A DNA stretch of 64,000 nt, from positions 1 through 64,000 of the forward strand of contig KE159810.1 of assembly GCA_000403495.2 (NCBI GenBank), given 5' to 3'. How positions within the stretch are numbered: the first letter of the stretch is position 1; the number at the start of each line of letters is the position of its first letter. Under the pieces are notes generated by a model, which saw nothing but the letters and a program-made list of their open reading frames with translations, did not search any database and was not told the DNA's origin. Source of the DNA: Lachnospiraceae bacterium 10-1 (GTDB lineage: Bacteria; Bacillota; Clostridia; Lachnospirales; Lachnospiraceae). Made by a program: the position numbers and the translations under genes. This document shows, piece by piece, positions 1 through 64,000 of the stretch.

Positions 1-506
1 TCAGCGGAGGTGGACGGCCAGTACATGAGGCGGCTCGGCTCATAGGTGGTATCATCGAACATCTCAATCCCGATGTCCTCCGCCACCTTCCTTGCGATTG
101 CCACATATTCATCCGGCGACACCGGACGGGACAGCGGGATTGCTAAACGATACCTTGGATTTTCCGGCGTGTGCTTGTGGGTGGAATAAATGAGACAGCG
201 GTAATCCTGCAGCATCTCTATCTGCTCAATCACGCCCGGAACCGCATGGTCCATATCCTCCACAATCATGGTACGGTATTCCACGCTGTCCTTCTTCCGT
301 CTGCCGCCTTTCAGCCTCCCTGCCACATAGCCGCCCACATCCTTAATGGCGTCCTGCTTCGCTTTCGTCATTTTCATATACTGCTCCACGGTCTCCGCCG
401 TGCGGATGGTGTGGGAGATGCGCTCTATGAATTCATCCAGCTCCATCTCCACGTTGTTCCACCGTTTCTCCATCCTTGAATTGCCTGTTGCGATCTGTAT
501 CCTCAT
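1..506 (-). CDS. VirE-like phage primase/helicase, N-terminal part (runs off the left edge)
   Basis: An open frame starts at an ATG at 506 behind a GGAGGGCAGGAAGG ribosome site and runs off the left edge without a stop (168 codons visible). The start MRIQIATGNSRMEK and the later segments CLIYSTHKHTPENPRYR and RLMYWPSTSA are typical of the N-terminal primase-like half of virulence-associated E (VapE/VirE) proteins of Firmicute phages, whose C-terminal half is a helicase-type ATPase. It overlaps the preceding gene by 4 bp (ATGA), so the two are translationally coupled. It follows the polymerase gene, as expected in a phage replication module. The catalytic P-loop would be outside the window. 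Confidence 0.8.
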   Translation of the reverse strand, partial: MRIQIATGNSRMEKRWNNVEMELDEFIERISHTIRTAETVEQYMKMTKAKQDAIKDVGGYVAGRLKGGRRKKDSVEYRTMIVEDMDHAVPGVIEQIEMLQDYRCLIYSTHKHTPENPRYRLAIPLSRPVSPDEYVAIARKVAEDIGIEMFDDTTYEPSRLMYWPSTSA

Positions 507-907
507 TCCTTCCTGCCCTCCAATAATTTCAGATTTTTCATGCATTGGTTATAAATGATCTGTTCCTCCCTGGCCTTCCTTCTGTAGAAATGCCATTCCT
601 CCGATTTTGCAGTAAGGGACTCCGCCTTTTCTGAAAAAGCCCTGACCTTCCCGGAATGCTCCCGTGCCTTTATCCGTAAGAACTGTTTCAGTTTCTCCCT
701 GTCATCCTCTTTTGCAAAGCGCCGGATCAGCGGGAACACCTTCCTTGCCACCGCCAACCTGCATGGGAAGAACTCATGGATATAAAGCTCCATCCTCCCG
801 TTCTTATAAACCATCCTTACCGTTTCCTTTTCCGCTTTCTGCTCCGCCATACGCATCCCGCCGTAGGCTGTGGGGTCATGGTACCCTTCCGCATTCCTTC
901 TCTCCAT
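503..907 (-). CDS. Conserved phage hypothetical protein in replication module
   Basis: A 134-residue protein, highly charged (Lys, Arg, Glu), with a probable helical or coiled-coil C-terminal half around residues 65-130 and no membrane segment. The start at 907 has a GGAGGAG ribosome site about 7 bases upstream. It lies 12 bp after the polymerase stop and overlaps the VirE-like gene by 4 bp, so it is co-translated with the replication genes. I do not recognise a domain. The position suggests an accessory replication factor, but that is inference from context only. Confidence 0.7.
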   Translation of the reverse strand: MERRNAEGYHDPTAYGGMRMAEQKAEKETVRMVYKNGRMELYIHEFFPCRLAVARKVFPLIRRFAKEDDREKLKQFLRIKAREHSGKVRAFSEKAESLTAKSEEWHFYRRKAREEQIIYNQCMKNLKLLEGRKE

Positions 908-919
908 ATATTTCTCCTC

Positions 920-3787
920 CTACATTTTCTGATAAAAACTACACTGGTAACCATCCGCTCTCAATGGCAAGCCCTCCGCCCATTCTGGCTGTACCGCCAT
1001 GATCTCACACATCTCATCCACGGAGCCGATGCCCTCCGGCACTTCCGCTATAATCTCATCATGGCAGTGCATCACGATAGGATAACCTTTCTTCTCCACA
1101 CGGAGCATAGCCTCCGCCAGTAAATCCCTTGCCGTCCCCTGCACGATGTTCTCCACCAGCTTGGGGCCGTAGGTCTCTATCCGGCTCCATTTCTTGTTTT
1201 CCGCAATGCCCTCATAGGTCAGCCCATCGCGCCCGAATCGGTTCACAGCCATCCTCGGCTTCACATAGGACAGCTTCCGTCCGGACGGGAGCGTGATAAA
1301 TAAAATCCCACTCTTATATTCAAAAATGATCTTCCCGACCTTTGTTTTCTGCTTTTCTGTAACTGCCTTTATTGCGGCGGCATCCACATCCCACCAGAAC
1401 TTTGTAATGTGTGGGTTAGATCTGCGCCAGTCAGCAATCAGCCCCGGAAGCTCCGCTTCCTCCACGCCCATATCCAGCGCACCCATACTTGTAAGTGCGC
1501 CAATCCCGCCGCCATATCCACAGTTATGCACTAAGCGCCCCGATACGGTAAAACGGTGTCTGGAGCCCGCATTTCGTATGTCATAAACTCTAGCCGTGCC
1601 TCTATCAGCCGCCAGTTCTTCCTCTTTTCGTCCACCGCTTTCTGCGCATCTGCAATAATCTCTTCCCGGCTCATCCCATCGGACAGCTTCCTTGTCACAA
1701 CACCCCTTGCATACGGCCACTCGTCCTGATAGAAAAAGGGGATCACGCTGATGCGCCTGTTCGCCCTGTTCACCACACCTTCCACAAAGCGCAGGTTTCC
1801 CGGCTCGTAATGTCCGTTTGTGTCGATACGGTCCAGTTCCAAGTCCCGCCGCACATTCTCCACATTTTCCAGTATCCACAGACCTGCCTCCAGCACGGAT
1901 GCGAAGCGGAACTCGATTCCCCTTCCGCCATACCTTGCATACTGTTTTTCGTTTGGATTCTCGCACCTCTGCTTTGCCGCCGTCAGTCTCCTGTCCAGCC
2001 ACCGGGGTATCTGCCGGGGCTTGGAACACCTCTGGCATCCTTTGGATTTTCCTTCCCTTAAATTTCCTAAACACTGCCACTGTACGCTCCCACATCCCAT
2101 GCACCTTGTCAGCACATAACAGTGGTTCCATGTCTGGCTCCACCGTTTCTCCGGTGAAATGATCTCCACCCATCCGTACTGCGTCCCCACCATTTCCGGT
2201 TTGTATGAGATGTGCGCCGCGGGCGGCGGCGATTCCAAGCTGTACCGGCTCCTGTTGCCCCTGCACCCAGACCGGGTGGTCTGCGGTTGCCCTGAGTCCT
2301 TCATACTCCATGATCTCCTTTCTTCCACGGCAAACCACGCCGTCATGCTTTACCCATTCTTCACCATCCCATAAGAGATGTTCTTCCGTTACATCCTGAA
2401 TCGGCACCAAGCCTTTATCCGTCAGTACAAGGCTGTCTTCTGCAATGCAGGCCAGTTCCGCTACTTTCCCTTTCTGCCGAAGCGGGGAGGTCTTGGTGAT
2501 CTCCTCCACAGGCACATGGAACATGGCGGATGCAGATGCCTCATAAATCTTCCCGTGGGAAGTGAACACATCCAGCCGCCACTGTTCCCCGGAAAGCCAT
2601 GCCAGTACCCTTGCCTCGATTGCGGAAAAGTCTGCCACCACAAAGCGGCATCCCGGCTTCGGGATAAAAGCTGTGCGGATTAATTCTGATAAAACATTCG
2701 GTGTGGAATCATATAAAAGTTCGATATCCTCAAATCTGCCCTGCTTCACAAGCTCCCTCGCCAGTTCCAGATCGGGTAAATGGTTCTGAGGCAGGTTTTG
2801 GATTTGGACCAAGCGCCCCGCAAACCTTCCGGTCCTATTGGCTCCGTAAAACTGCAATAAACCATGAACACGCCCATCTGAGCAGACGCTCCTTTCCATA
2901 GCCTCATACTTCTTCACGGACGTTTTCGCCATTAACAGCCTTAATCTGAGCAGTTCCTCCACTTCCCCGTCCGTCTCCGCTATCATCTCCGCCACCGCTT
3001 TCTTGGAAAGGCTCTCCGCCTCCATCCCCATGTCCCCAAGCCAGCCCTTAAGCTGTGCCACGGAATTGGGGTTCTCTAAGCCCGTCAGTTCATAGGCGCG
3101 TTTCGTCACCACTTCCTTATGGAGCCGCTCGCAGGAAACCGCATTCCTTACCAACTCCATATCCACCAGCACGCCCCGGTCATTGATGCGCTGGTCTAAA
3201 CGGTACAGTTCCATCTCGCTTTCCGGGATTGGAAAATTATGCAGTTTCCTGCGGATGGATTTCTCCACATCCACATCCCTTTTACAGTAAGTCTTGAAAA
3301 GCTCCCACTTCTCCGGCGCATGGCAGGGGAGGTTCCTCGTCCTGCCGCCATTTGCCTTTGTGGGCTTGCACGGGACGCAGAAATACCGGATCAGTTCCTT
3401 GCCTTCCTTCATTTTCTGCTCGTCCAGTCCAAGCACCCTGCCCACATCCTCCAGTGACCGGGGCAGGGCGAGCATAGCCGCCTGTACCGCGCTGCAATGC
3501 CAGGACTCCGGGGGAATGTACCTCCCGAAATATTTAGAAAGGCAGGTGCGCTCAAAATTTGCATTGTATGCCGTCTTGGTCACTGACACATCAAAGATGG
3601 CTTCCTCCACCTCTGCCGGGAGCTTCTCCCCCTGCGCCAGGTCTATGATCTGTGTTTCCCCTCCGTCAAAGGAATAGGCAAACAGTAAAATCTCAAAAGC
3701 AGGGCTGTCCGCATAGGCGTATACCCCGCATTTAATTAAATCCACATCCGAAAACGACTCTATGTCGGCTTCTAAAATTCGCCCCAT
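920..3787 (-). CDS. Phage family A DNA polymerase precursor with intein
   Basis: A 955-residue precursor. The N-terminal exonuclease-like part begins EADIESFSDVDL (DxE). Polymerase motif A is DFSAIEARVLAWLSGE near residue 386, motif B (R-x3-K-x6-YG) begins RQKGKVAELA at 437 and motif C is HCHDEIIAEV near 910. Motif B is split after A446 by a 309-residue intein; without it the chain is 646 residues, normal for polymerases of Clostridia prophages. The start at 3787 has GGAG 8 bases upstream. It follows the DUF2815 and DUF2800 genes, the usual order of these modules. Activity should require intein splicing because the insert sits in the O-helix that binds the incoming nucleotide. Confidence 0.93.
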   Translation of the reverse strand: MGRILEADIESFSDVDLIKCGVYAYADSPAFEILLFAYSFDGGETQIIDLAQGEKLPAEVEEAIFDVSVTKTAYNANFERTCLSKYFGRYIPPESWHCSAVQAAMLALPRSLEDVGRVLGLDEQKMKEGKELIRYFCVPCKPTKANGGRTRNLPCHAPEKWELFKTYCKRDVDVEKSIRRKLHNFPIPESEMELYRLDQRINDRGVLVDMELVRNAVSCERLHKEVVTKRAYELTGLENPNSVAQLKGWLGDMGMEAESLSKKAVAEMIAETDGEVEELLRLRLLMAKTSVKKYEAMERSVCSDGRVHGLLQFYGANRTGRFAGRLVQIQNLPQNHLPDLELARELVKQGRFEDIELLYDSTPNVLSELIRTAFIPKPGCRFVVADFSAIEARVLAWLSGEQWRLDVFTSHGKIYEASASAMFHVPVEEITKTSPLRQKGKVAELACIAEDSLVLTDKGLVPIQDVTEEHLLWDGEEWVKHDGVVCRGRKEIMEYEGLRATADHPVWVQGQQEPVQLGIAAARGAHLIQTGNGGDAVRMGGDHFTGETVEPDMEPLLCADKVHGMWERTVAVFRKFKGRKIQRMPEVFQAPADTPVAGQETDGGKAEVRESKRKTVCKVWRKGNRVPLRIRAGGRSVDTGKCGECAAGLGTGPYRHKRTLRAGKPALCGRCGEQGEQAHQRDPLFLSGRVAVCKGCCDKEAVRWDEPGRDYCRCAESGGRKEEELAADRGTARVYDIRNAGSRHRFTVSGRLVHNCGYGGGIGALTSMGALDMGVEEAELPGLIADWRRSNPHITKFWWDVDAAAIKAVTEKQKTKVGKIIFEYKSGILFITLPSGRKLSYVKPRMAVNRFGRDGLTYEGIAENKKWSRIETYGPKLVENIVQGTARDLLAEAMLRVEKKGYPIVMHCHDEIIAEVPEGIGSVDEMCEIMAVQPEWAEGLPLRADGYQCSFYQKM
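1523..2449 (-). other. Intein in polymerase motif B (precursor residues 447-755)
   Basis: The insert begins with Cys447 (CIAEDSLVLTDKGLVPI, block A), has block B GLRATADHPVWV with the TxxH signature near residue 501, and ends with block F VYDIRNAGSRHRFTVSG and block G GRLVHN before Cys756, the +1 nucleophile. All residues for class 1 splicing are present: Cys1, block B Thr and His, block F Asp and His, penultimate His, terminal Asn and +1 Cys. The extein halves join as KGKVAELA/CGYGGG, the uninterrupted motif. About 180 residues between the blocks (roughly 550-730) resemble no LAGLIDADG or HNH domain in this frame and are rich in Arg, Gly, Lys and Cys. The DNA of that stretch encodes an endonuclease ORF in another frame. 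Confidence 0.95.
1531..2304 (-). CDS. Putative homing endonuclease, overlapping the intein out of frame
   Basis: A 257-codon ORF lies wholly inside the intein, shifted +1 relative to the polymerase frame. It carries two CxxC pairs (CMGC near residues 68-71, CQRC near 90-93), then RLTAAKQRCENPNEKQYA, YGGRGI near 125-130, DRIDTNGHYEPGNLRF near 158-173 and NRANRR. I know this set from stand-alone zinc-finger phage proteins treated as HNH-like homing endonucleases. ATG 2304 is preferred because GAAAGGAGA lies 9-10 bases upstream; the same frame stays open back to 2346, and the conserved region begins near 2193. The 5' end overlaps the block B codons and the 3' end overlaps blocks F and G. Family membership is from motif memory; activity is inferred. 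Confidence 0.75.
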   Translation of the reverse strand: MKDSGQPQTTRSGCRGNRSRYSLESPPPAAHISYKPEMVGTQYGWVEIISPEKRWSQTWNHCYVLTRCMGCGSVQWQCLGNLREGKSKGCQRCSKPRQIPRWLDRRLTAAKQRCENPNEKQYARYGGRGIEFRFASVLEAGLWILENVENVRRDLELDRIDTNGHYEPGNLRFVEGVVNRANRRISVIPFFYQDEWPYARGVVTRKLSDGMSREEIIADAQKAVDEKRKNWRLIEARLEFMTYEMRAPDTVLPYRGA

Positions 3788-3853
3788 TTCATGGCTCCTT
3801 CCTGCGTATTTATTTTGGATGACGGGCGGCAGTCACCCGCCGCCCCGGTTCCC

Positions 3854-4408
3854 TTACCCAAGAAAATCTTCCTCATCATCCACTTCCACCGCGTCAAAGT
3901 CATCCTCCGCGTTCGTCCTGCCGCCAAGCGACTCCCCGTCACGCAGCTTCTGGATATTGCCAAGCCCCGCCGCAATGCCCTTATTGCCGTTGGTGGAAAA
4001 TCCGTAGAAGTTCACGCTGATCCTGCCGTAGCACCCGGAATACACCTCCGACTGGTCAAGAATGGGCTGCACGTTCTTATCCACCACCTGCGGAGCCTGC
4101 TTGCTGTTGGCGTTGAAGAAATAGCTGTCCGCATACGCCTCATCCTCCGGGCGGTCAATGTCACCGTCCCGGAGGGGGAGTTTCAGATTCGCCGGAACCT
4201 TGCCGCCCCACTTGGAAACGGAATCCTTCTTCGCCTGTTCTATTGCCCTTTTTATTTTCTCAATGGTCTCCGTGTCCGACTTCGGTATGATGGCCGATAC
4301 GGAATACTTCGGGTCGCCATCGCTCACTGCGTTGGGCTCCCAGCAGTGCAGGTAGGAAAACCTGCACGGTACGATTACTTTTGTCAAATTCGCATTTTCA
4401 TTACTCAT
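3854..4408 (-). CDS. DUF2815 family phage ssDNA-binding-like protein
   Basis: A 184-residue protein starting MSNENANLTKVIVP, with PKYSVSAIIPKSD, an internal Lys/Glu helix and YSGCYGRISVNFYGF followed by a strongly acidic tail (EDDFDAVEVDDEEDFLG). This matches the DUF2815 family encoded beside phage polymerases; the OB-fold-like core and acidic C-terminus are those of single-stranded DNA-binding proteins. ATG 4408 has AAGGAGG about 9 bases upstream and overlaps the DUF2800 gene by 8 bp; an upstream in-frame start at 4453 is less likely. It probably coats ssDNA for the polymerase encoded just downstream. Confidence 0.87.
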   Translation of the reverse strand: MSNENANLTKVIVPCRFSYLHCWEPNAVSDGDPKYSVSAIIPKSDTETIEKIKRAIEQAKKDSVSKWGGKVPANLKLPLRDGDIDRPEDEAYADSYFFNANSKQAPQVVDKNVQPILDQSEVYSGCYGRISVNFYGFSTNGNKGIAAGLGNIQKLRDGESLGGRTNAEDDFDAVEVDDEEDFLG

Positions 4409-5546
4409 TGTTCTGTTCCTCCTTAAAATCCGCCTCTGCGGTTGCTGCAACAATCTCCTGCCTTTTATCCGATTCCGGCACTAAGGTCACCTTGCCCTGT
4501 GGCTTGTAGACCAGCTTCCCAAGCACCTCTGCAAATCTCTTCTTCCCAAGCAGCCGCTCCATCTCCGTGATGCCGATGAGCGTCTTTTTGTAGATGTCCG
4601 TGTACCCGGCTTTCTGCGCCGCCTGCGCCACTTCCTCCTCATCCGTATATCTCCTGTTGCTCCTGCCCTCCACCAGCTTGAAGCCGGCCCATTTCTTGCC
4701 TTTCGTGACCGCCTCGTCCTGTGCGTAGGCGTAGACGTCCGCAGACCACTTGGCAAGCTCGTCCGCCACTTTCAGGACTTCCGTAATTTCCTCATCCGTA
4801 AGGAGCGGAGGCTGTTTAAATTCCATCTGCGCCAGCCTTAAATATTCCTCCGCCCTCGCCCTGCAGGTGTTCTTCGCCTTACAGAACCGGCACCAGTCGC
4901 CGGAATGGAACTCGCCCTCGCCCTTGATGGCAAGCACGGCCTTTGGCTTTAATTCCATCTCCACCCATTCCATCAGGTCCTTTACGGAAACCTCCCATGT
5001 GCTGACGGATTCAAGACGCGGCTGGTAGATAATCATGCGGATGGTTTCAATGTCATAGAGGGCATCGAACAGCTCCAGCGCCCCTAATCCGTACAACATC
5101 ATCTGCGGGTTCCACTCCGCCTCCACCGCCACGCCTTTCCCATACTTCAAATCGATGACAGTAAGGACATGGTCAGCAACAATCAAAAGATCGCCTGTTC
5201 CGAACCCCTCCGGCACATAGGCGGAATAGTCCAGCCGCTGCTCGATCAGGACAACCGGGTCTTTACATTCCTGTTTTGCAAGCTCCACCTGCTCCATCGC
5301 AAAGGCCACATACCCGTCCGTGCATTCCTCCATCTCGTCACAGTGGTAATCAGAAACCGGGCGCTTTGACCTCCGCCTCAATGCCTTTTTCAGCTTATGC
5401 TCCGCAAGGGCATGGGCGGCGGTGCCTTCCTCGGCATAGACGCTGCCGCCCGGCTCATCCCTGAACTGTTCCTCCAATCGCGCGGACGGCGTGCAGGAGA
5501 GCCACCGCTTGGACGAGGATGCGGAAAGCAATGCGTGTTTCCCCAT
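4401..5546 (-). CDS. DUF2800 family Cas4/RecB-like nuclease of phage
   Basis: About 381 residues. The N-terminus HALLSASSSKRWLSCTPSARLEE supplies a lone Cys. The middle has a PD-(D/E)XK-type core (GFGTGDLLIVADHVLTV, then IDLKYGKG), and a later cluster CRFCKAKNTCR near residue 220 supplies three more Cys. One early plus three late cysteines is the Cas4/AddB-like iron-sulfur arrangement, so a 4Fe-4S nuclease fold is likely. ATG 5546 shares one base with the stop of the preceding gene (TGATG); a GTG one codon earlier is possible. It sits directly upstream of DUF2815 and the polymerase, the standard module order, and suggests an exonuclease role in replication or recombination. Confidence 0.87.
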   Translation of the reverse strand: MGKHALLSASSSKRWLSCTPSARLEEQFRDEPGGSVYAEEGTAAHALAEHKLKKALRRRSKRPVSDYHCDEMEECTDGYVAFAMEQVELAKQECKDPVVLIEQRLDYSAYVPEGFGTGDLLIVADHVLTVIDLKYGKGVAVEAEWNPQMMLYGLGALELFDALYDIETIRMIIYQPRLESVSTWEVSVKDLMEWVEMELKPKAVLAIKGEGEFHSGDWCRFCKAKNTCRARAEEYLRLAQMEFKQPPLLTDEEITEVLKVADELAKWSADVYAYAQDEAVTKGKKWAGFKLVEGRSNRRYTDEEEVAQAAQKAGYTDIYKKTLIGITEMERLLGKKRFAEVLGKLVYKPQGKVTLVPESDKRQEIVAATAEADFKEEQNNE

Positions 5547-5860
5547 CACAGCACCTGCGCTTCCCGCATCAGCGCCGGGTAGTCCTCCGGCTTCACCGCC
5601 GAGAGCTTCGCCGCGCCGTACTTCTGCAAAAGTTCCTTGATCTCCTTCGATTTCCCCTCCTGCGTTTTCTGCGCCATCAGCGCACGGATGCCCTCCAGCG
5701 TGGCAGGGGATTCCTGCTGTACTTCCGCTTTTTCCGGCTGTTCCTGTTTCTGTGCTTTCACAGCTTTCTCCTTTGTGCCGCCCTCCGCTTTGGCAAGGCC
5801 CCGCAGACCTTCCGCAACGATGGAGAAACCTTCCGCGATCCTCAATAATTCACTTCCCAT
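5546..5860 (-). CDS. Small phage module protein of unknown function
   Basis: A 104-residue soluble protein. The first 28 residues form a probable helix (LLRIAEGFSIVAEGLRGLAKAE), followed by a Lys/Gln/Glu-rich linker and a C-terminal helical domain (ATLEGIRALMAQKTQEGKS then KEIKELLQKYGA). Homologues lie at the same place in Clostridia prophages and are sometimes labelled rrp5-like, a name the sequence does not support. It is coupled to the DUF2800 gene by a shared TGATG. Confidence 0.72.
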   Translation of the reverse strand: MGSELLRIAEGFSIVAEGLRGLAKAEGGTKEKAVKAQKQEQPEKAEVQQESPATLEGIRALMAQKTQEGKSKEIKELLQKYGAAKLSAVKPEDYPALMREAQVL

Positions 5861-6175
5861 TTACATTCCCTCCGTTTCCTTAAAAATGATCTCTTTTCCC
5901 TGCTCTGTGGCAGATGCGATCTCCGCCGCCATCCTTTCGGTGGCTTCCCCGAACACCCACACCTCATCGCAGAAGGCGAGCAGCTCCATCCCCATAGAGA
6001 TGCCGAGCCGTCTTTCCTCCTCTATTCCCTCGTTCAAAAACTGTGGGAATAAAAGGTGCGGCGCAATGGGAAGATACCCTTCCTCACACGCCATGCGGCT
6101 GTAGGCAGCCGCTTTCCTTGCATTCCCTTCCATGTCGCCGCGGAAGGGGCTGCAGATAAAAACCTTCTTACGCAT
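5861..6175 (-). CDS. DUF4406/DUF7768-like (nucleoside deoxyribosyltransferase-like) protein
   Basis: A 104-residue protein starting MRKKVFICSPFRGD, with NARKAAAYSRMACEEGYLPIAPHLLFPQF and FCDEVWVFGEATERMAAEI. The (V/I)(F/Y)ICSP start, the PhHLhhPQF segment and DEVWVFG are characteristic of small phage proteins in the nucleoside 2-deoxyribosyltransferase-like superfamily. The glycosidic chemistry of the superfamily suggests a role in nucleotide metabolism or sensing; substrate unknown. It ends one base before the next gene starts and overlaps the upstream small gene by 8 bp. Confidence 0.78.
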   Translation of the reverse strand: MRKKVFICSPFRGDMEGNARKAAAYSRMACEEGYLPIAPHLLFPQFLNEGIEEERRLGISMGMELLAFCDEVWVFGEATERMAAEIASATEQGKEIIFKETEGM

Positions 6176-6356
6176 CCGTCCCTACCTCCTTTACCGAAAG
6201 CTCCTCCACGCTGCCACCGGGAACAATGATCGTAACCCGGCGCATCTCACCGAACAGCCGCCGGAGCAGGCGCTCGCGCAAAGGTACAGTCCTGCACCAA
6301 ACGATCCCGCCGGAGCCCGGCTCTTTGGTATAGCTGATCTTCAAGCTGTGTTTCAT
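6168..6356 (-). CDS. Small conserved mobile-element protein
   Basis: A 62-residue basic protein starting MKHSLKISYTKEPGSGGIVWCRTVPLR. The start at 6356 has a GAGGTGA ribosome site and the 3' end overlaps the DUF4406-like gene by 8 bp, so it belongs to the replication operon. I recall similar proteins only from Clostridia mobile elements; there is no recognisable domain. Confidence 0.65.
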   Translation of the reverse strand: MKHSLKISYTKEPGSGGIVWCRTVPLRERLLRRLFGEMRRVTIIVPGGSVEELSVKEVGTDA

Positions 6357-6435
6357 TTACTTTTCACCTCTTTCTGAGGACGCTCCTGATTACTGCCCTC
6401 ACTATTAGGTCACGGGAAAGGCAAAAGTTGACGGT

Positions 6436-6828
6436 CTAATCTAAAATTTTTTTAAGTTTTTTATGAATGCGCTCCAACCGATGAGAAATGGCAGATTTAT
6501 CCACACCTTCCTCTGCGGCAATATCCGTAATCTTCCGTTCTTCAAAATAGACCTTCTCCACCAGCTCCCTTTGGGATGGGGATAAAGCCTCCATAGCGGA
6601 ATACAGCCGCGCCATATCCTCCCGGTGTTCCACCGTCCTTTCCGTATCTTCCGCCGAGGCAAACAGCTCCCCTTCGTAGTCCATGCCATTAAGGGAGAAG
6701 TGGCGGCGGGTCTCCTTCTGGTCATTGTTCTCCTGCTGGCGGTCTAAATCCAGCAGCATCCCTCCGAGGCGCTCGTCCACCTCCACCTCGGAGATTTCCC
6801 CTGTCACAAATTCATAGGTGATCTTCAT
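6436..6828 (-). CDS. Phage sigma-70 region 4-like regulator
   Basis: 130 residues. The C-terminal half is a sigma region 4 helix-turn-helix: MEALSPSQRELVEKVYFEER, then KITDIAAEEGVDKSAISHRLERIHKKLKKIL. The N-terminal 60 residues are acidic and show no sigma region 2, so it is not a complete sigma factor. Such proteins often close the early module of Clostridia prophages and probably direct RNA polymerase to late or module promoters. ATG 6828 is preceded by GGGAGGTGTGA and overlaps (ATGA) the stop of a possible 19-codon leader ORF. The replication genes begin 79 bp downstream. Confidence 0.82.
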   Translation of the reverse strand: MKITYEFVTGEISEVEVDERLGGMLLDLDRQQENNDQKETRRHFSLNGMDYEGELFASAEDTERTVEHREDMARLYSAMEALSPSQRELVEKVYFEERKITDIAAEEGVDKSAISHRLERIHKKLKKILD

Positions 6829-6884
6829 TCACACCTCCCGCCGGAACCCGGCAGGACGCAGAATGTATTGATTTTTCCAGACAT
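6825..6884 (-). CDS. Possible 19-residue leader ORF before the sigma-like gene
   Basis: An ATG at 6884 follows AAAGGAACGCTTT and opens a 19-codon frame (MSGKINTFCVLPGSGGRCE) whose TGA overlaps the ATG of the sigma-like gene as ATGA. The ribosome site and the exact coupling support translation; nothing supports a function for the peptide itself. It may serve only to couple translation. Confidence 0.38.
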   Translation of the reverse strand: MSGKINTFCVLPGSGGRCE

Positions 6885-6965
6885 AAAGCGTTCCTTTCTT
6901 TACGCCTTCGTAAAGCCAGAAACGCTGTATTTATTTGATATGAAACTACCTTGAAACGTAAAAAA

Positions 6966-7009
6966 GGCCGGAGTAAGCTAAGGTATTAGTCTCTAGCTTT
7001 ACTCCGGCC
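6966..7009 (-). terminator. Intrinsic terminator after zinc-ribbon gene
   Basis: GGCCGGAGTAAGCTA (6966-6980) pairs with TAGCTTTACTCCGGCC (6994-7009) with one bulged base. On the minus strand the hairpin is followed by a T run, and it lies 45 bp past the stop of the zinc-ribbon gene at 7054. It separates the zinc-ribbon genes from the sigma-like and replication operon. Confidence 0.8.
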
Positions 7010-7053
7010 CTTCGCAGCTCGTCACTTGGCCGCTCGCTCATTTTGAGTAAACA

Positions 7054-7206
7054 TTATTTCATTTTCAATGAGGTCTGTACTAGCCATTCCAGCCTGACTA
7101 TCCTCCCGCAGTGGGGGCATTTCAACACTATGACTGCCCTTCCTTCTGCGGTGGCAATTATCTCGCAGATCCCCTTCCGGCACGCCGGACACCTTACTTT
7201 GCACAT
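7054..7206 (-). CDS. Com-like zinc-ribbon protein (50 aa)
   Basis: A 50-residue protein starting MCKVRCPACRKGICEI and continuing VLKCPHCGRIVRLEW. Two CxxC pairs about 24 residues apart form a treble-clef/zinc-ribbon like that of phage Mu Com, an RNA-binding translational activator. ATG 7206 is set by a strong GGGAGG site 9 bases upstream; longer reading frames across this place are shadows. A second zinc ribbon lies 165 bp upstream. DNA- or RNA-binding regulation within the element is likely; the target is unknown. Confidence 0.78.
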   Translation of the reverse strand: MCKVRCPACRKGICEIIATAEGRAVIVLKCPHCGRIVRLEWLVQTSLKMK

Positions 7207-7276
7207 TTCCTGTATCCTCCCACAGCCACTTCTGGATTTCTAACCGTGATCAGCGGAACGGCCCTGTGCAGGCATC

Positions 7277-7318
7277 CTTACAGTGGTAATTTCCATAAAT
7301 TACCATGTATACTGTAAG
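7277..7318. repeat. Interrupted palindrome between zinc-ribbon genes
   Basis: TGGTAATTT (7284-7292), CCAT, AAATTACCA (7297-7305) is a perfect 9-bp inverted repeat. A second pair, CTTACAG (7277-7283) and CTGTAAG (7312-7318), flanks it asymmetrically. It lies 71 bp upstream of the 50-aa zinc-ribbon gene and could be an operator or an RNA hairpin in its leader. Confidence 0.55.
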
Positions 7319-7370
7319 TATGTCCACGGAGTGCATTCCTAATCACGGCCTATACAAAAAAATGGCAGGG

Positions 7371-7541
7371 CTACCCCTGCCGCCTGTTCTTCTTATGTAC
7401 CATCTTTGGGCTAAAGCCCACCCGTATGATTTCCCCGCAATGCCTGCACTTCATTTCCAGCACCACTTTTCCCGGCGGCATCTCCTCAATGTCAAAGATG
7501 CGCCGCCCGCACTTAGGGTTCGGGCATTTCACCTTTTCCAT
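7371..7541 (-). CDS. Com-like zinc-ribbon protein (56 aa)
   Basis: A 56-residue protein starting MEKVKCPNPKCGRRIFDIEE and containing LEMKCRHCGEIIRVGF. The Cys pairs C-x4-C and C-x2-C form a zinc ribbon of the Com type. Start 7541 is chosen because GGGGAGG lies 9 bases upstream; the frame is open 11 codons further but without a ribosome site. It is a divergent relative of the zinc ribbon at 7054-7206. The basic C-terminus (HKKNRRQG) fits nucleic-acid binding. Confidence 0.78.
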   Translation of the reverse strand: MEKVKCPNPKCGRRIFDIEEMPPGKVVLEMKCRHCGEIIRVGFSPKMVHKKNRRQG

Positions 7542-7654
7542 TGACCACCGCCTCCCCGCACTGATATGGAACAAGGGAACCAGCCTGTTCCTGCCAGTTC
7601 CCTTTTATCCTTTGTGCTTTATTGGTTTTCTTCGCGTGGTGTGGATATATGTAT

Positions 7655-8698
7655 TTATGCTTCCGGTATAAAGTTCCCGAACCTGTTATTGATTCCTGAT
7701 TGCCATGAATACCATCTCGTAAATATGGATAACTGTCCCATGAAACCGGAGTATTCTCTGGCACGGTCTGTTTTCCCATAAAAATCTTTCATAAGCTCAT
7801 CTGCATTGTACAGTTGCCCTTTAAGGCTGTCCCGCGTGATATAGAACGGAACATCAATGCTTCTCTTCTGGCCGCCCATCCACATTTCCATTTTTGCCTT
7901 GTTGTCAACGTGCTCTTTGTAGAAAAACTTGAAATCCCTTGGCGGTTCCACACCCTCATCCGCTATGCTTGCACGCCCCACTTGGTTCCGATATGTAAAG
8001 TTCCATACACTGTTGAAATCAAACCCTCCATCTATAGTAAACTTGGAATTTTTTTCTATCTCCTGCGTATCAACAGCGCCGATTCCCCACTTCTTTGCAA
8101 CCTCATTTGCCGCCGCTCCCAAGAAATCCTTCACTTCCCCACATTGGTAATGGTAATCCGCATTATAGTAAACCCAGTCATCATTCCTATAATTGCTACC
8201 GTAGGATGCATTGGCCTGTGCCCCTTCGTTATAATTCGCATTGCCGGCTGCCCTCGCGTTTTCCTTAGCAAAAATTTCATATATCTGGCTGACAATCTGC
8301 ATATTATCATCGTCTGCATTTCCCGAAGTCTGGTGCTGCTGCGCCCTGTATATCCGCATATCAGAGCAGCAGTCATTAAAATACTGTTTTAGTTCATCGT
8401 CACTCATTTTGCCCGCATAGTAATCCTCCATCCGGTCTGCAATGTCATGCTGCATAGCATAGCCAAAGGAATCGCTGAAAACGTTCTCCGGCATATTGGT
8501 GGTAATCTGATAATTCGTATAACAGTCACATACAGCAACTGTCTGTTCAGTCATCTTTTCAAAAAAATCCTTTGTTGGCTTGAAAGTATCCCGAACCCTT
8601 TTTACAATTTCCTCGTGATTTTCAATATTGTGCCTTGCTGCCTGCCTGACATCATTTGTCTGAAATCTACAAAGATTTGAATTTGTTGTAACGTCCAT
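7655..8698 (-). CDS. Cargo protein of unknown function (347 aa)
   Basis: A 347-residue protein rich in Asn, Tyr, Asp and Gln, without membrane segment or classical signal peptide. It starts MDVTTNSNLCRFQTN, matching the short polar N-termini of the other cargo proteins. The middle (around 130-185) is a low-complexity Asn/Tyr/Ala stretch; the last third is aromatic rich (FNFTYRNQVG, FTRWYSWQSG). I do not recognise a domain. The ribosome site AAGGAGATTTTTAA is strong, and two hairpin repeats lie in the 5' leader. It is the last gene of the cargo cluster. Confidence 0.72.
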   Translation of the reverse strand: MDVTTNSNLCRFQTNDVRQAARHNIENHEEIVKRVRDTFKPTKDFFEKMTEQTVAVCDCYTNYQITTNMPENVFSDSFGYAMQHDIADRMEDYYAGKMSDDELKQYFNDCCSDMRIYRAQQHQTSGNADDDNMQIVSQIYEIFAKENARAAGNANYNEGAQANASYGSNYRNDDWVYYNADYHYQCGEVKDFLGAAANEVAKKWGIGAVDTQEIEKNSKFTIDGGFDFNSVWNFTYRNQVGRASIADEGVEPPRDFKFFYKEHVDNKAKMEMWMGGQKRSIDVPFYITRDSLKGQLYNADELMKDFYGKTDRAREYSGFMGQLSIFTRWYSWQSGINNRFGNFIPEA

Positions 8699-8750
8699 TT
8701 AAAAATCTCCTTATGTCAATTTTTTATTACTACCATTCACAGAACTCCCT

Positions 8751-8804
8751 CTGCTCCCCGATTCACTAATCCACTGGAACACCGGGGATGTCCGCTTGAT
8801 GGCT
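8751..8804 (-). repeat. Family-2 GC-rich hairpin repeat, copy 2
   Basis: On the minus strand this reads CATCCCCGGTGTTCCAG followed after a short spacer by GAATCGGGGAGCAG, matching the copy at 9700-9774 over most of its length. It lies about 53 bases upstream of the start of the 347-aa cargo gene. A weak 20-codon ORF (8766-8828, SD AGGGG) ends inside it with HQADIPGVPVD. Confidence 0.65.
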
Positions 8805-8830
8805 TTTTGCTATTCCCGTTATATCCATTT

Positions 8831-8880
8831 CAATTCCCCTCTCACTGTTTTGCCGGAACGCCGGGGATGCCGCCCTGTCC
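8831..8880 (-). repeat. Family-2 GC-rich hairpin repeat, copy 1 (partial)
   Basis: On the minus strand it carries CATCCCCGGCGTTCCGGCA, identical in its core CCGGCGTTCCGG to the copy at 9700-9774, then diverges (AGTGAGAGGGGAATTG in place of GAATCGGGGAGCAG). It is immediately upstream of copy 2, so the leader of the 347-aa gene has a tandem pair. Confidence 0.55.
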
Positions 8881-8902
8881 GTCCTCTGTGCCGTATTGGT
8901 GA

Positions 8903-9142
8903 TTATGCGTCTGCAGGCTTTATCTTTTTCCGAATAATTAACTTTGCAATAACCACCACTGCCAAAAGAATAAGCATAACTATACCATATACGAAAATGC
9001 TGGTATACCACGGTGCTGATTGCATGGCATATAAGCCGGGATGTGTCTTATACTCCCAAAACACATAAATTCCATGACCAATAGAAGCTCCGATAAACGA
9101 TCCAGCAACTATATTTAAAATATAATTCAGCTTTTTTAACAC
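8903..9142 (-). CDS. Small two-helix membrane protein
   Basis: A 79-residue protein with two hydrophobic segments (about residues 7-27, NYILNIVAGSFIGASIGHGI, and 48-68, IFVYGIVMLILLAVVVIAKL) and a basic C-terminus, so probably a hairpin inner-membrane protein. The start is taken as GTG 9142 because GGAGG lies 8 bases upstream, while in-frame ATGs further upstream overlap the ribosome site or lack one. No known family. It lies between the PEBP-like gene and the 347-aa gene and is probably co-transcribed. Confidence 0.66.
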   Translation of the reverse strand: MLKKLNYILNIVAGSFIGASIGHGIYVFWEYKTHPGLYAMQSAPWYTSIFVYGIVMLILLAVVVIAKLIIRKKIKPADA

Positions 9143-9185
9143 TGAAAACACCTCCATTTTCATCACACGAAAACAATCGGGGTCT

Positions 9186-9653
9186 CTATTCAAACTCACC
9201 AACAATACTACCTTTTTGGATGATATGCCTTTCAGCCTTTTTCAGAAAATATCTTTTCATAGAGTTGGCGCTTATATTTATTTCACAGTCCAGGGAATAG
9301 ACTGTAAAACGGTAAAAATGCTTTTTCCCTTTCGGCGGCTTCGGCCCCGCATAACGGTGAAGGCCATATCCTATCCCCTGACGGGCATTCCCCAACACTG
9401 GCACAGCCTTGCCAGCAGGAATATTTTTCTTTATTCTGTCAGTGGCAGGAATGTTCCATATAACCCAATGCGTAAAATCCTTGATTGGATGTGATAAATC
9501 TTCCAATGTAACAGCGAGGGTTTTCGCATTCGGTGACAGATTCTTAATTATAAATTCCGGCGATATGTCCTGCCCACGCCCGGTATATTCGATGGGAAAT
9601 TTGCTTCCGCCATCCATGCCAATGCACTCAAATTCCAAAACAGTATTATTCAT
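9186..9653 (-). CDS. YbhB/YbcL-type PEBP family protein
   Basis: 155 residues. FTHWVIWNIP, GYGLHRYAGPKPPKGKKHFY and RFTVYSLDCEI are the hallmark anion-binding motifs of phosphatidylethanolamine-binding proteins (Raf kinase inhibitor-like in bacteria). ATG 9653 has GGAGG 5 bases upstream; a longer frame to 9674 lacks support. There is no signal peptide, so it is cytosolic. The ligand is unknown; these proteins bind phosphorylated or phospholipid head groups. It is unusual as cargo in a phage-like element. A family-2 hairpin repeat occupies its leader. Confidence 0.88.
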   Translation of the reverse strand: MNNTVLEFECIGMDGGSKFPIEYTGRGQDISPEFIIKNLSPNAKTLAVTLEDLSHPIKDFTHWVIWNIPATDRIKKNIPAGKAVPVLGNARQGIGYGLHRYAGPKPPKGKKHFYRFTVYSLDCEINISANSMKRYFLKKAERHIIQKGSIVGEFE

Positions 9654-9699
9654 AATCCCTCCAAGTTTGAGCAATTTATTTCTGCATTCCCGACAACCG

Positions 9700-9774
9700 C
9701 TGCTCCCCGATTCCCCAATCTGCCGGAACGCCGGAGAAGCCCACCCTGCCTTGTCAGGCTGTGGCTTATCGGGG
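9700..9774 (-). repeat. Family-2 GC-rich hairpin repeat, most complete copy
   Basis: On the minus strand CCCCGAT (9768-9774) pairs with ATCGGGG (9705-9711), enclosing AAGCC/GGCTT with an inner GCC/GGC hairpin and CCGG-CGTT-CCGG. This multi-branch structure lies 47 bases upstream of the PEBP start. Two related copies precede the 347-aa gene. It could be a leader RNA, or a palindromic insertion-type repeat. Confidence 0.68.
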
Positions 9775-9793
9775 ATATGAGTTTTATTTCCTT

Positions 9794-10399
9794 CTATGCT
9801 TTTGCGTCAAAGCTATTCTGCGGATTTTCCACCCCCACCGCTTCTTTATCCGCCAGCGGAATGCCCCTCTTTGCATTTCCCCATGCCTCGTTATAGATCA
9901 TGCACATTTCCGTCTGTCTGGAAGCCTCCGCATTGGTGGTATACATCGTCCACCCATTATTGGAATAAGTCGCCACCATTTCCCCGTTCTTATCGTAAAA
10001 CTCTATGTAATCGCTGTTTCCTGATGGCAGTTTCTGATATTTCACTTTCCCTTCCAGCAGCGTCGCCACAAAGTCTATGGGCTTAAGCACATTCTGCCTG
10101 TTCCCGGAGACAGCTTTCAGCCCGGAAGTGATGATTCCTTTTCTATCCGGGGATACTTCCGATGTGTAGCTTTTCATCAGCCTGTTAAATCCTTCGGATT
10201 TGTTTTGGAACTGTCCTTTTGCAAAATCCTCATATGCCTGTTCCCGAATCTGCTTCCGGTATTCCTCATCACTGATGCCGCTTTTCTTTTTGGAGAAAAC
10301 ATATTTATCATTAAAGTCGGGCAGATGGATACCGCCTATGCTTCCTGTTCCTAGAAAATATCTGTTCTGCAATGAAACATTGGACGAACTGACCTGCAT
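9794..10399 (-). CDS. Cargo protein, DUF3879-like (tentative)
   Basis: 201 residues starting MQVSSSNVSLQNRYFLGTG. The N-terminal 60 residues are polar and Lys-rich, and the central part has YIEFYDKNGEMVATYSNNGW, a probable beta-hairpin. The C-terminus SFDAKA resembles the tail SFDIKA of the cargo protein at 13456-14205. It recalls Lachnospiraceae proteins grouped as DUF3879, but that is from memory and unverified. No signal peptide. The start codon shares one base with the stop of the upstream gene (TAATG), so the two are coupled; GGAGGG precedes it. Confidence 0.72.
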   Translation of the reverse strand: MQVSSSNVSLQNRYFLGTGSIGGIHLPDFNDKYVFSKKKSGISDEEYRKQIREQAYEDFAKGQFQNKSEGFNRLMKSYTSEVSPDRKGIITSGLKAVSGNRQNVLKPIDFVATLLEGKVKYQKLPSGNSDYIEFYDKNGEMVATYSNNGWTMYTTNAEASRQTEMCMIYNEAWGNAKRGIPLADKEAVGVENPQNSFDAKA

Positions 10400-11070
10400 T
10401 ATTTCACCCTCCTCTGTAAATTTCCTAATCGGTTGAGCATTTCATACATCTGGCTATTGCCAAACATATAATTATGCAAAACAAGCGGCTTCCCCGTCTG
10501 CCTGCTTTCCCGGTGTAGCTTCATATAAGCGTCCCTCGCCTGATAGAATGCATCTTCCAATTCTTCCATCTCTTTTGTCGGCGTTTTAGGAATATTTCCC
10601 TGAAATGCCTGCCCTTGTGCTGCTATTCTGGCACAGGACTTCTGCCACTCTACTTCCTGCTCATACTGCATATCCAGCCACTCAATTTCTTCTTCCTCTG
10701 TCAACGATGTCCCATCTGTCTCATAATACTGTTCATTTTCATGGCGCTGTTCGATTTCAGCATAGAGCCTTGCATAACTCAATCCACAGGCATTCACTAC
10801 ATCGGAATAAGCATACTGCCCTTTTTCTTCCCTGATTTCCTTTAATATTCCAGCTCTCATATCGCTGAGTGATGCCGCCGACTGCACCACCGTATGCTTA
10901 ATTCTATCCATTAAGATTTCCCTGTTTTTCGATAATGGGGAAACTTCTAATGAATCTCCATCAAATACTTTCCGGCCTTCATTTTGACTTTCCTGAGATT
11001 TCAAACAATCCCTATCAAGTTTAAGGCCATCCTGCAAATATACAGGATAATTTGATATGCTAATTGCCAT
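10399..11070 (-). CDS. Cargo protein of unknown function (223 aa)
   Basis: 223 residues starting MAISISNYPVYLQDG, close to the MAISG/MSISG starts of the paralogues at 11117 and 14303. Mostly helical, Glu/Gln-rich; a likely coiled coil spans about residues 100-180 (TEEEEIEWLDMQYEQEVEWQ). No signal peptide or membrane segment. It is coupled to the downstream gene by a 1-bp overlap, which suggests the two products act together, perhaps as chaperone and substrate; that is inference. Confidence 0.7.
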   Translation of the reverse strand: MAISISNYPVYLQDGLKLDRDCLKSQESQNEGRKVFDGDSLEVSPLSKNREILMDRIKHTVVQSAASLSDMRAGILKEIREEKGQYAYSDVVNACGLSYARLYAEIEQRHENEQYYETDGTSLTEEEEIEWLDMQYEQEVEWQKSCARIAAQGQAFQGNIPKTPTKEMEELEDAFYQARDAYMKLHRESRQTGKPLVLHNYMFGNSQMYEMLNRLGNLQRRVK

Positions 11071-11116
11071 ACATTTTTTCCTTCCTGTTCACAATAATTC
11101 TGGTCAAATGCCTTGT

Positions 11117-11779
11117 TCAGTCAAACAGTGAATCTCCATCCGCTACAGTTTCCGTCATGACATTTGCATCATAAGCATTGGATGCCGCCGCCATCTGCCT
11201 CTCACTGTTCCATGCTTTTGCCAGCCTGCTTCGTTCATGCTCCGCCTTTACAGCATTTTCATCCAAAAGTTCCTGCTGCTGTCTCTTAACCTGCGCCCGC
11301 TTTTCCAGATATTCTTCCAGCAGTTCCTTATTCCTGTCTTTCTGCCCGCTTGTTTTCTTAAAAAAGCTGTCCTGAGAACGTGCATAAAACTCCGAATCAT
11401 TGTTAACAGACCATCCATCTGCCCTATAATCTTTGGCTGTGGCTCCTACCGTAATCACCAAAGAACAGTCTGGAGCCGGGGCGACAGAGCCAGTCATATC
11501 ACGCCTGATTACAGACAACATTTGTTCCCTGTACTTTGGATCAGCTTTCATATTTTTAAATGCTTCCTCCGATATATTAACTGCTACATTTGCTATGGTT
11601 CTGTCTCGTGGTATCCTATCAAGTTCTGCGTAAAATTCCTTCTTGAAAGCAGCCATTTCTTCCGCTTCTGTTAATTCCCGCATACCGCCTGTTTCTTCCG
11701 TGCCGTTCATGTTCTTTTTGTTTTTCACTGATGTCACATTGTTCTGATAATAATTTTGTCCTACTCCGCTAATGCTCAT
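11117..11779 (-). CDS. Cargo protein, paralogue of 14303-14977 (220 aa)
   Basis: 220 residues starting MSISGVGQNYYQNN. It shares with the product of 14303-14977 the N-terminus, ITVGATxxxYRADxW in the middle, and a long Lys/Arg/Gln coiled coil (ELLEEYLEKRAQ...QQQELLDE) ending SNAYDANVMTET, followed by different last residues (GDSLFD versus GDTLLG). No signal peptide. The pattern of a short conserved polar N-terminus and an exposed coil resembles substrates of leaderless export machines, without proof. GGAGGACATTTAGAG precedes ATG 11779; a family-1 repeat lies in the leader. Confidence 0.75.
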   Translation of the reverse strand: MSISGVGQNYYQNNVTSVKNKKNMNGTEETGGMRELTEAEEMAAFKKEFYAELDRIPRDRTIANVAVNISEEAFKNMKADPKYREQMLSVIRRDMTGSVAPAPDCSLVITVGATAKDYRADGWSVNNDSEFYARSQDSFFKKTSGQKDRNKELLEEYLEKRAQVKRQQQELLDENAVKAEHERSRLAKAWNSERQMAAASNAYDANVMTETVADGDSLFD

Positions 11780-11807
11780 CTCTAAATGTCCTCCATTATT
11801 TTTTATT

Positions 11808-11861
11808 GCAACCCCTCAGTCGTTCAGAGCCGCCTCTGCTCTCTCATGATAAGTCTGAGCA
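11808..11861 (-). repeat. Family-1 two-stem leader element, copy C
   Basis: On the minus strand stem 1 is TGCTC (11857-11861) with GAGCA, and stem 2 is GCGGCTC with GGGGTTGC around the loop TGAACGACTGA. The copies at 13350 and 14230 keep both stems by compensating changes (TGCCC/GGGCA; GCGGCTCC/GGGGCCGC). It ends about 28 bases upstream of the ATG at 11779. Confidence 0.7.
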
Positions 11862-11934
11862 GTTCATTGCCTCATAATTACATTTTGCCTATGTTCCCCG
11901 GCCAAATTTCATACCAGCCTTCACCTCCATAACC

Positions 11935-12981
11935 CTAAAATCCCCAAAACTTCGATGCCAGCTCCCGGTTTATGATGGATGAGAGGAAATTGGGATTTTT
12001 GCTCTGGAACATTTTCAAGCTTTCAAAGAAAGCAGCCTTGCTTCCCGTCTTTAAGCCCGCAAAAGTCTTATCCAGTTTCTGATTTTTCACCTTCTTCTCC
12101 ACATATTCCTCCGACTGCTTTTCGTAATTATCAACCATCGAAGGATTCTTCTTTACAGCATCCACATACCAGTTTGTAAGGTATTTCAGTGAACTAAGCC
12201 CGCCGTCATCTTTTTCCCCCATCTTCTGGTACTCTGCGTATGCGTCTTTGTCCATCGTCCGCATCATGTCAAGCGCATTTGTGGTCTGGACAAGATTGCT
12301 CCCATGCCCAAGATACCTGCCTTTCGCCACACCGTAATCCATGTTTCCGTTACTGTCCGCTTTTCCCGCACTTGCCAGCTTTGCTATGGATTCCATTGCC
12401 TCCATGAATGATTTCCTGCTTTCCTCCGGGATAAAGTTTTCCGCCGCATATTCCGCTTTCTTCATGCCGAGCGATATGTTCGCCTGCCGCTCCTCTTCCG
12501 TCATGGAGCCGCTGTTCCCGACAAGGAAATTCTGCCGGATGATGTCATACACAAATCCCTGCTCCTCTTTGCCGCAGTTCTCCAGTGCGGACGCAACCGC
12601 CTTGTCTGCACCATACATCCCCGAATATGCCGGGAGATTATTTAAGGACTTGTCAACCTGCACGATATCCTTTTGGAATGCCGCATTTCTTGCCTCCACC
12701 GCTTCCTTATCTTCCGGCACCGTCCAGCCCTTCCTGCCCTCCGCAAGGGCCGCCATGCCGTCTCCCGAAAACTCCACGATAACGCTGTCCCCATACTGTG
12801 AACGGATGTCCTTCATCGCCTGCAGGGTTTCCTCCCTCGACATTTTATCCATGACCTTGTTACCATGTTCATCCGTGGTGTTGAACTCATATTTTACAAC
12901 GGTGTCCTTCCTATATGCACCGCTTCCATATGAGGGGACATTTGTTGTCCCTCTGTAAAACTGGCTGTAATCAATATTCAT
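11935..12981 (-). CDS. Cargo protein of unknown function (348 aa)
   Basis: 348 residues starting MNIDYSQFYRGTTNVPSYG. An early conserved-looking segment is VVKYEFNTTDEHGNKVMDKM then SREETLQAMKDIRSQYG. The rest is helical and polar, with no membrane segment or signal peptide; the C-terminus is Phe-rich (AFFESLKMFQSKNPNF). ATG 12981 is preferred to the GTG three codons upstream because AAGGAG lies about 10 bases away. It is the largest of the cargo proteins and shares their polar N-terminus. No domain recognised. Confidence 0.72.
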   Translation of the reverse strand: MNIDYSQFYRGTTNVPSYGSGAYRKDTVVKYEFNTTDEHGNKVMDKMSREETLQAMKDIRSQYGDSVIVEFSGDGMAALAEGRKGWTVPEDKEAVEARNAAFQKDIVQVDKSLNNLPAYSGMYGADKAVASALENCGKEEQGFVYDIIRQNFLVGNSGSMTEEERQANISLGMKKAEYAAENFIPEESRKSFMEAMESIAKLASAGKADSNGNMDYGVAKGRYLGHGSNLVQTTNALDMMRTMDKDAYAEYQKMGEKDDGGLSSLKYLTNWYVDAVKKNPSMVDNYEKQSEEYVEKKVKNQKLDKTFAGLKTGSKAAFFESLKMFQSKNPNFLSSIINRELASKFWGF

Positions 12982-13065
12982 AATCTGCACTCTCCTTTTC
13001 TTTGTTTTGACTCATTATGTTTGCCGTTCTGCCGAAATCCTATATAAATCCAGTAAATACTTTTT

Positions 13066-13320
13066 TCAATCCGCACTCCCTTTATGCGGTTCCGCCGAAA
13101 TGATCTCCCCCTGCACGTTGGACTCATCCGAATCCCCGTCCAGCTCATCTTCGTCAAGCTGCGGCTCCACCGCCATCGGGTCATCATCATAGACCGCCGG
13201 ACCGCCATCCTCAATCTGATGCACGGCATCCGGGGCGGGGCCTCCCTGTGTGGTGCATCCGCTGATCGCTGGAATCATCATTGCCGTAATAAGTAATGCC
13301 GGTATTCTGCTGACACGCAT
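13066..13320 (-). CDS. Small acidic lipoprotein
   Basis: 84 residues. A basic n-region, hydrophobic stretch and lipobox ISGC place Cys22 as the lipidated residue. The mature part is about 60 residues and very acidic (YDDDPMAVEPQLDEDELDGD) with no fold suggested. Ribosome site GGAGG about 10 bases upstream. It is the only cargo protein with a classical export signal. A family-1 leader element lies about 30 bases upstream. Function unknown; an exposed acidic tether or decoy is only a guess. Confidence 0.75.
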   Translation of the reverse strand: MRVSRIPALLITAMMIPAISGCTTQGGPAPDAVHQIEDGGPAVYDDDPMAVEPQLDEDELDGDSDESNVQGEIISAEPHKGSAD

Positions 13321-13349
13321 TTTTCATATCCTCCGATTTCCTTTTATGT

Positions 13350-13402
13350 AACAGCCCTCTGTCGTTAGAGCCACATTCGCTCCCATGCAATATGCCTGAG
13401 CA
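13350..13402 (-). repeat. Family-1 two-stem leader element, copy B
   Basis: On the minus strand it reads TGCTCAGGCATATTGCATGG, then GAGCG, then GTGGCTCTAACGACAGAGGGCTGT. It shares the order stem 1, stem 2 and the loop core GACAGAG with the copy at 14230. Just 5' of it an inverted repeat, TCCGCAG/CTGCGGA (about 13403-13438), forms a further hairpin. It sits in the leader of the lipoprotein gene. Confidence 0.6.
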
Positions 13403-13455
13403 ATCCGCAGGGGAAAAGTTTTATGCATCTCTGCGGAATTGGATGTAAGGATTAT

Positions 13456-14205
13456 TTACGCCTTTATGTCAAAACTGCCCCCTGTGGATGATGATGTGCC
13501 TGAAACCACCTCAACAATATTCTGCGTAACACTTTTCATATCCGTGCCAATGGCAGATACCTTGTACGTCCCTTCCATCAGTTTTTCCATATGCTCTTTT
13601 CTTTCTGCCCGACGTTCCGCTGCTTTTTCTTCCTCCGCCTTTTTCTCTGCTTGCTTTTCAGCTATTTTTTCCTTTTCTTCACGTTTCTTTCTGGCTTTTA
13701 ACAGGCGTTCTTCCTCTTCCTTATATTTCTTCTGTATTTTATCAGTATTGTTATTTCCATTTCCATTTCCCGTATTTGCTGTCCTCATGCCGCCACAGGA
13801 TGACTGCCTGTTGCCATTGGCATCATATGTAACAGTCCTTCCGCCAAGTACGACACCATCTCTCTGCGCCCACCCATAAACCATTGAGTTTGCAGCAACT
13901 TCTCCCGACAGATTCCATTCGATTTCTTTTGCGAATTCAGGATCATTTGCCATTTTCTTCAAACAGTCATACGAAAGATTCACCGTAACTCTGCTGCTGT
14001 TGCTCGGTAATACGCCGCCATTTGTGTTGAAATTTATCTGCGGAAATTTCTTGCATAGCTGTTCATAATACGCCTCCACCTTGTCTTTGCTGTTTGTTGA
14101 TTTGCTTGTCTTTACCTCTGCTGCCGCCTTGCTATCCTGCTTTTTCACGATGTCAGCATAATTTGCCGCATAGTTGCTGTAATTGCTTGTAATCTCCATT
14201 GCCAT
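13456..14205 (-). CDS. Cargo protein with basic coiled coil, DUF6033-like (tentative)
   Basis: About 249 residues starting MAMEITSNYSNYAANYADIVKK. The N-terminal domain (to about 140) has RVTVNLSYDCLKKMANDPEF, reminiscent of the INISEEAFKNMKADPKY segment of the 11117/14303 paralogues. Then come an Asn/Gly linker and a long charged coiled coil (about 155-215, KKREEKEKIAEKQAEKKAEE), ending GGSFDIKA. I associate the fold with DUF6033 from memory only. The start at 14205 is chosen for AGGAGG 9 bases upstream. A family-1 element fills its leader. Confidence 0.72.
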   Translation of the reverse strand: MAMEITSNYSNYAANYADIVKKQDSKAAAEVKTSKSTNSKDKVEAYYEQLCKKFPQINFNTNGGVLPSNSSRVTVNLSYDCLKKMANDPEFAKEIEWNLSGEVAANSMVYGWAQRDGVVLGGRTVTYDANGNRQSSCGGMRTANTGNGNGNNNTDKIQKKYKEEEERLLKARKKREEKEKIAEKQAEKKAEEEKAAERRAERKEHMEKLMEGTYKVSAIGTDMKSVTQNIVEVVSGTSSSTGGSFDIKA

Positions 14206-14229
14206 AATAATCATCCTCCTTCAAAAAAT

Positions 14230-14290
14230 CTTACCTGCGGCCCCTCTGTCATTCGGAGCCGCCCATGCCCCCTTGCGGTAAGTCCGGGCA
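14230..14290 (-). repeat. Family-1 two-stem leader element, copy A
   Basis: On the minus strand stem 1 is TGCCC (14286-14290) with GGGCA (14266-14270); stem 2 is GCGGCTCC (14255-14262) with GGGGCCGC (14237-14244) around GAATGACAGA; an outer pairing CTTACC (14277-14282) with GGTAAG (14230-14235) is possible. It ends 24 bases before the start codon at 14205. Confidence 0.7.
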
Positions 14291-14302
14291 TGATGCCCTT
14301 CA

Positions 14303-14977
14303 TTACCCAAGCAGCGTATCTCCGCCTGCCGCTGTCTCCGTCATGACATTTGCATCATAAGCATTGGATGCCGCCGCCATCTGCCTGTCACCAGCCCATG
14401 CCTTTGCCAGCCTGCTTCTCTCCTGCTCCGCCTTTGCAACCTTTTCATCCAATAACTCCTGCTGCTGTCGCTTAGCCTGCGCCCGCTTTTCCAGATATTC
14501 TTCCAGCAGTTCCTTCTGCCTGTCTTTTTTTTCACTCGTCCTTTTATAGAAACTGTTCTGTGAACGCACATCAAATTCCGAATCATACCCAACGGGCCAT
14601 GAATCCGCCCTGTACTCATTCAGAGTCGCACCGACAGTTATCAGCACGGAACAGTTCCTCGGCGCATAGGAATCCCCCCAATCCCTCTGAATCAGTGAAA
14701 GAACCTTCTCCCTGTATTGCGGGTCTTCCTTCATTGCCTTGAATGCCGCCTCCGAGATATTGACAGCCGCATTGCTCACCGTCCTATGATTGGTGACTTT
14801 AGAAAGGTCTTCATAAAATTCCTTCTTGAACAGCTCCATTTCTTCGGCTTCCGATAATTCCTGTGTACTGCCTGTTTTTTCCAGTGCGAATTTTTCCGTA
14901 CCGTTCACATTTTTCGTATTTCTCTTTGTTTCCACATTGTTCTGATAATAATTCTGTCCTATTCCACTGATAGCCAT
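14303..14977 (-). CDS. Cargo protein, paralogue of 11117-11779 (224 aa)
   Basis: 224 residues starting MAISGIGQNYYQNN, aligned along its whole length with the product of 11117-11779. Shared blocks are LTEAEEM/LSEAEEM, VNISE-AFK-MK-DP-YRE, ITVGAT, and the coiled coil ELLEEYLEKRAQ to SNAYDANVMTET. The central loop and last six residues differ most. No signal peptide or membrane segment. ACGGAGGAATAAAA precedes ATG 14977. It is the first cargo gene after the kinase gene, which ends 48 bp upstream, so it is probably read from the two-component promoter or from one inside the kinase gene. Confidence 0.75.
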   Translation of the reverse strand: MAISGIGQNYYQNNVETKRNTKNVNGTEKFALEKTGSTQELSEAEEMELFKKEFYEDLSKVTNHRTVSNAAVNISEAAFKAMKEDPQYREKVLSLIQRDWGDSYAPRNCSVLITVGATLNEYRADSWPVGYDSEFDVRSQNSFYKRTSEKKDRQKELLEEYLEKRAQAKRQQQELLDEKVAKAEQERSRLAKAWAGDRQMAAASNAYDANVMTETAAGGDTLLG

Positions 14978-15025
14978 TTTTATTCCTCCGTTTTAATCTG
15001 TTTTTGAGTTTCATTTAGTGCAAGG

Positions 15026-16438
15026 TCATTTACTTACCTTCCCCACCTCCCCCTGCTGCAGCATTACCGTCACATGGAACACATCCCCTTTCACTTTTAT
15101 GTTTACACCGCCGAAATACCTCTCTGCAATATCCCGCACATTTTCAAGCCCTATCCCATGCTCCGTAATGATTCCCGGCAGGATACTCTGTTTCGTTGTA
15201 GGCGGGAGTGGACTGCCTTTGCTTACAGGGACAGCACCGTCAAAGCTATTTTCTACATACAGTATCAAAAACTGCTTTTTCCGCTTTAATGAAAGGCGTA
15301 TAAATCCTTTACCTGTTTCCAGTTTTTCGCAGGCTTCTATGGCATTATCCAAAAGGTTGTTCAATATGATCCCCATATCAAACACGGGAATTTCCCCGCC
15401 ATACCGGAAATCTGCATCAAACCGGATTCCCGCCTTTTCCGCCCTGCGGCATTTGTCATTGATGATGACATCCGTTACTGCATTCCCCGTCACATACTTA
15501 TATTCCAGTTCCTGCATGGTCTCATCCATCCGCCGTATATAATCCTCTATTTCCCCATACTCCCCGGCTCCTGCCAGTCCTTTAATGTTCGCCATATGGT
15601 TCTTCATCTCGTGGCGCACCTTCCGGATGCTTCCATAGAAATTCTCCGCTTCCTCCAGACGCTTCTTCATGGCCTTGACCTGCTGTTCCTCCACGAAATG
15701 TTTCTGTCTCTCGGCAAGCAGGATGCGGTATCTCTGCCAAAAATAGATCAGGGCGGCCTCTCCCGCAAAAATACATAATGCTATCATGGGAACCTTCCAA
15801 AGCAGGTCAGGCTTTTCATCAAACAGCACAAAAGCATCCGTATCTATTCTTACAATCAGCAGCCCGTTGACCACGTTTGCAATCATGCTCCCAACAAAAT
15901 TCAGAATGGAAAGCAGGATAACATCCTGCCACGCCATTATGGTTACATCCTTCATAAGTCTGTACAAAATAAGCACCATTGCCACAAATAATACCGAATA
16001 AGCAAATACCAAACAGAACATCCCAACTGTCATGTAGTGATACATTTCCTGCAAATAACTATCCTGCATCATATCCAGGCTTTTCATCATTACATTTATT
16101 ATTTTTTCGTAAATACTGCTCGCCATCAAATAGCCAAGACAATGGATGTTATAAAAAGCGAGCATCACAAATACTGCTTTTCCAATCTGCTTTTTATAAC
16201 GTATTCCGCCATATCCCATAATGGCAAGAGCGGAAACACCATATCTTACCCAAGCGGTACACGGAAGGAATCCTGTCCCTATATTGGCAAGGATAAACAG
16301 CACTGCCGCAATGCCATCCCTTTTTGATTTTTTCTCCCTGAAAGCCGCCGTCCACAAAACAAGGAACATGATGGCTTGTACGGCAATCTTCCATATATCC
16401 AAGATGCTATTCACTATTTCAAACGCTGGCTGGCTCAT
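15026..16438 (-). CDS. AgrC-like GHKL sensor histidine kinase
   Basis: 470 residues. About six membrane segments occupy residues 10-245. The cytoplasmic part has H-box RKVRHEMKNHMANI (phospho-His near 283), N-box NNLLDNAIEAC and G-box HGIGLENV, the GHKL/HATPase_c_5 type typical of AgrC and BlpH-like peptide sensors. It overlaps the LytTR regulator gene by 4 bp. No AgrB or AgrD-like gene is near, so the ligand is unknown; peptide signals are usual for the family. The adjacent cargo genes are the likely regulon. Confidence 0.92.
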   Translation of the reverse strand: MSQPAFEIVNSILDIWKIAVQAIMFLVLWTAAFREKKSKRDGIAAVLFILANIGTGFLPCTAWVRYGVSALAIMGYGGIRYKKQIGKAVFVMLAFYNIHCLGYLMASSIYEKIINVMMKSLDMMQDSYLQEMYHYMTVGMFCLVFAYSVLFVAMVLILYRLMKDVTIMAWQDVILLSILNFVGSMIANVVNGLLIVRIDTDAFVLFDEKPDLLWKVPMIALCIFAGEAALIYFWQRYRILLAERQKHFVEEQQVKAMKKRLEEAENFYGSIRKVRHEMKNHMANIKGLAGAGEYGEIEDYIRRMDETMQELEYKYVTGNAVTDVIINDKCRRAEKAGIRFDADFRYGGEIPVFDMGIILNNLLDNAIEACEKLETGKGFIRLSLKRKKQFLILYVENSFDGAVPVSKGSPLPPTTKQSILPGIITEHGIGLENVRDIAERYFGGVNIKVKGDVFHVTVMLQQGEVGKVSK

Positions 16439-17166
16439 AGGCTTTCCTCCGAAATGTAATCCATGTACGCCTGCACAAAGCCGTCATATTTATACCTTGA
16501 AAGAAGCAGCTTATCCCCGTTCGCCATCCTTACCTCCGCCTTATCGTAACCCTCCACATGGAAAAGGTTGATAAGGTATCCCCGGTGGATGCGGTAGAAC
16601 TGCCCCGCAAGCTCCTCCTCCAAATCCCCGATCTTCGCATAGTATTCGATATTCCCGTCTTTCAGGTACAGGATGATATTGTGGTTCCGGCTTTCCATGT
16701 AATAAATGTCATTCAGCGGTATCGCCTTTCCCTCGCCGCCATACTGGATCACAAGTTTTTTCTTCCGCTGCTCCGCCTCGGATAAAATCTGCCCCGCCGC
16801 CCGTCCGAACACCTCTGCGAATTTCTGTTCGTCCACGGGCTTTACCAGATACTGGAACGCCCCTACGTCAAATGCGTCATACACATATTTTTCATACCCT
16901 GTCACAAAAATGATGATAGGCTGTTTCTGCGCCTCCATGCCCCGGATATGCCTTGCCAGCCCCATGCCGTCCAGACCTGCGCCGGAGCCGCCCATCTCTA
17001 TGTCCAGAAAAATAATGTCATGCTCCTTACCGTCCGAGAGGTACGCATCAGTAGAGGCATATTCCGTGATGCCGTATTCCCCTCCCTGCTTTTTGATGAG
17101 CGAAACGAGGTAAGACCTTATGTTTTTTTCATCATCACACACCGCAATTTTTATCGTTTCTGCCAC
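16435..17166 (-). CDS. LytTR-type response regulator
   Basis: 243 residues. The receiver domain has the acidic pair CDDE and phospho-acceptor in IIFLDIEMGG; the LytTR DNA-binding domain (about 135-240) has IPLNDIYYMESRNHNIILYL and FYRIHRGYLINL. GTG 17166 is the likely start, with GAGGACTGGAG upstream. It is encoded first, overlapping the kinase by 4 bp. LytTR proteins bind pairs of 9-bp direct repeats about 21 bp apart; such a pair lies at 17219-17251, which suggests autoregulation. Confidence 0.93.
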   Translation of the reverse strand: MAETIKIAVCDDEKNIRSYLVSLIKKQGGEYGITEYASTDAYLSDGKEHDIIFLDIEMGGSGAGLDGMGLARHIRGMEAQKQPIIIFVTGYEKYVYDAFDVGAFQYLVKPVDEQKFAEVFGRAAGQILSEAEQRKKKLVIQYGGEGKAIPLNDIYYMESRNHNIILYLKDGNIEYYAKIGDLEEELAGQFYRIHRGYLINLFHVEGYDKAEVRMANGDKLLLSRYKYDGFVQAYMDYISEESL

Positions 17167-17218
17167 CTCCAGTCCTCAACTAACTTATCGGAAAAATAAG
17201 GGCGATTTCTAACGTCTA

Positions 17219-17251
17219 CTTCGTGAATGGTTAATCTGGCTACGTGAATCG
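17219..17251. promoter_or_regulatory. Candidate LytTR binding site
   Basis: CTTCGTGAATGG (17219-17230) and CTACGTGAATCG (17240-17251) are direct repeats 21 bp apart. The core TACGTGAAT nearly fits the published LytTR half-site pattern. It is 53-85 bp upstream of the response regulator start. On the minus strand between the site and the gene is TAGA...CCGATAA, a loose sigma-28-like promoter. Confidence 0.6.
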
Positions 17252-17404
17252 CAGATTTTTTGTTTTTGAAAGCCCAAATCAGCCCTAAAGTTTTTCGCCA
17301 TTCGTCCGATATAGTGGAAACGCGAACCGCCGTGTAAGCATATTAACTCTGATTTTCCCGCTTTCCAAGCGGTTTCTGCTGTCAAACCTGCCTGCGAAAA
17401 CGGC

Positions 17405-17447
17405 AGACCGCCGCATATGGCGAATGAAGGCCATAGTGCGGCGGTCT
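17405..17447. terminator. Strong GC-rich hairpin
   Basis: AGACCGCCGCATATGGC (17405-17421) pairs with GCCATAGTGCGGCGGTCT (17430-17447), loop GAATGAAG. It lies 110 bp after the YciI-like gene (minus strand) and ends in TTTG on the plus strand and GCCGTTTTC on the minus strand. Probably the terminator for the YciI-like gene. The stretch 17252-17556 holds no gene. Confidence 0.6.
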
Positions 17448-17556
17448 TTGCTTAATCAATGGTATCTTTTCCAGCCTCGCCACAATTATTTCATCATGAA
17501 AACGCTTATTCCTTTCGTTTCATTAGACATAAAATCTCATTTTTCAAGCTAATCCA

Positions 17557-17853
17557 CTATTTGATTTTTTCCATAAATGCTTTAAATTCTTCCAATGATT
17601 TAGATGGTACGAACTCAATTATTTCATACCGGGCAATTTTTTCTCGGAAAAATGGGTCTTGCTTCATAATCTGTTCTGCCTCCTGCTTTGTGGCACAATT
17701 ACAAAGAATTATCCCGCCAGTTCGTGGATTCTTTCTTCCAGAACAAATAAATTTTTTTGCATTGTAGTTTTTTTCCAAATAACTAATATGCGCCGGTAAC
17801 ATTTTTTCAACTTCCAAAATTGGCTTGATATAAGTCAGATTAAAAATAAACAT
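17557..17853 (-). CDS. YciI-like (YCII domain) protein
   Basis: 98 residues starting MFIFNLTYIKPILEVEKMLPAHISYL, then FICSGRKNPRTGGIILCN and DPFFREKIARYEIIEF, the pattern of YCII-related dimeric alpha/beta barrel proteins; the conserved His is in LPAHI. Family members include small dehalogenase-like or dehydratase-like enzymes, so the reaction cannot be predicted. ATG 17853 has AGGAGG 7 bases upstream; the longer frame to 17901 runs into the operator. Divergent from a TetR gene, its likely repressor. Confidence 0.85.
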   Translation of the reverse strand: MFIFNLTYIKPILEVEKMLPAHISYLEKNYNAKKFICSGRKNPRTGGIILCNCATKQEAEQIMKQDPFFREKIARYEIIEFVPSKSLEEFKAFMEKIK

Positions 17854-17883
17854 ATTGTACCTCCTGCAAAAATGTGTTAGAAT

Positions 17884-17918
17884 AATAGTGACCGCAGTCA
17901 ATGACCGTGGTCACTATT
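17884..17918. promoter_or_regulatory. TetR-type operator between yciI-like and tetR genes
   Basis: AATAGTGACC (17884-17893) and GGTCACTATT (17909-17918) form a perfect 10-bp inverted repeat. Inside it TGACCGTGGTCA (17902-17913) is a second palindrome sharing the TGACC half-site. It lies in the 115-bp divergent intergenic region, so one regulator could control both promoters. Confidence 0.75.
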
Positions 17919-17968
17919 TTAACTACTACCATCCATATTGTCAATAGCATTTTATAAGGAGTCAAGGA

Positions 17969-18580
17969 ATGGAACAGAAAAAAACACGCAAAGATAGAGC
18001 TGTTGATACAAAAAATAAAATATTTGAAACAGCAGTCACACTTATAAAAAGCAAAGGGTACGATAATGTTACTATAAGTGAAATTTGCCAGACAGCAGGA
18101 TTGGCAAAAGGATCATTTTATGTTCATTACAACTCCAAGGAAGATATTGTAAGGGAAAGCTATTATGCTGATATGGGAACCTATATCTGCACCCATTACA
18201 ATGAATTTATAGCCTCCAACCCTAATAAATCCGTAATTGAACGTATCACCTACTTTTTAAATCTGGAATTTGAATTTGCAGAATACGCTGGATATGAACT
18301 TACCTGCTTAGCTTATTCGCTAAATCTAAGTGCATGTATGCCTGGACCTTCCGAACATTTCAGCAAACGATATTTTATCAAAATATTGCAGGATGAAATA
18401 GAATCAAGTTTAGCGTATTCATCCTCCGATTTTTCATGCAATGAAATTTTCAATTATTTTGAAAGCATTGTGAGAGGCACAATGGCTACATGGTGCTTCT
18501 CCAATAACTCTTTTAACATTGTTGAACAAGGGAGAAAATATATTAAACAGGCTGTTCATAGCATTTACCAGATGCAATGA
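17969..18580 (+). CDS. TetR family transcriptional regulator
   Basis: 203 residues. The N-terminal helix-turn-helix covers about residues 12-60 (TKNKIFETAVTLIKSKGYDN, then TISEICQTAGLAKGSFYVHY), typical of TetR. The C-terminal ligand domain is helical with several Cys and aromatic residues. The start follows AAGGAGTCAAGGA. Divergent from the YciI-like gene across a palindromic operator, so probably a local autorepressor. AT-rich compared with the cargo genes to its left. Confidence 0.93.
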   Translation: MEQKKTRKDRAVDTKNKIFETAVTLIKSKGYDNVTISEICQTAGLAKGSFYVHYNSKEDIVRESYYADMGTYICTHYNEFIASNPNKSVIERITYFLNLEFEFAEYAGYELTCLAYSLNLSACMPGPSEHFSKRYFIKILQDEIESSLAYSSSDFSCNEIFNYFESIVRGTMATWCFSNNSFNIVEQGRKYIKQAVHSIYQMQ

Positions 18581-18728
18581 ACCATCCAGCCGTCATGCTA
18601 CACAAAAAAATCAGCAGGAGAACCTTGACTGGCTTTTCATAACTGTATGTCCGGCTCTAAGGAGAAAATCCCGTTTTCAAATACAAGCCGAGAAGCTGAT
18701 GCGTTCTTTACCTTTTTCAATTTTTCTG

Positions 18729-18944
18729 TATACTATCACGCAAAACCCCATATTATCACGGAAACTCATATGCAAACACGAAAACTCCGAGCAGTTTCCG
18801 TGTTTGTATCATATCCCCCGTTTTTCAACAGCATTTTCCGTCAAACTAATACCCTTTTCCACAAAAACCGCCAATATCCTACACCCTTTTACCTTTCCGC
18901 TTTATACTATCACGGAAACCCCTGACTTTTGCGTGAAAGTATAC
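18729..18944. repeat. Dispersed TATACTATCACGNAAA repeats
   Basis: TATACTATCACG followed by CAAAACCCC (18729-18749) and by GAAACCCC (18903-18922) are near-identical direct repeats. A shorter copy, TATTATCACGGAAACT, starts at 18751, and an inverted one, GCGTGAAAGTATAC, is at 18931-18944. They are about 430-640 bp from the yifB junction. Confidence 0.6.
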
Positions 18945-19013
18945 TTTTGCCTGATAGTACGATTTTTGCCCCTATCGCCATCCTATCAGCGGCATCAAAA
19001 AACACGAAAAAGC

Positions 19014-19042
19014 GGGGTCCACCACCCACCGTGATGAACCCC
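19014..19042 (-). terminator. Terminator reading out of truncated yifB
   Basis: On the minus strand GGGGTTCATCAC (19031-19042) pairs over 12 positions, with G-U pairs, with GTGGTGGACCCC (19014-19025). It is followed by GCTTTTTCGTGTTTTTTG. It would stop transcripts entering the element from the truncated yifB gene. Confidence 0.75.
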
Positions 19043-19238
19043 ACCAAACCTTAAATTCCTTGATTTTAAGCCATTCTTCAATACTTTCGCCTGTTAGTAC
19101 CCAAAATCCTATGGCATCATTTGGAAATAGCCGCCTGTGCCGCTGTTAAATATTTTTTATCGCTCCCAATACAAGGCTCTGCCCCACCCCATTCAAACCT
19201 TTTAACGATTCCTGCTATCGTTAAAAAGTGGTGCAAAA

Positions 19239-20447
19239 TCAGAAAACGGAGCTGCTCCCTCGACAGAAAAAAGGCTCAAAAAGCGAAAAAACAAAACTGC
19301 AGAACCCGTGAAATGCCTTGTTTTCAGGCATTTCCGCAATTCCGCATTGTATCAATTTCGTTGTTGCGATGTTCATTGCTCCTACCAGCATAAAATCCGC
19401 CGGATAGACAGCACTGCCGCCGCTTCGTGCAATCTGAATTTTCTTATCTTCCAAAGGCTGACGCAGCAGATCCAGCGTCTGACGCTTAAACTCAGGCAGT
19501 TCATCTAAAAAAAGGACGCCTCTATGAGCCAGACTGACAATCCCAGGTCTGGGCTGTCTTCCTCCTCCTGAAAGCGCCACAGGTGAAATGCTATGATGAG
19601 GGCTTAAAAAAGGACGCTCCAAAAGCAGTTTCCCTCCTTCCGGAAGTAATCCTGATATACTATAAATAGAGGAAACTTCAAAGCTTTCTTCTCTGGATAA
19701 AGGCGGCAGAATTGTGGAAAGTCTTTTTGCAATCATGGTTTTTCCAGATCCTGGAGGGCCCATAATCAACATATGATGAAAGCCTGCGGCTGCAATCAGC
19801 GCCGCGCGCTTCACACTCTCCTGTCCTATGATCTGTGAAAAATCATCTTTTTCCTGCGGCTTGTCCCATTCCTCCATAGAAAATGCTTCTTCCATATCTT
19901 TTACTTTTGGCGGTATCATCTCATCCCGTTCTCCCTCCGGCAGCTTTAAATACGAAATTACCTGCTTAAGATCCTCTACGCCAACCGCATGCATACCTAC
20001 GGCAGCGGCAGCTTCCTTTGCATTATCCTTTGCTACCAGACATCTGGTTACCCCTGCCTTTACCGCACTGATCATAATAGGCAGCACCCCTTTTACCGGC
20101 TTAACTTCTCCATTTAATCCCAGCTCACCCAAAATCAACATACCGTCAGCACATCCTGTAGGAATCCTTTCCATTGCAGTCAGCACCCCGATAGAAACAG
20201 GAAGATCAAATCCCGTTCCTTCTTTTTTCAAATCTGCAGGAGAAAAATTAACGGATATATGCATAGGAGGTATGGAAATTCCAGTGTTTTTAAGGGCAAT
20301 TCTAACACGTTCCCCCGATTCCTTCACCTTTCCCTCCAGACTGCCTATCATAATAAAGCAGGGCAGCCCGGCAGACAAATCTACCTCCACATGAACCAGA
20401 TGACTTTCAATGCCAAAAACAGCACCGGATAAAATTCTACTAAACAA
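19239..20447 (-). pseudogene. comM: yifB/comM Mg-chelatase-like ATPase, truncated by the element
   Basis: 402 codons, of which 359 belong to YifB. The Lon-like N-domain begins [18 protein letters not shown], Walker A is MGPPGSGKT, Walker B is [11 protein letters not shown], and the identity breaks after DFMLVGAMN. Normal family members continue PCxCG..., followed by the C-terminal domain (about 500 residues in total). Here 43 unrelated codons follow to a stop at 19239. The break at codon 359 (19371-19373) marks the insertion point of the element. The start is TTG 20447 with AAAGGAG upstream. Probably non-functional unless the element excises. Homologues act in DNA uptake and branch migration (ComM). 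Confidence 0.9.
19365..19379. other. Element/chromosome junction (attachment site region)
   Basis: YifB codons end with ATGAAC (19371-19376 on the minus strand) and foreign codons ATCGCAACAACG follow. yifB/comM is a known integration target of several genomic islands. The core bases shared with the other end cannot be defined without the left junction. Confidence 0.6.
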
Positions 20448-20551
20448 TCGCTTCTCCTTTCCTAAACATGCAGTATAAATTTTTACTTAAAACCGGATTA
20501 TTTGTGAAATACAAGAATCTGTAAGACGTCTTTAAGAATATGTTTTTACAC

Positions 20552-20586
20552 AAAGTAGACATATCTGTATCAGATATGTCTACTTT
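20552..20586. terminator. Perfect 16-bp hairpin between yifB and the HD-domain gene
   Basis: AAAGTAGACATATCTG, loop TAT, CAGATATGTCTACTTT. It lies 45 bp after the stop of the HD-domain gene on the minus strand, with T-rich flanks on both strands, so it may work in both directions. Confidence 0.8.
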
Positions 20587-20631
20587 AGTAAAAATTGACC
20601 TGAAAATCAATTAAATTTTTATAAATTTTCT

Positions 20632-21672
20632 TTATATAATAACATTTTTATTTCCATTTAAATCAAAACCGTATTGCCGCAGCGTTTCCGTATCCATAAT
20701 ATGCCGATTGTCCATAGTTTTCATAACATCTACAATTCTAACATCTTCATATGTATACTTATTTCCAAGATCTATAATTGCATTATTGGTAAATCCCAGC
20801 ACCATAGGCCGGAAAATATCACTAATATTTTCCACCAGAACCAGTGCTTTTTCGCCTGTACTAAGCTCCACGCAAACGCCGGGGGATAAAATATTAATGG
20901 AATCCATTAACGCCCTGACCACTTTTTCCGAATAAAATTCTTTGTTATCCATCAGATACCTGGCTGTGGCAATCTCAGACTCAGGCGTTCTGTCAAGACT
21001 CATGGCTGTCATGTCATCAAAAACCTGAGCTGCCGCAAGAATTCTTCCGCCTTCCAAAATCTTAACGGAAGTATCCATCTTCCCGCTTTCCATTCCCTCC
21101 GCGATCTTGTCTGCCTGCTGAATAAAACGACGCACATTTGGATTTGCCGAGCATACCCTGTCCACTAATTCATAATTATATAATTCATGCAGCAGGGCGG
21201 CAGATACCAAGTCAAGCCGATCCTCCACTTTAAGATTCAGCTGATTGCTAATCATTGCGCAGAGAATTGCAACATTTAATGCATGCTTATACTGATAGTC
21301 ATCCTGACTTCTCAGATTCTGGATAAAATTAATTTTTTTCTCCAAATGTCCATAGCTTTTAATGATATTTGATATAATAATTTGAAATTTACCGCTTTTT
21401 CCGGTTTCCGTTATGCGTTTAAGCTCATCCATAATCGCAAAAACATTTATAGTCTGGAATCTCTCAAATTCTATATCTTCCGGTGTCATTGGAGGTGCCG
21501 GCTCCGCCGGCTCTAAAATAAATATACCAATAAGCCCAAAATTTTTAATACTAATAATTCCCTGGGTTGTAAGCTTCGAGTCCCTTTCATACAACAAAAC
21601 TCCGTTTTTGTTGTAGATGGGACGCGCCAGCCTCATTCCCGTCTTAAGTTCTTCTGTTCTTTTAAATTGCAT
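20632..21672 (-). CDS. Degenerate HD-GYP domain protein
   Basis: 346 residues. The N-terminus (RTEELKTGMRLARPIYNKNG then VLLYERDSKLT) is the usual N-domain of HD-GYP phosphodiesterases. The HD segment reads YKHALNVAILCAMISNQL and LLHELYNYE, so HDIGK is replaced by HELYN, and no HHE/DGxGYP signature exists; AAAQVFDDMTAMSLDR is the later conserved helix. With the metal residues mostly gone it is probably a receptor or scaffold and not an active c-di-GMP phosphodiesterase. GGGGGAACAAAA precedes ATG 21672. It lies 13 bp after sigK and may be co-transcribed with it. Confidence 0.82.
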   Translation of the reverse strand: MQFKRTEELKTGMRLARPIYNKNGVLLYERDSKLTTQGIISIKNFGLIGIFILEPAEPAPPMTPEDIEFERFQTINVFAIMDELKRITETGKSGKFQIIISNIIKSYGHLEKKINFIQNLRSQDDYQYKHALNVAILCAMISNQLNLKVEDRLDLVSAALLHELYNYELVDRVCSANPNVRRFIQQADKIAEGMESGKMDTSVKILEGGRILAAAQVFDDMTAMSLDRTPESEIATARYLMDNKEFYSEKVVRALMDSINILSPGVCVELSTGEKALVLVENISDIFRPMVLGFTNNAIIDLGNKYTYEDVRIVDVMKTMDNRHIMDTETLRQYGFDLNGNKNVII

Positions 21673-21685
21673 TTTTGTTCCCCCG

Positions 21686-22318
21686 TTAATTTGAAAAGCC
21701 TTCTTTTAATTTTAATAACGCTTTCTTTTCTATTCTTGATACATAGCTTCTGGATATATTCAGCGCCTCACCTATTTCCCTCTGTGTCACTTCTCTTCCT
21801 GTGATAAGTCCGTAACGCAGTAAAATAATTTCCCGCTCCCTGTCGTTTAGCACTTCACCCAAAAGCCTTGCCAGCTTTCTGGTGTTTTCATATAATTCCA
21901 TTTGTTCCGTTATATCTTCCTGCTCATGCTCCATAATATCCAAAAGATTAATTTCATTTCCCTCTTTATCCGTTCCAATAGGTTCAAATAAAGAAACTTC
22001 TCCTCTGGTCTTTTTCTTTGCACGAAGCAGCATCAGTAATTCATTATCAATGCATCTGGAAGCATAAGTACTGAGTTTTCCTTTTCCTGCATCAAAGGAA
22101 GATATTGCCTTAATCAGCCCTATCGTTCCAATGGAAATCAAATCCTCCATATCCTCATCAACGTTTTGATATTTTTTGGCAATGTGGGCTACCAGACGCA
22201 GGTTCCGTTCTATCAAAATATCTCTGGCCTGTGCGGCTTCATCGCTGTTTCCTTTCTGCATCACCTGTATATAATGGGCCTCTTCCGATGCTGACAAAGG
22301 TTTTTGAAAGGTTTTCAA
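21686..22318 (-). CDS. sigK: RNA polymerase sporulation sigma factor SigK
   Basis: 210 residues. KPLSASEEAHYI at the N-terminus, region 2 (RNLRLVAHIAKKYQ, DLISIGTIGLIKAI, KLSTYASRCIDNELLM) and region 4 (LNDREREIILLRYGL, TQREIGEALNISRSYVSRIE) identify a sporulation sigma of the SigK/SigE group; the N-terminus and length favour SigK, the late mother-cell sigma factor. The gene is continuous, not interrupted by a skin element, and no long pro-sequence is seen. The start is probably TTG 22318. Confidence 0.9.
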   Translation of the reverse strand: MKTFQKPLSASEEAHYIQVMQKGNSDEAAQARDILIERNLRLVAHIAKKYQNVDEDMEDLISIGTIGLIKAISSFDAGKGKLSTYASRCIDNELLMLLRAKKKTRGEVSLFEPIGTDKEGNEINLLDIMEHEQEDITEQMELYENTRKLARLLGEVLNDREREIILLRYGLITGREVTQREIGEALNISRSYVSRIEKKALLKLKEGFSN

Positions 22319-22437
22319 AGGGCGCCCCCAAAGTCATTTTTAATATTCTATGACTCCATTGCCCCTGTAGTGCCTTTCCAATAACTAAATCTATAAATAT
22401 TATACAAATTCACATGAAAAATAGCAATACAATACTC

Positions 22438-22473
22438 GCAAATGGGATTTTTCATCATGCAAATGGGATTTTT
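22438..22473. repeat. Direct repeat upstream of sigK
   Basis: GCAAATGGGATTTTT occurs at 22438-22452 and 22459-22473, 21 bp apart (two helical turns), about 120-155 bp upstream of sigK and just after hemW. The spacing suits tandem binding of a regulator. No other feature was found in 22319-22480. Confidence 0.5.
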
Positions 22474-22480
22474 TCACAAT

Positions 22481-23638
22481 TTATGACAGTAAAAATTCCG
22501 CCATTACAGTATTACTTACATCAATTCCATATCTGGTAAGCATAATCCAGTGTTCTCCGGTTTTTCTGTTAAATTTTCTTTTTAAAAGGCCTTTCCTGCA
22601 GAAATCCTCAACAATTTCCGGATAAATTTCTTCTATTGATGCTCCAAAAATTCTATAAAAATCTTCTTCACAAACTCCTTCTGTCATACGTAGTCCTAAA
22701 AACATAAACTCTTCCATTTGTTCTTTTTCCGACAGATGATTAAGACTTGTTTTTTCTATTGCATCCAGGCCGCCTTCACAGAAATGGATGTAACTGCCTA
22801 ATTCCCTGATGTTGCTGTATCTAACATTTTCAACCATTGATGCTGCACCAATGCCAAAACCCAGATAATTTCCTCTTCGCCAATAAACCTGATTGTGCCT
22901 GCACTCATACCCCGGCTTAGCATAATTGGATATTTCATATTGCATATATCCCATATCAAAAAGAATATCATTTGTTATCTTATACATATTTCTTTCTTCA
23001 TCTTCCTCCGGAAGTTTGGGAGTATTTTCATAAAAAGGCGTATTTTCCTCCACAATAAGACTATAAGCAGAAATATGCACCGGCGGCGGATTTAAGGAAC
23101 ATACTGCCTTTAACGTCTCCTGCCAGCTTGCAATTGTCTGCTTCGGAATTGCTGACATTAAATCAATATTTATATTATCAAATCCTGATTTAACAATCAT
23201 TTTGTAAGTGTATAGAAAATCTTCAAAGCTGTGGATTCTGCCTAGCGCTTTGAGCTCATTATTCTGAGCAGACTGAAGTCCTATACTCAGCCTGTTAATA
23301 CCTGCTCTACGCCAACTTTCCAATTTATCAGGCGTAATTGTTCCGGGGTTGGCTTCTATGGAAATTTCGCAGCCTGCCTCCATTTGATAGTTTTCACGTA
23401 CAGTCCTTATTATTTTTTCAATCCGCTCTCCCGAAAGAATGGAAGGTGTACCTCCTCCAATAAAAACAGTTGTTATTATATATTCTTTACAGATGCTGCT
23501 TTTTTTTATAATTTCTCTGCACAGCGCATTTACATACCTATCCATAACTTCCCGCTCTGTCGGTGCAGAAAGGAAATCACAATACAGACATTTACGCACA
23601 CAAAAGGGAATATGAATATAAATACTAAGTTTTTTCAT
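22481..23638 (-). CDS. hemW: Radical SAM heme chaperone HemW
   Basis: 385 residues from the ATG at 23638 (MKKLSIYIHIPFC). The radical SAM cluster is CVRKCLYCDF (CxxxCxxC), followed by FIGGGTPS, GLQSAQNNELKALGR and NIDLMSAIPKQT. Radical SAM plus the HemN-type C-terminal domain, and this length, fit HemW, a heme-trafficking protein, rather than anaerobic coproporphyrinogen dehydrogenase. An in-frame ATG at 23665 overlaps the lepA stop. Downstream of lepA, as in many Firmicutes. Confidence 0.93.
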   Translation of the reverse strand: MKKLSIYIHIPFCVRKCLYCDFLSAPTEREVMDRYVNALCREIIKKSSICKEYIITTVFIGGGTPSILSGERIEKIIRTVRENYQMEAGCEISIEANPGTITPDKLESWRRAGINRLSIGLQSAQNNELKALGRIHSFEDFLYTYKMIVKSGFDNINIDLMSAIPKQTIASWQETLKAVCSLNPPPVHISAYSLIVEENTPFYENTPKLPEEDEERNMYKITNDILFDMGYMQYEISNYAKPGYECRHNQVYWRRGNYLGFGIGAASMVENVRYSNIRELGSYIHFCEGGLDAIEKTSLNHLSEKEQMEEFMFLGLRMTEGVCEEDFYRIFGASIEEIYPEIVEDFCRKGLLKRKFNRKTGEHWIMLTRYGIDVSNTVMAEFLLS

Positions 23639-23654
23639 TTTCGCCTGTGCTTTC

Positions 23655-25469
23655 TTATTTATCATCCAGTTTCAGAACACTCATAAATGCCTTTTGAGGA
23701 ATCTCCACGCTGCCAATTTGACGCATACGCTTCTTTCCTTCCTTTTGCTTTTCCAAAAGCTTCTTTTTACGGGTAATGTCCCCGCCATAACATTTGGCAA
23801 GTACGTCTTTGCGCATGGCTTTCACTGTCTCTCTGGCAATGATCTTACCGCCAATGGCTGCCTGAATTGGAATCTCAAACAAATGCCTTGGTATCTCATC
23901 TTTTAGCTTTTCACACATTTTTCTACCTCTTTCATAGGCGCTGTCTTTGTGGACAATGAAGGAAAGTGCATCTACCTCTTCTTTATTAATTAGAATATCC
24001 AGCTTTACCAGCTCTGACTGTTCATACCCTTTTAATTCATAATCAAAAGAGGCATATCCTCTGGATCGTGATTTTAAAGCATCAAAAAAGTCGTAAATAA
24101 TCTCATTTAAAGGGAGATCATACTTCAGCAGTGCTCTGGTCTCTTCCATGTATTCCATTCCCAGGTATCTGCCTCTCCTCTCCTGACAAAGCTCCATGAT
24201 GGAACCAATAAATTCTGTGGTTACCATAATTTCCGCTGAAACCACCGGCTCTTCCATATATTCTATTTCGGAAGGATCAGGTAAATTTGAAGGATTCGTC
24301 AATTCAATCACTTCACCCTTTGTAGTATGAACCTTATAAATAACGCCAGGTGCTGTTGTCACCAAGTCCAGATTATATTCCCTCTCCAAACGTTCCTGTA
24401 TGATCTCTAAGTGAAGCAGTCCCAAAAAACCGCACCGGAAACCAAACCCCAATGCGATAGATGTTTCAGGCTCATAATGAAGGGAAGCGTCATTTAACTG
24501 AAGCTTTTCCAGTGCATCCCTTAAATCCGGATACTTTGCCCCATCTGCCGGATACACGCCGCAATAAACCATAGAGTTTACCTTTTTATATCCCGGCAAA
24601 GGCTCCGCACACGGGTTTTCTGCATCTGTCACTGTATCTCCCACCGCTGTATCCTTTACATTTTTTATGGAGGCCGTGATGTAACCCACCATTCCGGCTG
24701 AAAGCTCCTCACAGGTGATAAACTGGCCTGCTCCAAAATATCCCACCTCAACCACTTCAGCAGTTGCCCCGGTAGCCATCATGCGGATGCTGGTTCCTTT
24801 CGCCACTCTGCCCTCCATGATACGGCAAAATATAATCACCCCTTTATAGGAATCATATATAGAATCAAAAATAAGTGCCTGCAGAGGCTTTTCCGGATTT
24901 CCCCCGGGAGCTGGAACTTTCTGTACAACCGCCTCAAGAACATCCTCTATTCCGACGCCATTCTTTGCCGATATAAGAGGGGCATCCTGTGCCTCTATTC
25001 CAATTACATCTTCAATTTCATTCTTCACCCGATCCGGTTCCGCACTGGGAAGGTCAATTTTATTAATCACCGGAAACACTTCCAGATTATGATCCAATGC
25101 AAGATACACATTTGCAAGCGTCTGGGCTTCAATTCCCTGAGCCGCATCAACTACTAAAATTGCCCCGTCACAGGCGGCAAGGCTCCTACTGACCTCATAG
25201 TTAAAATCCACATGACCAGGAGTATCGATCAGGTTAAAAACATATTCTTCTCCATCCTTTGCCTTATAAATGGTGCGGACTGTCTGGGCTTTAATAGTGA
25301 TGCCTCTTTCCCGCTCCAGTTCCATATTATCAAGTACCTGAGCCTGCATTTCCCGACTTGTCAAAAGTCCTGTCATTTCAATGATTCTATCTGCCAATGT
25401 GGACTTACCATGATCGATATGTGCCACAATACAAAAATTTCTAATTTTACTTTGATCTATCTGTGCCAT
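23655..25469 (-). CDS. lepA: Elongation factor 4 (LepA)
   Basis: 604 residues. G1 is [14 protein letters not shown]2 lies in [13 protein letters not shown]3 is DTPGHVDF and G4 is NKIDLP, followed by the LepA-specific C-terminus ([20 protein letters not shown], then [14 protein letters not shown]). It back-translocates or remodels stalled ribosomes. ATG 25469 ([12 protein letters not shown]) has GAGGTATTT upstream; the frame is open eight codons further. It precedes hemW and follows spoIIP. Confidence 0.97.
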
Positions 25470-25540
25470 AAATACCTCATTTCTTTTACGCATCGTAAGT
25501 TTGTGTCTGCGTATTATTCATTGGTATTTTATCACATTAT

Positions 25541-26857
25541 TTATTCCAACACAATGGCAAGGATATGAGCCAGCGGATCACAGGCATTCATGATTTCTTC
25601 TACCGTATTGTTCTGGGCTCCTAATTCAATCAGCATACATTTCGGCATCAAATGCATATTAAATCTGTATGCTTTCAAATAAACCTTTCGGGCAATTCCC
25701 GGATACAATTCGTTTGCTGCCACCTGCGCCTGAAAAGAAAATGCCAGATTATCCTGAATATAGGGATTTTCCAGATATTCAATTTCACCATTTTTTCTGC
25801 TATAGCTCAATCCGTTAAAAAACATAAACCGTGCCGTAGGACGCCCCTGCAGGTCAATTACCAGCCTCCTGTCATTGCTTACCGCATCCCGGTGTAAGTC
25901 AATCACTACTTCAATAGTAGGATTTTCTGCAAGAATTTTTTCAATTGCAGGCAGAGACTGGTTGTAAGCGTCGTCCCGCTCTTCATCATAAATTCCTGTA
26001 TCATGAAGCACCTTAAAACCGTATTTCTCCTCCAGCAAAGAAGCCAGCTTATCACCTGCTCCCACAATCGTTGTGGAAGGATCACCTGGCACAGAATCAG
26101 CAAATCCTTCATGAGAGTGGGTATGATAAATTAAAATCTGCGGCCCCTCAGTATTTTTATCTACTGATAAATCCGGCTCCAAAAGCTGTTTTAAACCTAC
26201 ATATTCTTCCTTTAAATATGTGGATTTATCTACCGCGTAAAAATTGGATATCAGCGTTTCATAATCCCAATTTTCCGACCAGTCATAAGAATATGCCGGA
26301 TATTCCGGTATTTGAAATTCTATCGGCACGTCTAAATCGGCCGCCTCCATATTTTCATTGTCTATTGAGACATTATTTTCCTGCTCAGTATTATGTATAT
26401 TATTTTCCCGTTCCATTTCCTGGAGCACGCTGTTTTCAATATGAAGGGCATTTTCGTTGTAGTCCAGCGACTCTTCATCAATATTTTTGAAATCCTCGTC
26501 AGTGCCTTCGTACTGTCCGATTAACTCTGCGGTCAAAGGATCTTCATTTTCTATAGGTTCTTCCTCCATAAAAAGATACTTCATTAAGAGGATCTGTTCC
26601 CCCAAAAGGCTCTCTGTCTTTGTCAGAGAAAGTCCTTCCCCTTCTTCTAAATATCTTGGAATCTGAAAAAATTCTCTTTCCATCTGATGACTGAAAAAAC
26701 TGCCTACCGCCATCCTCCAACCGGAAGTTCCACCATCTTCCTGTCCTTTTTTTTGAAAGAAGCTTATTATGCTGCATATGGCGCAGGCTGTCAGCAGTCC
26801 TAGTACAATACGTTTTTTTATAATAGTTTCAAACTTTTTCCAAATCAAATCATACAC
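25541..26857 (-). CDS. spoIIP: Stage II sporulation protein P (SpoIIP)
   Basis: 438 residues. One N-terminal membrane helix (about residues 16-34), then a long acidic linker (Glu/Asn rich, 85-185), then the SpoIIP amidase/endopeptidase domain with ILIYHTHSHEGF, VVIDLHRDA and MLIELGAQNNTVEEI, supplying zinc-binding His and Glu residues. It degrades septal and engulfment peptidoglycan with SpoIID and SpoIIM. The likely start is GTG 26857. It follows gpr by 45 bp, the usual pair. Confidence 0.95.
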   Translation of the reverse strand: MYDLIWKKFETIIKKRIVLGLLTACAICSIISFFQKKGQEDGGTSGWRMAVGSFFSHQMEREFFQIPRYLEEGEGLSLTKTESLLGEQILLMKYLFMEEEPIENEDPLTAELIGQYEGTDEDFKNIDEESLDYNENALHIENSVLQEMERENNIHNTEQENNVSIDNENMEAADLDVPIEFQIPEYPAYSYDWSENWDYETLISNFYAVDKSTYLKEEYVGLKQLLEPDLSVDKNTEGPQILIYHTHSHEGFADSVPGDPSTTIVGAGDKLASLLEEKYGFKVLHDTGIYDEERDDAYNQSLPAIEKILAENPTIEVVIDLHRDAVSNDRRLVIDLQGRPTARFMFFNGLSYSRKNGEIEYLENPYIQDNLAFSFQAQVAANELYPGIARKVYLKAYRFNMHLMPKCMLIELGAQNNTVEEIMNACDPLAHILAIVLE

Positions 26858-26902
26858 CCCGCTATGGAATTATATGCCTGTATTTGGACATTCATTCTAA
26901 GC

Positions 26903-27814
26903 TTAAAAATTTTCAAAAACGCTATTTAACGCATTACAAATAATATGACTGATCTGTTTAATCTCAAAATCCACGTCCTTGCCTGTCACATACATATTGT
27001 AAAGTTCTCCCAGCCCGGAAAGCAGTTCATCCTGTATGTCAATTGGTTCTTCTCCTGTCTGGCGCATTAATTTTTCAAATGCATCACCTACAATCGTGGC
27101 AGCATCCACTACCGTAGGTACACCAATTGCAATTACCGGAACTCCAAGGGTTTCCTCCGTAATTGCATTTCTATGATTTCCCACACCGGAACCAGGATGG
27201 ATTCCTGTATTGCTGATCTGGATTGTGCGGTTTAATCGTCTTGTTGACCTTGCTGCCAGTGCATCTATCACAATCACAACATCAGGTTTTGTTTTTTCAA
27301 CCACCCCTTTGATAATCTCCTGAGATTCCATTCCGGTTTTTGCCATAACACCGGGAATCAGCCCACTGACCATATGAATCTGCTTGTTATTAAAAGCCAC
27401 TTTGCCATATTCCTTTACCATATGTCTGGTAATAACAAGATTATCCACTACATTAGGTCCTAAAGCATCTGCTGTAACATCTCTATTGCCCAGCCCAACT
27501 ACCATAATGGAAATTTCCTGCTCAATTCCTGGAATAATTTCTTTTAACTGTCTGGATAGTTCTTCTGATATCTCCTGATGATAATTTTCATCAGGCTGCG
27601 TCATTGCAGGCGCCTCTAAGGTTATATAACTTCCCATTGGCTTGCCCATCGCCTTAGAACCATTCATGGTCTCTATAATCACCTTTGTAATTTTAATTTC
27701 ACTTTCTTCTTTATAATCTTCTTCCACAGAAACGCCCCGGCACTCTCCTGCATTTTCCTCCATACTTTCCCGCATCTCAAGGGCCAAATCTGTCCTTACC
27801 TTAAATCCGCTCAT
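26903..27814 (-). CDS. gpr: Germination protease GPR
   Basis: 303 residues starting MSGFKVRTDLALEMRE. Conserved segments include VGLGNRDVTADALGP, IPGVMAKTGMES, VIVIDALAARSTRRL, TIQISNTGIHPGSGVGNHR and IGVPTVVDAATIV, all typical of the A25 peptidase that degrades small acid-soluble spore proteins. The N-terminal propeptide with RTDLALE is present. ATG 27814 fits AAAGG upstream; a TTG two codons earlier is less likely. Divergent from rpsT. Confidence 0.96.
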   Translation of the reverse strand: MSGFKVRTDLALEMRESMEENAGECRGVSVEEDYKEESEIKITKVIIETMNGSKAMGKPMGSYITLEAPAMTQPDENYHQEISEELSRQLKEIIPGIEQEISIMVVGLGNRDVTADALGPNVVDNLVITRHMVKEYGKVAFNNKQIHMVSGLIPGVMAKTGMESQEIIKGVVEKTKPDVVIVIDALAARSTRRLNRTIQISNTGIHPGSGVGNHRNAITEETLGVPVIAIGVPTVVDAATIVGDAFEKLMRQTGEEPIDIQDELLSGLGELYNMYVTGKDVDFEIKQISHIICNALNSVFENF

Positions 27815-27930
27815 AATCAACCTTTCCTGAAACTATGATTTTTATCTGGTATCATCCACACTAACCTTTAAATCAATATGTGAACAATAACTTTTATTTC
27901 AGTATTTTCCAATTATTCTCCAAATATGTA

Positions 27931-27959
27931 TTGACAGATATCATTTTTAACTTTAAAAT
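27931..27959 (+). promoter_or_regulatory. rpsT promoter
   Basis: TTGACA (27931-27936), a 17-bp spacer and TAAAAT (27954-27959) form a near-consensus sigma-A promoter about 90 bp upstream of the rpsT start. Confidence 0.75.
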
Positions 27960-28048
27960 AATATGCGTGTGTTTACATTAAAACGTCCGTGTCTCCGGCT
28001 TTAATGAAACATCATGGAAACTGATGATTATAATAGGAGGTGTACATC

Positions 28049-28312
28049 GTGGCTAATATTAAATCTGCAAAAAAGAGAATTTTAGTAAACAGAACCAAGG
28101 CTGAAAGAAATAAAGCTATCAAGTCTGGTGTTAAGACTTCTGTAAAGAAAGTTCTTGCTGCTATTGAAGCAAATGATAAAGCTGCTGCTTCTCAGGCTTT
28201 AATTGCTGCTACAGCTACTATCGACAAAGCTGCAGGCAAGGGTGTTTATCATAAGAATACAGCATCCAGAAAAATATCTCGTTTAGCTCAGGCAGTAAAC
28301 AAGATGGCTTAA
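28049..28312 (+). CDS. rpsT: 30S ribosomal protein S20
   Basis: 87 residues beginning ANIKSAKKRILVNRTKAERN, rich in Lys and Ala, with KGVYHKNTASRKISRLAQAVN at the C-terminus, the standard S20 signature. The start is GTG 28049 with AGGAGG 8 bases upstream; another in-frame GTG at 28040 overlaps the ribosome site. S20 binds 16S rRNA early in 30S assembly. Divergent from gpr, with its own promoter and terminator. Confidence 0.97.
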   Translation: MANIKSAKKRILVNRTKAERNKAIKSGVKTSVKKVLAAIEANDKAAASQALIAATATIDKAAGKGVYHKNTASRKISRLAQAVNKMA

Positions 28313-28340
28313 TTTTTATATGATATAGATTAGATATTTA

Positions 28341-28370
28341 AACCAGCTCATACCGTCATGTGAGCTGGTT
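28341..28370 (+). terminator. rpsT terminator
   Basis: AACCAGCTCA, a 10-base loop and TGAGCTGGTT, followed by CTTTATTT, 28 bp past the rpsT stop. Confidence 0.88.
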
Positions 28371-28456
28371 CTTTATTTAACATAATGCTGGTTGATCTAT
28401 CCAATTTATACACCTAATTTTGCATTTTATGTCAATATTATTGTGAATTCTTCACA

Positions 28457-29341
28457 TTAATTTGTATGTAAATTATTAAATATTACTTTTTCAAACTCTT
28501 CTTCAATCACTTCTACCGGAACTGCAGCAATCTCCCCCTGCAAAGTTCCACCAGTTATCATTCCAACATAATTCCCATATCTGTCAAAAACACCGCTGCC
28601 GGACATTCCCGGAACTGCATTCCCTTTTCCATAAAGCATTTCCATCTGAAACTCCTCTAAAAACATGAAAGGTGCAATTACTTCTCCTTCTATACAAACA
28701 GGACTTCTCCAGTCAGATGCAATGTCGATAAAAAATATTTTATCTCTTTCTGAAATACTCTCCGTATCCTCTTTATGCCAGGAATCCAAAAGAAGTTTAA
28801 CCGGTACCCGCACATTTTTAAACACAAGAAGCTCCTGATAAGTAAAAGCCGACGCCGGAATGCTGATAAATCCTAAATCAGCCTCGTCTGATACCCTTAT
28901 CAGGGTTCCTGTCGTAACTGCGCCATTAAAAAAAGTCACAAAACAATCCTTACTCCAGTACTGTAACACGTGCCTGTTAGTCACAATAATTATTTCATCC
29001 TCCAACATTCTGTAAATACTGCCGCTGCCATAATGCTCTCCTATCTGAATCCGAACGCAGCTACATAGCACATTCTCATACGCCTGCCTTAAATCTCCCT
29101 GCTCTGAACAGGAGGTAGCTGCCAATCCAAGACGGGCCATTGTCCTGTAATCGCTCTCTAAAGTAGTAGCCTGAATCAAAGGCGGAAGTACCACAATTTC
29201 TTCTACTGTTTCCTCCGCCACAATTTCTGTCTCTGCTATCTCTTCGTCTGGTACGAATGTTCTGTCACTGCAGGCAGTTATATATCCCATCAAAAAGATA
29301 GTAATTATCAGGAAAATTCGTTTCTTTATTTCTAATTGCAT
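28457..29341 (-). CDS. Trypsin-like serine protease lipoprotein
   Basis: 294 residues. Signal peptide IFLIITIFLMGYITAC with a lipobox Cys near residue 24. After an acidic linker comes a chymotrypsin-fold domain: His in IIVTNRHVLQ, Asp in DEADLGFISI and Ser in PGMSGSGVFDRYG. No PDZ domain follows, so it is shorter than HtrA/DegP. Probably anchored outside the cytoplasmic membrane as a surface protease; substrate unknown. It ends 87 bp after the rpsT terminator, on the opposite strand. Confidence 0.87.
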   Translation of the reverse strand: MQLEIKKRIFLIITIFLMGYITACSDRTFVPDEEIAETEIVAEETVEEIVVLPPLIQATTLESDYRTMARLGLAATSCSEQGDLRQAYENVLCSCVRIQIGEHYGSGSIYRMLEDEIIIVTNRHVLQYWSKDCFVTFFNGAVTTGTLIRVSDEADLGFISIPASAFTYQELLVFKNVRVPVKLLLDSWHKEDTESISERDKIFFIDIASDWRSPVCIEGEVIAPFMFLEEFQMEMLYGKGNAVPGMSGSGVFDRYGNYVGMITGGTLQGEIAAVPVEVIEEEFEKVIFNNLHTN

Positions 29342-29430
29342 CTATTTTGTCTGTCTCCAATATCCAAAAACCTGTCACAGCTATGCAATATCATCATTTT
29401 TCCAAAACAGTTTCATGTATTCCTCTGTTT

Positions 29431-29770
29431 TCAAATCTGTAAGCTATAGTTTTCCTTTAACTTTGCAAACGCTGTTTCACGGGAAATTCCAAGATCGCTG
29501 CATGTTGACAGCAATATCTCTATACCATGTCTTATTCCTTGTTCTATTCCTTCTTCTATCCCCTGCTCTTTTCCCAATTCCAGCCCTTCCGCCACACCAT
29601 CCTGTCTTGCGTATACCAGCTCTTCCCAACACTGCATAAACTTCACTTCTATCTTTTCAGAATTTCTGATCTTCTTTATTTTTTTATGAATCTACTTTAT
29701 CCTGCTGCTTATAGTATTCTCTGCCACCTGATTTGTAGTCTCCATAATATATTTCATCTGCTTTGCGAAC
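29431..29770 (-). pseudogene. Remnant of Rpn-family nuclease/transposase
   Basis: A 71-codon tail (MQCWEELVYARQDGVAEGLE...GIEEGIEQGIRHG) shows the Glu-Gly repeat C-terminus of Rpn (PD-(D/E)XK transposase-like) proteins. Just upstream, a preceding piece reads KQMKYIMETTNQVAENTI before a TAG, with further stops between the two, so only the last part of the gene remains and it is broken. No N-terminal nuclease domain is found. 29342-29430 holds nothing further. Confidence 0.7.
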
Positions 29771-29990
29771 TTTTGGCAGAAACTCTGGATTTAGGCTGGT
29801 TTGAGGAATGTTCACATTTGGGTTTACCAGACTTTTGGTTGGTAAAAGTTTTTGCAGGCTGATTTTGGTATCAAAATTGAGGAATTTTGATAATTGGTAA
29901 AATGGTTTGGGGAATTGGTAAAACTGCTGTTTATACTATATACAGAAGAAACAAGCAAAGTTTTCATCGCCCTATCCCCACTATCCGACA

Positions 29991-30994
29991 TCATCTCCTC
30001 TGTTTCTTTCTGTTCAAATTAAATTCTTTTTCTACTAATTCAATACGGTGCTGAATCTCTTTCTCGGTAGGCAGCTGCTTCTTAATCTCTTCCAATTTAA
30101 TATTATCATAAGAGGCAACTCCCATGGGTGTTTGAATTCCCTGAAATGCCCATTGCACTTCCGTCTGGTCTTTATCTTTGCAAATCCCATTCCAAGTTCC
30201 AGCAAAAATCTGGTAATATTTTGTTCCAATGCCTCTTCCAGCACCGTTTCATCATATCCTCGCGGCAAAGAAATAAAGCTAAAATCATAAGTATCTTTTA
30301 CAATCTCCTGTGCTATCTTTCCCTGTACTCCTGGAAGTTTTTCCGCAAAATTTGTGTTTGCCACTCCCTTGTTATGGTATAAATCAGCTTTTATACAATC
30401 AATTAAGGCATTTCGGCTCCAGCCTTCTTCAATTGTGCTCTGAAGGTAAAACAATGCCTCTTCCGCGGAATTACATTTTGAAACAATTTCTACATGATGA
30501 CGCCAGGGCACAAAACCGAAAAAAGAGGGAAATGACATTTCTGCACCAACTTGGTGCAGTTTTTCTTCCTCGTTATTTTCTTGAATTTCTGCACCAATCT
30601 GCTGCAGTTTTATACTATCAAGTTTTAAATTATCATCCATTGCATGAATTAAATCACCTGAAGTTCTAGCTAATGCATAAAAAGAATACCATTTTTTCAT
30701 ATTCCAAAGATTTCTGGCTGAAAATCCCCTTACCTCTGGGAATTCATGCTGTAAATCAAGGCTTAACTGCTCAACAATACCTTTTCCCCATTTTTCCTCC
30801 GATTTTCGCAAAACAAGATCCCGTCCCAGTTACCAATTGAATAACAACTGTTCTGAGTTTACCTTCACAGCTACTTTTAACTGGGCACCTCTAAAACGTT
30901 CCTTTATATCATGAATCCACTGTACATAATCAGAATCCAAATGCACATCATGTGAGCTCACAACGATTGGAGTATTATTTTTCTTATTTCGCAT
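29991..30994 (-). pseudogene. Broken yhcG-family (DUF1016) PDDEXK nuclease gene
   Basis: The N-terminus MRNKKNNTPIVV...SEQLLFNW stops at TAA 30830-30832 where family members have Gln (CAA) in NWQLGRDLVLRK; the frame continues LGRDLVLRKSEEKWGKGIV. The YhcG N-domain runs to FLLELGMGFA, after which the nuclease core is deleted and the frame shifts; the family C-terminus (KDKDQTEVQWAFQGIQTP... to QRR) resumes in another frame and ends at 29991. So there are three lesions: a nonsense codon, an internal deletion and a frameshift. An intact relative lies at 32739-33749. Confidence 0.85.
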
Positions 30995-31209
30995 TGATTC
31001 TCCTTCTTTTGATAATATTCTTTCCAAACTTTAATATCTTATATTTTATTATTTTAAAAACTACATACTTTTTCAATTATATCCGTAGATATGTTTGCTC
31101 ATACTATCTGGCTCGATACGATAGGCTGAATGTCTTTGCTATTTTCACGAGCAAGGGAACATATCCACAGCCTTTTTCGTGGTTGAGCCGTTTACGGGAA
31201 TATGTCCTA

Positions 31210-32079
31210 CTATTTATCTACAGAATCCGATATTTGTCTTAAAATAACATTATAATAAGTTTTCATCAAGTTTCTTTCGATATCGTCAACATAGCTGTTA
31301 TGTGCAATCTTGTTTCGGCATTCAGCCATATCATTTAGCTTGGAGATTATAAAAGATTGGCTTGGAAAATAATCTTTGAAGATGTCCCAATTATTATCTA
31401 TAACCGCTCCCAAATCTTTAAAATCCAAATAAAACAGCTCTGTTCCTCTTACGCTCAACCATTTGTTGGATTCATCATTTTTCTGCCTTCCAGAAATGGT
31501 TCTTTGCAAACTACTTGGAATAGTGAGATGAGAAAAGTAAGCTTCACCGTATTTTTCCTTTGCCACTTTCTCAATAAACAATCTCAACGAGTTTTCAACC
31601 GAATATAGATAGGTATATGCTTCTGCCATCTGATAGCCTTTTGTTCTAATATCCTCCGGAAGAAGTTCTCCCATTATTTTATAGGCTTTAGAGTTAACAT
31701 TGTTTTCCAAATCAGAAATCAAATCATCTTCTAATTCGAAATCCTTCGTTAAATCCATGTTGAACGAAACACTTTTAATATCAAACCCAACATCAGGAGG
31801 TATTAATCCACTACATATTTTGTCCAGTGTTTTTTTGTTCTCTTCAGAATCCAAGATATCTAAATATTCTGGATTCACAAAAAAAGTAATATAAGCTGCC
31901 AAGGCATTGCTTCTTCCCCAGCCGCCATCATAATATGAATAAGTACCTTTTTCTACCTGGACATTTGCACCTCTCAACAAATTGGCAAGGTCATATTTGT
32001 TTTCCTTTTTTAGCATCATAATGATGCCTTTCATAAATCTTTCGTTGGAGAAAGGTAAGGAATATGTGTAATCACTCAT
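31210..32079 (-). CDS. Swt1-type HEPN domain protein
   Basis: 289 residues from ATG 32079 (MSDYTYSLPFSNERF; GGAGG 8 bases upstream). The C-terminal 130 residues (YLYSVENSLRLFIEKVA to MAECRNKIAHNSYVDDIERN) match the Swt1-like HEPN domain, with the R-x4-H RNase motif RNKIAH near residue 262. The N-terminal half (LLRGANVQVEKGTYSYYDGG) is not recognised and may be a sensor. HEPN proteins are commonly RNA-cleaving effectors in toxin-antitoxin and abortive infection systems. Last gene of a four-gene operon with YhcG and XRE proteins. Confidence 0.8.
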   Translation of the reverse strand: MSDYTYSLPFSNERFMKGIIMMLKKENKYDLANLLRGANVQVEKGTYSYYDGGWGRSNALAAYITFFVNPEYLDILDSEENKKTLDKICSGLIPPDVGFDIKSVSFNMDLTKDFELEDDLISDLENNVNSKAYKIMGELLPEDIRTKGYQMAEAYTYLYSVENSLRLFIEKVAKEKYGEAYFSHLTIPSSLQRTISGRQKNDESNKWLSVRGTELFYLDFKDLGAVIDNNWDIFKDYFPSQSFIISKLNDMAECRNKIAHNSYVDDIERNLMKTYYNVILRQISDSVDK

Positions 32080-32095
32080 CGCATTTACCTCCGTT

Positions 32096-32701
32096 TTAAC
32101 TCTTCTTAGGTAACTTAAAATCAAACTTTCCGCCCAATGCTGCTGTGCCAATTCCTACTGCTGTAAGCACAACAAAACTTGCAGCACCAAGAACCTTCCA
32201 ATTAAACTCTTTTTTCTCGGTATCCTTCTTATCCGCCATACGAGCCATTTCCATTTCATGCTCTCTGATTTCAGTATCTTTTTTATCTGCTGCATGAAAG
32301 ATTTTCATCTGACGGTCAAGAATATCTTTTTGTTGCTCTGGTGTCAGATTCGGATTATCAAGGCATTTACTTAAGTCAGCACGGACCTTATCAGCATATT
32401 CTATAAATTCTTTTCTACTATCAGATGCACTATATAATTCTTTGTTAATAATACCATACACCTGATTTGTGCTTTCATCATCACTTGCGACAATTTTCTC
32501 CAAAATATCCTTATATTCAACCATTGTGGATTGTATTAGTTTTGCCAACTCAGGGTACTGGGCAATAACTTGTTGAGCAACTTCCGGACGCAGTTCATTT
32601 AGCTTTGACGCATAACTCAACACATCATTTTTTGATAAATTTCAAAAATCTGTTCTCTCCATGAGTGAGAGAATTTGTTTTTCATTACTTGTATATTCCA
32701 T
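32096..32701 (-). pseudogene. Coiled-coil single-pass membrane protein gene with in-frame TGA
   Basis: From ATG 32701 (AAGGAG 9 bases upstream) the frame reads MEYTSNEKQILSLMERTDF, then TGA at 32642-32644, then NLSKNDVLSYASKLNELRPE and on to 32096 without shift. The downstream 175 codons lack a good ribosome site. The protein has helices, a repeated segment (ADKKDTEIREHEME / ADKKDTEKKEF), one membrane helix near the C-terminus (VLGAASFVVLTAVGIGTAAL) and a basic tail. Either a nonsense mutation or a sequencing error; the rest shows no decay. Family unknown. Confidence 0.7.
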
Positions 32702-32738
32702 GCTCATATGCTCCTTGATTTAATTAGTAAGTACCGCT

Positions 32739-33749
32739 TTATTCTTCTTCAGAAACAGTTCCAGCCAATTCAATATACTCCTTCAACTTCTTCTGCAACA
32801 GTTTCTTGTCAATCAATTTCAGATTATATTCAGAAACCATTGTCGGGGACAAACTACGACTGAGAGCAAATTCTACCACTTCATCATCTTTGCTTGCACA
32901 GAGGATAACACCAACGCTCGGGTTTTCATTGTCTTTTTTGACTTCTCGGTCAAGAGCCTCAAGATAAAGATTTATCTTGCCAACATACTCCGGCTTGAAT
33001 TCTCCGATTTTTAGTTCAAACGCCACAAGACATGAAAGACCTCTGTGGTAAAACAGCAAATCGATATAATAATCGTGTTTTCCGACCTGTACACGATACT
33101 CCTCACCGATGAAAGTGAAGTCCTTGCCAATCTCAAGGATAAAATCTTTCAAATTTCGTATAATAGATTTCTGCAAATCCCGTTCAGATACTGTTTCCGG
33201 CACATCAAGGAAATCAAGCACATAACTATCAAGAAAAACATTGCCAGTTGCTCTTCTGGATTCTTCGATAGCAGGTGTCAATGGTTTTTGCGACAGCATA
33301 TATCTTTCATAGTATCCGCTGTCAATCTGACGTTCCAATTCTCGTTTTGAAAGACGCTCTTTAATACACATATTCATGTAAAAAATACGTTCGTCCATAC
33401 TCTTACACGCAGACATGATTTTGAGATGGTTCGTCCAGCTCAATTGTGTCACCAGTGGTGACACTTTTTCATTGTCTTTGTAAAATTCGTAAAACTGTTT
33501 CATTCTGTAAAGTCCACGACGATTAAATCCTTTCAGATCAGGATAATTCGTCGCAAAGAAATCTGCCAGTTTCTGCACAAATGCATCACCGTATTCCGCA
33601 TTATCAGACTGCAAACTAATATATTCGCCTATATCACGGTACATTAGAATCAGTTCTTCATTCACTTTACGGTATGCACGTTCTTTTGCAGATTCTATAA
33701 TATCAACAATTTTTTCAAATTGCTCACTGTAAGGTATTAAATCACTCAT
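32739..33749 (-). CDS. YhcG/DUF1016-family PDDEXK nuclease
   Basis: 336 residues. The N-terminal YhcG domain (IVDIIESAKERAYRKVNEEL, then YRDIGEYI) is followed by the nuclease core: FILEIGKDFTFIGEEYRVQV, YYIDLLFYHRGLSCLVAFELKIGEF (the D and ExK motif of PD-(D/E)XK enzymes) and ASKDDEVVEFALSRS. The family is linked to mobile elements and conflict loci. ATG 33749 follows GGAAAGGAATACATT. It lies 33 bp after the XRE regulator and 37 bp before the membrane protein gene, so an operon is likely. All catalytic residues I can recognise are present. Confidence 0.9.
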   Translation of the reverse strand: MSDLIPYSEQFEKIVDIIESAKERAYRKVNEELILMYRDIGEYISLQSDNAEYGDAFVQKLADFFATNYPDLKGFNRRGLYRMKQFYEFYKDNEKVSPLVTQLSWTNHLKIMSACKSMDERIFYMNMCIKERLSKRELERQIDSGYYERYMLSQKPLTPAIEESRRATGNVFLDSYVLDFLDVPETVSERDLQKSIIRNLKDFILEIGKDFTFIGEEYRVQVGKHDYYIDLLFYHRGLSCLVAFELKIGEFKPEYVGKINLYLEALDREVKKDNENPSVGVILCASKDDEVVEFALSRSLSPTMVSEYNLKLIDKKLLQKKLKEYIELAGTVSEEE

Positions 33750-33782
33750 AATGTATTCCTTTCCGAATAATTATTTTTGATT

Positions 33783-33992
33783 TTAATCTCGTTTCACATA
33801 AGTCAGTTCAATATCGTATCCAAGAGCCTCAAGCATCTGCACGAACGTCTTATTCACAACACCGTCCTGTTTTTTGATGATGCGATTTACATACTGACCT
33901 GTTGTTCCGATTGTTTCCGCAAGCTGCGCCTGGGTAGTTCCGTTCTCTATGCACTTTACTTTTACATCTACTTCAATATTGTTTTTAATCAT
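33783..33992 (-). CDS. XRE-family HTH regulator
   Basis: 69 residues starting MIKNNIEVDVKVKCIENGTT. Helix-turn-helix QAQLAETIGTTGQYVNRIIKK, followed by a short C-terminal strand. ATG 33992 has AGGAG about 10 bases upstream; the longer frame to 34034 would start inside the operator. First gene of the yhcG-HEPN operon and probably its autorepressor or antitoxin-like component. A palindrome, GTTAGTTCTAAC, lies between promoter and start. Confidence 0.87.
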   Translation of the reverse strand: MIKNNIEVDVKVKCIENGTTQAQLAETIGTTGQYVNRIIKKQDGVVNKTFVQMLEALGYDIELTYVKRD

Positions 33993-34020
33993 ATATTCGC
34001 CGCTCCTATTCGCAACTCTT

Positions 34021-34097
34021 GTTAGTTCTAACACAAATAAGATAATTTATTATAACATATAATTCGCAAAAATACAAGACCTGCACGTGACGTGCAG
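34021..34097 (-). promoter_or_regulatory. Promoter and operators of the XRE-yhcG-HEPN operon
   Basis: On the minus strand TTGTAT (34072-34077), 17 bp and TATAAT (34049-34054) form a strong promoter. Downstream of it GTTAGTTCTAAC (34021-34032) is a perfect palindrome, a likely XRE operator. Directly upstream of the -35 box, CTGCACGT-G-ACGTGCAG (34081-34097) is a second perfect palindrome. Confidence 0.75.
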
Positions 34098-34156
34098 ATG
34101 AACTTTCTGTAACAGAAAAACACCCTGCATTGCTGCAAGGTGCATTTCATAAAATA

Positions 34157-34432
34157 TTATCTTCTCACATCCACGCTTGTGCCGGATTTGAACTCCACTG
34201 TAACCCTCTCATCATAGACCGTGATTTTCTCAATCAGCCTGCGAACCAACTGCTCATCGTATTCCGTAATGTCCTGCTGCTGTTCGTCGAGGAACTGTTG
34301 CATTTCGCTGATTCGCTTTTTCATACCCTCACGCTCTGCACCCGCTACTTGGGCATTCTGCTTTGCCTCACGAAGGCTGTAAATCTCATCAAGCGGAACG
34401 CCGTCCGTTCCTGAAAGCACCGATTTATACAA
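34157..34432 (-). pseudogene. C-terminal fragment of a large serine recombinase
   Basis: 91 codons reading ISEMQQFLDEQQQDITEYDE then QLVRRLIEKITVYDERVTVEFKSG. This is the characteristic tail (DUF4368-like) of large serine recombinases of Clostridia transposons. The catalytic N-terminal domain and zinc ribbon are absent and the frame upstream is closed. Marks a past insertion at the edge of the accessory island. Confidence 0.75.
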
Positions 34433-35070
34433 AATTGATATGCCTGAACCTCTGAAAGAAAAACAGAAAAAAAGGCTATCAAGCAGGCTAAGAAACTACT
34501 TATCAGCGAAGGAATCCTTTCTGAATCCCAACTGGCTTCTTAGCTCTCTAAAACAATGCTTTCCCAAAGGCTGCCATAAGACAGCCTGTTAAAATGTGCT
34601 GTTTATTGACTATCCGCTACTTTCTTTCACAGTATTTCCTCCTTTTGCGCAGAAAATCATCATGAATCTAAGCAAAATTCTTAATGAATATTACTACATT
34701 CCTGTTTCCTGCCATTAATTTATTGGATTTTATAAAAGCAGGATTTCAAGAATTTGAGAACAGATATTCTGCCAGATACAGCCTTGCTGCCAGGTAAGCT
34801 TCCGCTTAAAGAAATCGTATGCTTTGATCACATCCCATCACAAAATAATTTGTATTTCAATAGTTTGTATTTCAATATTTTTTTCTCAATTTATTGTATT
34901 TATTTACCTCTTGTACTTTCCATTATCATTTAAGTCCTGTGGTTTTCCATACTTCACTATTATTTCCATAATTTCGTCATATGTATAAAGTTTTCTTCCA
35001 CATTATTTACCATAATTTACTTAGCATACTGGGAATTTGGTTTTTAAGAAATGTAATATATAGTTAAAAC
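34433..35070. other. AT-rich intergenic region
   Basis: About 640 bp without a convincing gene. Near 34440-34545 on the plus strand a short frame (KKAIKQAKKLLISEGILSES) looks like another gene tail, possibly from the same decayed element. The rest is AT-rich and featureless down to rnpB. Confidence 0.5.
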
Positions 35071-35478
35071 CAAGCAGGACGATAAGCCGGGTTATGTCGT
35101 GAATGATCATCTATCTAGAACTGTTGTTGCCAACAGTCTCAAGCGACCTACCTGAAAGCTTGCCGGGCCGGCTGATAACGCTTTCTGTTTGGTCTTGCTT
35201 CGGATGGGGTTTACATGTGCCCTGTACGTTACCGCACAGGCGGTAGTCTCTTACACTGCCTTTCCACCCTTACCAAGAGTCCGGCTTTTCACCGAAACTC
35301 ACAAGTTTTGGTCTGCCATAAGCTCTTGGCGGTATATTTCTGTTGCACTGGCCTTGGAGTCGCCTCCACCGGATGTTATCCGGCATCCTGCCCTGTGAAG
35401 CCCGGACTTTCCTCACCTGTCAATCATACGCAAGCCATAGGGCTGCGTACTATCCTTGCGGAGACAGCCGCGATCATT
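35071..35478 (-). ncRNA. rnpB: RNase P RNA
   Basis: The minus strand holds the universal GAGGAAAGTCCGGGCT (about 35399-35414), the later GGGTGGAAAGGCAGTG segment and the 3' conserved ACATAACCCGGCTTATCG, the order of bacterial RNase P RNA. It matures tRNA 5' ends with protein RnpA. The ends are estimated from the conserved blocks and may be off by 10-20 bases. Confidence 0.93.
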
Positions 35479-35543
35479 TATCCTACTTGGTTTTTACTTG
35501 TATTCTCACGCTCTTTTATCATTATTTCATGGCTGAACTGTTG

Positions 35544-37199
35544 TTAAACGTTAAAGTAACTCCCTCCGATGAACTCCCGGCATATGGAGTTGTTTGGAAC
35601 GTTGTTGCTGTCTATCCCTTGAAAGTATTCTAAAAATTTAAGAAGGCGTTTTGCCTCATAGTACTCAGGCACTCCCTTTTCTATGCCGAAAAGCAAAGCC
35701 TCCGCATATTGTTTTAATACTGCCAGTTCATAGATCAGTACCGAATTAAACATTTCATCAGCACTTTCCTGATAAGGAAAAATGTATTTTTCCTCTCCCC
35801 TTCTTACCGAAGGCCACATTTCTATGGTTCTTCTGGCACTGGTTCCTCTTGTTCTTGCATCTCTTACCATTCTGCGGATTAGTCTTCCATCAGTGGTAGG
35901 TATTCTGTTGTGCTCGTCTATATTAATGCTGGTTAGCGCACTAATGTATATTTTAAATTTGTTTTCATCCGGCATGGAAAATGTAGTAGCAGGATTCAGT
36001 CCATGTATGCCTTCTATTACCAGCACATCCTCCGCCCCAAGTCTTTTGAAGTTGCCATGATATTCCCGCTTGCCTAATTTAAAATTAAAGCGGGGAATCT
36101 CCACTGTTTCTCCTGCAAGAAGCCGGTTCATATCCTGGTTAAATTTTTTAAGGTCAATTGCCTCAAGACACTCATAATTATAATCACCATTTTCATCCTT
36201 TGGCGTATCTTCCCGATTCACAAAATAATCGTCCAATGCAATAGGATGGGGAATTAATCCATAAGTTCTTAACTGGATGGACAGTCTGTGGGAAAAGGTA
36301 GTCTTTCCTGAAGAGGAAGGACCTGCAATAAGTACAAATTTAATATTTCCCTTATTTACAATTTCCCTGGCAATCTCTCCGATTCTTCGTTCCTGCAAAG
36401 CCTCCTGTACCAAAATCATATCCCCGATCCCGCCTCTGCAGATCACATCATTTAAATCGCCTACGGAATCAATTCCCAGCATTTCTCCCCAAAGGGTTGA
36501 AGTACTGAGTGTTCTGAAAAATTTATCTTTTGGCTCAAAAAAATCTAGTTTTGAAGGATCTTCGCTTCCCGGTATTAAAAGCATAATTCCACTTTCATAC
36601 AGCATCACATCATAATATTTTAAATATCCGGTACTTGGAAGCATATAGCCATAATAGTAATCGTAATAGCCATCCAGACAATATATATTTACAAAAGAAC
36701 TCCGGCGGTAACGAAATAGTTTTTCTTTATCATGCATTTTATACCTGCGGAAAATTTCCATTGCTTCATCTATGGGATACGACCGCTTTGTAATAGGAAT
36801 ATCTGCCTTGGTAAGCTCCATCATCCGCCTGCGGATTGCCTTCACATGTGCGTCACTCAATTTCTCTTCCATTTTAACATTACAGTAATATCCCTGTCCG
36901 ATGGCAAACTCTACCTTTACCTTACTTACCTTTTCCCCTCCTAAAACATCATAAACCGCCTTTACAAGCGTCATCAGGGCAGTCCTCACATAAGATTTAT
37001 GGCCGCTGCTGTCTTTCAGGGTGATAAATGAAAGCTCACTATCTTTTTCTGCTGTTTTAATCAGCTCTCTTATCTTACCGTTTTCCATTACAAGTGCAAT
37101 CATATTATCGTACTGAGGTTGATATTCTTTTGCGATTTCTTCAAAAGTTATTCCTTTGGGATATTTTTTTTGTACACCGTCAATTGTAATTGTTACCAT
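35544..37199 (-). CDS. Nucleoside (uridine) kinase-like protein with TGS domain
   Basis: 551 residues starting MVTITIDGVQKKYPKGITFE, a TGS-like domain, then a threonyl-tRNA-synthetase-like second domain (about 60-240). The C-terminal part has Walker A AGPSSSGKTTFSHRL, IALDDYFVNRED and LVIEGIHGLNP, the uridine kinase/phosphoribulokinase fold. This architecture is common in Clostridia and annotated as nucleoside kinase; the substrate is not proven. ATG 37199 has AAGGAGAG upstream. It follows trmK by 16 bp. Confidence 0.88.
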   Translation of the reverse strand: MVTITIDGVQKKYPKGITFEEIAKEYQPQYDNMIALVMENGKIRELIKTAEKDSELSFITLKDSSGHKSYVRTALMTLVKAVYDVLGGEKVSKVKVEFAIGQGYYCNVKMEEKLSDAHVKAIRRRMMELTKADIPITKRSYPIDEAMEIFRRYKMHDKEKLFRYRRSSFVNIYCLDGYYDYYYGYMLPSTGYLKYYDVMLYESGIMLLIPGSEDPSKLDFFEPKDKFFRTLSTSTLWGEMLGIDSVGDLNDVICRGGIGDMILVQEALQERRIGEIAREIVNKGNIKFVLIAGPSSSGKTTFSHRLSIQLRTYGLIPHPIALDDYFVNREDTPKDENGDYNYECLEAIDLKKFNQDMNRLLAGETVEIPRFNFKLGKREYHGNFKRLGAEDVLVIEGIHGLNPATTFSMPDENKFKIYISALTSINIDEHNRIPTTDGRLIRRMVRDARTRGTSARRTIEMWPSVRRGEEKYIFPYQESADEMFNSVLIYELAVLKQYAEALLFGIEKGVPEYYEAKRLLKFLEYFQGIDSNNVPNNSICREFIGGSYFNV

Positions 37200-37215
37200 A
37201 ACAGGCTCTCTCCTT

Positions 37216-37941
37216 CTACAAGTCACAGCCGCATATTTTTAATGCTTTCTCTAAAAGAACAAGTTCCTTTTCCAGTTCCATACAGCGTTTTTCTGCACGC
37301 CGGCTTCCTTTGGACGCTTTTAAAACTTCTTTTAGTTTCAGGCTGTTTTTCCACTCCCTTTGCAGATAATTTATAAGAACAGGATGGCGGTCAGCTAAAA
37401 GTTTGGGGCCAAATCTGTCTGAAAGCTCATAGTCTTTCTCTATCCGTCCCTGCATACCTGGTACTGCCTCAATAATAGGATAAAATTTATCCCCTTCCAG
37501 TACCATATTTTCCCTCTTGATAGAATATCCCGTTTCTCTTAAAAATCTCCGAAAGGATAAAAGTTCCGACTGAGGCTGGAGCAGCATCTGTGCAAAGCTT
37601 TTTGTTTTTTCCGGCTCTTTTTCCAGAATTTTCTGCATCAGCCTTCCCCCCATGCCTGCGCAGATCAATGTCTGCGCCTCTCCACTCTGATACTTGTCAA
37701 GTCCATCCGAAATCCGCAGCGTTATGTACTCTGAAAGATCTGCCTGCGCCACATGTATTTCTGCCCGCTGCAAAGGTCCTTTATTTATATCCATTGCCAG
37801 TACACCTGGCGCAATCCCACGCTGAACCAGATAAATGGACACATACCCGTGATCACAACCCACATCGCAAACCCGGTTTCCAATTTTAACCATGTCTGCC
37901 ACAGCCTGCATTCTGGCGGATAAAGTTATATTTTCTGCCAT
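37216..37941 (-). CDS. trmK: tRNA (adenine22-N1)-methyltransferase TrmK
   Basis: 241 residues. The Rossmann SAM motif is CDVGCDHGYVSIYLV, then AMDINKGPLQRA and ICAGMGGRLMQKIL, the TrmK/YqfN signature, followed by LQPQSELLSFRRFL and a coiled C-terminal region. It methylates A22 in the D-loop of tRNAs. The start shares one base with the rpoD stop (TAATG), so it is translationally coupled to the major sigma factor, as in many Firmicutes. Confidence 0.94.
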   Translation of the reverse strand: MAENITLSARMQAVADMVKIGNRVCDVGCDHGYVSIYLVQRGIAPGVLAMDINKGPLQRAEIHVAQADLSEYITLRISDGLDKYQSGEAQTLICAGMGGRLMQKILEKEPEKTKSFAQMLLQPQSELLSFRRFLRETGYSIKRENMVLEGDKFYPIIEAVPGMQGRIEKDYELSDRFGPKLLADRHPVLINYLQREWKNSLKLKEVLKASKGSRRAEKRCMELEKELVLLEKALKICGCDL

Positions 37942-39167
37942 TAATCCAGATAATCCTTTAATTTTCTGCTTCTGCTGGGATGACGCAGTTTACGGAGAGC
38001 CTTCGCCTCAATCTGCCTGATACGCTCTCTTGTAACATTAAACTCTTTTCCCACCTCTTCTAATGTTCTGGCACGTCCGTCATCCAGTCCAAAACGAAGC
38101 CTTAAAACCTTCTGTTCCCTTTCTGTTAACGTACTAAGCACCTCTACCAGCTGCTCCTTTAATAAAGTAAACGCTGCTGCATCTGCCGGGACAGGCACAT
38201 TATCATCCTGGATAAAATCGCCCAAATGAGAATCTTCTTCCTCTCCTATAGGGGTTTCCAATGAAACAGGCTCCTGAGAAATCTTTAAGATTTCACGAAC
38301 ACGCTCCACAGGAAGCTTCATTTCTTCTGCAATTTCCTCCGGAGTAGGTTCACGCCCCAGCTCCTGAAGGAGCTGCCTGCTGACGCGGATCAGCTTATTG
38401 ATGGTTTCCACCATATGCACAGGAATACGAATTGTTCTGGCCTGATCTGCAATTGCTCTTGTAATTGCCTGGCGAATCCACCAGGTTGCATAAGTAGAAA
38501 ATTTAAAACCTTTACGGTGATCAAACTTTTCAACTGCCTTAATCAACCCCAAATTTCCTTCCTGAATCAAATCAAGAAAAAGCATTCCACGTCCAACATA
38601 TCTTTTGGCAATGCTGACTACCAGACGAAGGTTCGCCTCCGCCAGCCTTTTTTTCGCCTCATCGCCAGCTTCCAGCTCCTCCTTTAGAGATTTAATTTCT
38701 TCCCTGATCTCTGCCTCCTCTGCCTCATCTACATTACCGATTCTCTTTTCCAGAATTGCAATCTTTTCCTGAGCTACAGCGCCTGCCTCCATTTTAAGGG
38801 CAAACTCAATTTCATCTTCCGCACTTAGTAAAGGCACCTTTCCTATTTCTTTTAAATACATTCTGACCGGATCTTCTATGCTAATCCCGTCAGGCACCGA
38901 AAGATCAATATTTTCTACATCCACTTCATCTTCTTCGGATAAAACAATCTCCTCGGCATCCACTTCATCATCCTCAGTAATTCGCAGAATATCTACATTA
39001 TTCTGTTCAAGTACCTCAATGATTTTATCAAATTGTTCCTCACCCAATGTAGCATCAGAAAAATAATCCACAATTTCCTGATACTCTAATACATTTTTTT
39101 TCTTTTTGGCAACAGCTAAGAGTCCTGTTAATTTCTCATCAAACTTTGCCTGTGTGTTTTCATCCAT
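37941..39167 (-). CDS. rpoD: Primary sigma factor RpoD (SigA)
   Basis: 408 residues. A short region 1.1, an acidic linker ([20 protein letters not shown]), region 1.2 [11 protein letters not shown], region 2 [36 protein letters not shown], region 3 and region 4.2 [19 protein letters not shown]. This is the housekeeping sigma factor. Gene order dgt-dnaG-rpoD-trmK is the clostridial macromolecular synthesis operon. Confidence 0.98.
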
Positions 39168-39216
39168 GTTCGGTTTTCCGTCCTTCCTAATATTCTAAAC
39201 ATTACCATTATTAGCC

Positions 39217-40989
39217 TTAATCCAGCGAAATATGCGTTTTTCTAAGTTCTTCCAGTGCCTTTTTCCCCTCAATCACCTGATTCAGGGCCGAAATATCGCC
39301 TCCCAGCCGGCTGGAAAAATACTCCAGACTGCTTCGTTTAACTGCAAGCACAATATCGTGAAATGCTTTTTCCTGTTCTGCCTTTGTTTCAAGCCGGGGC
39401 AGTTTTGTATTAAACACTTCGGCAACTTCCCTTTGTTCCTCTTCATCCGTAAACAGACTTACAATCGCTGCCGGAGAAACAGTGCCGGATTCAAAGTCAG
39501 CAAAAAGCTTTTCGGCTACTTTTTTATATAAATCTTCCGTAAAATCCTCCGGAGAAATATATTTCTTTATTTTGGGGTAGACCATTGGTTCTTCCACCAC
39601 CCATGTAAGTAAAAGCTTTTGGGGCTTTTTCTTGTTTTCTTCAGGATCTTTCCTGGTCTGAATACCTGATTTAGGCCTTACCGCAGGCGATGCAAGTCCG
39701 GTCTGCGCCGCATAGGAAAGCACCAGTTTCCGCAAGCTTTCATATCCAATATGATATTTTTCTGCCACCGCCTCAATATAATTTTCCCGCTCCACATCCT
39801 CAGAAAAGGAACAGAGTTTTTTAGCAATCTCCCTGTGAAATCTGGTTTTTGCTTCAGGATCATTCAAATCATAATCTCTCTTAAGCATGCGAAGTTCAAA
39901 GAAAAAGCTGTTTTCTGCCTGCTTAATCCTTAGTTCAAAAGCTTCCTTTCCCTTATTCTTTATAAATTCATCCGGATCCTTATAAGGCTCCAAATTTAAA
40001 ACCTTCCCTGTAAGTCCTACCTCTTTTAAAATACCAATTGCCCGAAGGGCCGCCATAACCCCTGCACCATCACTATCATAGGCCAAGACCACTTCCTTTA
40101 CATAACGCCTTAACAAATTGGCCTGTCCTGCTGTAAAAGCAGTTCCAAGAGATGCTGCCGCCTGATTAAACCCTGCCTGGTGCATGGCAATTACATCCAT
40201 ATATCCTTCGCACAAAATAATATTTCCCTCTCTCGAGGTACGTGCAAAATTAAGTCCATACAAATTCCGGCTTTTATCAAAAATCATAGTTTCCGGTGAA
40301 TTCAAATACTTAGGCCTGCCATCTCCCATAACCCGTCCGCCAAACCCAATCACCTTGTGATTGCTGTCCTGAATGGGAAACATCACCCTGTTCCAGAATT
40401 TGTCATGCAGCCCAAATTTTTCATCGAAGCTTGCAAGACCTGATTCTAAGATCAGCTTGTCCTCATAGCCTTTGCTTTTCAAATATTTTACAAGATCATC
40501 ACTGGTCACATTGGCAAATCCCAAGCCAAATTTCTTTATGGTTTCATCGGAAAGTTCTCTTCCATGCAGATAGCGGAAACCAACCTGCCCCTTTTCTGAA
40601 CGGAGCTGATAATAAAAGTACCTTGCCGCCTCTTTGTTAATCTCTAAAAGCTTTGCCCGTCTGCTTTCCTTTTTCCGCGCTTCTTCATTATATTCCACCT
40701 CAGGCAGATTCACTCCTGCCCGGTCAGCAAGAAGCTTTATCGCCTCTGGAAAAGAATAGTTCTCATATTCCATGATAAAAGTAAATACATTTCCTCCGGC
40801 ACCGCAGCCAAAACAGTAATACATCTGCTTATTTGGGGAAACCGAAAAGGAAGGCGACTTTTCATTATGAAAAGGGCAAAGTCCAAAATAGCTGCTTCCC
40901 TTCTTCTGGATCCTCACATACCCTGAAACTACATCCACTATATCATTTTTCATCCGTACTTCTTCTACTAACTCGTCGGGATAATACAT
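39217..40989 (-). CDS. dnaG: DNA primase DnaG
   Basis: 590 residues. The zinc-binding domain has CPFHNEKSPSFSV and YYCFGCGAGG, the RNA polymerase domain has KVIGFGGRVMGDGRPKYLNS, and the Toprim domain has CEGYMDVIAMHQAG and AYDSDGAG. The C-terminal helicase-binding domain follows (about 440-590). It makes RNA primers at the replication fork. It lies 49 bp upstream of rpoD. Confidence 0.98.
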   Translation of the reverse strand: MYYPDELVEEVRMKNDIVDVVSGYVRIQKKGSSYFGLCPFHNEKSPSFSVSPNKQMYYCFGCGAGGNVFTFIMEYENYSFPEAIKLLADRAGVNLPEVEYNEEARKKESRRAKLLEINKEAARYFYYQLRSEKGQVGFRYLHGRELSDETIKKFGLGFANVTSDDLVKYLKSKGYEDKLILESGLASFDEKFGLHDKFWNRVMFPIQDSNHKVIGFGGRVMGDGRPKYLNSPETMIFDKSRNLYGLNFARTSREGNIILCEGYMDVIAMHQAGFNQAAASLGTAFTAGQANLLRRYVKEVVLAYDSDGAGVMAALRAIGILKEVGLTGKVLNLEPYKDPDEFIKNKGKEAFELRIKQAENSFFFELRMLKRDYDLNDPEAKTRFHREIAKKLCSFSEDVERENYIEAVAEKYHIGYESLRKLVLSYAAQTGLASPAVRPKSGIQTRKDPEENKKKPQKLLLTWVVEEPMVYPKIKKYISPEDFTEDLYKKVAEKLFADFESGTVSPAAIVSLFTDEEEQREVAEVFNTKLPRLETKAEQEKAFHDIVLAVKRSSLEYFSSRLGGDISALNQVIEGKKALEELRKTHISLD

Positions 40990-41036
40990 TTTTGTTCCTA
41001 TGCCTTTCCCACATGCACTTCCTTAAAACCATATAA

Positions 41037-42041
41037 TCATCCATGCCAGGATTTTGGAATATAAATCTCCTCATACTTGGCAATTGCAAAACGGTCCGTC
41101 ATGGCGCCTATGTAATCACAAACTACTATTTCTTCTGGTTCGCCCCGCCTGATCAGATTCCCATAATCCTCCGGCAGCCGCTCTAAATGATGCCTGTAAT
41201 AGTTATAAAGCGTCTGTATCAGCATTTCAGCCTTGCCCTCTTCACTTTTGGCATCTTTGTTCTGGTAGACTCTCTCAAACATAAATCTGCGCAGATCTTT
41301 CATGGCCTTGGCGACAGGCGGAGACATCATAATATCATCTTTTCCATAACTGGTAGAAACCAGGTCATGAATAAAATGATCCAGCCGCATTCCGGTAGTG
41401 TAACCAATCACATCTCCAATTTCCTTAGGCACATCCGACTCTTTTAAAATGCCTGCCCTGACAGCATCGTCCATATCATGATGAATATAAGCAATCTTAT
41501 CAGAAAAACGGACAATTCTTCCTTCCAATGTGAATGGCATTCCCTTGGTCTGGTGATTTCGTATTCCATCCCTGACTTCCATCGTTAAGTTTAGCCCCTG
41601 GCCATTCTTTTCAAGAATATCCACTGTCCGCACGCTTTGATCGCTATGACAGAATCCATAAGGGCAGACCGCGTTTAAAGCCCTCTCACCAGCATGACCA
41701 AAAGGTGTATGCCCAAGATCATGACCAAGCGCAATTGCCTCAACCAAATCTTCATTCATACGAAGCGCCTTGGCTATGGTTCTTGCATTCTGAGACACCT
41801 CCAAAGTATGGGTAAGTCTTGTTCTGTAATGGTCTCCCTCCGGTGATAAAAAAACCTGAGTCTTATCCTTCAATCTTCTAAAAGATTTTGAATGCAGGAT
41901 CCGGTCCCTGTCACGCTGATAAACGGGACGGATATCACACTCATCTTCTCCGCGCAGTCTTCCTCTGGAAGCCGCGCTATGAGCAGCATAAGGACTTAAA
42001 TATTCCATTTCAAGCTGTTCCAGATTTTCTCGTATGTCCAT
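41037..42041 (-). CDS. dgt: dGTPase-like HD phosphohydrolase
   Basis: 334 residues. HD motifs RTRLTHTLEVSQNARTIAKA and ALGHDLGHTPFGHAGERAL, then FSDKIAYIHHDMDDA, identify the deoxyguanosinetriphosphate triphosphohydrolase-like family, which trims dNTP pools. The substrate of this class in Clostridia is not settled. ATG 42041 follows GGAGCTATAA. It is immediately upstream of dnaG. Confidence 0.93.
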   Translation of the reverse strand: MDIRENLEQLEMEYLSPYAAHSAASRGRLRGEDECDIRPVYQRDRDRILHSKSFRRLKDKTQVFLSPEGDHYRTRLTHTLEVSQNARTIAKALRMNEDLVEAIALGHDLGHTPFGHAGERALNAVCPYGFCHSDQSVRTVDILEKNGQGLNLTMEVRDGIRNHQTKGMPFTLEGRIVRFSDKIAYIHHDMDDAVRAGILKESDVPKEIGDVIGYTTGMRLDHFIHDLVSTSYGKDDIMMSPPVAKAMKDLRRFMFERVYQNKDAKSEEGKAEMLIQTLYNYYRHHLERLPEDYGNLIRRGEPEEIVVCDYIGAMTDRFAIAKYEEIYIPKSWHG

Positions 42042-42114
42042 TTATAGCTCCTGCTTTCACACTCAAAGAACTTCCTAATATCATTATTCGGTACAAATAA
42101 CAAAATTCCTTTTT

Positions 42115-43014
42115 TCAACGACAGATATCAAAAATAAATTCGGCATTTTTTTCCATAGCGTCATATGCGGTCTTAAACGGCGACATCTGAAATACATGCC
42201 ACATCCCTTTAAAAACATCTATTTTAACAGAAACATTGGCTTGTACCATCCTTTCATGAAGCATTACAGAATCTGACAGCAGAATCTCATTATCACCTGC
42301 CTGAATATAGGTGGGCGGGAAACCGGAAAAATCTCCAAATAGCGGTGAAATCATAGGCTCTTTCAGATCCACATCTTTCACTTCCTTAGTTCCCACATAA
42401 TTATGAATCATCCGTTCTAAATATTCCGCATCCAGAACAGGATCTGCCTCTGCTCTTGTTTCATGTGTTTTTCCTGAAGAAGTCAAATCCGTCCAGGGAG
42501 ATAAAAGCACCAGTCCCCTGGGCAGCAGCCGCTTTTGCTGCTTCAATTTATGCACCAGAGACAATGCCAGATTGCCTCCCGCAGAATCTCCTGCTACAAT
42601 CACATCCCTTGCCCCATATCCTAAAAGCATAAGGTAGTCCCATGCTTTCATTGCATCCTCACACGCTGCCGGATAAGGATTTTCAGGTGCAAGACGGTAA
42701 TCAAAGCATAGTACGTCCATAGAAGTACTCTCAGCAAGCTTGGTGGTTAATATTCTTGCATACAGACTGCTTCCGGTAGAATATCCTCCTCCATGGCAGT
42801 ACAAAATTACATATTTTTTCATATGAACCCGGTTGACAGATACCCACTCCCCGTCCATTTCCCCGATTTTTACACTCTGAATTGCCCGTTCTTTTGAACT
42901 GCCCAAAAGCGCACCCACCTGATCCTGGGAATGGCGGTGCTTCTCAAGATCCTGATTGTCTATCATTCCATGTACTTTCCTAATCAGGGCCATTCTATTC
43001 TGATTCCTTGCCAT
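42115..43014 (-). CDS. Alpha/beta hydrolase (HSL-like esterase)
   Basis: 299 residues. Oxyanion motif YCHGGGYSTGSS, nucleophile elbow AGDSAGGNLAL, acid in TRAEADPVLDAEYL and His in GMWHVFQM form the triad of the hormone-sensitive-lipase family. No signal peptide, so it is an intracellular carboxylesterase or lipase; the substrate is probably a short acyl ester. Divergent from the acetyltransferase-like gene at 43152; the pairing suggests opposing ester making and breaking, which is inference. Confidence 0.9.
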   Translation of the reverse strand: MARNQNRMALIRKVHGMIDNQDLEKHRHSQDQVGALLGSSKERAIQSVKIGEMDGEWVSVNRVHMKKYVILYCHGGGYSTGSSLYARILTTKLAESTSMDVLCFDYRLAPENPYPAACEDAMKAWDYLMLLGYGARDVIVAGDSAGGNLALSLVHKLKQQKRLLPRGLVLLSPWTDLTSSGKTHETRAEADPVLDAEYLERMIHNYVGTKEVKDVDLKEPMISPLFGDFSGFPPTYIQAGDNEILLSDSVMLHERMVQANVSVKIDVFKGMWHVFQMSPFKTAYDAMEKNAEFIFDICR

Positions 43015-43151
43015 AGCTGTAACTTACGCTCCTTTTCAAAGTTTCTTTTCTATTCTAACACATTTTTTCCGTTTTGTGGTATACTACTTATATCTGAAGC
43101 AATTACCTTAAGCAACTGACAAAATATTTAAAACCAGAAGGAAATTCTCAT

Positions 43152-44477
43152 TTGAAAAATTCAAAAAAAGGCAATCGCCAGGAGCCTAAAATCTGGTACA
43201 AACTTGATCTGTCCGCTATCGTTTATCCCACTTTGCAAAGAAGGGATTTTTCTTCCGTTTACCGGCTGTCCGTTGTTTTAAAGGAGCCTGTAAAAGCAGA
43301 TATATTGCAACAGGCGGCAGATATCGCCCTCACCCGTTTTCCTACCTACAAAACTGCCATCCGAAAGGGATTGTTCTGGCGTTATTTGGAGCCAAACAAC
43401 CGCCCAGGCCCCTTTGTTCAGAAGGATATCCGCAATTTTTGTATGCCTATGCCCTTTAAAGCAGGCAATCGCTATCTGCTCCGTATTTATTATTATGGCT
43501 GTAGAATCTCTTTAGAAGCACACCACTGTCTTGGCGACGGTACCGGCGGTATGTATGTGCTGCAGACGATCACTGCCGTATACTTAAGGCTTTTAGGCCA
43601 TCAGGTCTCCAATCAGTATTTCGTCAAAGATATTAATGAACCGCCTGATCCTGAGGAGCTGGAAGACGCTTATATGCGTTACGCCAATGCCAAAGTATGT
43701 CCACCCCGTCCAGGAGAAAAAACTTACAGAGTCAGAGGCACGAGAGAACCTTTTTACACCTTTAACGTAATTGACGGCATCTTGTCTGTCAAACAGGTAA
43801 TGGCTGTTGCCAAAAAATACAATGCAACCATTACTGAATACTTAAATGCAGTCCTTTTATACGCCCTGCTGCAAAAGCAGAAAAAAGAACGCCGCATACA
43901 TTTACGTCCTGTTAAAATTGCCATGCCGGTGAATTTAAGACGTTTTTTCCCCTCAAAAACTCTGCGCAATTTTATCACTATGGTTTATCCTTCCATTGAT
44001 CCAAGGCTGGGTGAATACAGCTTTGAAGAAATTGTGATTCAAGTCCATAATTACATGCGTTACTATATAAATGAGAAATTTTTAAAAGGAGATATTACCA
44101 CCAATGCACGTACCCAGCAAAATTCCTTTATCCGGGTGGTTCCTCTTTTTATCAAAGACTTTGTGGTTCGGCAGTTTTATACCCAGGTTCAGGATAAAAA
44201 TTCTTCTGCCGGCCTTACCAACATGGGTGCACTTAAAGTTCCGAAGGACATGAAGCCTTATATTGACCGTTTTGATATTTACATGGGACAGCCCTTTTCC
44301 TCCCGTACTAACTGCGCCATAATCAGCTTTGAAGATACTCTCACTATTAATTTTGCAAGCAACATTATGGAAACTGATGTGGAACGGTATTTCTTCAGAA
44401 AACTGGTTGCAGATGGTGTTCATGTAACCATTGAAAGCAACCGGGAAGGTTTAGATACATTCTTTGACCAAATTTAG
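43152..44477 (+). CDS. Alcohol acetyltransferase/condensation-fold acyltransferase
   Basis: 441 residues from a likely TTG start with AAGGAAA upstream. EAHHCLGDGTGG is the HHxxxDG catalytic motif of the condensation/chloramphenicol acetyltransferase-like superfamily; the two-domain length and later PVNLRRFFPSKTLRNF fit alcohol acetyltransferase-like (AATase) proteins. It probably transfers an acyl group from CoA or a carrier to an alcohol. The downstream zinc-ribbon membrane protein starts 22 bp later and is likely co-transcribed. Confidence 0.85.
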   Translation: MKNSKKGNRQEPKIWYKLDLSAIVYPTLQRRDFSSVYRLSVVLKEPVKADILQQAADIALTRFPTYKTAIRKGLFWRYLEPNNRPGPFVQKDIRNFCMPMPFKAGNRYLLRIYYYGCRISLEAHHCLGDGTGGMYVLQTITAVYLRLLGHQVSNQYFVKDINEPPDPEELEDAYMRYANAKVCPPRPGEKTYRVRGTREPFYTFNVIDGILSVKQVMAVAKKYNATITEYLNAVLLYALLQKQKKERRIHLRPVKIAMPVNLRRFFPSKTLRNFITMVYPSIDPRLGEYSFEEIVIQVHNYMRYYINEKFLKGDITTNARTQQNSFIRVVPLFIKDFVVRQFYTQVQDKNSSAGLTNMGALKVPKDMKPYIDRFDIYMGQPFSSRTNCAIISFEDTLTINFASNIMETDVERYFFRKLVADGVHVTIESNREGLDTFFDQI

Positions 44478-44499
44478 AAATAATAGAAAGGAATCAATT

Positions 44500-45204
44500 A
44501 TGTCATATTGTGTAAACTGTGGTGTCGAACTGGATGCCTCCCTTGGAAAATGTCCGCTTTGTAATACTCCTGTTATTAATCCTTCTAAGCTGGAGGAAAT
44601 CACAAGAACTTCTCCCTATCCTAAAGAAAGCGGTCAGGTGGATGTGGTAAAAAGAAAGGATCTGGCAATCCTTTCCACCATTTCATTAACTGCCACCTCC
44701 TTATGCTGTCTTTTATTGAATCTTTTTGTTTTTTCCCAGTCCCCTTGGTCTTTGTTTATTATCGGCGCCTGCCTGCTTTTATTTGTGGTGCTGATTCCGG
44801 TGCTTGTCTATACCCGTCTGCCCATTTACATTTCCCTGTTATTTGATGGAATTGCCACAGGCTTTTACCTGTATATGATCACATTTAACACTTCATCAGA
44901 CAGATGGTTTCATGAGCTGGCACTTCCCATTACCCTGCTGGCCACAATATTAATAGAAATTTTTGCCCTTTTGCTCCGTTCCTTTCCTGTTTCTTACATC
45001 ACCACAGCACTTTATTTCTTCCTGGAAACTGCCATACTGTGCGTGGGAATTGAGCTGTTAATTGACAGTTACACAGATTCACCCCTTAAAATAATGTGGT
45101 CGGCAATCGTTCTTACCGTATGCAGTGTTATTGCAATTGCCCTGATCACGGTTTTATCAAGACGCCGCTTACGTGACGCAGTAAGAAGACGACTACACTT
45201 TTAA
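44500..45204 (+). CDS. Zinc-ribbon multi-pass membrane protein (DUF6320-like)
   Basis: 234 residues. An N-terminal zinc ribbon (CVNCGVELDASLGKCPLC) is followed by about six hydrophobic helices (from residue 60) and a basic tail RRRLRDAVRRRLHF. Clostridia annotations place DUF6320 proteins beside this acetyltransferase, which supports the label; function unknown. ATG 44500 has AAAGGAATCAATT upstream. Its 3' end overlaps the convergent gene at 45201 by 4 bp. Confidence 0.8.
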   Translation: MSYCVNCGVELDASLGKCPLCNTPVINPSKLEEITRTSPYPKESGQVDVVKRKDLAILSTISLTATSLCCLLLNLFVFSQSPWSLFIIGACLLLFVVLIPVLVYTRLPIYISLLFDGIATGFYLYMITFNTSSDRWFHELALPITLLATILIEIFALLLRSFPVSYITTALYFFLETAILCVGIELLIDSYTDSPLKIMWSAIVLTVCSVIAIALITVLSRRRLRDAVRRRLHF

Positions 45205-45575
45205 TATTTCTCCGGATAATCCGTTCCAGTCTCTGCCTGCATCTTTCGAATATACTGATCAGGCTCCTTTACCAGATTTAAAAATGTATTAAATGCCAGC
45301 AGAACCATCCTGTCCCCGTTTTGTCTGGTTTTGCTGTTATCCTGATCCAGCCTTGCTTTAAAATGATCCATCTGCCAGACCATTACATCTACCACCGTAT
45401 ACCCCTTCACATTTGCCCGACAGGCAAAATTTCCATTTTCCATGAAATATACAAACTCTTCATAAACTTCTTTATTTTGTTTTAATTTTTCATAAAATGC
45501 CTCTGCAAAATCTTTACTTTCTCCTGCATATGCACATAAATTCCTTATCCAATGCACCGCTTTATCTTGTTCCAT
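45201..45575 (-). CDS. Conserved hypothetical protein (124 aa)
   Basis: 124 residues starting MEQDKAVHWIRNLCAYAGES, all helical with conserved-looking Trp, His and aromatic residues (VVDVMVWQMDHFKARLDQDN). It is soluble, with no motif I recognise. ATG 45575 is preferred to the longer frame to 45653 because GGGAAGG is just upstream and the extension is basic and unconserved-looking. Convergent with and overlapping the zinc-ribbon gene. Confidence 0.75.
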   Translation of the reverse strand: MEQDKAVHWIRNLCAYAGESKDFAEAFYEKLKQNKEVYEEFVYFMENGNFACRANVKGYTVVDVMVWQMDHFKARLDQDNSKTRQNGDRMVLLAFNTFLNLVKEPDQYIRKMQAETGTDYPEKY

Positions 45576-45712
45576 GTGCCTTCCCTTTCCCTGATGTTTA
45601 ACCTTTACTTTATCCGCAAAAATCCTGTCTCTTATTATACTTAGTATCCCCATAAATGTCTACAAGCCGGAGAAAAATAAACAGTAATATATACAACTCA
45701 TGACATGTATAA

Positions 45713-45741
45713 TTGACATGCTTCTCCATTTATTATAATAT
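45713..45741 (+). promoter_or_regulatory. Promoter of the VanRS-like operon
   Basis: TTGACA (45713-45718) with TAATAT (45736-45741, 17-bp spacer), or TATAAT at 45734-45739 with a 15-bp spacer. The ATG of the response regulator follows at 45760 behind ATGGAGGTATACTT. Confidence 0.65.
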
Positions 45742-45759
45742 TTTTATGGAGGTATACTT

Positions 45760-46461
45760 ATGAGTGAAAAAATACTAGTTGTTGATGACGAAAAAGAAAT
45801 TACAGATTTAATTACCCTCTATTTACAAAGCGATGATTATACGGTTTACTCTTTTTATGATCCCTTAGAAGCCTGTCGTCTTGCAGAAACAATGGAATTT
45901 GACCTTGCAATTTTAGATGTTATGATGCCTGGGATGGACGGTTTTAAGCTCTGTCAGAAAATCAGGGAACATCACAATTACCCTATTATCATGCTTACTG
46001 CCAAGGAAGCTGAAACCGATAAGATTACCGGACTGACTTTAGGTGCTGATGACTATATGACCAAGCCCTTCCGTCCTTTAGAACTGATTGCCCGGGTAAA
46101 GGCACAGCTTCGCAGGTACAAAAAATATAATCAAATCTCAACGAATAATGATGACTCAAATATCATCATTCATGGCGGACTTATGCTGAATAATCTAACT
46201 CATGAATGCACTTTGGATGAAAAGCCTTTATCCCTGACACCTACGGAATTTACAATTCTTTATGTCCTTTGTCAGAAAAAGGGACAAGTAATCAGTGCGG
46301 AAGAACTGTTCCACTGTGTCTGGGGCGAAGAATATTTCAGTAAAAGCAACAACACCATTACGGTGCATATCAGACATCTGCGTGAAAAGATGAATGATTC
46401 CTTTGAAGATCCAAAATACATCAAAACCATTTGGGGGTGCGGATACAAAATTGAAGGCTAA
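45760..46461 (+). CDS. OmpR/VanR-like response regulator
   Basis: 233 residues. Receiver domain with VVDDEKE, phospho-Asp in LAILDVMMPGMDG and TKPFRP lysine; winged-helix C-domain with LTPTEFTILYVLCQKKGQVI and HIRHLREKMND. Most similar in build to VanR-type regulators of cell-wall stress systems. No vanH, vanA or vanX-like genes are nearby, so resistance should not be inferred. It overlaps the kinase gene by about 11 bp. Confidence 0.93.
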   Translation: MSEKILVVDDEKEITDLITLYLQSDDYTVYSFYDPLEACRLAETMEFDLAILDVMMPGMDGFKLCQKIREHHNYPIIMLTAKEAETDKITGLTLGADDYMTKPFRPLELIARVKAQLRRYKKYNQISTNNDDSNIIIHGGLMLNNLTHECTLDEKPLSLTPTEFTILYVLCQKKGQVISAEELFHCVWGEEYFSKSNNTITVHIRHLREKMNDSFEDPKYIKTIWGCGYKIEG

Positions 46462-47596
46462 GGATAAAACAAAATTTTTCATAGTACTGATTCTTTTCCT
46501 TAGCCTTGCACTAGGCATCGGCTATGGCATTTATTATCTTACAGATGTAGTTCTTAATGGTTCTTTTCTTGACTGGTTTTCCAATAATTATTTCCAAATG
46601 GAAGAACTGAAGGATCCGAAAACCAACGAACTGCGGATCATATATACGCCGCTCTGGCCTCAGTTAAAGCATTTTCTTCTCACTTTGTTTTTATTGCTGC
46701 TGGTATTTTTTGTTCTTTCTATTTACCTGGCCGCACATTTTTTTGCAAGACTGCAGGTACGCAAATCCATTTCCAGAACAAGCCGAATGCTGCATGCCTA
46801 CATACACCATGACATTGATTCTGATGATGTATTTCCCCCTTCTTACGCTGAGGTAGCTACACAGATCGTACAATTAAAATCCACTATGCAGCGCCAAGAG
46901 CAGGCAGTCAAGACGGAAACGGAACGAAAAAACGACCTGATTGCTTATCTGGCCCACGATTTAAAAACACCTCTTACTTCCGTAATCGGCTATTTGGATC
47001 TATTGGAAGAAGCGGCAGACATGCCGGAAAAACAACGTAAAAAGTATATCCATATTACACTGGAAAAGGCACTCCGCCTTGAAAAAATGATTAACGAATT
47101 TTTTGAAATTACCCGCTATAATCTGCAGGAAATTATTCTTGAAAAAGAAACGATTGACCTGTCCTTTATGCTGGTACAGTTAACTGACGAATTTTATCCC
47201 CTGCTTTCCGATCATGGCAATACCATAGAACTCCAGGCAGAAGAAGACCTGACTGTTTATGGAGATTCTGTCAAGCTGGCAAGGGTTTTCAACAATATTT
47301 TGAAAAACGCAATATCCTACAGTTATCCCAATTCCCCTATCAAAGTTTATGCAGGCAAGCGGGAAAAAGACATTTTTATCTGCTTTATCAATCAGGGAAA
47401 GAGCATTCCACAGGAAAAACTAAATGCTATTTTTGAAAAGTTCTTCCGAATGGATGAAGCCCGAAGCACCAACACCGGAGGCGCGGGCTTAGGGCTTGCC
47501 ATTGCAAAAGAAATCGTAACACTTCATGGAGGCTCCATAAACGCATCCAGTGAAAATGAAATGACCACCTTCAGCGTTACCCTGCCTCAACAATAA
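46451..47596 (+). CDS. VanS-like sensor histidine kinase
   Basis: 381 residues from TTG 46451. Two membrane helices (FFIVLILFLSLALGIGYGIY and LLTLFLLLLVFFVLSIYLAA) flank a short outside loop. H-box LAHDLKTPLTSVIGYLDLLE, N-box FNNILKNAISYS and G-box NTGGAGLGLAIAKEI follow. An in-frame ATG at 46394 would overlap the regulator by 68 bp and is less likely. The signal is unknown; cell-envelope stress is usual for the class. Confidence 0.9.
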   Translation: MKAKDKTKFFIVLILFLSLALGIGYGIYYLTDVVLNGSFLDWFSNNYFQMEELKDPKTNELRIIYTPLWPQLKHFLLTLFLLLLVFFVLSIYLAAHFFARLQVRKSISRTSRMLHAYIHHDIDSDDVFPPSYAEVATQIVQLKSTMQRQEQAVKTETERKNDLIAYLAHDLKTPLTSVIGYLDLLEEAADMPEKQRKKYIHITLEKALRLEKMINEFFEITRYNLQEIILEKETIDLSFMLVQLTDEFYPLLSDHGNTIELQAEEDLTVYGDSVKLARVFNNILKNAISYSYPNSPIKVYAGKREKDIFICFINQGKSIPQEKLNAIFEKFFRMDEARSTNTGGAGLGLAIAKEIVTLHGGSINASSENEMTTFSVTLPQQ

Positions 47597-47599
47597 CTT

Positions 47600-50500
47600 T
47601 TATTTGAAATATTCCACTCCTGATTCAAATATCTTAAGATCCTGTTCTCCGTAAATGTTTACTGCCACACCATCACCGCGGCGCTCCACATGCGCCATCT
47701 TACCCAGTACTCTTCCGTCAGGTGATGTAATTCCTTCAATGGCCCCATAAGAACCATTGATATTCCACTCTTCGTCCATTGATATACTGCCATTTAAATC
47801 TGCATACTGGGTTGCCACCTGTCCATTTGCAAAAAGCCTTTCAATCCACTCCTTTGATGCTACAAACCTTCCCTCACCATGAGAAGCCGGCGTTACATAT
47901 GTCTGCCCAAGCACTGCTTTTTGCAGCCAGGGAGATTTACTGGAAACCACTTTGGTATACACCATCTTGGAAATATGACGGTTGATAGTATTAACAGTAA
48001 GTGTAGGAGAACCTTCCTTTTGTCCTGTAATCTCCCCATAGGGCACCAGTCCTAATTTAATCAGAGCCTGGAATCCGTTGCAAATACCAAGAACCAAACC
48101 ATCTTTTTCATTGATAAGCTTCATAACTGCTTCTTTGATCTGAGCATTCTGAAAAGCCGCGGCAAAAAATTTTGCACTTCCATCTGGCTCATCACCTGCT
48201 GAAAAGCCTCCGGGAAACATGATAATCTGTGATTGGTCAATATCTTTTTTAAATACCTCAACAGACTCTCTGATCTCCTTTGCCGATTGATTTTTAAATA
48301 CCCTGGTAATCACTTCCGCTCCGGCAGCCTTAAAAGCCTTTGCACTGTCATATTCACAATTGGTTCCCGGAAATACCGGTATAAATACCGTTGGTTTTGC
48401 CTTTTTATTCCTGCACACATAAACATGCTCTGCCTTAAAAAGCCTGCTCTCTATCGGTTCAGTACCTTTTTCTGCCTTGGTAGGGAATACTTTTTCAAGT
48501 TTAGACTTCCATGCATTTAAGGCTTCCTCCATAGTTACAGTTACATTTTGATATGTAAAGACCTTCTCGTGATTTACATCTGCCACCTTTCGGAAATTCA
48601 GTCTTTCAGCTTCACCGCCATTTTCCTTTTCTTCAAAAAGGGCCGCCACATCTGCACTGTTCATTTCAAGAACAATATCTCCTAAGCAATTTTCAAACAA
48701 ATCTACTGCCTTTAATTCTTCTCTAAAGCTGACACCTAACTGATTACCGAAAGCCATCTTGCTTATTCCTGCCAAAAGCCCTTTTGAGTCAAGAGCATAA
48801 GCCGCTTTTACTCTGCCTTGCCGCATCAATCCGGTAATATAACTATACATACTCATTGCATGATCATAAACCGGAATATCATATTCATCCTTATCAAACC
48901 AGAATTGAATCAGTTCATCCCCTGCTTCCTTTAATTCCGGAGTGATCATTTCATTTTTCTTTCCCATATCAACTGCAAAAGATACTAAAGTGGGCGGTAC
49001 GTCAATGTCATTAAATGTCCCTGACATACTGTCTTTTCCTCCAATAGAAGGAAGTCCGTATCCAATCTGTGCGTCATAGGCGCCAAGGAGTGCTGAAAAT
49101 GGCTGCCCCCATCTTTCCGGATCAGAGGTCATACGCTTAAAATATTCCTGGAAGGTAAAACGGATCTTACTAAAATCACCGCCCGCTGCCACGATTTTAG
49201 CCATAGATTCCGTAACTGCATAAACAGCTCCATGATAAGGACTCCACTTAGAAAGGTATGGATCGAATCCATAACTCATCATGGTTACTGTATCAGTCTT
49301 TCCTTCTAAAACAGGAAGTTTTGCCACCATAACCTGGGTTTCCGTAAGCTGGTATTTTCCACCATAGGGCATAAATACACTGCCTGCACCAACAGAAGAA
49401 TCAAACATCTCCACAAGTCCTTTTTGTGAGCAGACATTAAGGTCGCTTAACAGGGTAAGCCATGCGCCTTTTATATCCTGATCCTCTAATGCCTTCTGTA
49501 CGCCTTCTACCGCAATCTTTTTTAAGTAATTTTCTTCCTGCTCCGGAATATCCACACTTACCCTTGTTTCCTGGTGGGCTCCGTTGGTATCAAGAAATGC
49601 TCTGGAAATATTAACAATTTCTTTTCCACGCCATTTAAGCACCAGTCTGGGATTGCTGGTAACTACTGCGACAGGCACAGCCTCAAGATTTTCTTCTGCA
49701 GCATATTCCAAAAAGCTGTCCACATCCTTTGGAGCCACTACCACAGCCATTCTTTCCTGGGACTCGGAAATTGCCAGCTCTGTACCGTCAAGCCCTGCAT
49801 ACTTTTTAGGTACCTTATCAAGATCTACCGCAAGACCTGCTGCCAGCTCTCCAATTGCCACAGATACGCCGCCTGCCCCAAAATCATTACATTTTTTAAT
49901 AATCCTGCTAACCTCTCCTCTGCGGAAAAGCCTCTGTATTTTACGTTCCGTAGGCGCATTTCCTTTCTGCACCTCCGCCCCGCACTTTTCAATTGAACAT
50001 TCCGTATGTACCTTGGAAGAGCCGGTTGCACCTCCACACCCGTCACGCCCTGTTCTTCCTCCCAGTAAAATAATCACATCATCAGGATCGGAAGTTTCCC
50101 GAATCACATTTTTTCTTGGAGCAGCACCCATAACAGCGCCAATCTCCATACGTTTTGCCACATAATCAGGATGATAAATTTCCTTCACATAACCTGTGGC
50201 AAGCCCAATCTGATTGCCATAGGAAGAATACCCGCTGGCAGCACCACGCACCAGCTTTTTCTGGGATAATTTTCCCTTTAAAGTCTCAGATACCGGAACC
50301 GTAGGATCCGCCGCACCGGTAATACGCATAGCCTGATATACATATCCTCTGCCTGACAAAGGATCTCTGATGGCACCGCCAAGACAGGTTGCCGCGCCGC
50401 CAAAAGGTTCTATTTCTGTAGGATGATTATGAGTTTCATTTTTGAAAAATACCAGCCACTCTTCCGTGACAGGTCCGTCTCCGTAATCTGCCTCCACAGG

Positions 50501-51424
50501 AACCACCACAGAACAGGCATTAATCTCATCTGATTCCTCCATATCCTGCAATTTTCCATCTTTCTTTAATTTACGCATTGCCATCAGCGCTAAATCCATT
50601 AAGCAGACAAATTTATCGTTTCTGTCTGCATATATCTCGCTTCTGGTGTCCAGATAGCTCTGATAAGTAGTTTCAATAGGCGTTCTGTAATAGCCTTCCT
50701 TAAATTCAATTTCCTTAAGCTCCGTAGAAAAAGTAGTATGCCGGCAGTGATCTGACCAGTAGGTATCCAGCACGCGTATTTCCGTCATGGTAGGATTTCT
50801 ATGTTCTTCATTTGCAAAATAATTTTGAATATGAAGAAAGTCCTTAAAGGTCATGGCCAGTTCCAGACTCTCATATAATTCCCGTAATTTTTCGTCTTCC
50901 ATATCGATAAATCCGTCAAATATAATTACATCAGCCGGATCATCATATGCTGCAATCAGAGTATCCGGTTTTTCCATCCCTGTTTCTCTGGAATCAACCG
51001 GATTAATGCAATACGCTTTTATATTTTCAAATTCTTTGGAAGAAATTTCTCCAATAATCAAATAAGTAACCGCAGTGTGGATTACCGGCTCCTCATCCTC
51101 CTTAAGGAACTTTACACACTGTATGGCAGAATCTGCACGCTGGTCAAACTGTCCCGGCAGATATTCCACGCTAAACACCTGCCCATCCACAGGAATTTCA
51201 AAAGACTCTCTGTATAAAATATCAACAGGTGGTTCAGCAAATACCCCCTTTAATGCCCGTTCAAAAGTTTCCTCCGAAAGGTTTTCCACATCATAACGGA
51301 TAAACACGCGAACCTGACGAATGCCTGTAATTCCCAAATAACTGCTGATTTCTTCTTGTAATTCTTTTGCCTTTACCGCAAAAGGAGCTTTCTTTTCTAC
51401 ATAGATACGTTTTACGTTTCCCAT
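47600..51424 (-). CDS. purL: Phosphoribosylformylglycinamidine synthase (one-chain PurL)
   Basis: 1274 residues from MGNVKRIYVEKKAPFAVKA. PurS-like N-domain; the central synthetase halves have SDHCRHTTF, ETHNHPTEIEPFGGAATCLGG, GGKDSMSGTF and GGRTGRDGCGGATG; the C-terminal glutaminase has PVFPGTNCEYDSAKAF, catalytic Cys in GICNGFQAL and His in PASHGEGRF. Catalyses the fourth step of purine synthesis, converting FGAR to FGAM. A GGAGG sits just before an in-frame ATG at 51439, so the exact start is uncertain. Convergent with the kinase gene, 3 bp apart. Confidence 0.96.
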   Translation of the reverse strand: MGNVKRIYVEKKAPFAVKAKELQEEISSYLGITGIRQVRVFIRYDVENLSEETFERALKGVFAEPPVDILYRESFEIPVDGQVFSVEYLPGQFDQRADSAIQCVKFLKEDEEPVIHTAVTYLIIGEISSKEFENIKAYCINPVDSRETGMEKPDTLIAAYDDPADVIIFDGFIDMEDEKLRELYESLELAMTFKDFLHIQNYFANEEHRNPTMTEIRVLDTYWSDHCRHTTFSTELKEIEFKEGYYRTPIETTYQSYLDTRSEIYADRNDKFVCLMDLALMAMRKLKKDGKLQDMEESDEINACSVVVPVEADYGDGPVTEEWLVFFKNETHNHPTEIEPFGGAATCLGGAIRDPLSGRGYVYQAMRITGAADPTVPVSETLKGKLSQKKLVRGAASGYSSYGNQIGLATGYVKEIYHPDYVAKRMEIGAVMGAAPRKNVIRETSDPDDVIILLGGRTGRDGCGGATGSSKVHTECSIEKCGAEVQKGNAPTERKIQRLFRRGEVSRIIKKCNDFGAGGVSVAIGELAAGLAVDLDKVPKKYAGLDGTELAISESQERMAVVVAPKDVDSFLEYAAEENLEAVPVAVVTSNPRLVLKWRGKEIVNISRAFLDTNGAHQETRVSVDIPEQEENYLKKIAVEGVQKALEDQDIKGAWLTLLSDLNVCSQKGLVEMFDSSVGAGSVFMPYGGKYQLTETQVMVAKLPVLEGKTDTVTMMSYGFDPYLSKWSPYHGAVYAVTESMAKIVAAGGDFSKIRFTFQEYFKRMTSDPERWGQPFSALLGAYDAQIGYGLPSIGGKDSMSGTFNDIDVPPTLVSFAVDMGKKNEMITPELKEAGDELIQFWFDKDEYDIPVYDHAMSMYSYITGLMRQGRVKAAYALDSKGLLAGISKMAFGNQLGVSFREELKAVDLFENCLGDIVLEMNSADVAALFEEKENGGEAERLNFRKVADVNHEKVFTYQNVTVTMEEALNAWKSKLEKVFPTKAEKGTEPIESRLFKAEHVYVCRNKKAKPTVFIPVFPGTNCEYDSAKAFKAAGAEVITRVFKNQSAKEIRESVEVFKKDIDQSQIIMFPGGFSAGDEPDGSAKFFAAAFQNAQIKEAVMKLINEKDGLVLGICNGFQALIKLGLVPYGEITGQKEGSPTLTVNTINRHISKMVYTKVVSSKSPWLQKAVLGQTYVTPASHGEGRFVASKEWIERLFANGQVATQYADLNGSISMDEEWNINGSYGAIEGITSPDGRVLGKMAHVERRGDGVAVNIYGEQDLKIFESGVEYFK

Positions 51425-51549
51425 GGTGAGATTAATCATCCTCCGTTTACTTTGTTTTAACAGTTCAGTTTATTGTGTAACACTTTTATTATACTGAATT
51501 CCTTATATTTTGCAAGACCGCCCCAACGGATATTACCGCCGCAAGCTTC

Positions 51550-52491
51550 CTACTGGTGAAGCCTGTGAATCAGGCGGTATGCCACATCTCCTTGAGAGAT
51601 CAGTGCCTGCGTATGTGCAAAAAATACGATTCCATCCGTAGGCGCCTTTATAATTTCCTTAATATATCCTTCATAAGGATCAAGTATTTCCGCTAAAGGA
51701 TATCCATATCTCACATCCTCGCCGGTCCTTACCAATCCCTTAAATATTCCCCCTGATTCCACAAATACATCTATCAGATCCTGCTCAAAAATCACATGGC
51801 TGATATAACCACTGTGGCTTTCATATCTTATAATTCCCATCCTGGTTAAAAAGCGAAGCACTGCGGCAACTGCCTGCTTTGCACTTTCCTCATCAACAGA
51901 ATCGTTTTTATTTGTATATACGGAAAAAGCAGCTGTCATATCATTCTGCCAATTATAATTTAATGTTTTTGTATCAAGAGGAGTAGGTTTTTTTATCATC
52001 ACATAAGGCAGCCCAAATAAATTTGCCAGAGATGCATTTTGATACCCTGTTTCCATCATCCGTACATGGGGAACAAATTCTCCCTCAATATAAAAACTGG
52101 TAAGCTGTATCCCGTAACTGTATTCCATAATCTTATAAAAGATATTGCAGGCAATCCGCTCCGTGGTATCTCCATCTGCTCTTCCCGGAAAACATCGGTT
52201 AATATCAACATCCTCAACACCGAAAAATCTCCTGCCCACATTAATGCTCATGCTGTTGATAACAGGTATTACCAAAATCTTTTTATTTGAATTTACACAG
52301 CCATTGGCTTCCAGTTCCTTCAATGCCCTGACTAATTGAGAACAAATATACATCTGTTGAATTTCATTTCCCCTCACAGAGCCTAAAATACATGCTGCCG
52401 GATCAGCCTCCCTTCTCCCAAAGCAATACCCCTGTACAACCATATCCTCCCGGTAGGAAGAGTGAACTCTGCAGACTTCTTCTTTATACAT
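51550..52491 (-). CDS. Aspartoacylase-like protein lacking zinc ligands
   Basis: 313 residues, related to the succinylglutamate desuccinylase/aspartoacylase (M14-type) family and to its neighbour at 52494-53429. The zinc motif HGNE of the neighbour is replaced by RGNE (GSVRGNEIQQMY) and the DVHAS segment by QLTSF, so both zinc His residues are missing, while NRCFPGRADGDTTERIA and the C-terminal lipoyl-like domain (ADILDPYEGYIKEIIKAPTD) remain. Probably a non-catalytic partner or binding protein. ATG 52491 follows GAGGGGG and the preceding gene's stop. Confidence 0.82.
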   Translation of the reverse strand: MYKEEVCRVHSSYREDMVVQGYCFGRREADPAACILGSVRGNEIQQMYICSQLVRALKELEANGCVNSNKKILVIPVINSMSINVGRRFFGVEDVDINRCFPGRADGDTTERIACNIFYKIMEYSYGIQLTSFYIEGEFVPHVRMMETGYQNASLANLFGLPYVMIKKPTPLDTKTLNYNWQNDMTAAFSVYTNKNDSVDEESAKQAVAAVLRFLTRMGIIRYESHSGYISHVIFEQDLIDVFVESGGIFKGLVRTGEDVRYGYPLAEILDPYEGYIKEIIKAPTDGIVFFAHTQALISQGDVAYRLIHRLHQ

Positions 52492-52493
52492 GA

Positions 52494-53429
52494 TCATTCC
52501 CCCTCAATGCCTGTAAGTATTCTTGCAAGTAATGCGCCTTCCTGTACAAAGGGATGCTCTCTTAAAGTAAACACCAGTCCGCTTTTTTCAGCCCTGATTT
52601 CCGATAAAACATGTCCTTCCAAAGGACTTATGATCTCTCCTAATTTATCCCCTTTTTGTACATAATGATTATGCGCAATGGCAGGAAGAAATACCCCATT
52701 TATACCGGCACGTATAAATTCAACTTCTCCGTCCGTAGAAATTGCAGGGTACTGAATCTCACCAACTGCGCCTTCCCACATGTCAAGCTCTCTCATTAAA
52801 TGAAAAATGCCTTCCACTACCTGCATTCCAAAGCCTCTGTCTATTCTCGTTCCCACTCCCATTTCCACTACCATGGAGGGTACGCCCAGCATGTTCATGG
52901 AATAAGCAAGTGTAGATTCATGAACCGTTACAGATGCATTCGTCCAAACCATATCCGTATTTAAAAGTCTGGCAAAAGGAAGGAGTTTATCTGCAAACTT
53001 TTCATTAACACGTACCTGTGGGATTTCTTTTACAAAGCTATCACTGGCATGTACATCCAGACACATATCTGCCCCGGAAATATCCCGGACAATCGCTGCA
53101 GCCACCCGCTCCATAGTGGTCCCGCTTTCCTTCCCTGGAAATATTCCGTTCAGATCCAAATTCTGCTTAGGAATCATCCTTGCTGCAACATCCAGTCCAA
53201 GAGGATTCAGCGCAGGATAAACATCTACTGTTCCTGTCAGCTTTTCCTTGTCCGTCATGATCCTGCGTATGACCTCATAACAGACAAACTGACCTTCAAA
53301 TTCGTTTCCATGAATGCCGGTAACTATCGTCAGTCGCTTACTGTCCGGCCTTTTTCCTGTCATTCTGTTTTTATTAATGACAAGTCTCTCTCCCACCGGA
53401 AGCTCTATTGAAAAAACTTCTTCTATCAT
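52494..53429 (-). CDS. Succinylglutamate desuccinylase/aspartoacylase family amidohydrolase
   Basis: 311 residues from MIEEVFSIELPVGERL. Zinc motif VTGIHGNEFEGQ (His, Glu), LDLNGIFPGKESGTTMERVA, and third ligand in CLDVHASDS; conserved Glu in VVEMGVGTR. The C-terminal beta domain follows (about 225-311). It probably cleaves an N-acyl amino acid or a similar amide; substrate unknown. The frame opens at 53486, where a GTG overlaps the TetR stop, but the later ATG fits homologues better. In one operon with a TetR gene and a zinc-less paralogue. Confidence 0.88.
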   Translation of the reverse strand: MIEEVFSIELPVGERLVINKNRMTGKRPDSKRLTIVTGIHGNEFEGQFVCYEVIRRIMTDKEKLTGTVDVYPALNPLGLDVAARMIPKQNLDLNGIFPGKESGTTMERVAAAIVRDISGADMCLDVHASDSFVKEIPQVRVNEKFADKLLPFARLLNTDMVWTNASVTVHESTLAYSMNMLGVPSMVVEMGVGTRIDRGFGMQVVEGIFHLMRELDMWEGAVGEIQYPAISTDGEVEFIRAGINGVFLPAIAHNHYVQKGDKLGEIISPLEGHVLSEIRAEKSGLVFTLREHPFVQEGALLARILTGIEGE

Positions 53430-53482
53430 ACCCTTTACCCCTGCATCCTGCAGATCAAACCTGCCAAATGCCCTTTTGTGCG

Positions 53483-54067
53483 TCACTCCTCCGCGATCAG
53501 CCCCTGCATCACATACATAATCTCACGATCTACAACTGCCTCACTGATTCCTCTGGTTTCAGAAGCAATTTTAAGCCCTTCAAGTACATACATAATATTT
53601 CTTGCCGCGCCTCTGGAATCTTCACAATAAAATTCACCGTTTTCCACACCTGCTTCTATCAGCTTTTCTATAATGTAAACCGCAGCATCAAACTGACGTT
53701 TTAAAAGATTATCCTTAGAAGACACAGGATTTTCAAAAAAGTACTCATAAACAGCCTTATTTAAAGAATGCTTTCTGTTAAGCAGTTCCTTTTTCTGTTC
53801 CTTTAAAAATAAAGCCAGAACATCTGAAGGAGTTGCTTCTTTTGAAATGCCTGCTTCGAACACATCATCTGCGTCCTCCTGCTCCAGCTTAAGCACCTCC
53901 TCAAAAATTTCTTTGGTATTTTGAAAATAAAGGTACAGCCCTCCCCGGCTGATATCGCATGCCTCCACAATATCTTTCATGGTAACTTCCTTAAAACCTT
54001 TTTTCTTAAATACCTGCCTTGCTGTTTCTACAATAAACTTTTTCTTTTGTGCTGATTTATCACCCAT
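53483..54067 (-). CDS. TetR family regulator
   Basis: 194 residues. N-terminal HTH FIVETARQVFKKKGFKEVTM then KDIVEACDISRGGLYLYFQN; helical ligand domain. It lies 9 bp after the gene at 54077 and directly before the aspartoacylase pair, so it probably regulates its own operon; the inducer may be the substrate of those enzymes. Confidence 0.93.
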   Translation of the reverse strand: MGDKSAQKKKFIVETARQVFKKKGFKEVTMKDIVEACDISRGGLYLYFQNTKEIFEEVLKLEQEDADDVFEAGISKEATPSDVLALFLKEQKKELLNRKHSLNKAVYEYFFENPVSSKDNLLKRQFDAAVYIIEKLIEAGVENGEFYCEDSRGAARNIMYVLEGLKIASETRGISEAVVDREIMYVMQGLIAEE

Positions 54068-54076
54068 ACCTATCTC

Positions 54077-54538
54077 CTATGCCAGAGGTTCATCCCAAAT
54101 ATCAAGCAGTTCCTTGATACGCCTTAATCCATGCAGAAATACTCCATTTTCTACTGCACTGGGCCACAGCATTCCTTTTGTCATTCCTCCCAGCACATAT
54201 TTGGCCATAATCCCAAAAATAACTTCTATTTCCTTAAACTCCGTTTCGTCAATTACCCTGATTTCATCCTTTTCACTGGTAATATTCTTACGCGCAAACA
54301 CATACATATAATTACGGTCCATCAGTCCTGTTTTCTGCATATCCTTAACGAACCCCAAAAGTGTACCGTCATACACCGGAATCGGAACCGAATTGCTTGG
54401 ACAGTTATCTCCTGAATAAGTATGTACCATTTTACTGCCTGCTTTCTGTTCCAGCCACGGAATATAACGAAACAAATCCTTCATGGCATCCTGGTATTTA
54501 TTTACCAGTTCCTGTCTGTAGACGTTTTCATTTTCCAT
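54077..54538 (-). CDS. Conserved hypothetical protein (153 aa)
   Basis: 153 residues starting MENENVYRQELVNKYQDAMK. LFRYIPWLEQKAG, VPIPVYDGTLLGFVKDMQ and YMYVFARKNI suggest a compact alpha/beta fold; no membrane segment. Not recognised. First gene of the apparent operon with TetR and the aspartoacylase pair. The start at 54538 has AAGGAATG upstream, with somewhat long spacing. 54600-54787 is AT-rich and gene-free. Confidence 0.75.
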   Translation of the reverse strand: MENENVYRQELVNKYQDAMKDLFRYIPWLEQKAGSKMVHTYSGDNCPSNSVPIPVYDGTLLGFVKDMQKTGLMDRNYMYVFARKNITSEKDEIRVIDETEFKEIEVIFGIMAKYVLGGMTKGMLWPSAVENGVFLHGLRRIKELLDIWDEPLA

Positions 54539-54787
54539 AAAAATTTCATTCCTTCCATTCCCCAATACTTTTGTATTCACTAGAAAATATACATACACTT
54601 TTATCTTACCATAAAATTAAAAATTGTACACTCTAAAATGAGAATGCATTACAAGCAACATATTATTATATTTAAGCAATATATTTATAGATTTTTAGTT
54701 CTAAAATTAATATAATCTTAATAGAGCTGAGTTGAAAAATCAGTTCTGCAATTAGCAATTCCGAAAGAATTCCCCTTTTACACAAGC

Positions 54788-54819
54788 AAAAAGCCTTGAG
54801 AGAAATCTCAGGGCTTTTT
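54788..54819. terminator. Terminator after GH13 gene
   Basis: AAAAAGCC-TTGAGA, loop GAAA, TCTCAG-GGCTTTTT, with A and T runs on both sides so it works on both strands. It lies 16 bp past the stop of the GH13 gene. Confidence 0.88.
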
Positions 54820-54834
54820 GTCTGCCTGTATTCA

Positions 54835-56616
54835 TTATTTTAAAATCACAATTCCATACCCGGGAACAGAAAGGGTGTCTGCATCTATAGACGCACGATT
54901 TTCATCCACATACAAACCGCACTGCAGCTGCAATGCATCCTCTGGCAGTTCTGCAAGGTTAATTGTTCTTTCCTCAGGAGATATATTACAGAAAATATAT
55001 AATTTTTCATCTTCATAAGTTTTTAAAAATGCCGCCAATGTTTCATCTGCGTAGTTTTCCAGATTTTCCACTTTTCCTTTTACAATTTCCGGAAATGCAT
55101 TTCTTAACCGAATTGCTTCTCTGTAATAGTAATAAACGGAATAAGGATCTTTCTGCTGCTGCTCAAGGCTTCCATACTTCATCGTAACCGTTCCCATATC
55201 CACAGGCCCTGCGCACATTCCCTCTGCCTCAGGATCATCATAAAAATACATGGGAGCCCGTTTATTTTCATCCTTTCCGGAACCTTTCATTCCCAATTCC
55301 TCGCCATAATATACAAAAGCGCTTCCTGTCATAAGCAGATTCAATGCTCCTGCCATTTTGGTCTGGGCCGGAGAATATTCTCCCGCATAATACCCTGCAC
55401 CTCTTCCCATGTCATGGTTGGTATAAAAGGGAGCATCAATATATCCGGGATTATGTGCTCCAAATAAGTCCTGTATTTCCTCCAGGGACCGGCTGTACTC
55501 GCTGGCCTGCTTGTTTCCTTTTACCACGTTTGCAATGATTCCCTCGCTGTCTGCAAACCCAAAATTAAACATACTGTCAATTCCACTGTCATAGTATCCT
55601 GAGTAAGCAGAGATATCTGTCCATGCCTCTGCCACCAGATAGGCATCCGGTTTCTTTTCTTTTACCATCTGGGTAAACCAGGTAAGTATCTGCGTACTTG
55701 CTGGATGATCATTGGAAACATATTCTTTCACTGCATCCAGGCGGAAGCCTCCCACCCCTTTAGCAAACCAGAAATCAACAATATCCGCAATTTCTTCCCG
55801 CAGCTGTTCATTATAAAGATTAAAATCCGGCATTCCATAATAAAATCTTGCCTCATAGTACCAGACATCGCTTCCTGGCACCTGACTGTATCCATCCAGC
55901 TGTTCCTTGCTGAAATTATAAAAATCTACATAAGGGCACTCTTCTAAGGAAGGTTCCTCATCTCCAAGTGCAGCCAGATAGCTGCAGGCCTCTTTAAACC
56001 ATGGATGTTCAGATGAGCTATGATTTATCACCAAATCGATAATTACCTTGATTCCGCGCTTATCACATTCTGTTATCAGTGTCTCAAAGTCCTCCATTGT
56101 TCCATATTCCGGATCAATGGCATAGTAATCTGTCACATCATATTTATGATAGCTGGGCGAAGGCATAACCGGCATCAGCCAGATTCCATTACATCCAAGG
56201 TCTGAACTAGTTTCAGGATCCCCGTCATTAATATAATCAAGCTTTTGTATAAGCCCTTGAAGATCGCCTACTCCATCTCCATTTCCATCATAAAAGGAGT
56301 ATACAAATACTTCATAATATGTACGGAAATTGTCTTCCATTGCCGCCGGTACAGGATCAAGACTGCACGCTGACCATCCCTGAAGGATTTCATCTATTTC
56401 CTGTCCGCTCAATGCCTGTTCATCCTGCTCCCCTTCCTGTTCCACATTCTGGTTATCCGGCAGTTGGCCTTCCTGTCCATTTCCCTCTATCGTTTCCTGC
56501 TCATTTGCAGCTGCCTCTTCCGGCATCTCCTTCATGTTCCGGCATCCTGCAAGAAGCAGACTGACCACCATCAGTAATGCCAGAAATCTTATACTATTTC
56601 TTTTATGTCCTGACAT
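54835..56616 (-). CDS. GH13 alpha-amylase family lipoprotein
   Basis: 593 residues from MSGHKRNSIRFLALLM, with signal peptide and lipobox SLLLAGC. An acidic linker leads to a GH13 barrel: region I VIDLVINHSS, region II GFRLDAVKEY (nucleophile Asp), region III LVAEAWTD (acid Glu), region IV FYTNHDMGR (Asp), plus a C-terminal beta domain. A membrane-anchored alpha-glucan-degrading enzyme. ATG 56616 has AAAGGAGATTGTT upstream. Divergent from a LacI regulator; the shared control region suggests sugar-responsive repression. Confidence 0.93.
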   Translation of the reverse strand: MSGHKRNSIRFLALLMVVSLLLAGCRNMKEMPEEAAANEQETIEGNGQEGQLPDNQNVEQEGEQDEQALSGQEIDEILQGWSACSLDPVPAAMEDNFRTYYEVFVYSFYDGNGDGVGDLQGLIQKLDYINDGDPETSSDLGCNGIWLMPVMPSPSYHKYDVTDYYAIDPEYGTMEDFETLITECDKRGIKVIIDLVINHSSSEHPWFKEACSYLAALGDEEPSLEECPYVDFYNFSKEQLDGYSQVPGSDVWYYEARFYYGMPDFNLYNEQLREEIADIVDFWFAKGVGGFRLDAVKEYVSNDHPASTQILTWFTQMVKEKKPDAYLVAEAWTDISAYSGYYDSGIDSMFNFGFADSEGIIANVVKGNKQASEYSRSLEEIQDLFGAHNPGYIDAPFYTNHDMGRGAGYYAGEYSPAQTKMAGALNLLMTGSAFVYYGEELGMKGSGKDENKRAPMYFYDDPEAEGMCAGPVDMGTVTMKYGSLEQQQKDPYSVYYYYREAIRLRNAFPEIVKGKVENLENYADETLAAFLKTYEDEKLYIFCNISPEERTINLAELPEDALQLQCGLYVDENRASIDADTLSVPGYGIVILK

Positions 56617-56663
56617 AACAATCTCCTTTCCCCAATATGGTCTAATGCATTTTTCTAACATTG

Positions 56664-56751
56664 AATTTAACACTTAAACATATTGTTGTCAATCGGACAG
56701 TTACAAGCGAAAAACTGTTACTTGCAATGTTCTGTCAAAATGCGATATACT
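56664..56751. promoter_or_regulatory. Divergent GH13/lacI promoters with operator
   Basis: Minus strand: TTGACA (56687-56692), 17 bp, TAAATT (56664-56669) for the GH13 gene. Plus strand: TTGCAA (56723-56728), 17 bp, TATACT (56746-56751) for the regulator. Between them TTACAAG (56701-56707) and CTTGCAA (56721-56727) form an imperfect inverted repeat overlapping the plus-strand -35 box, a candidate LacI-family operator. Confidence 0.65.
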
Positions 56752-56784
56752 AAAGCAAATATTACTAATATGGAAGTAGATTAA

Positions 56785-57792
56785 ATGGTTACAATCAAAG
56801 ATATTGCAAACAAACTGGGAATTTCTTTAGGCACTGTGTCAAAGGGCTTAAACGGAGCAAGCGACATCAGTGAGGACTTAAGACAGCAGATTTTAGATAC
56901 TGCTGTGGAAATGGGCTATACCACTAAAAAAATGAAAAAAGAAGAGCATAAAAAGCTATGCCTTTTTATTGAAAATATGGATTATACCAAACCTGAACAC
57001 TTTGGCTATGATATTGTTCTTGGATTTAAACAGGCTGCCTACAGGGATAAATGGGATATAACAATCCTTCCTGTTAATCCTGAATTCCAGCAAAAAGAAA
57101 AATATGACACTTATATGCTGAAAAACGGATATTCCGGTGCTTTTCTAGTGGGATTTGCCCTTCAGGATGAGTGGATGTCACAGCTAAATTACACCACTGT
57201 GGCTACTGCTCTTTTTGATAACTTTATCAAAAAAAATCCAAATGTTTCCTATATAGGCACAGACAGCTTCGAAGGAATTGACACCGTCGTAGAACATTTG
57301 GTTAATTTAGGGCATCACAAAATAGCATTTTTAAATGGTTCCCTCCACTCTATGGTCACGGAGCACCGGCAGCAGGCCTTTTACGAAAGCATGGCAGCAC
57401 ATGGTCTTGAGGCAGATGAAAATCTGATTGCCAATGGCTACTTTGTACCTGAATCTGCAAAATATTTTGTACCGGCCTTTCTTAAAAATGGTGTGACAGC
57501 CATTGTATGCGGCAACGACTTAATTGCCTATGGTGTAATCAAAGAATGTACCCGGCTTGGCTACCGTATTCCTGAAGATATCAGTGTAGTTGGCTTTGAT
57601 GATCTTCCTTTATCTTCCCAGACAACCCCTGCACTTACCACCATCCGGCAGGAACGAATTGAACTGGGAAAATGCGGTTATATGGCCCTGCACAGCCTGA
57701 TCAACCATGTGTCCGTAAGCAAAACCCTTCTGCGTCCCCAATTAATTTTACGGGAGTCTACATTAGATTATAAAGATATATCTCATGAATAA
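56785..57792 (+). CDS. LacI family transcriptional regulator
   Basis: 335 residues. HTH MVTIKDIANKLGISLGTVSKGLNG, then a periplasmic-binding-like sensor domain with FLNGSLHSMVTEHRQQAFYE, CGNDLIAYGVIKE and VVGFDDLPLSSQTTPALTTI. Probably represses the divergent GH13 gene and itself, with an oligosaccharide as inducer. Confidence 0.94.
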   Translation: MVTIKDIANKLGISLGTVSKGLNGASDISEDLRQQILDTAVEMGYTTKKMKKEEHKKLCLFIENMDYTKPEHFGYDIVLGFKQAAYRDKWDITILPVNPEFQQKEKYDTYMLKNGYSGAFLVGFALQDEWMSQLNYTTVATALFDNFIKKNPNVSYIGTDSFEGIDTVVEHLVNLGHHKIAFLNGSLHSMVTEHRQQAFYESMAAHGLEADENLIANGYFVPESAKYFVPAFLKNGVTAIVCGNDLIAYGVIKECTRLGYRIPEDISVVGFDDLPLSSQTTPALTTIRQERIELGKCGYMALHSLINHVSVSKTLLRPQLILRESTLDYKDISHE

Positions 57793-57793
57793 A

Positions 57794-57822
57794 AATAACA
57801 CCGTATTTCTACGGTGTTATTT
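57794..57822. terminator. Terminator after lacI-type gene
   Basis: AATAACACCGTA, loop TTTC, TACGGTGTTATT, followed by TTCTT, directly after the regulator stop; it also lies downstream of the minus-strand tRNA gene. Confidence 0.85.
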
Positions 57823-57834
57823 CTTACTTCTAAA

Positions 57835-57905
57835 CAGGGGCAGTAGGAATCGAACCCACATCGACGGTTTTGGAGACCGCTGTTCTACCTTTGAACTATG
57901 CCCCT
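57835..57905 (-). tRNA. tRNA-Trp (CCA anticodon)
   Basis: On the minus strand the acceptor stem AGGGGCA pairs with TGCCCCT, discriminator G; the T-arm contains GTTCGATTC; the anticodon loop CTCCAAA gives anticodon CCA. The CCA tail is not encoded. Confidence 0.95.
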
Positions 57906-57980
57906 TTACCGATGGTTTCTTAAAACCACCGAATGCTATTATAGCTTATAATGTATATTCCTGTCAACAATTTTCTTTTG

Positions 57981-59063
57981 TCAATATTGCAGATAATCTT
58001 TCGTATCCTCTTCTATGATTCTGCTGAATTCCTTTACTTCTTTAGAGGGTTCGTAACCTTCTTCATCATAAAGCAGTTGATGGAGCTTAACAACATTATC
58101 TTCTAAGGAAGTAGGTACCACGCAGGAACCTTCCGTTCTGATAGTCCCTCCATTCCGCATTCCCTCAAAGGGGAATCCATCGCTTACAGTGACCTGAAAA
58201 TCGGCAAGTACACCAAGCATGGAAAGAATGTCTTCAATATCAAGTGATGTCTGAACATTAGGAAGTACTGCGTTCATAGCTTCCGTCAATGTGCTTATGG
58301 AAGCTGTCTTTCCCTTTTCAATCATAGCGGTAAGCACATCTCTCTGCCTTTCAGCACGTCTGAAATCATCACCGCCTCCATAACGGATCCGGCAGTATGC
58401 CGTAGCTTGAAGTCCGTTTAAATTCTGCATTCCCGACACGGTTACAGGAGTGTATTCAATTCCCATCTCTGCTGCCATTGTACTTTGGTAATTGTTTAAA
58501 TGAATCATTTCCGTTTCCGTAATGTCCATTTCAACACCTCCTAATGCATCCACAGCCTTCATCAGTCCTTCAAAGCCTACTGTCACATAATCAGTCACAT
58601 ACAAATCAGTATTCGTATTGATCATTCCAATCGCCTGCTCCGGGCCCCCTCTTGCATAAGCAGCATTACATTTTTTGTAAACATCATTTCCTAAGTTCAG
58701 GTAAGTATCCCTGTATATGGAAATCAGCTTTACTTCATGGGTGTCTAAATTAACAGAGCAGACCATAATGGTGTCACTTCTGTTTCCTTTTCCCAAACTT
58801 CCGTCACGGGCGTCCACTCCAAAAAACGCTACGTTGACAACCCCTGTATAGACGCTGTCCGGGCCTGTTTCTTCTGTTTCTTCAACTTTAACTTTTACCT
58901 CTTCATTGACAGCAATATTCTCTCTTTGAAGATTATCCTTGACCGCACCGCCTTCTTTATCAGTTGCCTTAAGTGTAATATATAAAACTAAGGCCGCTGC
59001 CACAAGCACAACAAATTCCAGAATAAATAGTGGAATGTGCTTGATCCATTTTTTCTTTTCCAT
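57981..59063 (-). CDS. LytR-CpsA-Psr (LCP) family protein
   Basis: 360 residues. One N-terminal membrane helix (IPLFILEFVVLVAAALVLYI), then the extracellular LCP domain: VNVAFFGVDARDG, GNRSDTIMVCSVNLD, LISIYRDTYLN, AYARGGPEQAIGMINTNTDL and DDFRRAERQRDVL, with the phosphate-binding Asp and Arg residues. LCP enzymes attach polyprenyl-linked polymers to peptidoglycan. An ATG at 59063 is preferred to a GTG at 59078. Confidence 0.93.
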   Translation of the reverse strand: MEKKKWIKHIPLFILEFVVLVAAALVLYITLKATDKEGGAVKDNLQRENIAVNEEVKVKVEETEETGPDSVYTGVVNVAFFGVDARDGSLGKGNRSDTIMVCSVNLDTHEVKLISIYRDTYLNLGNDVYKKCNAAYARGGPEQAIGMINTNTDLYVTDYVTVGFEGLMKAVDALGGVEMDITETEMIHLNNYQSTMAAEMGIEYTPVTVSGMQNLNGLQATAYCRIRYGGGDDFRRAERQRDVLTAMIEKGKTASISTLTEAMNAVLPNVQTSLDIEDILSMLGVLADFQVTVSDGFPFEGMRNGGTIRTEGSCVVPTSLEDNVVKLHQLLYDEEGYEPSKEVKEFSRIIEEDTKDYLQY

Positions 59064-59216
59064 TCTTTTCTTTTGCACATTGCAGGTATGTCTGCAATAC
59101 TGCGTATACCTCCTTTAGCCTTTTGTATAAGCAAAGTTTCATTTTATCTTACCATAAAATATTCAATTTGGATACTTTATTTTCATTTCTAGTCCGTTTT
59201 CCGGCTAAGCTATTAC

Positions 59217-60590
59217 CTACAAAAGGTTCATTGCATCCTTTACTGTTTTAACTCCTGTTATTTTAATGTCTTTTATTTCTTTTACGCTTTCTAAACATAC
59301 TGCCGGAATCACACAGGAAGTAAACCCAAGTTTTTTGGCTTCCTGCACCCTTGCCTGAATCTGGTTTACCGCACGTACTTCACCACTTAACCCCACTTCG
59401 CCTATGGCAATCATTTTATTATCAATACTTTTATTTTTAAAACTGGAAACAACAGCCATTGCAATGCCAAGATCAATTGCCGGTTCTGTAATTCTAATGC
59501 CGCCTGCAATATTAACATAAGCATCACAGTTTCCAAGTGCAAGCCCCAGTCTTTTTTCCAAAACAGCAATTAAAAGGTTTACCCTGTTAAAATCCGTCCC
59601 AATGGTCTGCCGCCTTGGAATGCCAAAGCTTGTATGACACACAAGCGCCTGTATTTCAATCAGCATAGGCCGGGTTCCCTCTATAGAACAGACTACTATG
59701 GAACCGCTTGCTTCCTCCGGCTTGCCGCTTAGCATAAATTCCGAAGGATTCATTACTTCTCTAAGACCTGCCGCTTCCATTTCAAAAACCCCAATTTCAT
59801 TGGTAGAACCAAACCGGTTCTTTACACCCCTTAAGATGCGGTAAGAAGCATGTCTGTCTCCTTCAAAATATAAAACTGCATCTACCATATGCTCCAAAAC
59901 CCTCGGCCCTGCCACAGTTCCTTCTTTGGTCACATGTCCCACAATAAAAATGGAAACGCCGAGTCCCTTTGCCAGCTGGAGAAACACCGCAGTGGATTCC
60001 CTCACCTGGGAAACACTGCCCGGAGCAGAGGATATCCCATCTTTATACATCGTCTGAATAGAATCAATCACCACTACTTCCGGCTCCTGCCTGCGGATGG
60101 CTTCCTCTATGGTTTCTAAACTTGTCTCACACAAAAGCAGCATACTTTTTGAAAAACTGCCGATACGATCCGCACGTATTTTAATCTGCGTTCCCGATTC
60201 TTCTCCGGATATATATAATACCTTATGTCCGGCATCCGCCAGATTTCTGCACACCTGTAAAAGCAGGGTTGATTTTCCGATTCCTGGATCTCCTCCTACT
60301 AAAGTAAGAGAACCTTGCACGATCCCGCCGCCTAACACCCTGTCTAATTCTCCGATTCCGGTAAGAATCTTATCCTCATCCTTAATTGTAATTTCAGATA
60401 ATATGCGTGGCTGCGCTTTTTCCTTAATCTGCTTGCGTACTCCCGCCCCGCTTTTCATTTCTGCTGTGCTGACTGTCTCTTCCACAAATGTGTTCCACTG
60501 TCTGCATCCCGGACACTGCCCCATCCATTTAGAGGATTCGTGTCCACAGTTTTGGCAGTAAAATACTGCCACTGTTTTTCCTTTTGCCAT
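59217..60590 (-). CDS. radA: DNA repair protein RadA
   Basis: 457 residues. N-terminal zinc finger CQNCGHESSKWMGQCPGC, Walker A GGDPGIGKSTLLLQ, KNRFGSTNEIGVFEM (the KNRFG motif) and a C-terminal Lon-like domain (LAGGIRITEPAIDLGIAMAV region). A branch-migration helicase in recombination repair. ATG 60590 has AAGGAAATAAAA upstream; the longer frame to 60650 would cross a terminator hairpin. Confidence 0.96.
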   Translation of the reverse strand: MAKGKTVAVFYCQNCGHESSKWMGQCPGCRQWNTFVEETVSTAEMKSGAGVRKQIKEKAQPRILSEITIKDEDKILTGIGELDRVLGGGIVQGSLTLVGGDPGIGKSTLLLQVCRNLADAGHKVLYISGEESGTQIKIRADRIGSFSKSMLLLCETSLETIEEAIRRQEPEVVVIDSIQTMYKDGISSAPGSVSQVRESTAVFLQLAKGLGVSIFIVGHVTKEGTVAGPRVLEHMVDAVLYFEGDRHASYRILRGVKNRFGSTNEIGVFEMEAAGLREVMNPSEFMLSGKPEEASGSIVVCSIEGTRPMLIEIQALVCHTSFGIPRRQTIGTDFNRVNLLIAVLEKRLGLALGNCDAYVNIAGGIRITEPAIDLGIAMAVVSSFKNKSIDNKMIAIGEVGLSGEVRAVNQIQARVQEAKKLGFTSCVIPAVCLESVKEIKDIKITGVKTVKDAMNLL

Positions 60591-60621
60591 TTTTATTTCC
60601 TTTTTCTTATTGATATACAAA

Positions 60622-60644
60622 GCACCGGAGAAAATCTCCGGTGC
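60622..60644 (-). terminator. Terminator between the 137-aa gene and radA
   Basis: GCACCGGAGA, loop AAA, TCTCCGGTGC, followed on the minus strand by TTTGTATATC. It lies 17 bp past the stop of the upstream gene and before radA. Confidence 0.8.
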
Positions 60645-60660
60645 CGGCATGATTTAACTT

Positions 60661-61074
60661 TTAAACTTGTCTGACCTTTACAGGTACTTCCTTATCTTCT
60701 TCCAGCTCTACGCTTAAGCTCAGTTTTCCGCCAAGGCCAGTCCGCATAGTGCCAATGCTCTCATTTCCCACAAACACCTCATATTCCGTATCATCCATAA
60801 GCCCTATGGTAATTTGTGCGTCTCCATTTCCCTCAGCAACGAATTCCACTCCCTTTTCGCTTTCATGGAATGCAAGAACACTGGTACCCGGTACAGACTC
60901 ATACAAAAACATTCCGTTTTTCTCAAGCTTGGTCATCGCCTGATAAGTCTTAACCTTAAGCATATCCCCCTCATGCTCGAAGTCTTCTACTTTTGCTTTT
61001 TGCTGCAACTTATGATTGCCAAAACTGATTGCACCGTCTGCCTCACTGCGGAGCAATTCTACTACTACTGCCAT
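60661..61074 (-). CDS. Conserved Lachnospiraceae protein (137 aa, beta-rich)
   Basis: 137 residues starting MAVVVELLRSEADGAISFGN, with HKLQQKAKVEDFEHEGDMLK and VPGTSVLAFHES; predominantly beta strands, no signal peptide. Homologues in Lachnospiraceae are often labelled endosialidase, for which I see no catalytic motif. ATG 61074 has AGGAGG 8 bases upstream. Between clpC and radA, with its own terminator. Function unknown. Confidence 0.83.
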   Translation of the reverse strand: MAVVVELLRSEADGAISFGNHKLQQKAKVEDFEHEGDMLKVKTYQAMTKLEKNGMFLYESVPGTSVLAFHESEKGVEFVAEGNGDAQITIGLMDDTEYEVFVGNESIGTMRTGLGGKLSLSVELEEDKEVPVKVRQV

Positions 61075-61143
61075 CTGTATTTCCTCCTGATAGTTTGTAG
61101 CTACAGTATAATACAAATTGCACTGTTTTTCTACATAATATTA

Positions 61144-63591
61144 TTATTTTTTTGTTGTAAATGTTACTTTTCCTTCCCGATATCCGGCTGAGACTTTGTC
61201 TCCCCGTAAAATGCGGCCTTCCAGTATTTCCTCGGCAAGTTTATCCTCAACCACATTTTGAATGGCTCTCTTTAACGGTCTTGCCCCCATCTTATCATCC
61301 GAATAAGTGCTGACAATATGCTCCCTTAACGCACTGCTCAAAGAAAGTTTGATCTGCATTTGTTTTTCACATCTTTCCGTCAGATTATCTGCAAGAAGAT
61401 TTATAATTTCATGCATTTCTTTCTCTGTAAGCGGCTGGAATACCATAATCTCATCAATACGATTAATAAATTCCGGTTTAAAAAGCCTTTTTACCTCTTC
61501 CATCACTCCGGCTTTCATTTTCTCATAATCCTGTTCTTTCGTTGTCTCCGCAAAGAAACCAAGATTCTTAGGAGCAATAATTCTCTGTGCGCCGGCATTG
61601 GATGTCATAATAAGAATCGTATTTTTAAAGCTGACCTTTCTTCCTTTAGAATCAGTAATATGACCATCATCCAATACCTGTAAAAGCACATTAAATACAT
61701 CCTGATGTGCCTTTTCAATTTCATCAAACAAAACCACCGAGTAAGGGTTTTTACGTACTTTTTCGCTTAACTGTCCTCCATCCTCAAAACCTACATATCC
61801 CGGAGGCGAACCTATCATTTTTGATACTGAATGACCTTCCATGTATTCCGACATATCCACACGGATCAAAGCATTTTCAGAGCCAAACATGGCCTCTGCA
61901 AGAGCCTTGCTCAGTTCCGTTTTTCCCACACCGGTAGGCCCTAAAAATAAAAACGATCCAATGGGCCTGTCAGGATCCTGTAAACCAACTCTTCCTCTTC
62001 GAATAGCGCGTGATACAGCCGAAACTGCCGCTTCCTGCCCGATTACCCGCTTATGGAGAATCTTTTCCAGCTTAAGCAGTCTTTCGCTTTCCTTTTCTGT
62101 CAGCTTTTTCACAGGAACTTTTGTCCAGGAGGCTACTACTTCTGCAATTTCATTTTCTCCTACAGATAATCCGCTTTCCGCTTGTTCTTTTCGTATTTTC
62201 TCCTTGGTTCTCTCATATTTCTTTATCAGCTTTTCCTGTTCTGCCCTGACAGAAGCTGCTTTTTCAAAATTCTGCGCCTTAAGGCACTGCTCCACTTCCT
62301 CATCAATCTGTGAAATCCGATCTGCCATTTCCTTTAATTTTTCAGGCTTGTGCATATTTTTAAGCCGGAGGGCGGAAGCCGCCTCATCAATCAGATCAAT
62401 TGCCTTATCCGGAAGATTTCTGTCATTAATATATCTCTGAGACAATTGTACCGCTGCCTGAATCGCCTCATCCGTAATAGTCACTTTATGGTGATCTTCA
62501 TACTTAGGCGCCACACCCTTAAGGATATTTACTGCTTCCTGCACAGAAGGTTCTTCTACATAAACTGATTGAAAACGCCTCTCTAACGCAGCATCCTTTT
62601 CCACATATTTATGATACTCTGCCACTGTAGTAGCCCCGATCAGCTGCAACTCTCCTCTTGCCAGTGAAGGCTTTAAAATGTTCGAAGCATCAATTGCCCC
62701 CTCTGCACCGCCGGCTCCAATGATGGTATGCATCTCATCCAAAAAAAGAATTACATTTCCATCCTCCTGCACTTCACGTATTACTCTTTTAATTCTCTCT
62801 TCAAATTCTCCCCTGTATTTTGATCCTGCAACCATTCCTGACAAATCAAGGGTAAGCAGTCTTTTATTCTGCACCGTAGAAGGCACTTCCCCTGCCACAA
62901 TGCGAAGGGCAAGTCCCTCCACCACAGCAGTTTTTCCTACCCCTGGTTCTCCAATCAGACAGGGATTGTTTTTTGTCCTGCGGCTTAAAATTTCAATCAC
63001 CCGTTTAATTTCACTTTCTCTTCCAATCACAGGATCTAAGTTTCCTGCCGCTGCAAGCGCCGTAAGATCTCTGCTGTACTGTTCTAAGGTAGACGCCTGC
63101 CTGCTTTTTTTATTTTGTTTTTTACCCAGATCTTCCTTGTACAGCCCTCCGTTTTCTCCCATTGCCACCAGGGTATCTACATACAGTTTTTGAACAGACA
63201 TTCCCAGCGTGTTAAGCAGACGTACCGCTACGTTTTCTCCACTTTTCAATAAAGCCAGAAAAATATGCTCTGTTCCGGTTTTCTCAGCATCAAAACGATC
63301 TGCCTGTCTGTGTGCTTCCTCTAAAACCTCCTGGGCCCTGGGTGAATATCCTTCTCTCTCTTTTACAGATATTGTTATTTCCGGTACAATCAGTTCTTTT
63401 ATCATCTCCATGATTTTTTCTTCATCAGCACCATTTTCTTCCAGCACTCTGGCCGCAACTCCGGTCTTTTCCTTTAACAGTCCAACCAGAATATGCTCCG
63501 TCCCTATATAGCCGGCATACATCCTCCCTGCTGCCTTTTTTGCCAGCATTAACGCTGTCTTTGCTTTATCCGTAAAACCACCTGACTGCAT
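61144..63591 (-). CDS. clpC: ATP-dependent Clp protease ATPase subunit ClpC
   Basis: 815 residues from MQSGGFTDKAKTALMLAKKA. Two Clp N repeats (IGTEHILVGLLKE, TGTEHIFLALLKS), AAA1 with GEPGVGKTAVVEG, a middle UVR-like coiled coil (CLKAQNFEKAASVRAEQEKL), AAA2 with LGPTGVGKTELSKAL and the C-terminal D2 domain. Unfolds substrates for ClpP. ATG 63591 has GGAGGAGCTTAAT upstream. It overlaps nothing but starts 2 bp before the stop codon boundary of the GntR gene, so the two are coupled. Confidence 0.96.
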   Translation of the reverse strand: MQSGGFTDKAKTALMLAKKAAGRMYAGYIGTEHILVGLLKEKTGVAARVLEENGADEEKIMEMIKELIVPEITISVKEREGYSPRAQEVLEEAHRQADRFDAEKTGTEHIFLALLKSGENVAVRLLNTLGMSVQKLYVDTLVAMGENGGLYKEDLGKKQNKKSRQASTLEQYSRDLTALAAAGNLDPVIGRESEIKRVIEILSRRTKNNPCLIGEPGVGKTAVVEGLALRIVAGEVPSTVQNKRLLTLDLSGMVAGSKYRGEFEERIKRVIREVQEDGNVILFLDEMHTIIGAGGAEGAIDASNILKPSLARGELQLIGATTVAEYHKYVEKDAALERRFQSVYVEEPSVQEAVNILKGVAPKYEDHHKVTITDEAIQAAVQLSQRYINDRNLPDKAIDLIDEAASALRLKNMHKPEKLKEMADRISQIDEEVEQCLKAQNFEKAASVRAEQEKLIKKYERTKEKIRKEQAESGLSVGENEIAEVVASWTKVPVKKLTEKESERLLKLEKILHKRVIGQEAAVSAVSRAIRRGRVGLQDPDRPIGSFLFLGPTGVGKTELSKALAEAMFGSENALIRVDMSEYMEGHSVSKMIGSPPGYVGFEDGGQLSEKVRKNPYSVVLFDEIEKAHQDVFNVLLQVLDDGHITDSKGRKVSFKNTILIMTSNAGAQRIIAPKNLGFFAETTKEQDYEKMKAGVMEEVKRLFKPEFINRIDEIMVFQPLTEKEMHEIINLLADNLTERCEKQMQIKLSLSSALREHIVSTYSDDKMGARPLKRAIQNVVEDKLAEEILEGRILRGDKVSAGYREGKVTFTTKK

Positions 63592-63592
63592 A

Positions 63593-63967
63593 TTAAGCTC
63601 CTCCAAACTCTCTATATACTTCGTCCACCACCCGGTACACTTCCTCCCTGGAAATCCCTTTACAAATTCCTTTTGCAAGAATTACCCGTAATTCATCATT
63701 CATTTCTTCAAGACATCTTAATTTATCAATGTCCAGTGCAATTACAGCTCCTTTTCTCCTATCTACCTTTAAAAAACCTTCCTGCTTTAACACAGTGTAA
63801 GCTTTGTTGACAGTGTGCATATTAATGCCGATATCATCCGCCAACTGTCTGACAGAGGGCAGTGCATCTCCTTCCTGAATCTGCTCTGTTGCAATTCCCA
63901 AAATAATCTGATTGCGCAGCTGCAGATAAAGCGCCTCACCGCTATTAAAATCTATTTCAATTATCAT
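63593..63967 (-). CDS. GntR family regulator (YtrA type)
   Basis: 124 residues starting MIIEIDFNSGEALYLQLRNQ. Winged-helix GntR domain (EGDALPSVRQLADDIGINMHTVNKAYTVLKQEGFL) and a short C-terminal helix pair (EEMNDELRVILAKGICKGIS), the compact YtrA subfamily without an effector domain. It occupies the place where ctsR lies upstream of clpC in Bacilli, so it may regulate clpC. ATG 63967 follows AAAGG. Confidence 0.92.
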   Translation of the reverse strand: MIIEIDFNSGEALYLQLRNQIILGIATEQIQEGDALPSVRQLADDIGINMHTVNKAYTVLKQEGFLKVDRRKGAVIALDIDKLRCLEEMNDELRVILAKGICKGISREEVYRVVDEVYREFGGA

Positions 63968-64000
63968 GTGCATATCCTTTAAGAGGAATAGCTGACGCTA

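Follow-up and report, generated by a model that had tools for sequence, protein, structure and literature searches.

A phage family A DNA polymerase gene with an intein and, overprinted on it in the +1 reading frame, a putative homing endonuclease gene

The analysed window, a stretch of 64,000 nucleotides, carries on its reverse strand a phage family A DNA polymerase gene whose reading frame runs without stops through a class 1 intein, and the same DNA, shifted by one base, encodes an HNH endonuclease, as listed in Table 1. The intein displays C1, the block B residues T55-x-x-H58, the block F motif VYD and the terminal residues H308-N309, and is followed by Cys+1. Across the 17 aligned sequences (window included), C1, T55, H58, D290, H308 and N309 never vary, and Cys+1 follows the intein in 38/38 full rows and 6/6 mini rows, which upholds the class 1 assignment of an earlier note on this DNA. 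In the AF2 model of the intein, the pLDDT reaches 81–91 in the splicing blocks and 83–91 over residues 1–80, falling below 50 for residues 92–280 with a mean of 51.4 for the whole, and the best Foldseek matches are inteins (NpuDnaE, Ssp; probability 1.00, best E 1.9e-3); the ends of the intein are thus predicted to adopt the HINT fold. The intein alone gave no Pfam match, and neither Pfam nor NCBIfam names the intein or the HNH product, their matches being confined to the polymerase parts, while the intein profile found weak relatives only among solved structures (best 0.11, a polymerase intein).

Table 1. Features of the polymerase gene, the intein and the nested endonuclease gene (window positions)
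Feature	Position	Strand	Details and basis
Phage family A DNA polymerase ORF, including intein	920..3787	(-)	955 aa; Pfam DNA_pol_A, phrog_17 DNA polymerase
Class 1 intein, 309 codons	1523..2449	(-)	flanked by the polymerase residues ELA and CGYGGG; this site is empty in other alleles
N-terminal splicing domain, intein codons 1-97, blocks A and B	2159..2449	(-)	conservation, pLDDT, Foldseek
Shine-Dalgarno-like AGGAGA	2314..2319	(-)	lies 9 bases before the nuclease ATG
Nested HNH endonuclease gene, frame +1 to intein	1531..2304	(-)	257 aa and stop; the ATG at 2304 is the likely start
Double-coded stretch 1, intein codons 49-96	2162..2305	(-)	dN/dS near 0.18 in each frame for close pairs, 0.25 and 0.27 for pairs further apart
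Intein-frame linker, codons 97-280, overprinted on HNH gene	1610..2161	(-)	predicted disordered; dN/dS
Zinc-ribbon cysteines C68/C71 and C90/C93 of HNH protein	2026..2103	(-)	invariant 17/17
HNH catalytic region, YGGRGI to NRAN	1759..1932	(-)	motif conservation
C-terminal splicing domain, intein codons 285-309, blocks F and G	1523..1597	(-)	conservation, pLDDT
Double-coded stretch 2, intein codons 285-304	1538..1597	(-)	dN/dS 0.05 and 0.06 in close pairs, with few changes; 0.35 and 0.32 in more distant pairs

The HNH open reading frame spans 1531..2346 on the (-) strand and encodes 271 aa. Among the PHROG families, phrog_374 'HNH endonuclease' (9.9e-20) and phrog_3377 (4.8e-16) match the HNH frame, and the positions C68, C71, C90, C93, YGxRGI, D158/R159, N170 and N179/N182 are invariant in 17/17 sequences, bearing out the zinc-finger homing-endonuclease features (CxxC pairs and motifs) that the earlier note had recognised. 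No significant Pfam match and no NCBIfam match of note were obtained for this frame, a search of solved structures with the HNH profile yielded no relative at E of 1 or below, and for the AF2 model (mean pLDDT 69.7, pTM 0.43) Foldseek gave only PacI as a weak match (E 0.09); the HNH identity therefore rests on the PHROG families and the motifs, because the Pfam, NCBIfam and structure searches were weak or empty. The AF2 models of the intein frame and the HNH frame are complementary to each other. As separate observations, a match in PT94 is annotated 'dUTPase', known from the annotation alone, and SAP012 (L177) carries its HNH without another long frame covering it.

The conserved HNH start preceded by the Shine-Dalgarno-like site is the ATG at 2304 and not the one at 2346, so that from the earlier suggestion of a 257–271 codon protein the 257-aa product stands and the 271-aa start falls away. 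The Shine-Dalgarno-like site is constrained at the codon level, Glu45 being GAG in 29/35 cases vs 57/190 for other splicing-block Glu codons (p=5e-9), and the proposed start is ATG in 35/39 relatives, with three ACG and one ATC as exceptions. The exact start is uncertain because of these four relatives and because codon-position variation gives no sign of constraint in the HNH frame over its first 12 codons. From these sequence patterns, the nuclease is likely to be translated by internal initiation from its own Shine-Dalgarno-like site and ATG. A rival route, in which programmed frameshifting fuses the HNH protein to the N-terminal half of the intein in place of initiation at its own start, would accommodate the relatives lacking ATG as well as L006, L027 and L070, in which the HNH frame is open across the whole intein, but is considered unlikely given the strong synonymous constraint on the Shine-Dalgarno-like site, the ATG in most relatives and the HNH-frame stops that lie just upstream of the 2304-type ATG in many of them.

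Differential selection patterns were observed along the two frames. Among 94 distinct related inteins, the polymerase frame is stop-free in 93, the sole stop carrier being L065 (13 stops), a remnant of recombination, joined to a sigma-like gene; L065 was left out of the 39-row analyses. With one HNH profile, the HNH was found in frame +1 in all 88 long inteins and in frame or in +2 in none of the 94, in agreement with the claims that the endonuclease lies one base out of frame and that the intein frame contains none. Alleles with the same intein but without the nested gene, which the earlier note had proposed to search for, exist as six short inteins among the 94, where most or all of the HNH is gone and the polymerase frame is kept, and L285 is a short intein with its HNH likewise lost. 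Six of 173 loci (L016, L035, L083, L087, L092 and L093) were dropped as lacking an N plus C block pair. The third frame holds 11–34 stops per full-length intein counted, and synonymous shuffling of the HNH frame, a simulation also proposed earlier, yields a mean of 11.2 polymerase-frame stops, compared with 0 observed in 39/39 nonredundant inteins, the window included. Variation peaks at polymerase position 3 in codons 1–60 and 301–309, and at polymerase position 1 (the HNH wobble) in codons 73–288. The dN/dS values, which come from our own simple version of an overlapping-gene method, are 0.86 for the HNH frame and 0.13 for the polymerase frame over codons 1–46 in 20 close pairs, vs 0.06 and 0.40, respectively, over codons 97–280, and both frames are constrained in the two double-coded stretches. 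These patterns indicate, from sequence comparison, that both frames are selected, the intein at the ends, the nuclease in the middle and both in the two overlaps. The nuclease is accordingly the evolved frame over codons 97–280, as had been supposed, and the linker is stop-free by selection; the overlap, however, is not confined to a linker, since the nuclease also covers true splicing-domain code at both ends. Among the sequences examined, homologues with an in-frame nuclease were not found, nor was a lack of conservation in both frames.

Group I introns are removed at the RNA level, and intein blocks are not expected in them. That the insert is such an intron with an HNH gene, the open polymerase frame being incidental, is very improbable, as class 1 splicing blocks are conserved in the polymerase frame, this frame is constrained in both end regions and stop-free in nearly all of the inteins, and the short inteins retain it. 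The record of Sodalis phage SO-1 annotates its nested ORF as a group I intron HNH, but SO-1 also has intein blocks in the polymerase frame. For phage polymerase genes, introns of this kind with an HNH gene are reported in PMC3428280, where I-PfoP3I likewise combines an HNH nuclease, a polymerase host gene and a separate ORF. Rfam gave no intron match in the window, L174, L354, L004, L299 and L355, which is a weak argument since ICP2 (L357), a possible positive control, also gave none; L004 gave one sub-threshold, chance-type match to another family. A similarly slight probability attaches to the HNH gene being a relic whose frame is conserved only via the intein frame: the short inteins, L285 among them, have lost most or all of the HNH, but over codons 97–280 the low HNH dN/dS is accompanied by a relaxed intein frame (0.40 in close pairs and 1.07 in pairs of 70–85% identity). 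Paired sequencing or assembly errors as the source of the apparent frameshift are already refuted, since the register is the same in the 88 long inteins, whether these come from isolates or from metagenomes, and in phage genomes of the databases.

The intein occupies one conserved polymerase site, with sporadic presence among relatives. On the extein tree (86 empty loci reduced to 61 at 97%), alleles that are empty, full or nuclease-less are intermixed, the three states needing 25 changes against a least possible 2, and close polymerases are empty of the intein; such an allele pattern would be expected of a mobile element. Extein and HNH distances are correlated (Spearman 0.59, two of the 39 carriers without clean exteins being dropped), so that vertical inheritance contributes as well. 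The empty-site pattern was matched in 78/91 loci; of the 13 others, nine were read singly (all but L296, L303, L308 and L311): L264, L265, L267, L282, L287 and L306 are empty, L285 is the short intein mentioned above, L338 gave no match, and L299 has this site empty and an intein elsewhere. The loci are not independent, because two extein scans return some contigs twice. The intein-query scan, comprising the best 80 of 159 matches, is the only one free of HNH-query bias, HNH-query scans favouring sequences that carry the HNH, and the A3 scan comprises the best 80 of at least 587 matches, so that the counts are no census.

Taken together, the element is very probably a mobile class 1 intein, and its homing endonuclease a gene of its own that overlaps the intein in the +1 frame, with splicing, cleavage and homing inferred. 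The polymerase frame would yield a precursor with a splicing domain in two parts, separated by a linker that is predicted to lack structure, and the intein would splice out to leave an intact polymerase. Ribosomes starting at the internal Shine-Dalgarno-like site and ATG inside the N-terminal splicing domain would produce the separate HNH protein, as the codon-level constraint suggests. To judge from the distribution, the nuclease would cut intein-less polymerase alleles at ELA^(L/C)GYGG, and repair from the occupied allele would copy intein and nuclease together. Ancestrally, an HNH gene would have entered the dispensable region of an intein, with selection on the polymerase keeping the other frame free of stops and frameshifts, or purging it of them.

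Canonical class 1 inteins have blocks A, B, F and G with the nuclease between B and F, and spread by homing; Dalgaard et al. are said to have described, in 1997, class 1 inteins with an in-frame homing endonuclease, HNH inteins included. Unlike in these canonical inteins, the nuclease in the window is a separate gene in another frame and not a domain of the intein polypeptide. The earlier note knew of no description of this arrangement, a statement that holds in part: as far as the accessible text goes, the closest precedent is the ShiLan insertion, where the DNA methylase of an actinobacteriophage hides an HNH endonuclease out of frame (Arsenault, Gosselin, Gogarten 2025, PMC11855218), but that insertion is without an intein. 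Common to both are an in-frame, stop-free insertion in a phage gene, an out-of-frame HNH with zinc fingers, a sporadic distribution and proposed homing. For ShiLan, the authors found no intein splicing domain and no ribosome-binding site and predict that the insertion is unspliced, according to the accessible text (PMC11855218), whereas the window element has a class 1 intein in a DNA polymerase and a Shine-Dalgarno-like site, with selection estimated in both frames. Related architectures may be described in a preprint of 2025 that deals with actinobacteriophage inteins of 'non-canonical architecture' and that PMC11855218 cites for overlapping reading frames.

Out-of-frame HNH genes were also observed at other polymerase positions, in frame +2 in a sister group in proteobacterial phages and in frame +1 in a third polymerase region. 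From 80 loci of the sister-HNH scan, 13 are nested and the other 67, which serve as a control, lack a long covering frame. The Shine-Dalgarno-like matches at the conserved start of sister group B do not rise above background; an NTG near -34 is conserved there, but was rejected as start evidence since the intein motif EW (GAA/GAG then TGG) can produce it. Dual-coded inteins probably form a general mobile class with two or more origins in phage family A polymerases, with the HNH out of frame at no fewer than three polymerase places, in both alternative registers and with its own internal start. The overlap would then act as a lock, because frameshifts in the nuclease also break the polymerase, and the nuclease could be lost only through in-frame deletion or point changes tolerated in the other frame.

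The usual description of an intein is a splicing domain to which an in-frame homing domain is often joined. In the window, splicing and homing would share DNA and not a polypeptide, which would decouple nuclease expression from splicing. The locus would also offer a natural case of overprinting, with an old HNH gene in one frame and a forced linker in the other, in which one could test whether overlap with another gene shields a selfish gene from decay, and it suggests that the other two forward frames of supposedly endonuclease-less inteins deserve rescanning. The polymerase intein of Salmonella phage vB_SenS-Ent1 (GenBank HE775250; L353), already annotated as such, is a member of the +2 group; its record says 'encoding splicing domains' only, with the +2-frame HNH left without annotation, and dual coding would explain this wording for at least one such polymerase intein.

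The features of the polymerase locus are listed in the table below, and the longest version of the HNH ORF spans 1531-2346. The HNH frame was matched by phrog_374 (9.9e-20) and by further HNH PHROGs, with no significant match in Pfam and NCBIfam, and the element is present as a single copy in the 4.57 Mb genome.

Nested features of the polymerase locus in the window
Feature	Position	Strand	Remark
Family A phage DNA polymerase ORF, 955 aa	920-3787	minus	intein included
Class 1 intein, 309 codons	1523-2449	minus	flanks GKVAELA and CGYGGG
HNH endonuclease ORF, one base out of frame	1531-2304	minus	from the conserved ATG

Searches of viral contigs and of bacterial genomes revealed relatives in Lachnospiraceae, Clostridium, Selenomonas, Gardnerella, Corynebacterium, Allofustis and others. 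Both splicing blocks are present in 167 of 173 loci; these yield 94 different intein DNAs, of which some are nearly identical. The displacement of the nuclease by one base, which the earlier note had read from the window, was found throughout: each of the 88 inteins above 250 codons has its HNH in register +1 relative to the polymerase frame, and an HNH profile search detected an in-frame HNH in none of the 94. The remaining six are short (120-168 codons), with traces of the HNH frame in five and none in L171; L285 is an additional short intein without nuclease. The HNH-queried scans are biased toward HNH-bearing sequences; in the unbiased intein-queried scan, the HNH was always out of frame or deleted among the best 80 of 159 matches. 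The polymerase frame is free of stops in 93 of the 94 inteins, and the third frame contains 11-34 stops per counted full-length intein. The sole stop-bearing polymerase frame belongs to a recombinant remnant, L065, a prophage remnant (about 3000-4800 of that locus) that lacks the initial portion of the intein and in which a sigma-like gene is fused at its end to the HNH frame.

Both frames are under selection, region by region. Among 39 nonredundant 309-codon inteins (<95% identity, from 109 full-length, window included), polymerase codon position 3 is the most variable toward both ends (codons 1-60, 301-309); across codons 73-288 it is position 1, which is the HNH wobble. A simple overlapping-gene dN/dS was computed for pairs from 52 distinct 309-codon inteins, 20 of them close (85-98.5% identity) and 76 at 70-85%. 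In close pairs, the HNH and polymerase values were 0.86 and 0.13 for codons 1-46; 0.18 in both frames for codons 49-96; 0.06 and 0.40 for codons 97-280; and 0.05 and 0.06, from few changes, for codons 285-304. In the 70-85% pairs they were 0.65 and 0.08; 0.25 and 0.27; saturated, hence not computable, and 1.07; and 0.35 and 0.32, respectively. From this pattern, the end regions are the intein's, the middle is the nuclease's and two stretches are common to both. The earlier proposal that selection has kept the intein frame open is likewise borne out, as synonymous shuffles of the HNH frame produced a mean of 11.2 polymerase-frame stops over codons 61-288, against none observed in 39 of 39. Among 80 loci listed in a scan with the HNH of the sister group (related inteins with HNH in +2), the 13 best are nested in another frame of a 696-1207-codon ORF, and for the remaining 67 no long frame covers the HNH; therefore, an HNH gene alone does not keep another frame open. 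One of these 67, L251, has a 94-codon cover over a partial match.

The nuclease start at 2304 is an ATG formed by polymerase Tyr49 (TAT) and a next codon beginning with G, and the proposed start codon is ATG in 35 of 39 relatives, ACG in three and ATC in one. About 9 bases 5' of it is a site resembling AGGAGG, with at least five of six matches in 18 of 39 relatives (6.3% at background positions), and the Glu codon at its centre is GAG in 29/35 versus 57/190 other splicing-block Glu codons (p=5e-9); TAT is also preferred at Tyr49, though less strongly (p=0.04). Site and codon preference favour an HNH that would be initiated independently. The first dozen HNH codons appear unconstrained in the HNH frame. 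In L006, L027 and L070, the HNH frame is open across the entire intein, and a frameshift fusion product is possible there.

HNH genes in frame +2 were observed within polymerase inteins of Jerseyvirus (Sp4, Ent1), Pseudomonas MR14, EBPR siphovirus 2, Vibrio 97.13, Sodalis SO-1 and 13 metagenomic phages, inserted at the window's site (site 1) or about four codons upstream. In a third polymerase region, the HNH is in +1 in L299, L173, L160, L162, L163, L164 and L166, at (E/Q)N^C, and in Caulobacter phage GB2A, a few codons upstream. Five of these polymerases (L160, L162, L163, L164, L166) apparently contain two inteins, each with an out-of-frame HNH gene, the first intein being identical in L163, L164 and L166; L173 apparently has a short nuclease-less intein and a dual-coded one. 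In a quick HNH tree of 112 rows, rooted for drawing only, the site-1 +1 and +2 groups fall together (SH-aLRT 90; separately 99 and 98). The group from the third region branches among free-standing HNHs (SH-aLRT 83). At least two origins of the dual-coded arrangement are likely, judging from this tree. For 25 genes of the +2 and third-region sets, shuffle means were 1.6-10.7 host-frame stops, with none observed, and zero was not unusual in L178 alone (P 0.12).

Of 91 polymerase loci, 78 match an empty site by pattern and seven more were read as empty by eye (some contigs counted twice); among the empty ones are polymerases that share 94% and 90% N-extein identity with that of the window. On an extein tree of 38 full, 6 mini (short, nuclease-less intein) and 61 empty alleles, these states require 25 changes (minimum 2) versus a shuffled mean of 36.6, so they are also clustered. 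The first C-extein residue (+1) is always Cys in the 44 occupied alleles, which fits the splicing requirement, whereas the 61 empty ones have Leu in 46 cases and Cys in 15; the bias could come from co-conversion during homing or from the choice of Cys-bearing targets. Identities of HNH and splicing domain correlate at 0.69, partly built in because both share DNA; those of HNH and extein at 0.59, and of splicing domain and extein at 0.48.

AlphaFold2 models of the two frames are complementary in their confidently predicted regions. The intein-frame model has high confidence around residues 1-80 and 281-309, with pLDDT <50 at 92-280, and the HNH-frame model has fair confidence around residues 21-180 and low confidence at its two ends (mean pLDDT 69.7, pTM 0.43). 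Foldseek returned NpuDnaE and other inteins as top matches of the former (probability 1.00, best E 1.9e-3) and a weak PacI match for the latter (E 0.09); the HNH sequence profile had no match up to E=1 among solved structures.

A literature search, beyond whose reach lay the Gosselin preprint and Gorbalenya 1998, found no intein described as containing an out-of-frame endonuclease, and none is mentioned in the available parts of PMC5050341 and PMC8425127. The nearest printed case found, in the available part of the ShiLan report (PMC11855218), is a methylase insertion that has an HNH out of frame and neither an intein nor an RBS; the Applejack announcement (PMC12613952), likewise available in part, refers to a methylase with an HNH out of frame. 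The Sodalis phage SO-1 record calls the nested ORF gp39 part of a type I self-splicing intron; the polymerase frame runs on through this insert, which carries intein blocks. The GenBank record of Salmonella phage Ent1 (L353) annotates the polymerase intein and not the nuclease. A helicase gene near that polymerase (4607-5489 of L353) is annotated with a LAGLIDADG-nuclease intein and, if this annotation is right, both intein architectures occur near each other in Ent1.
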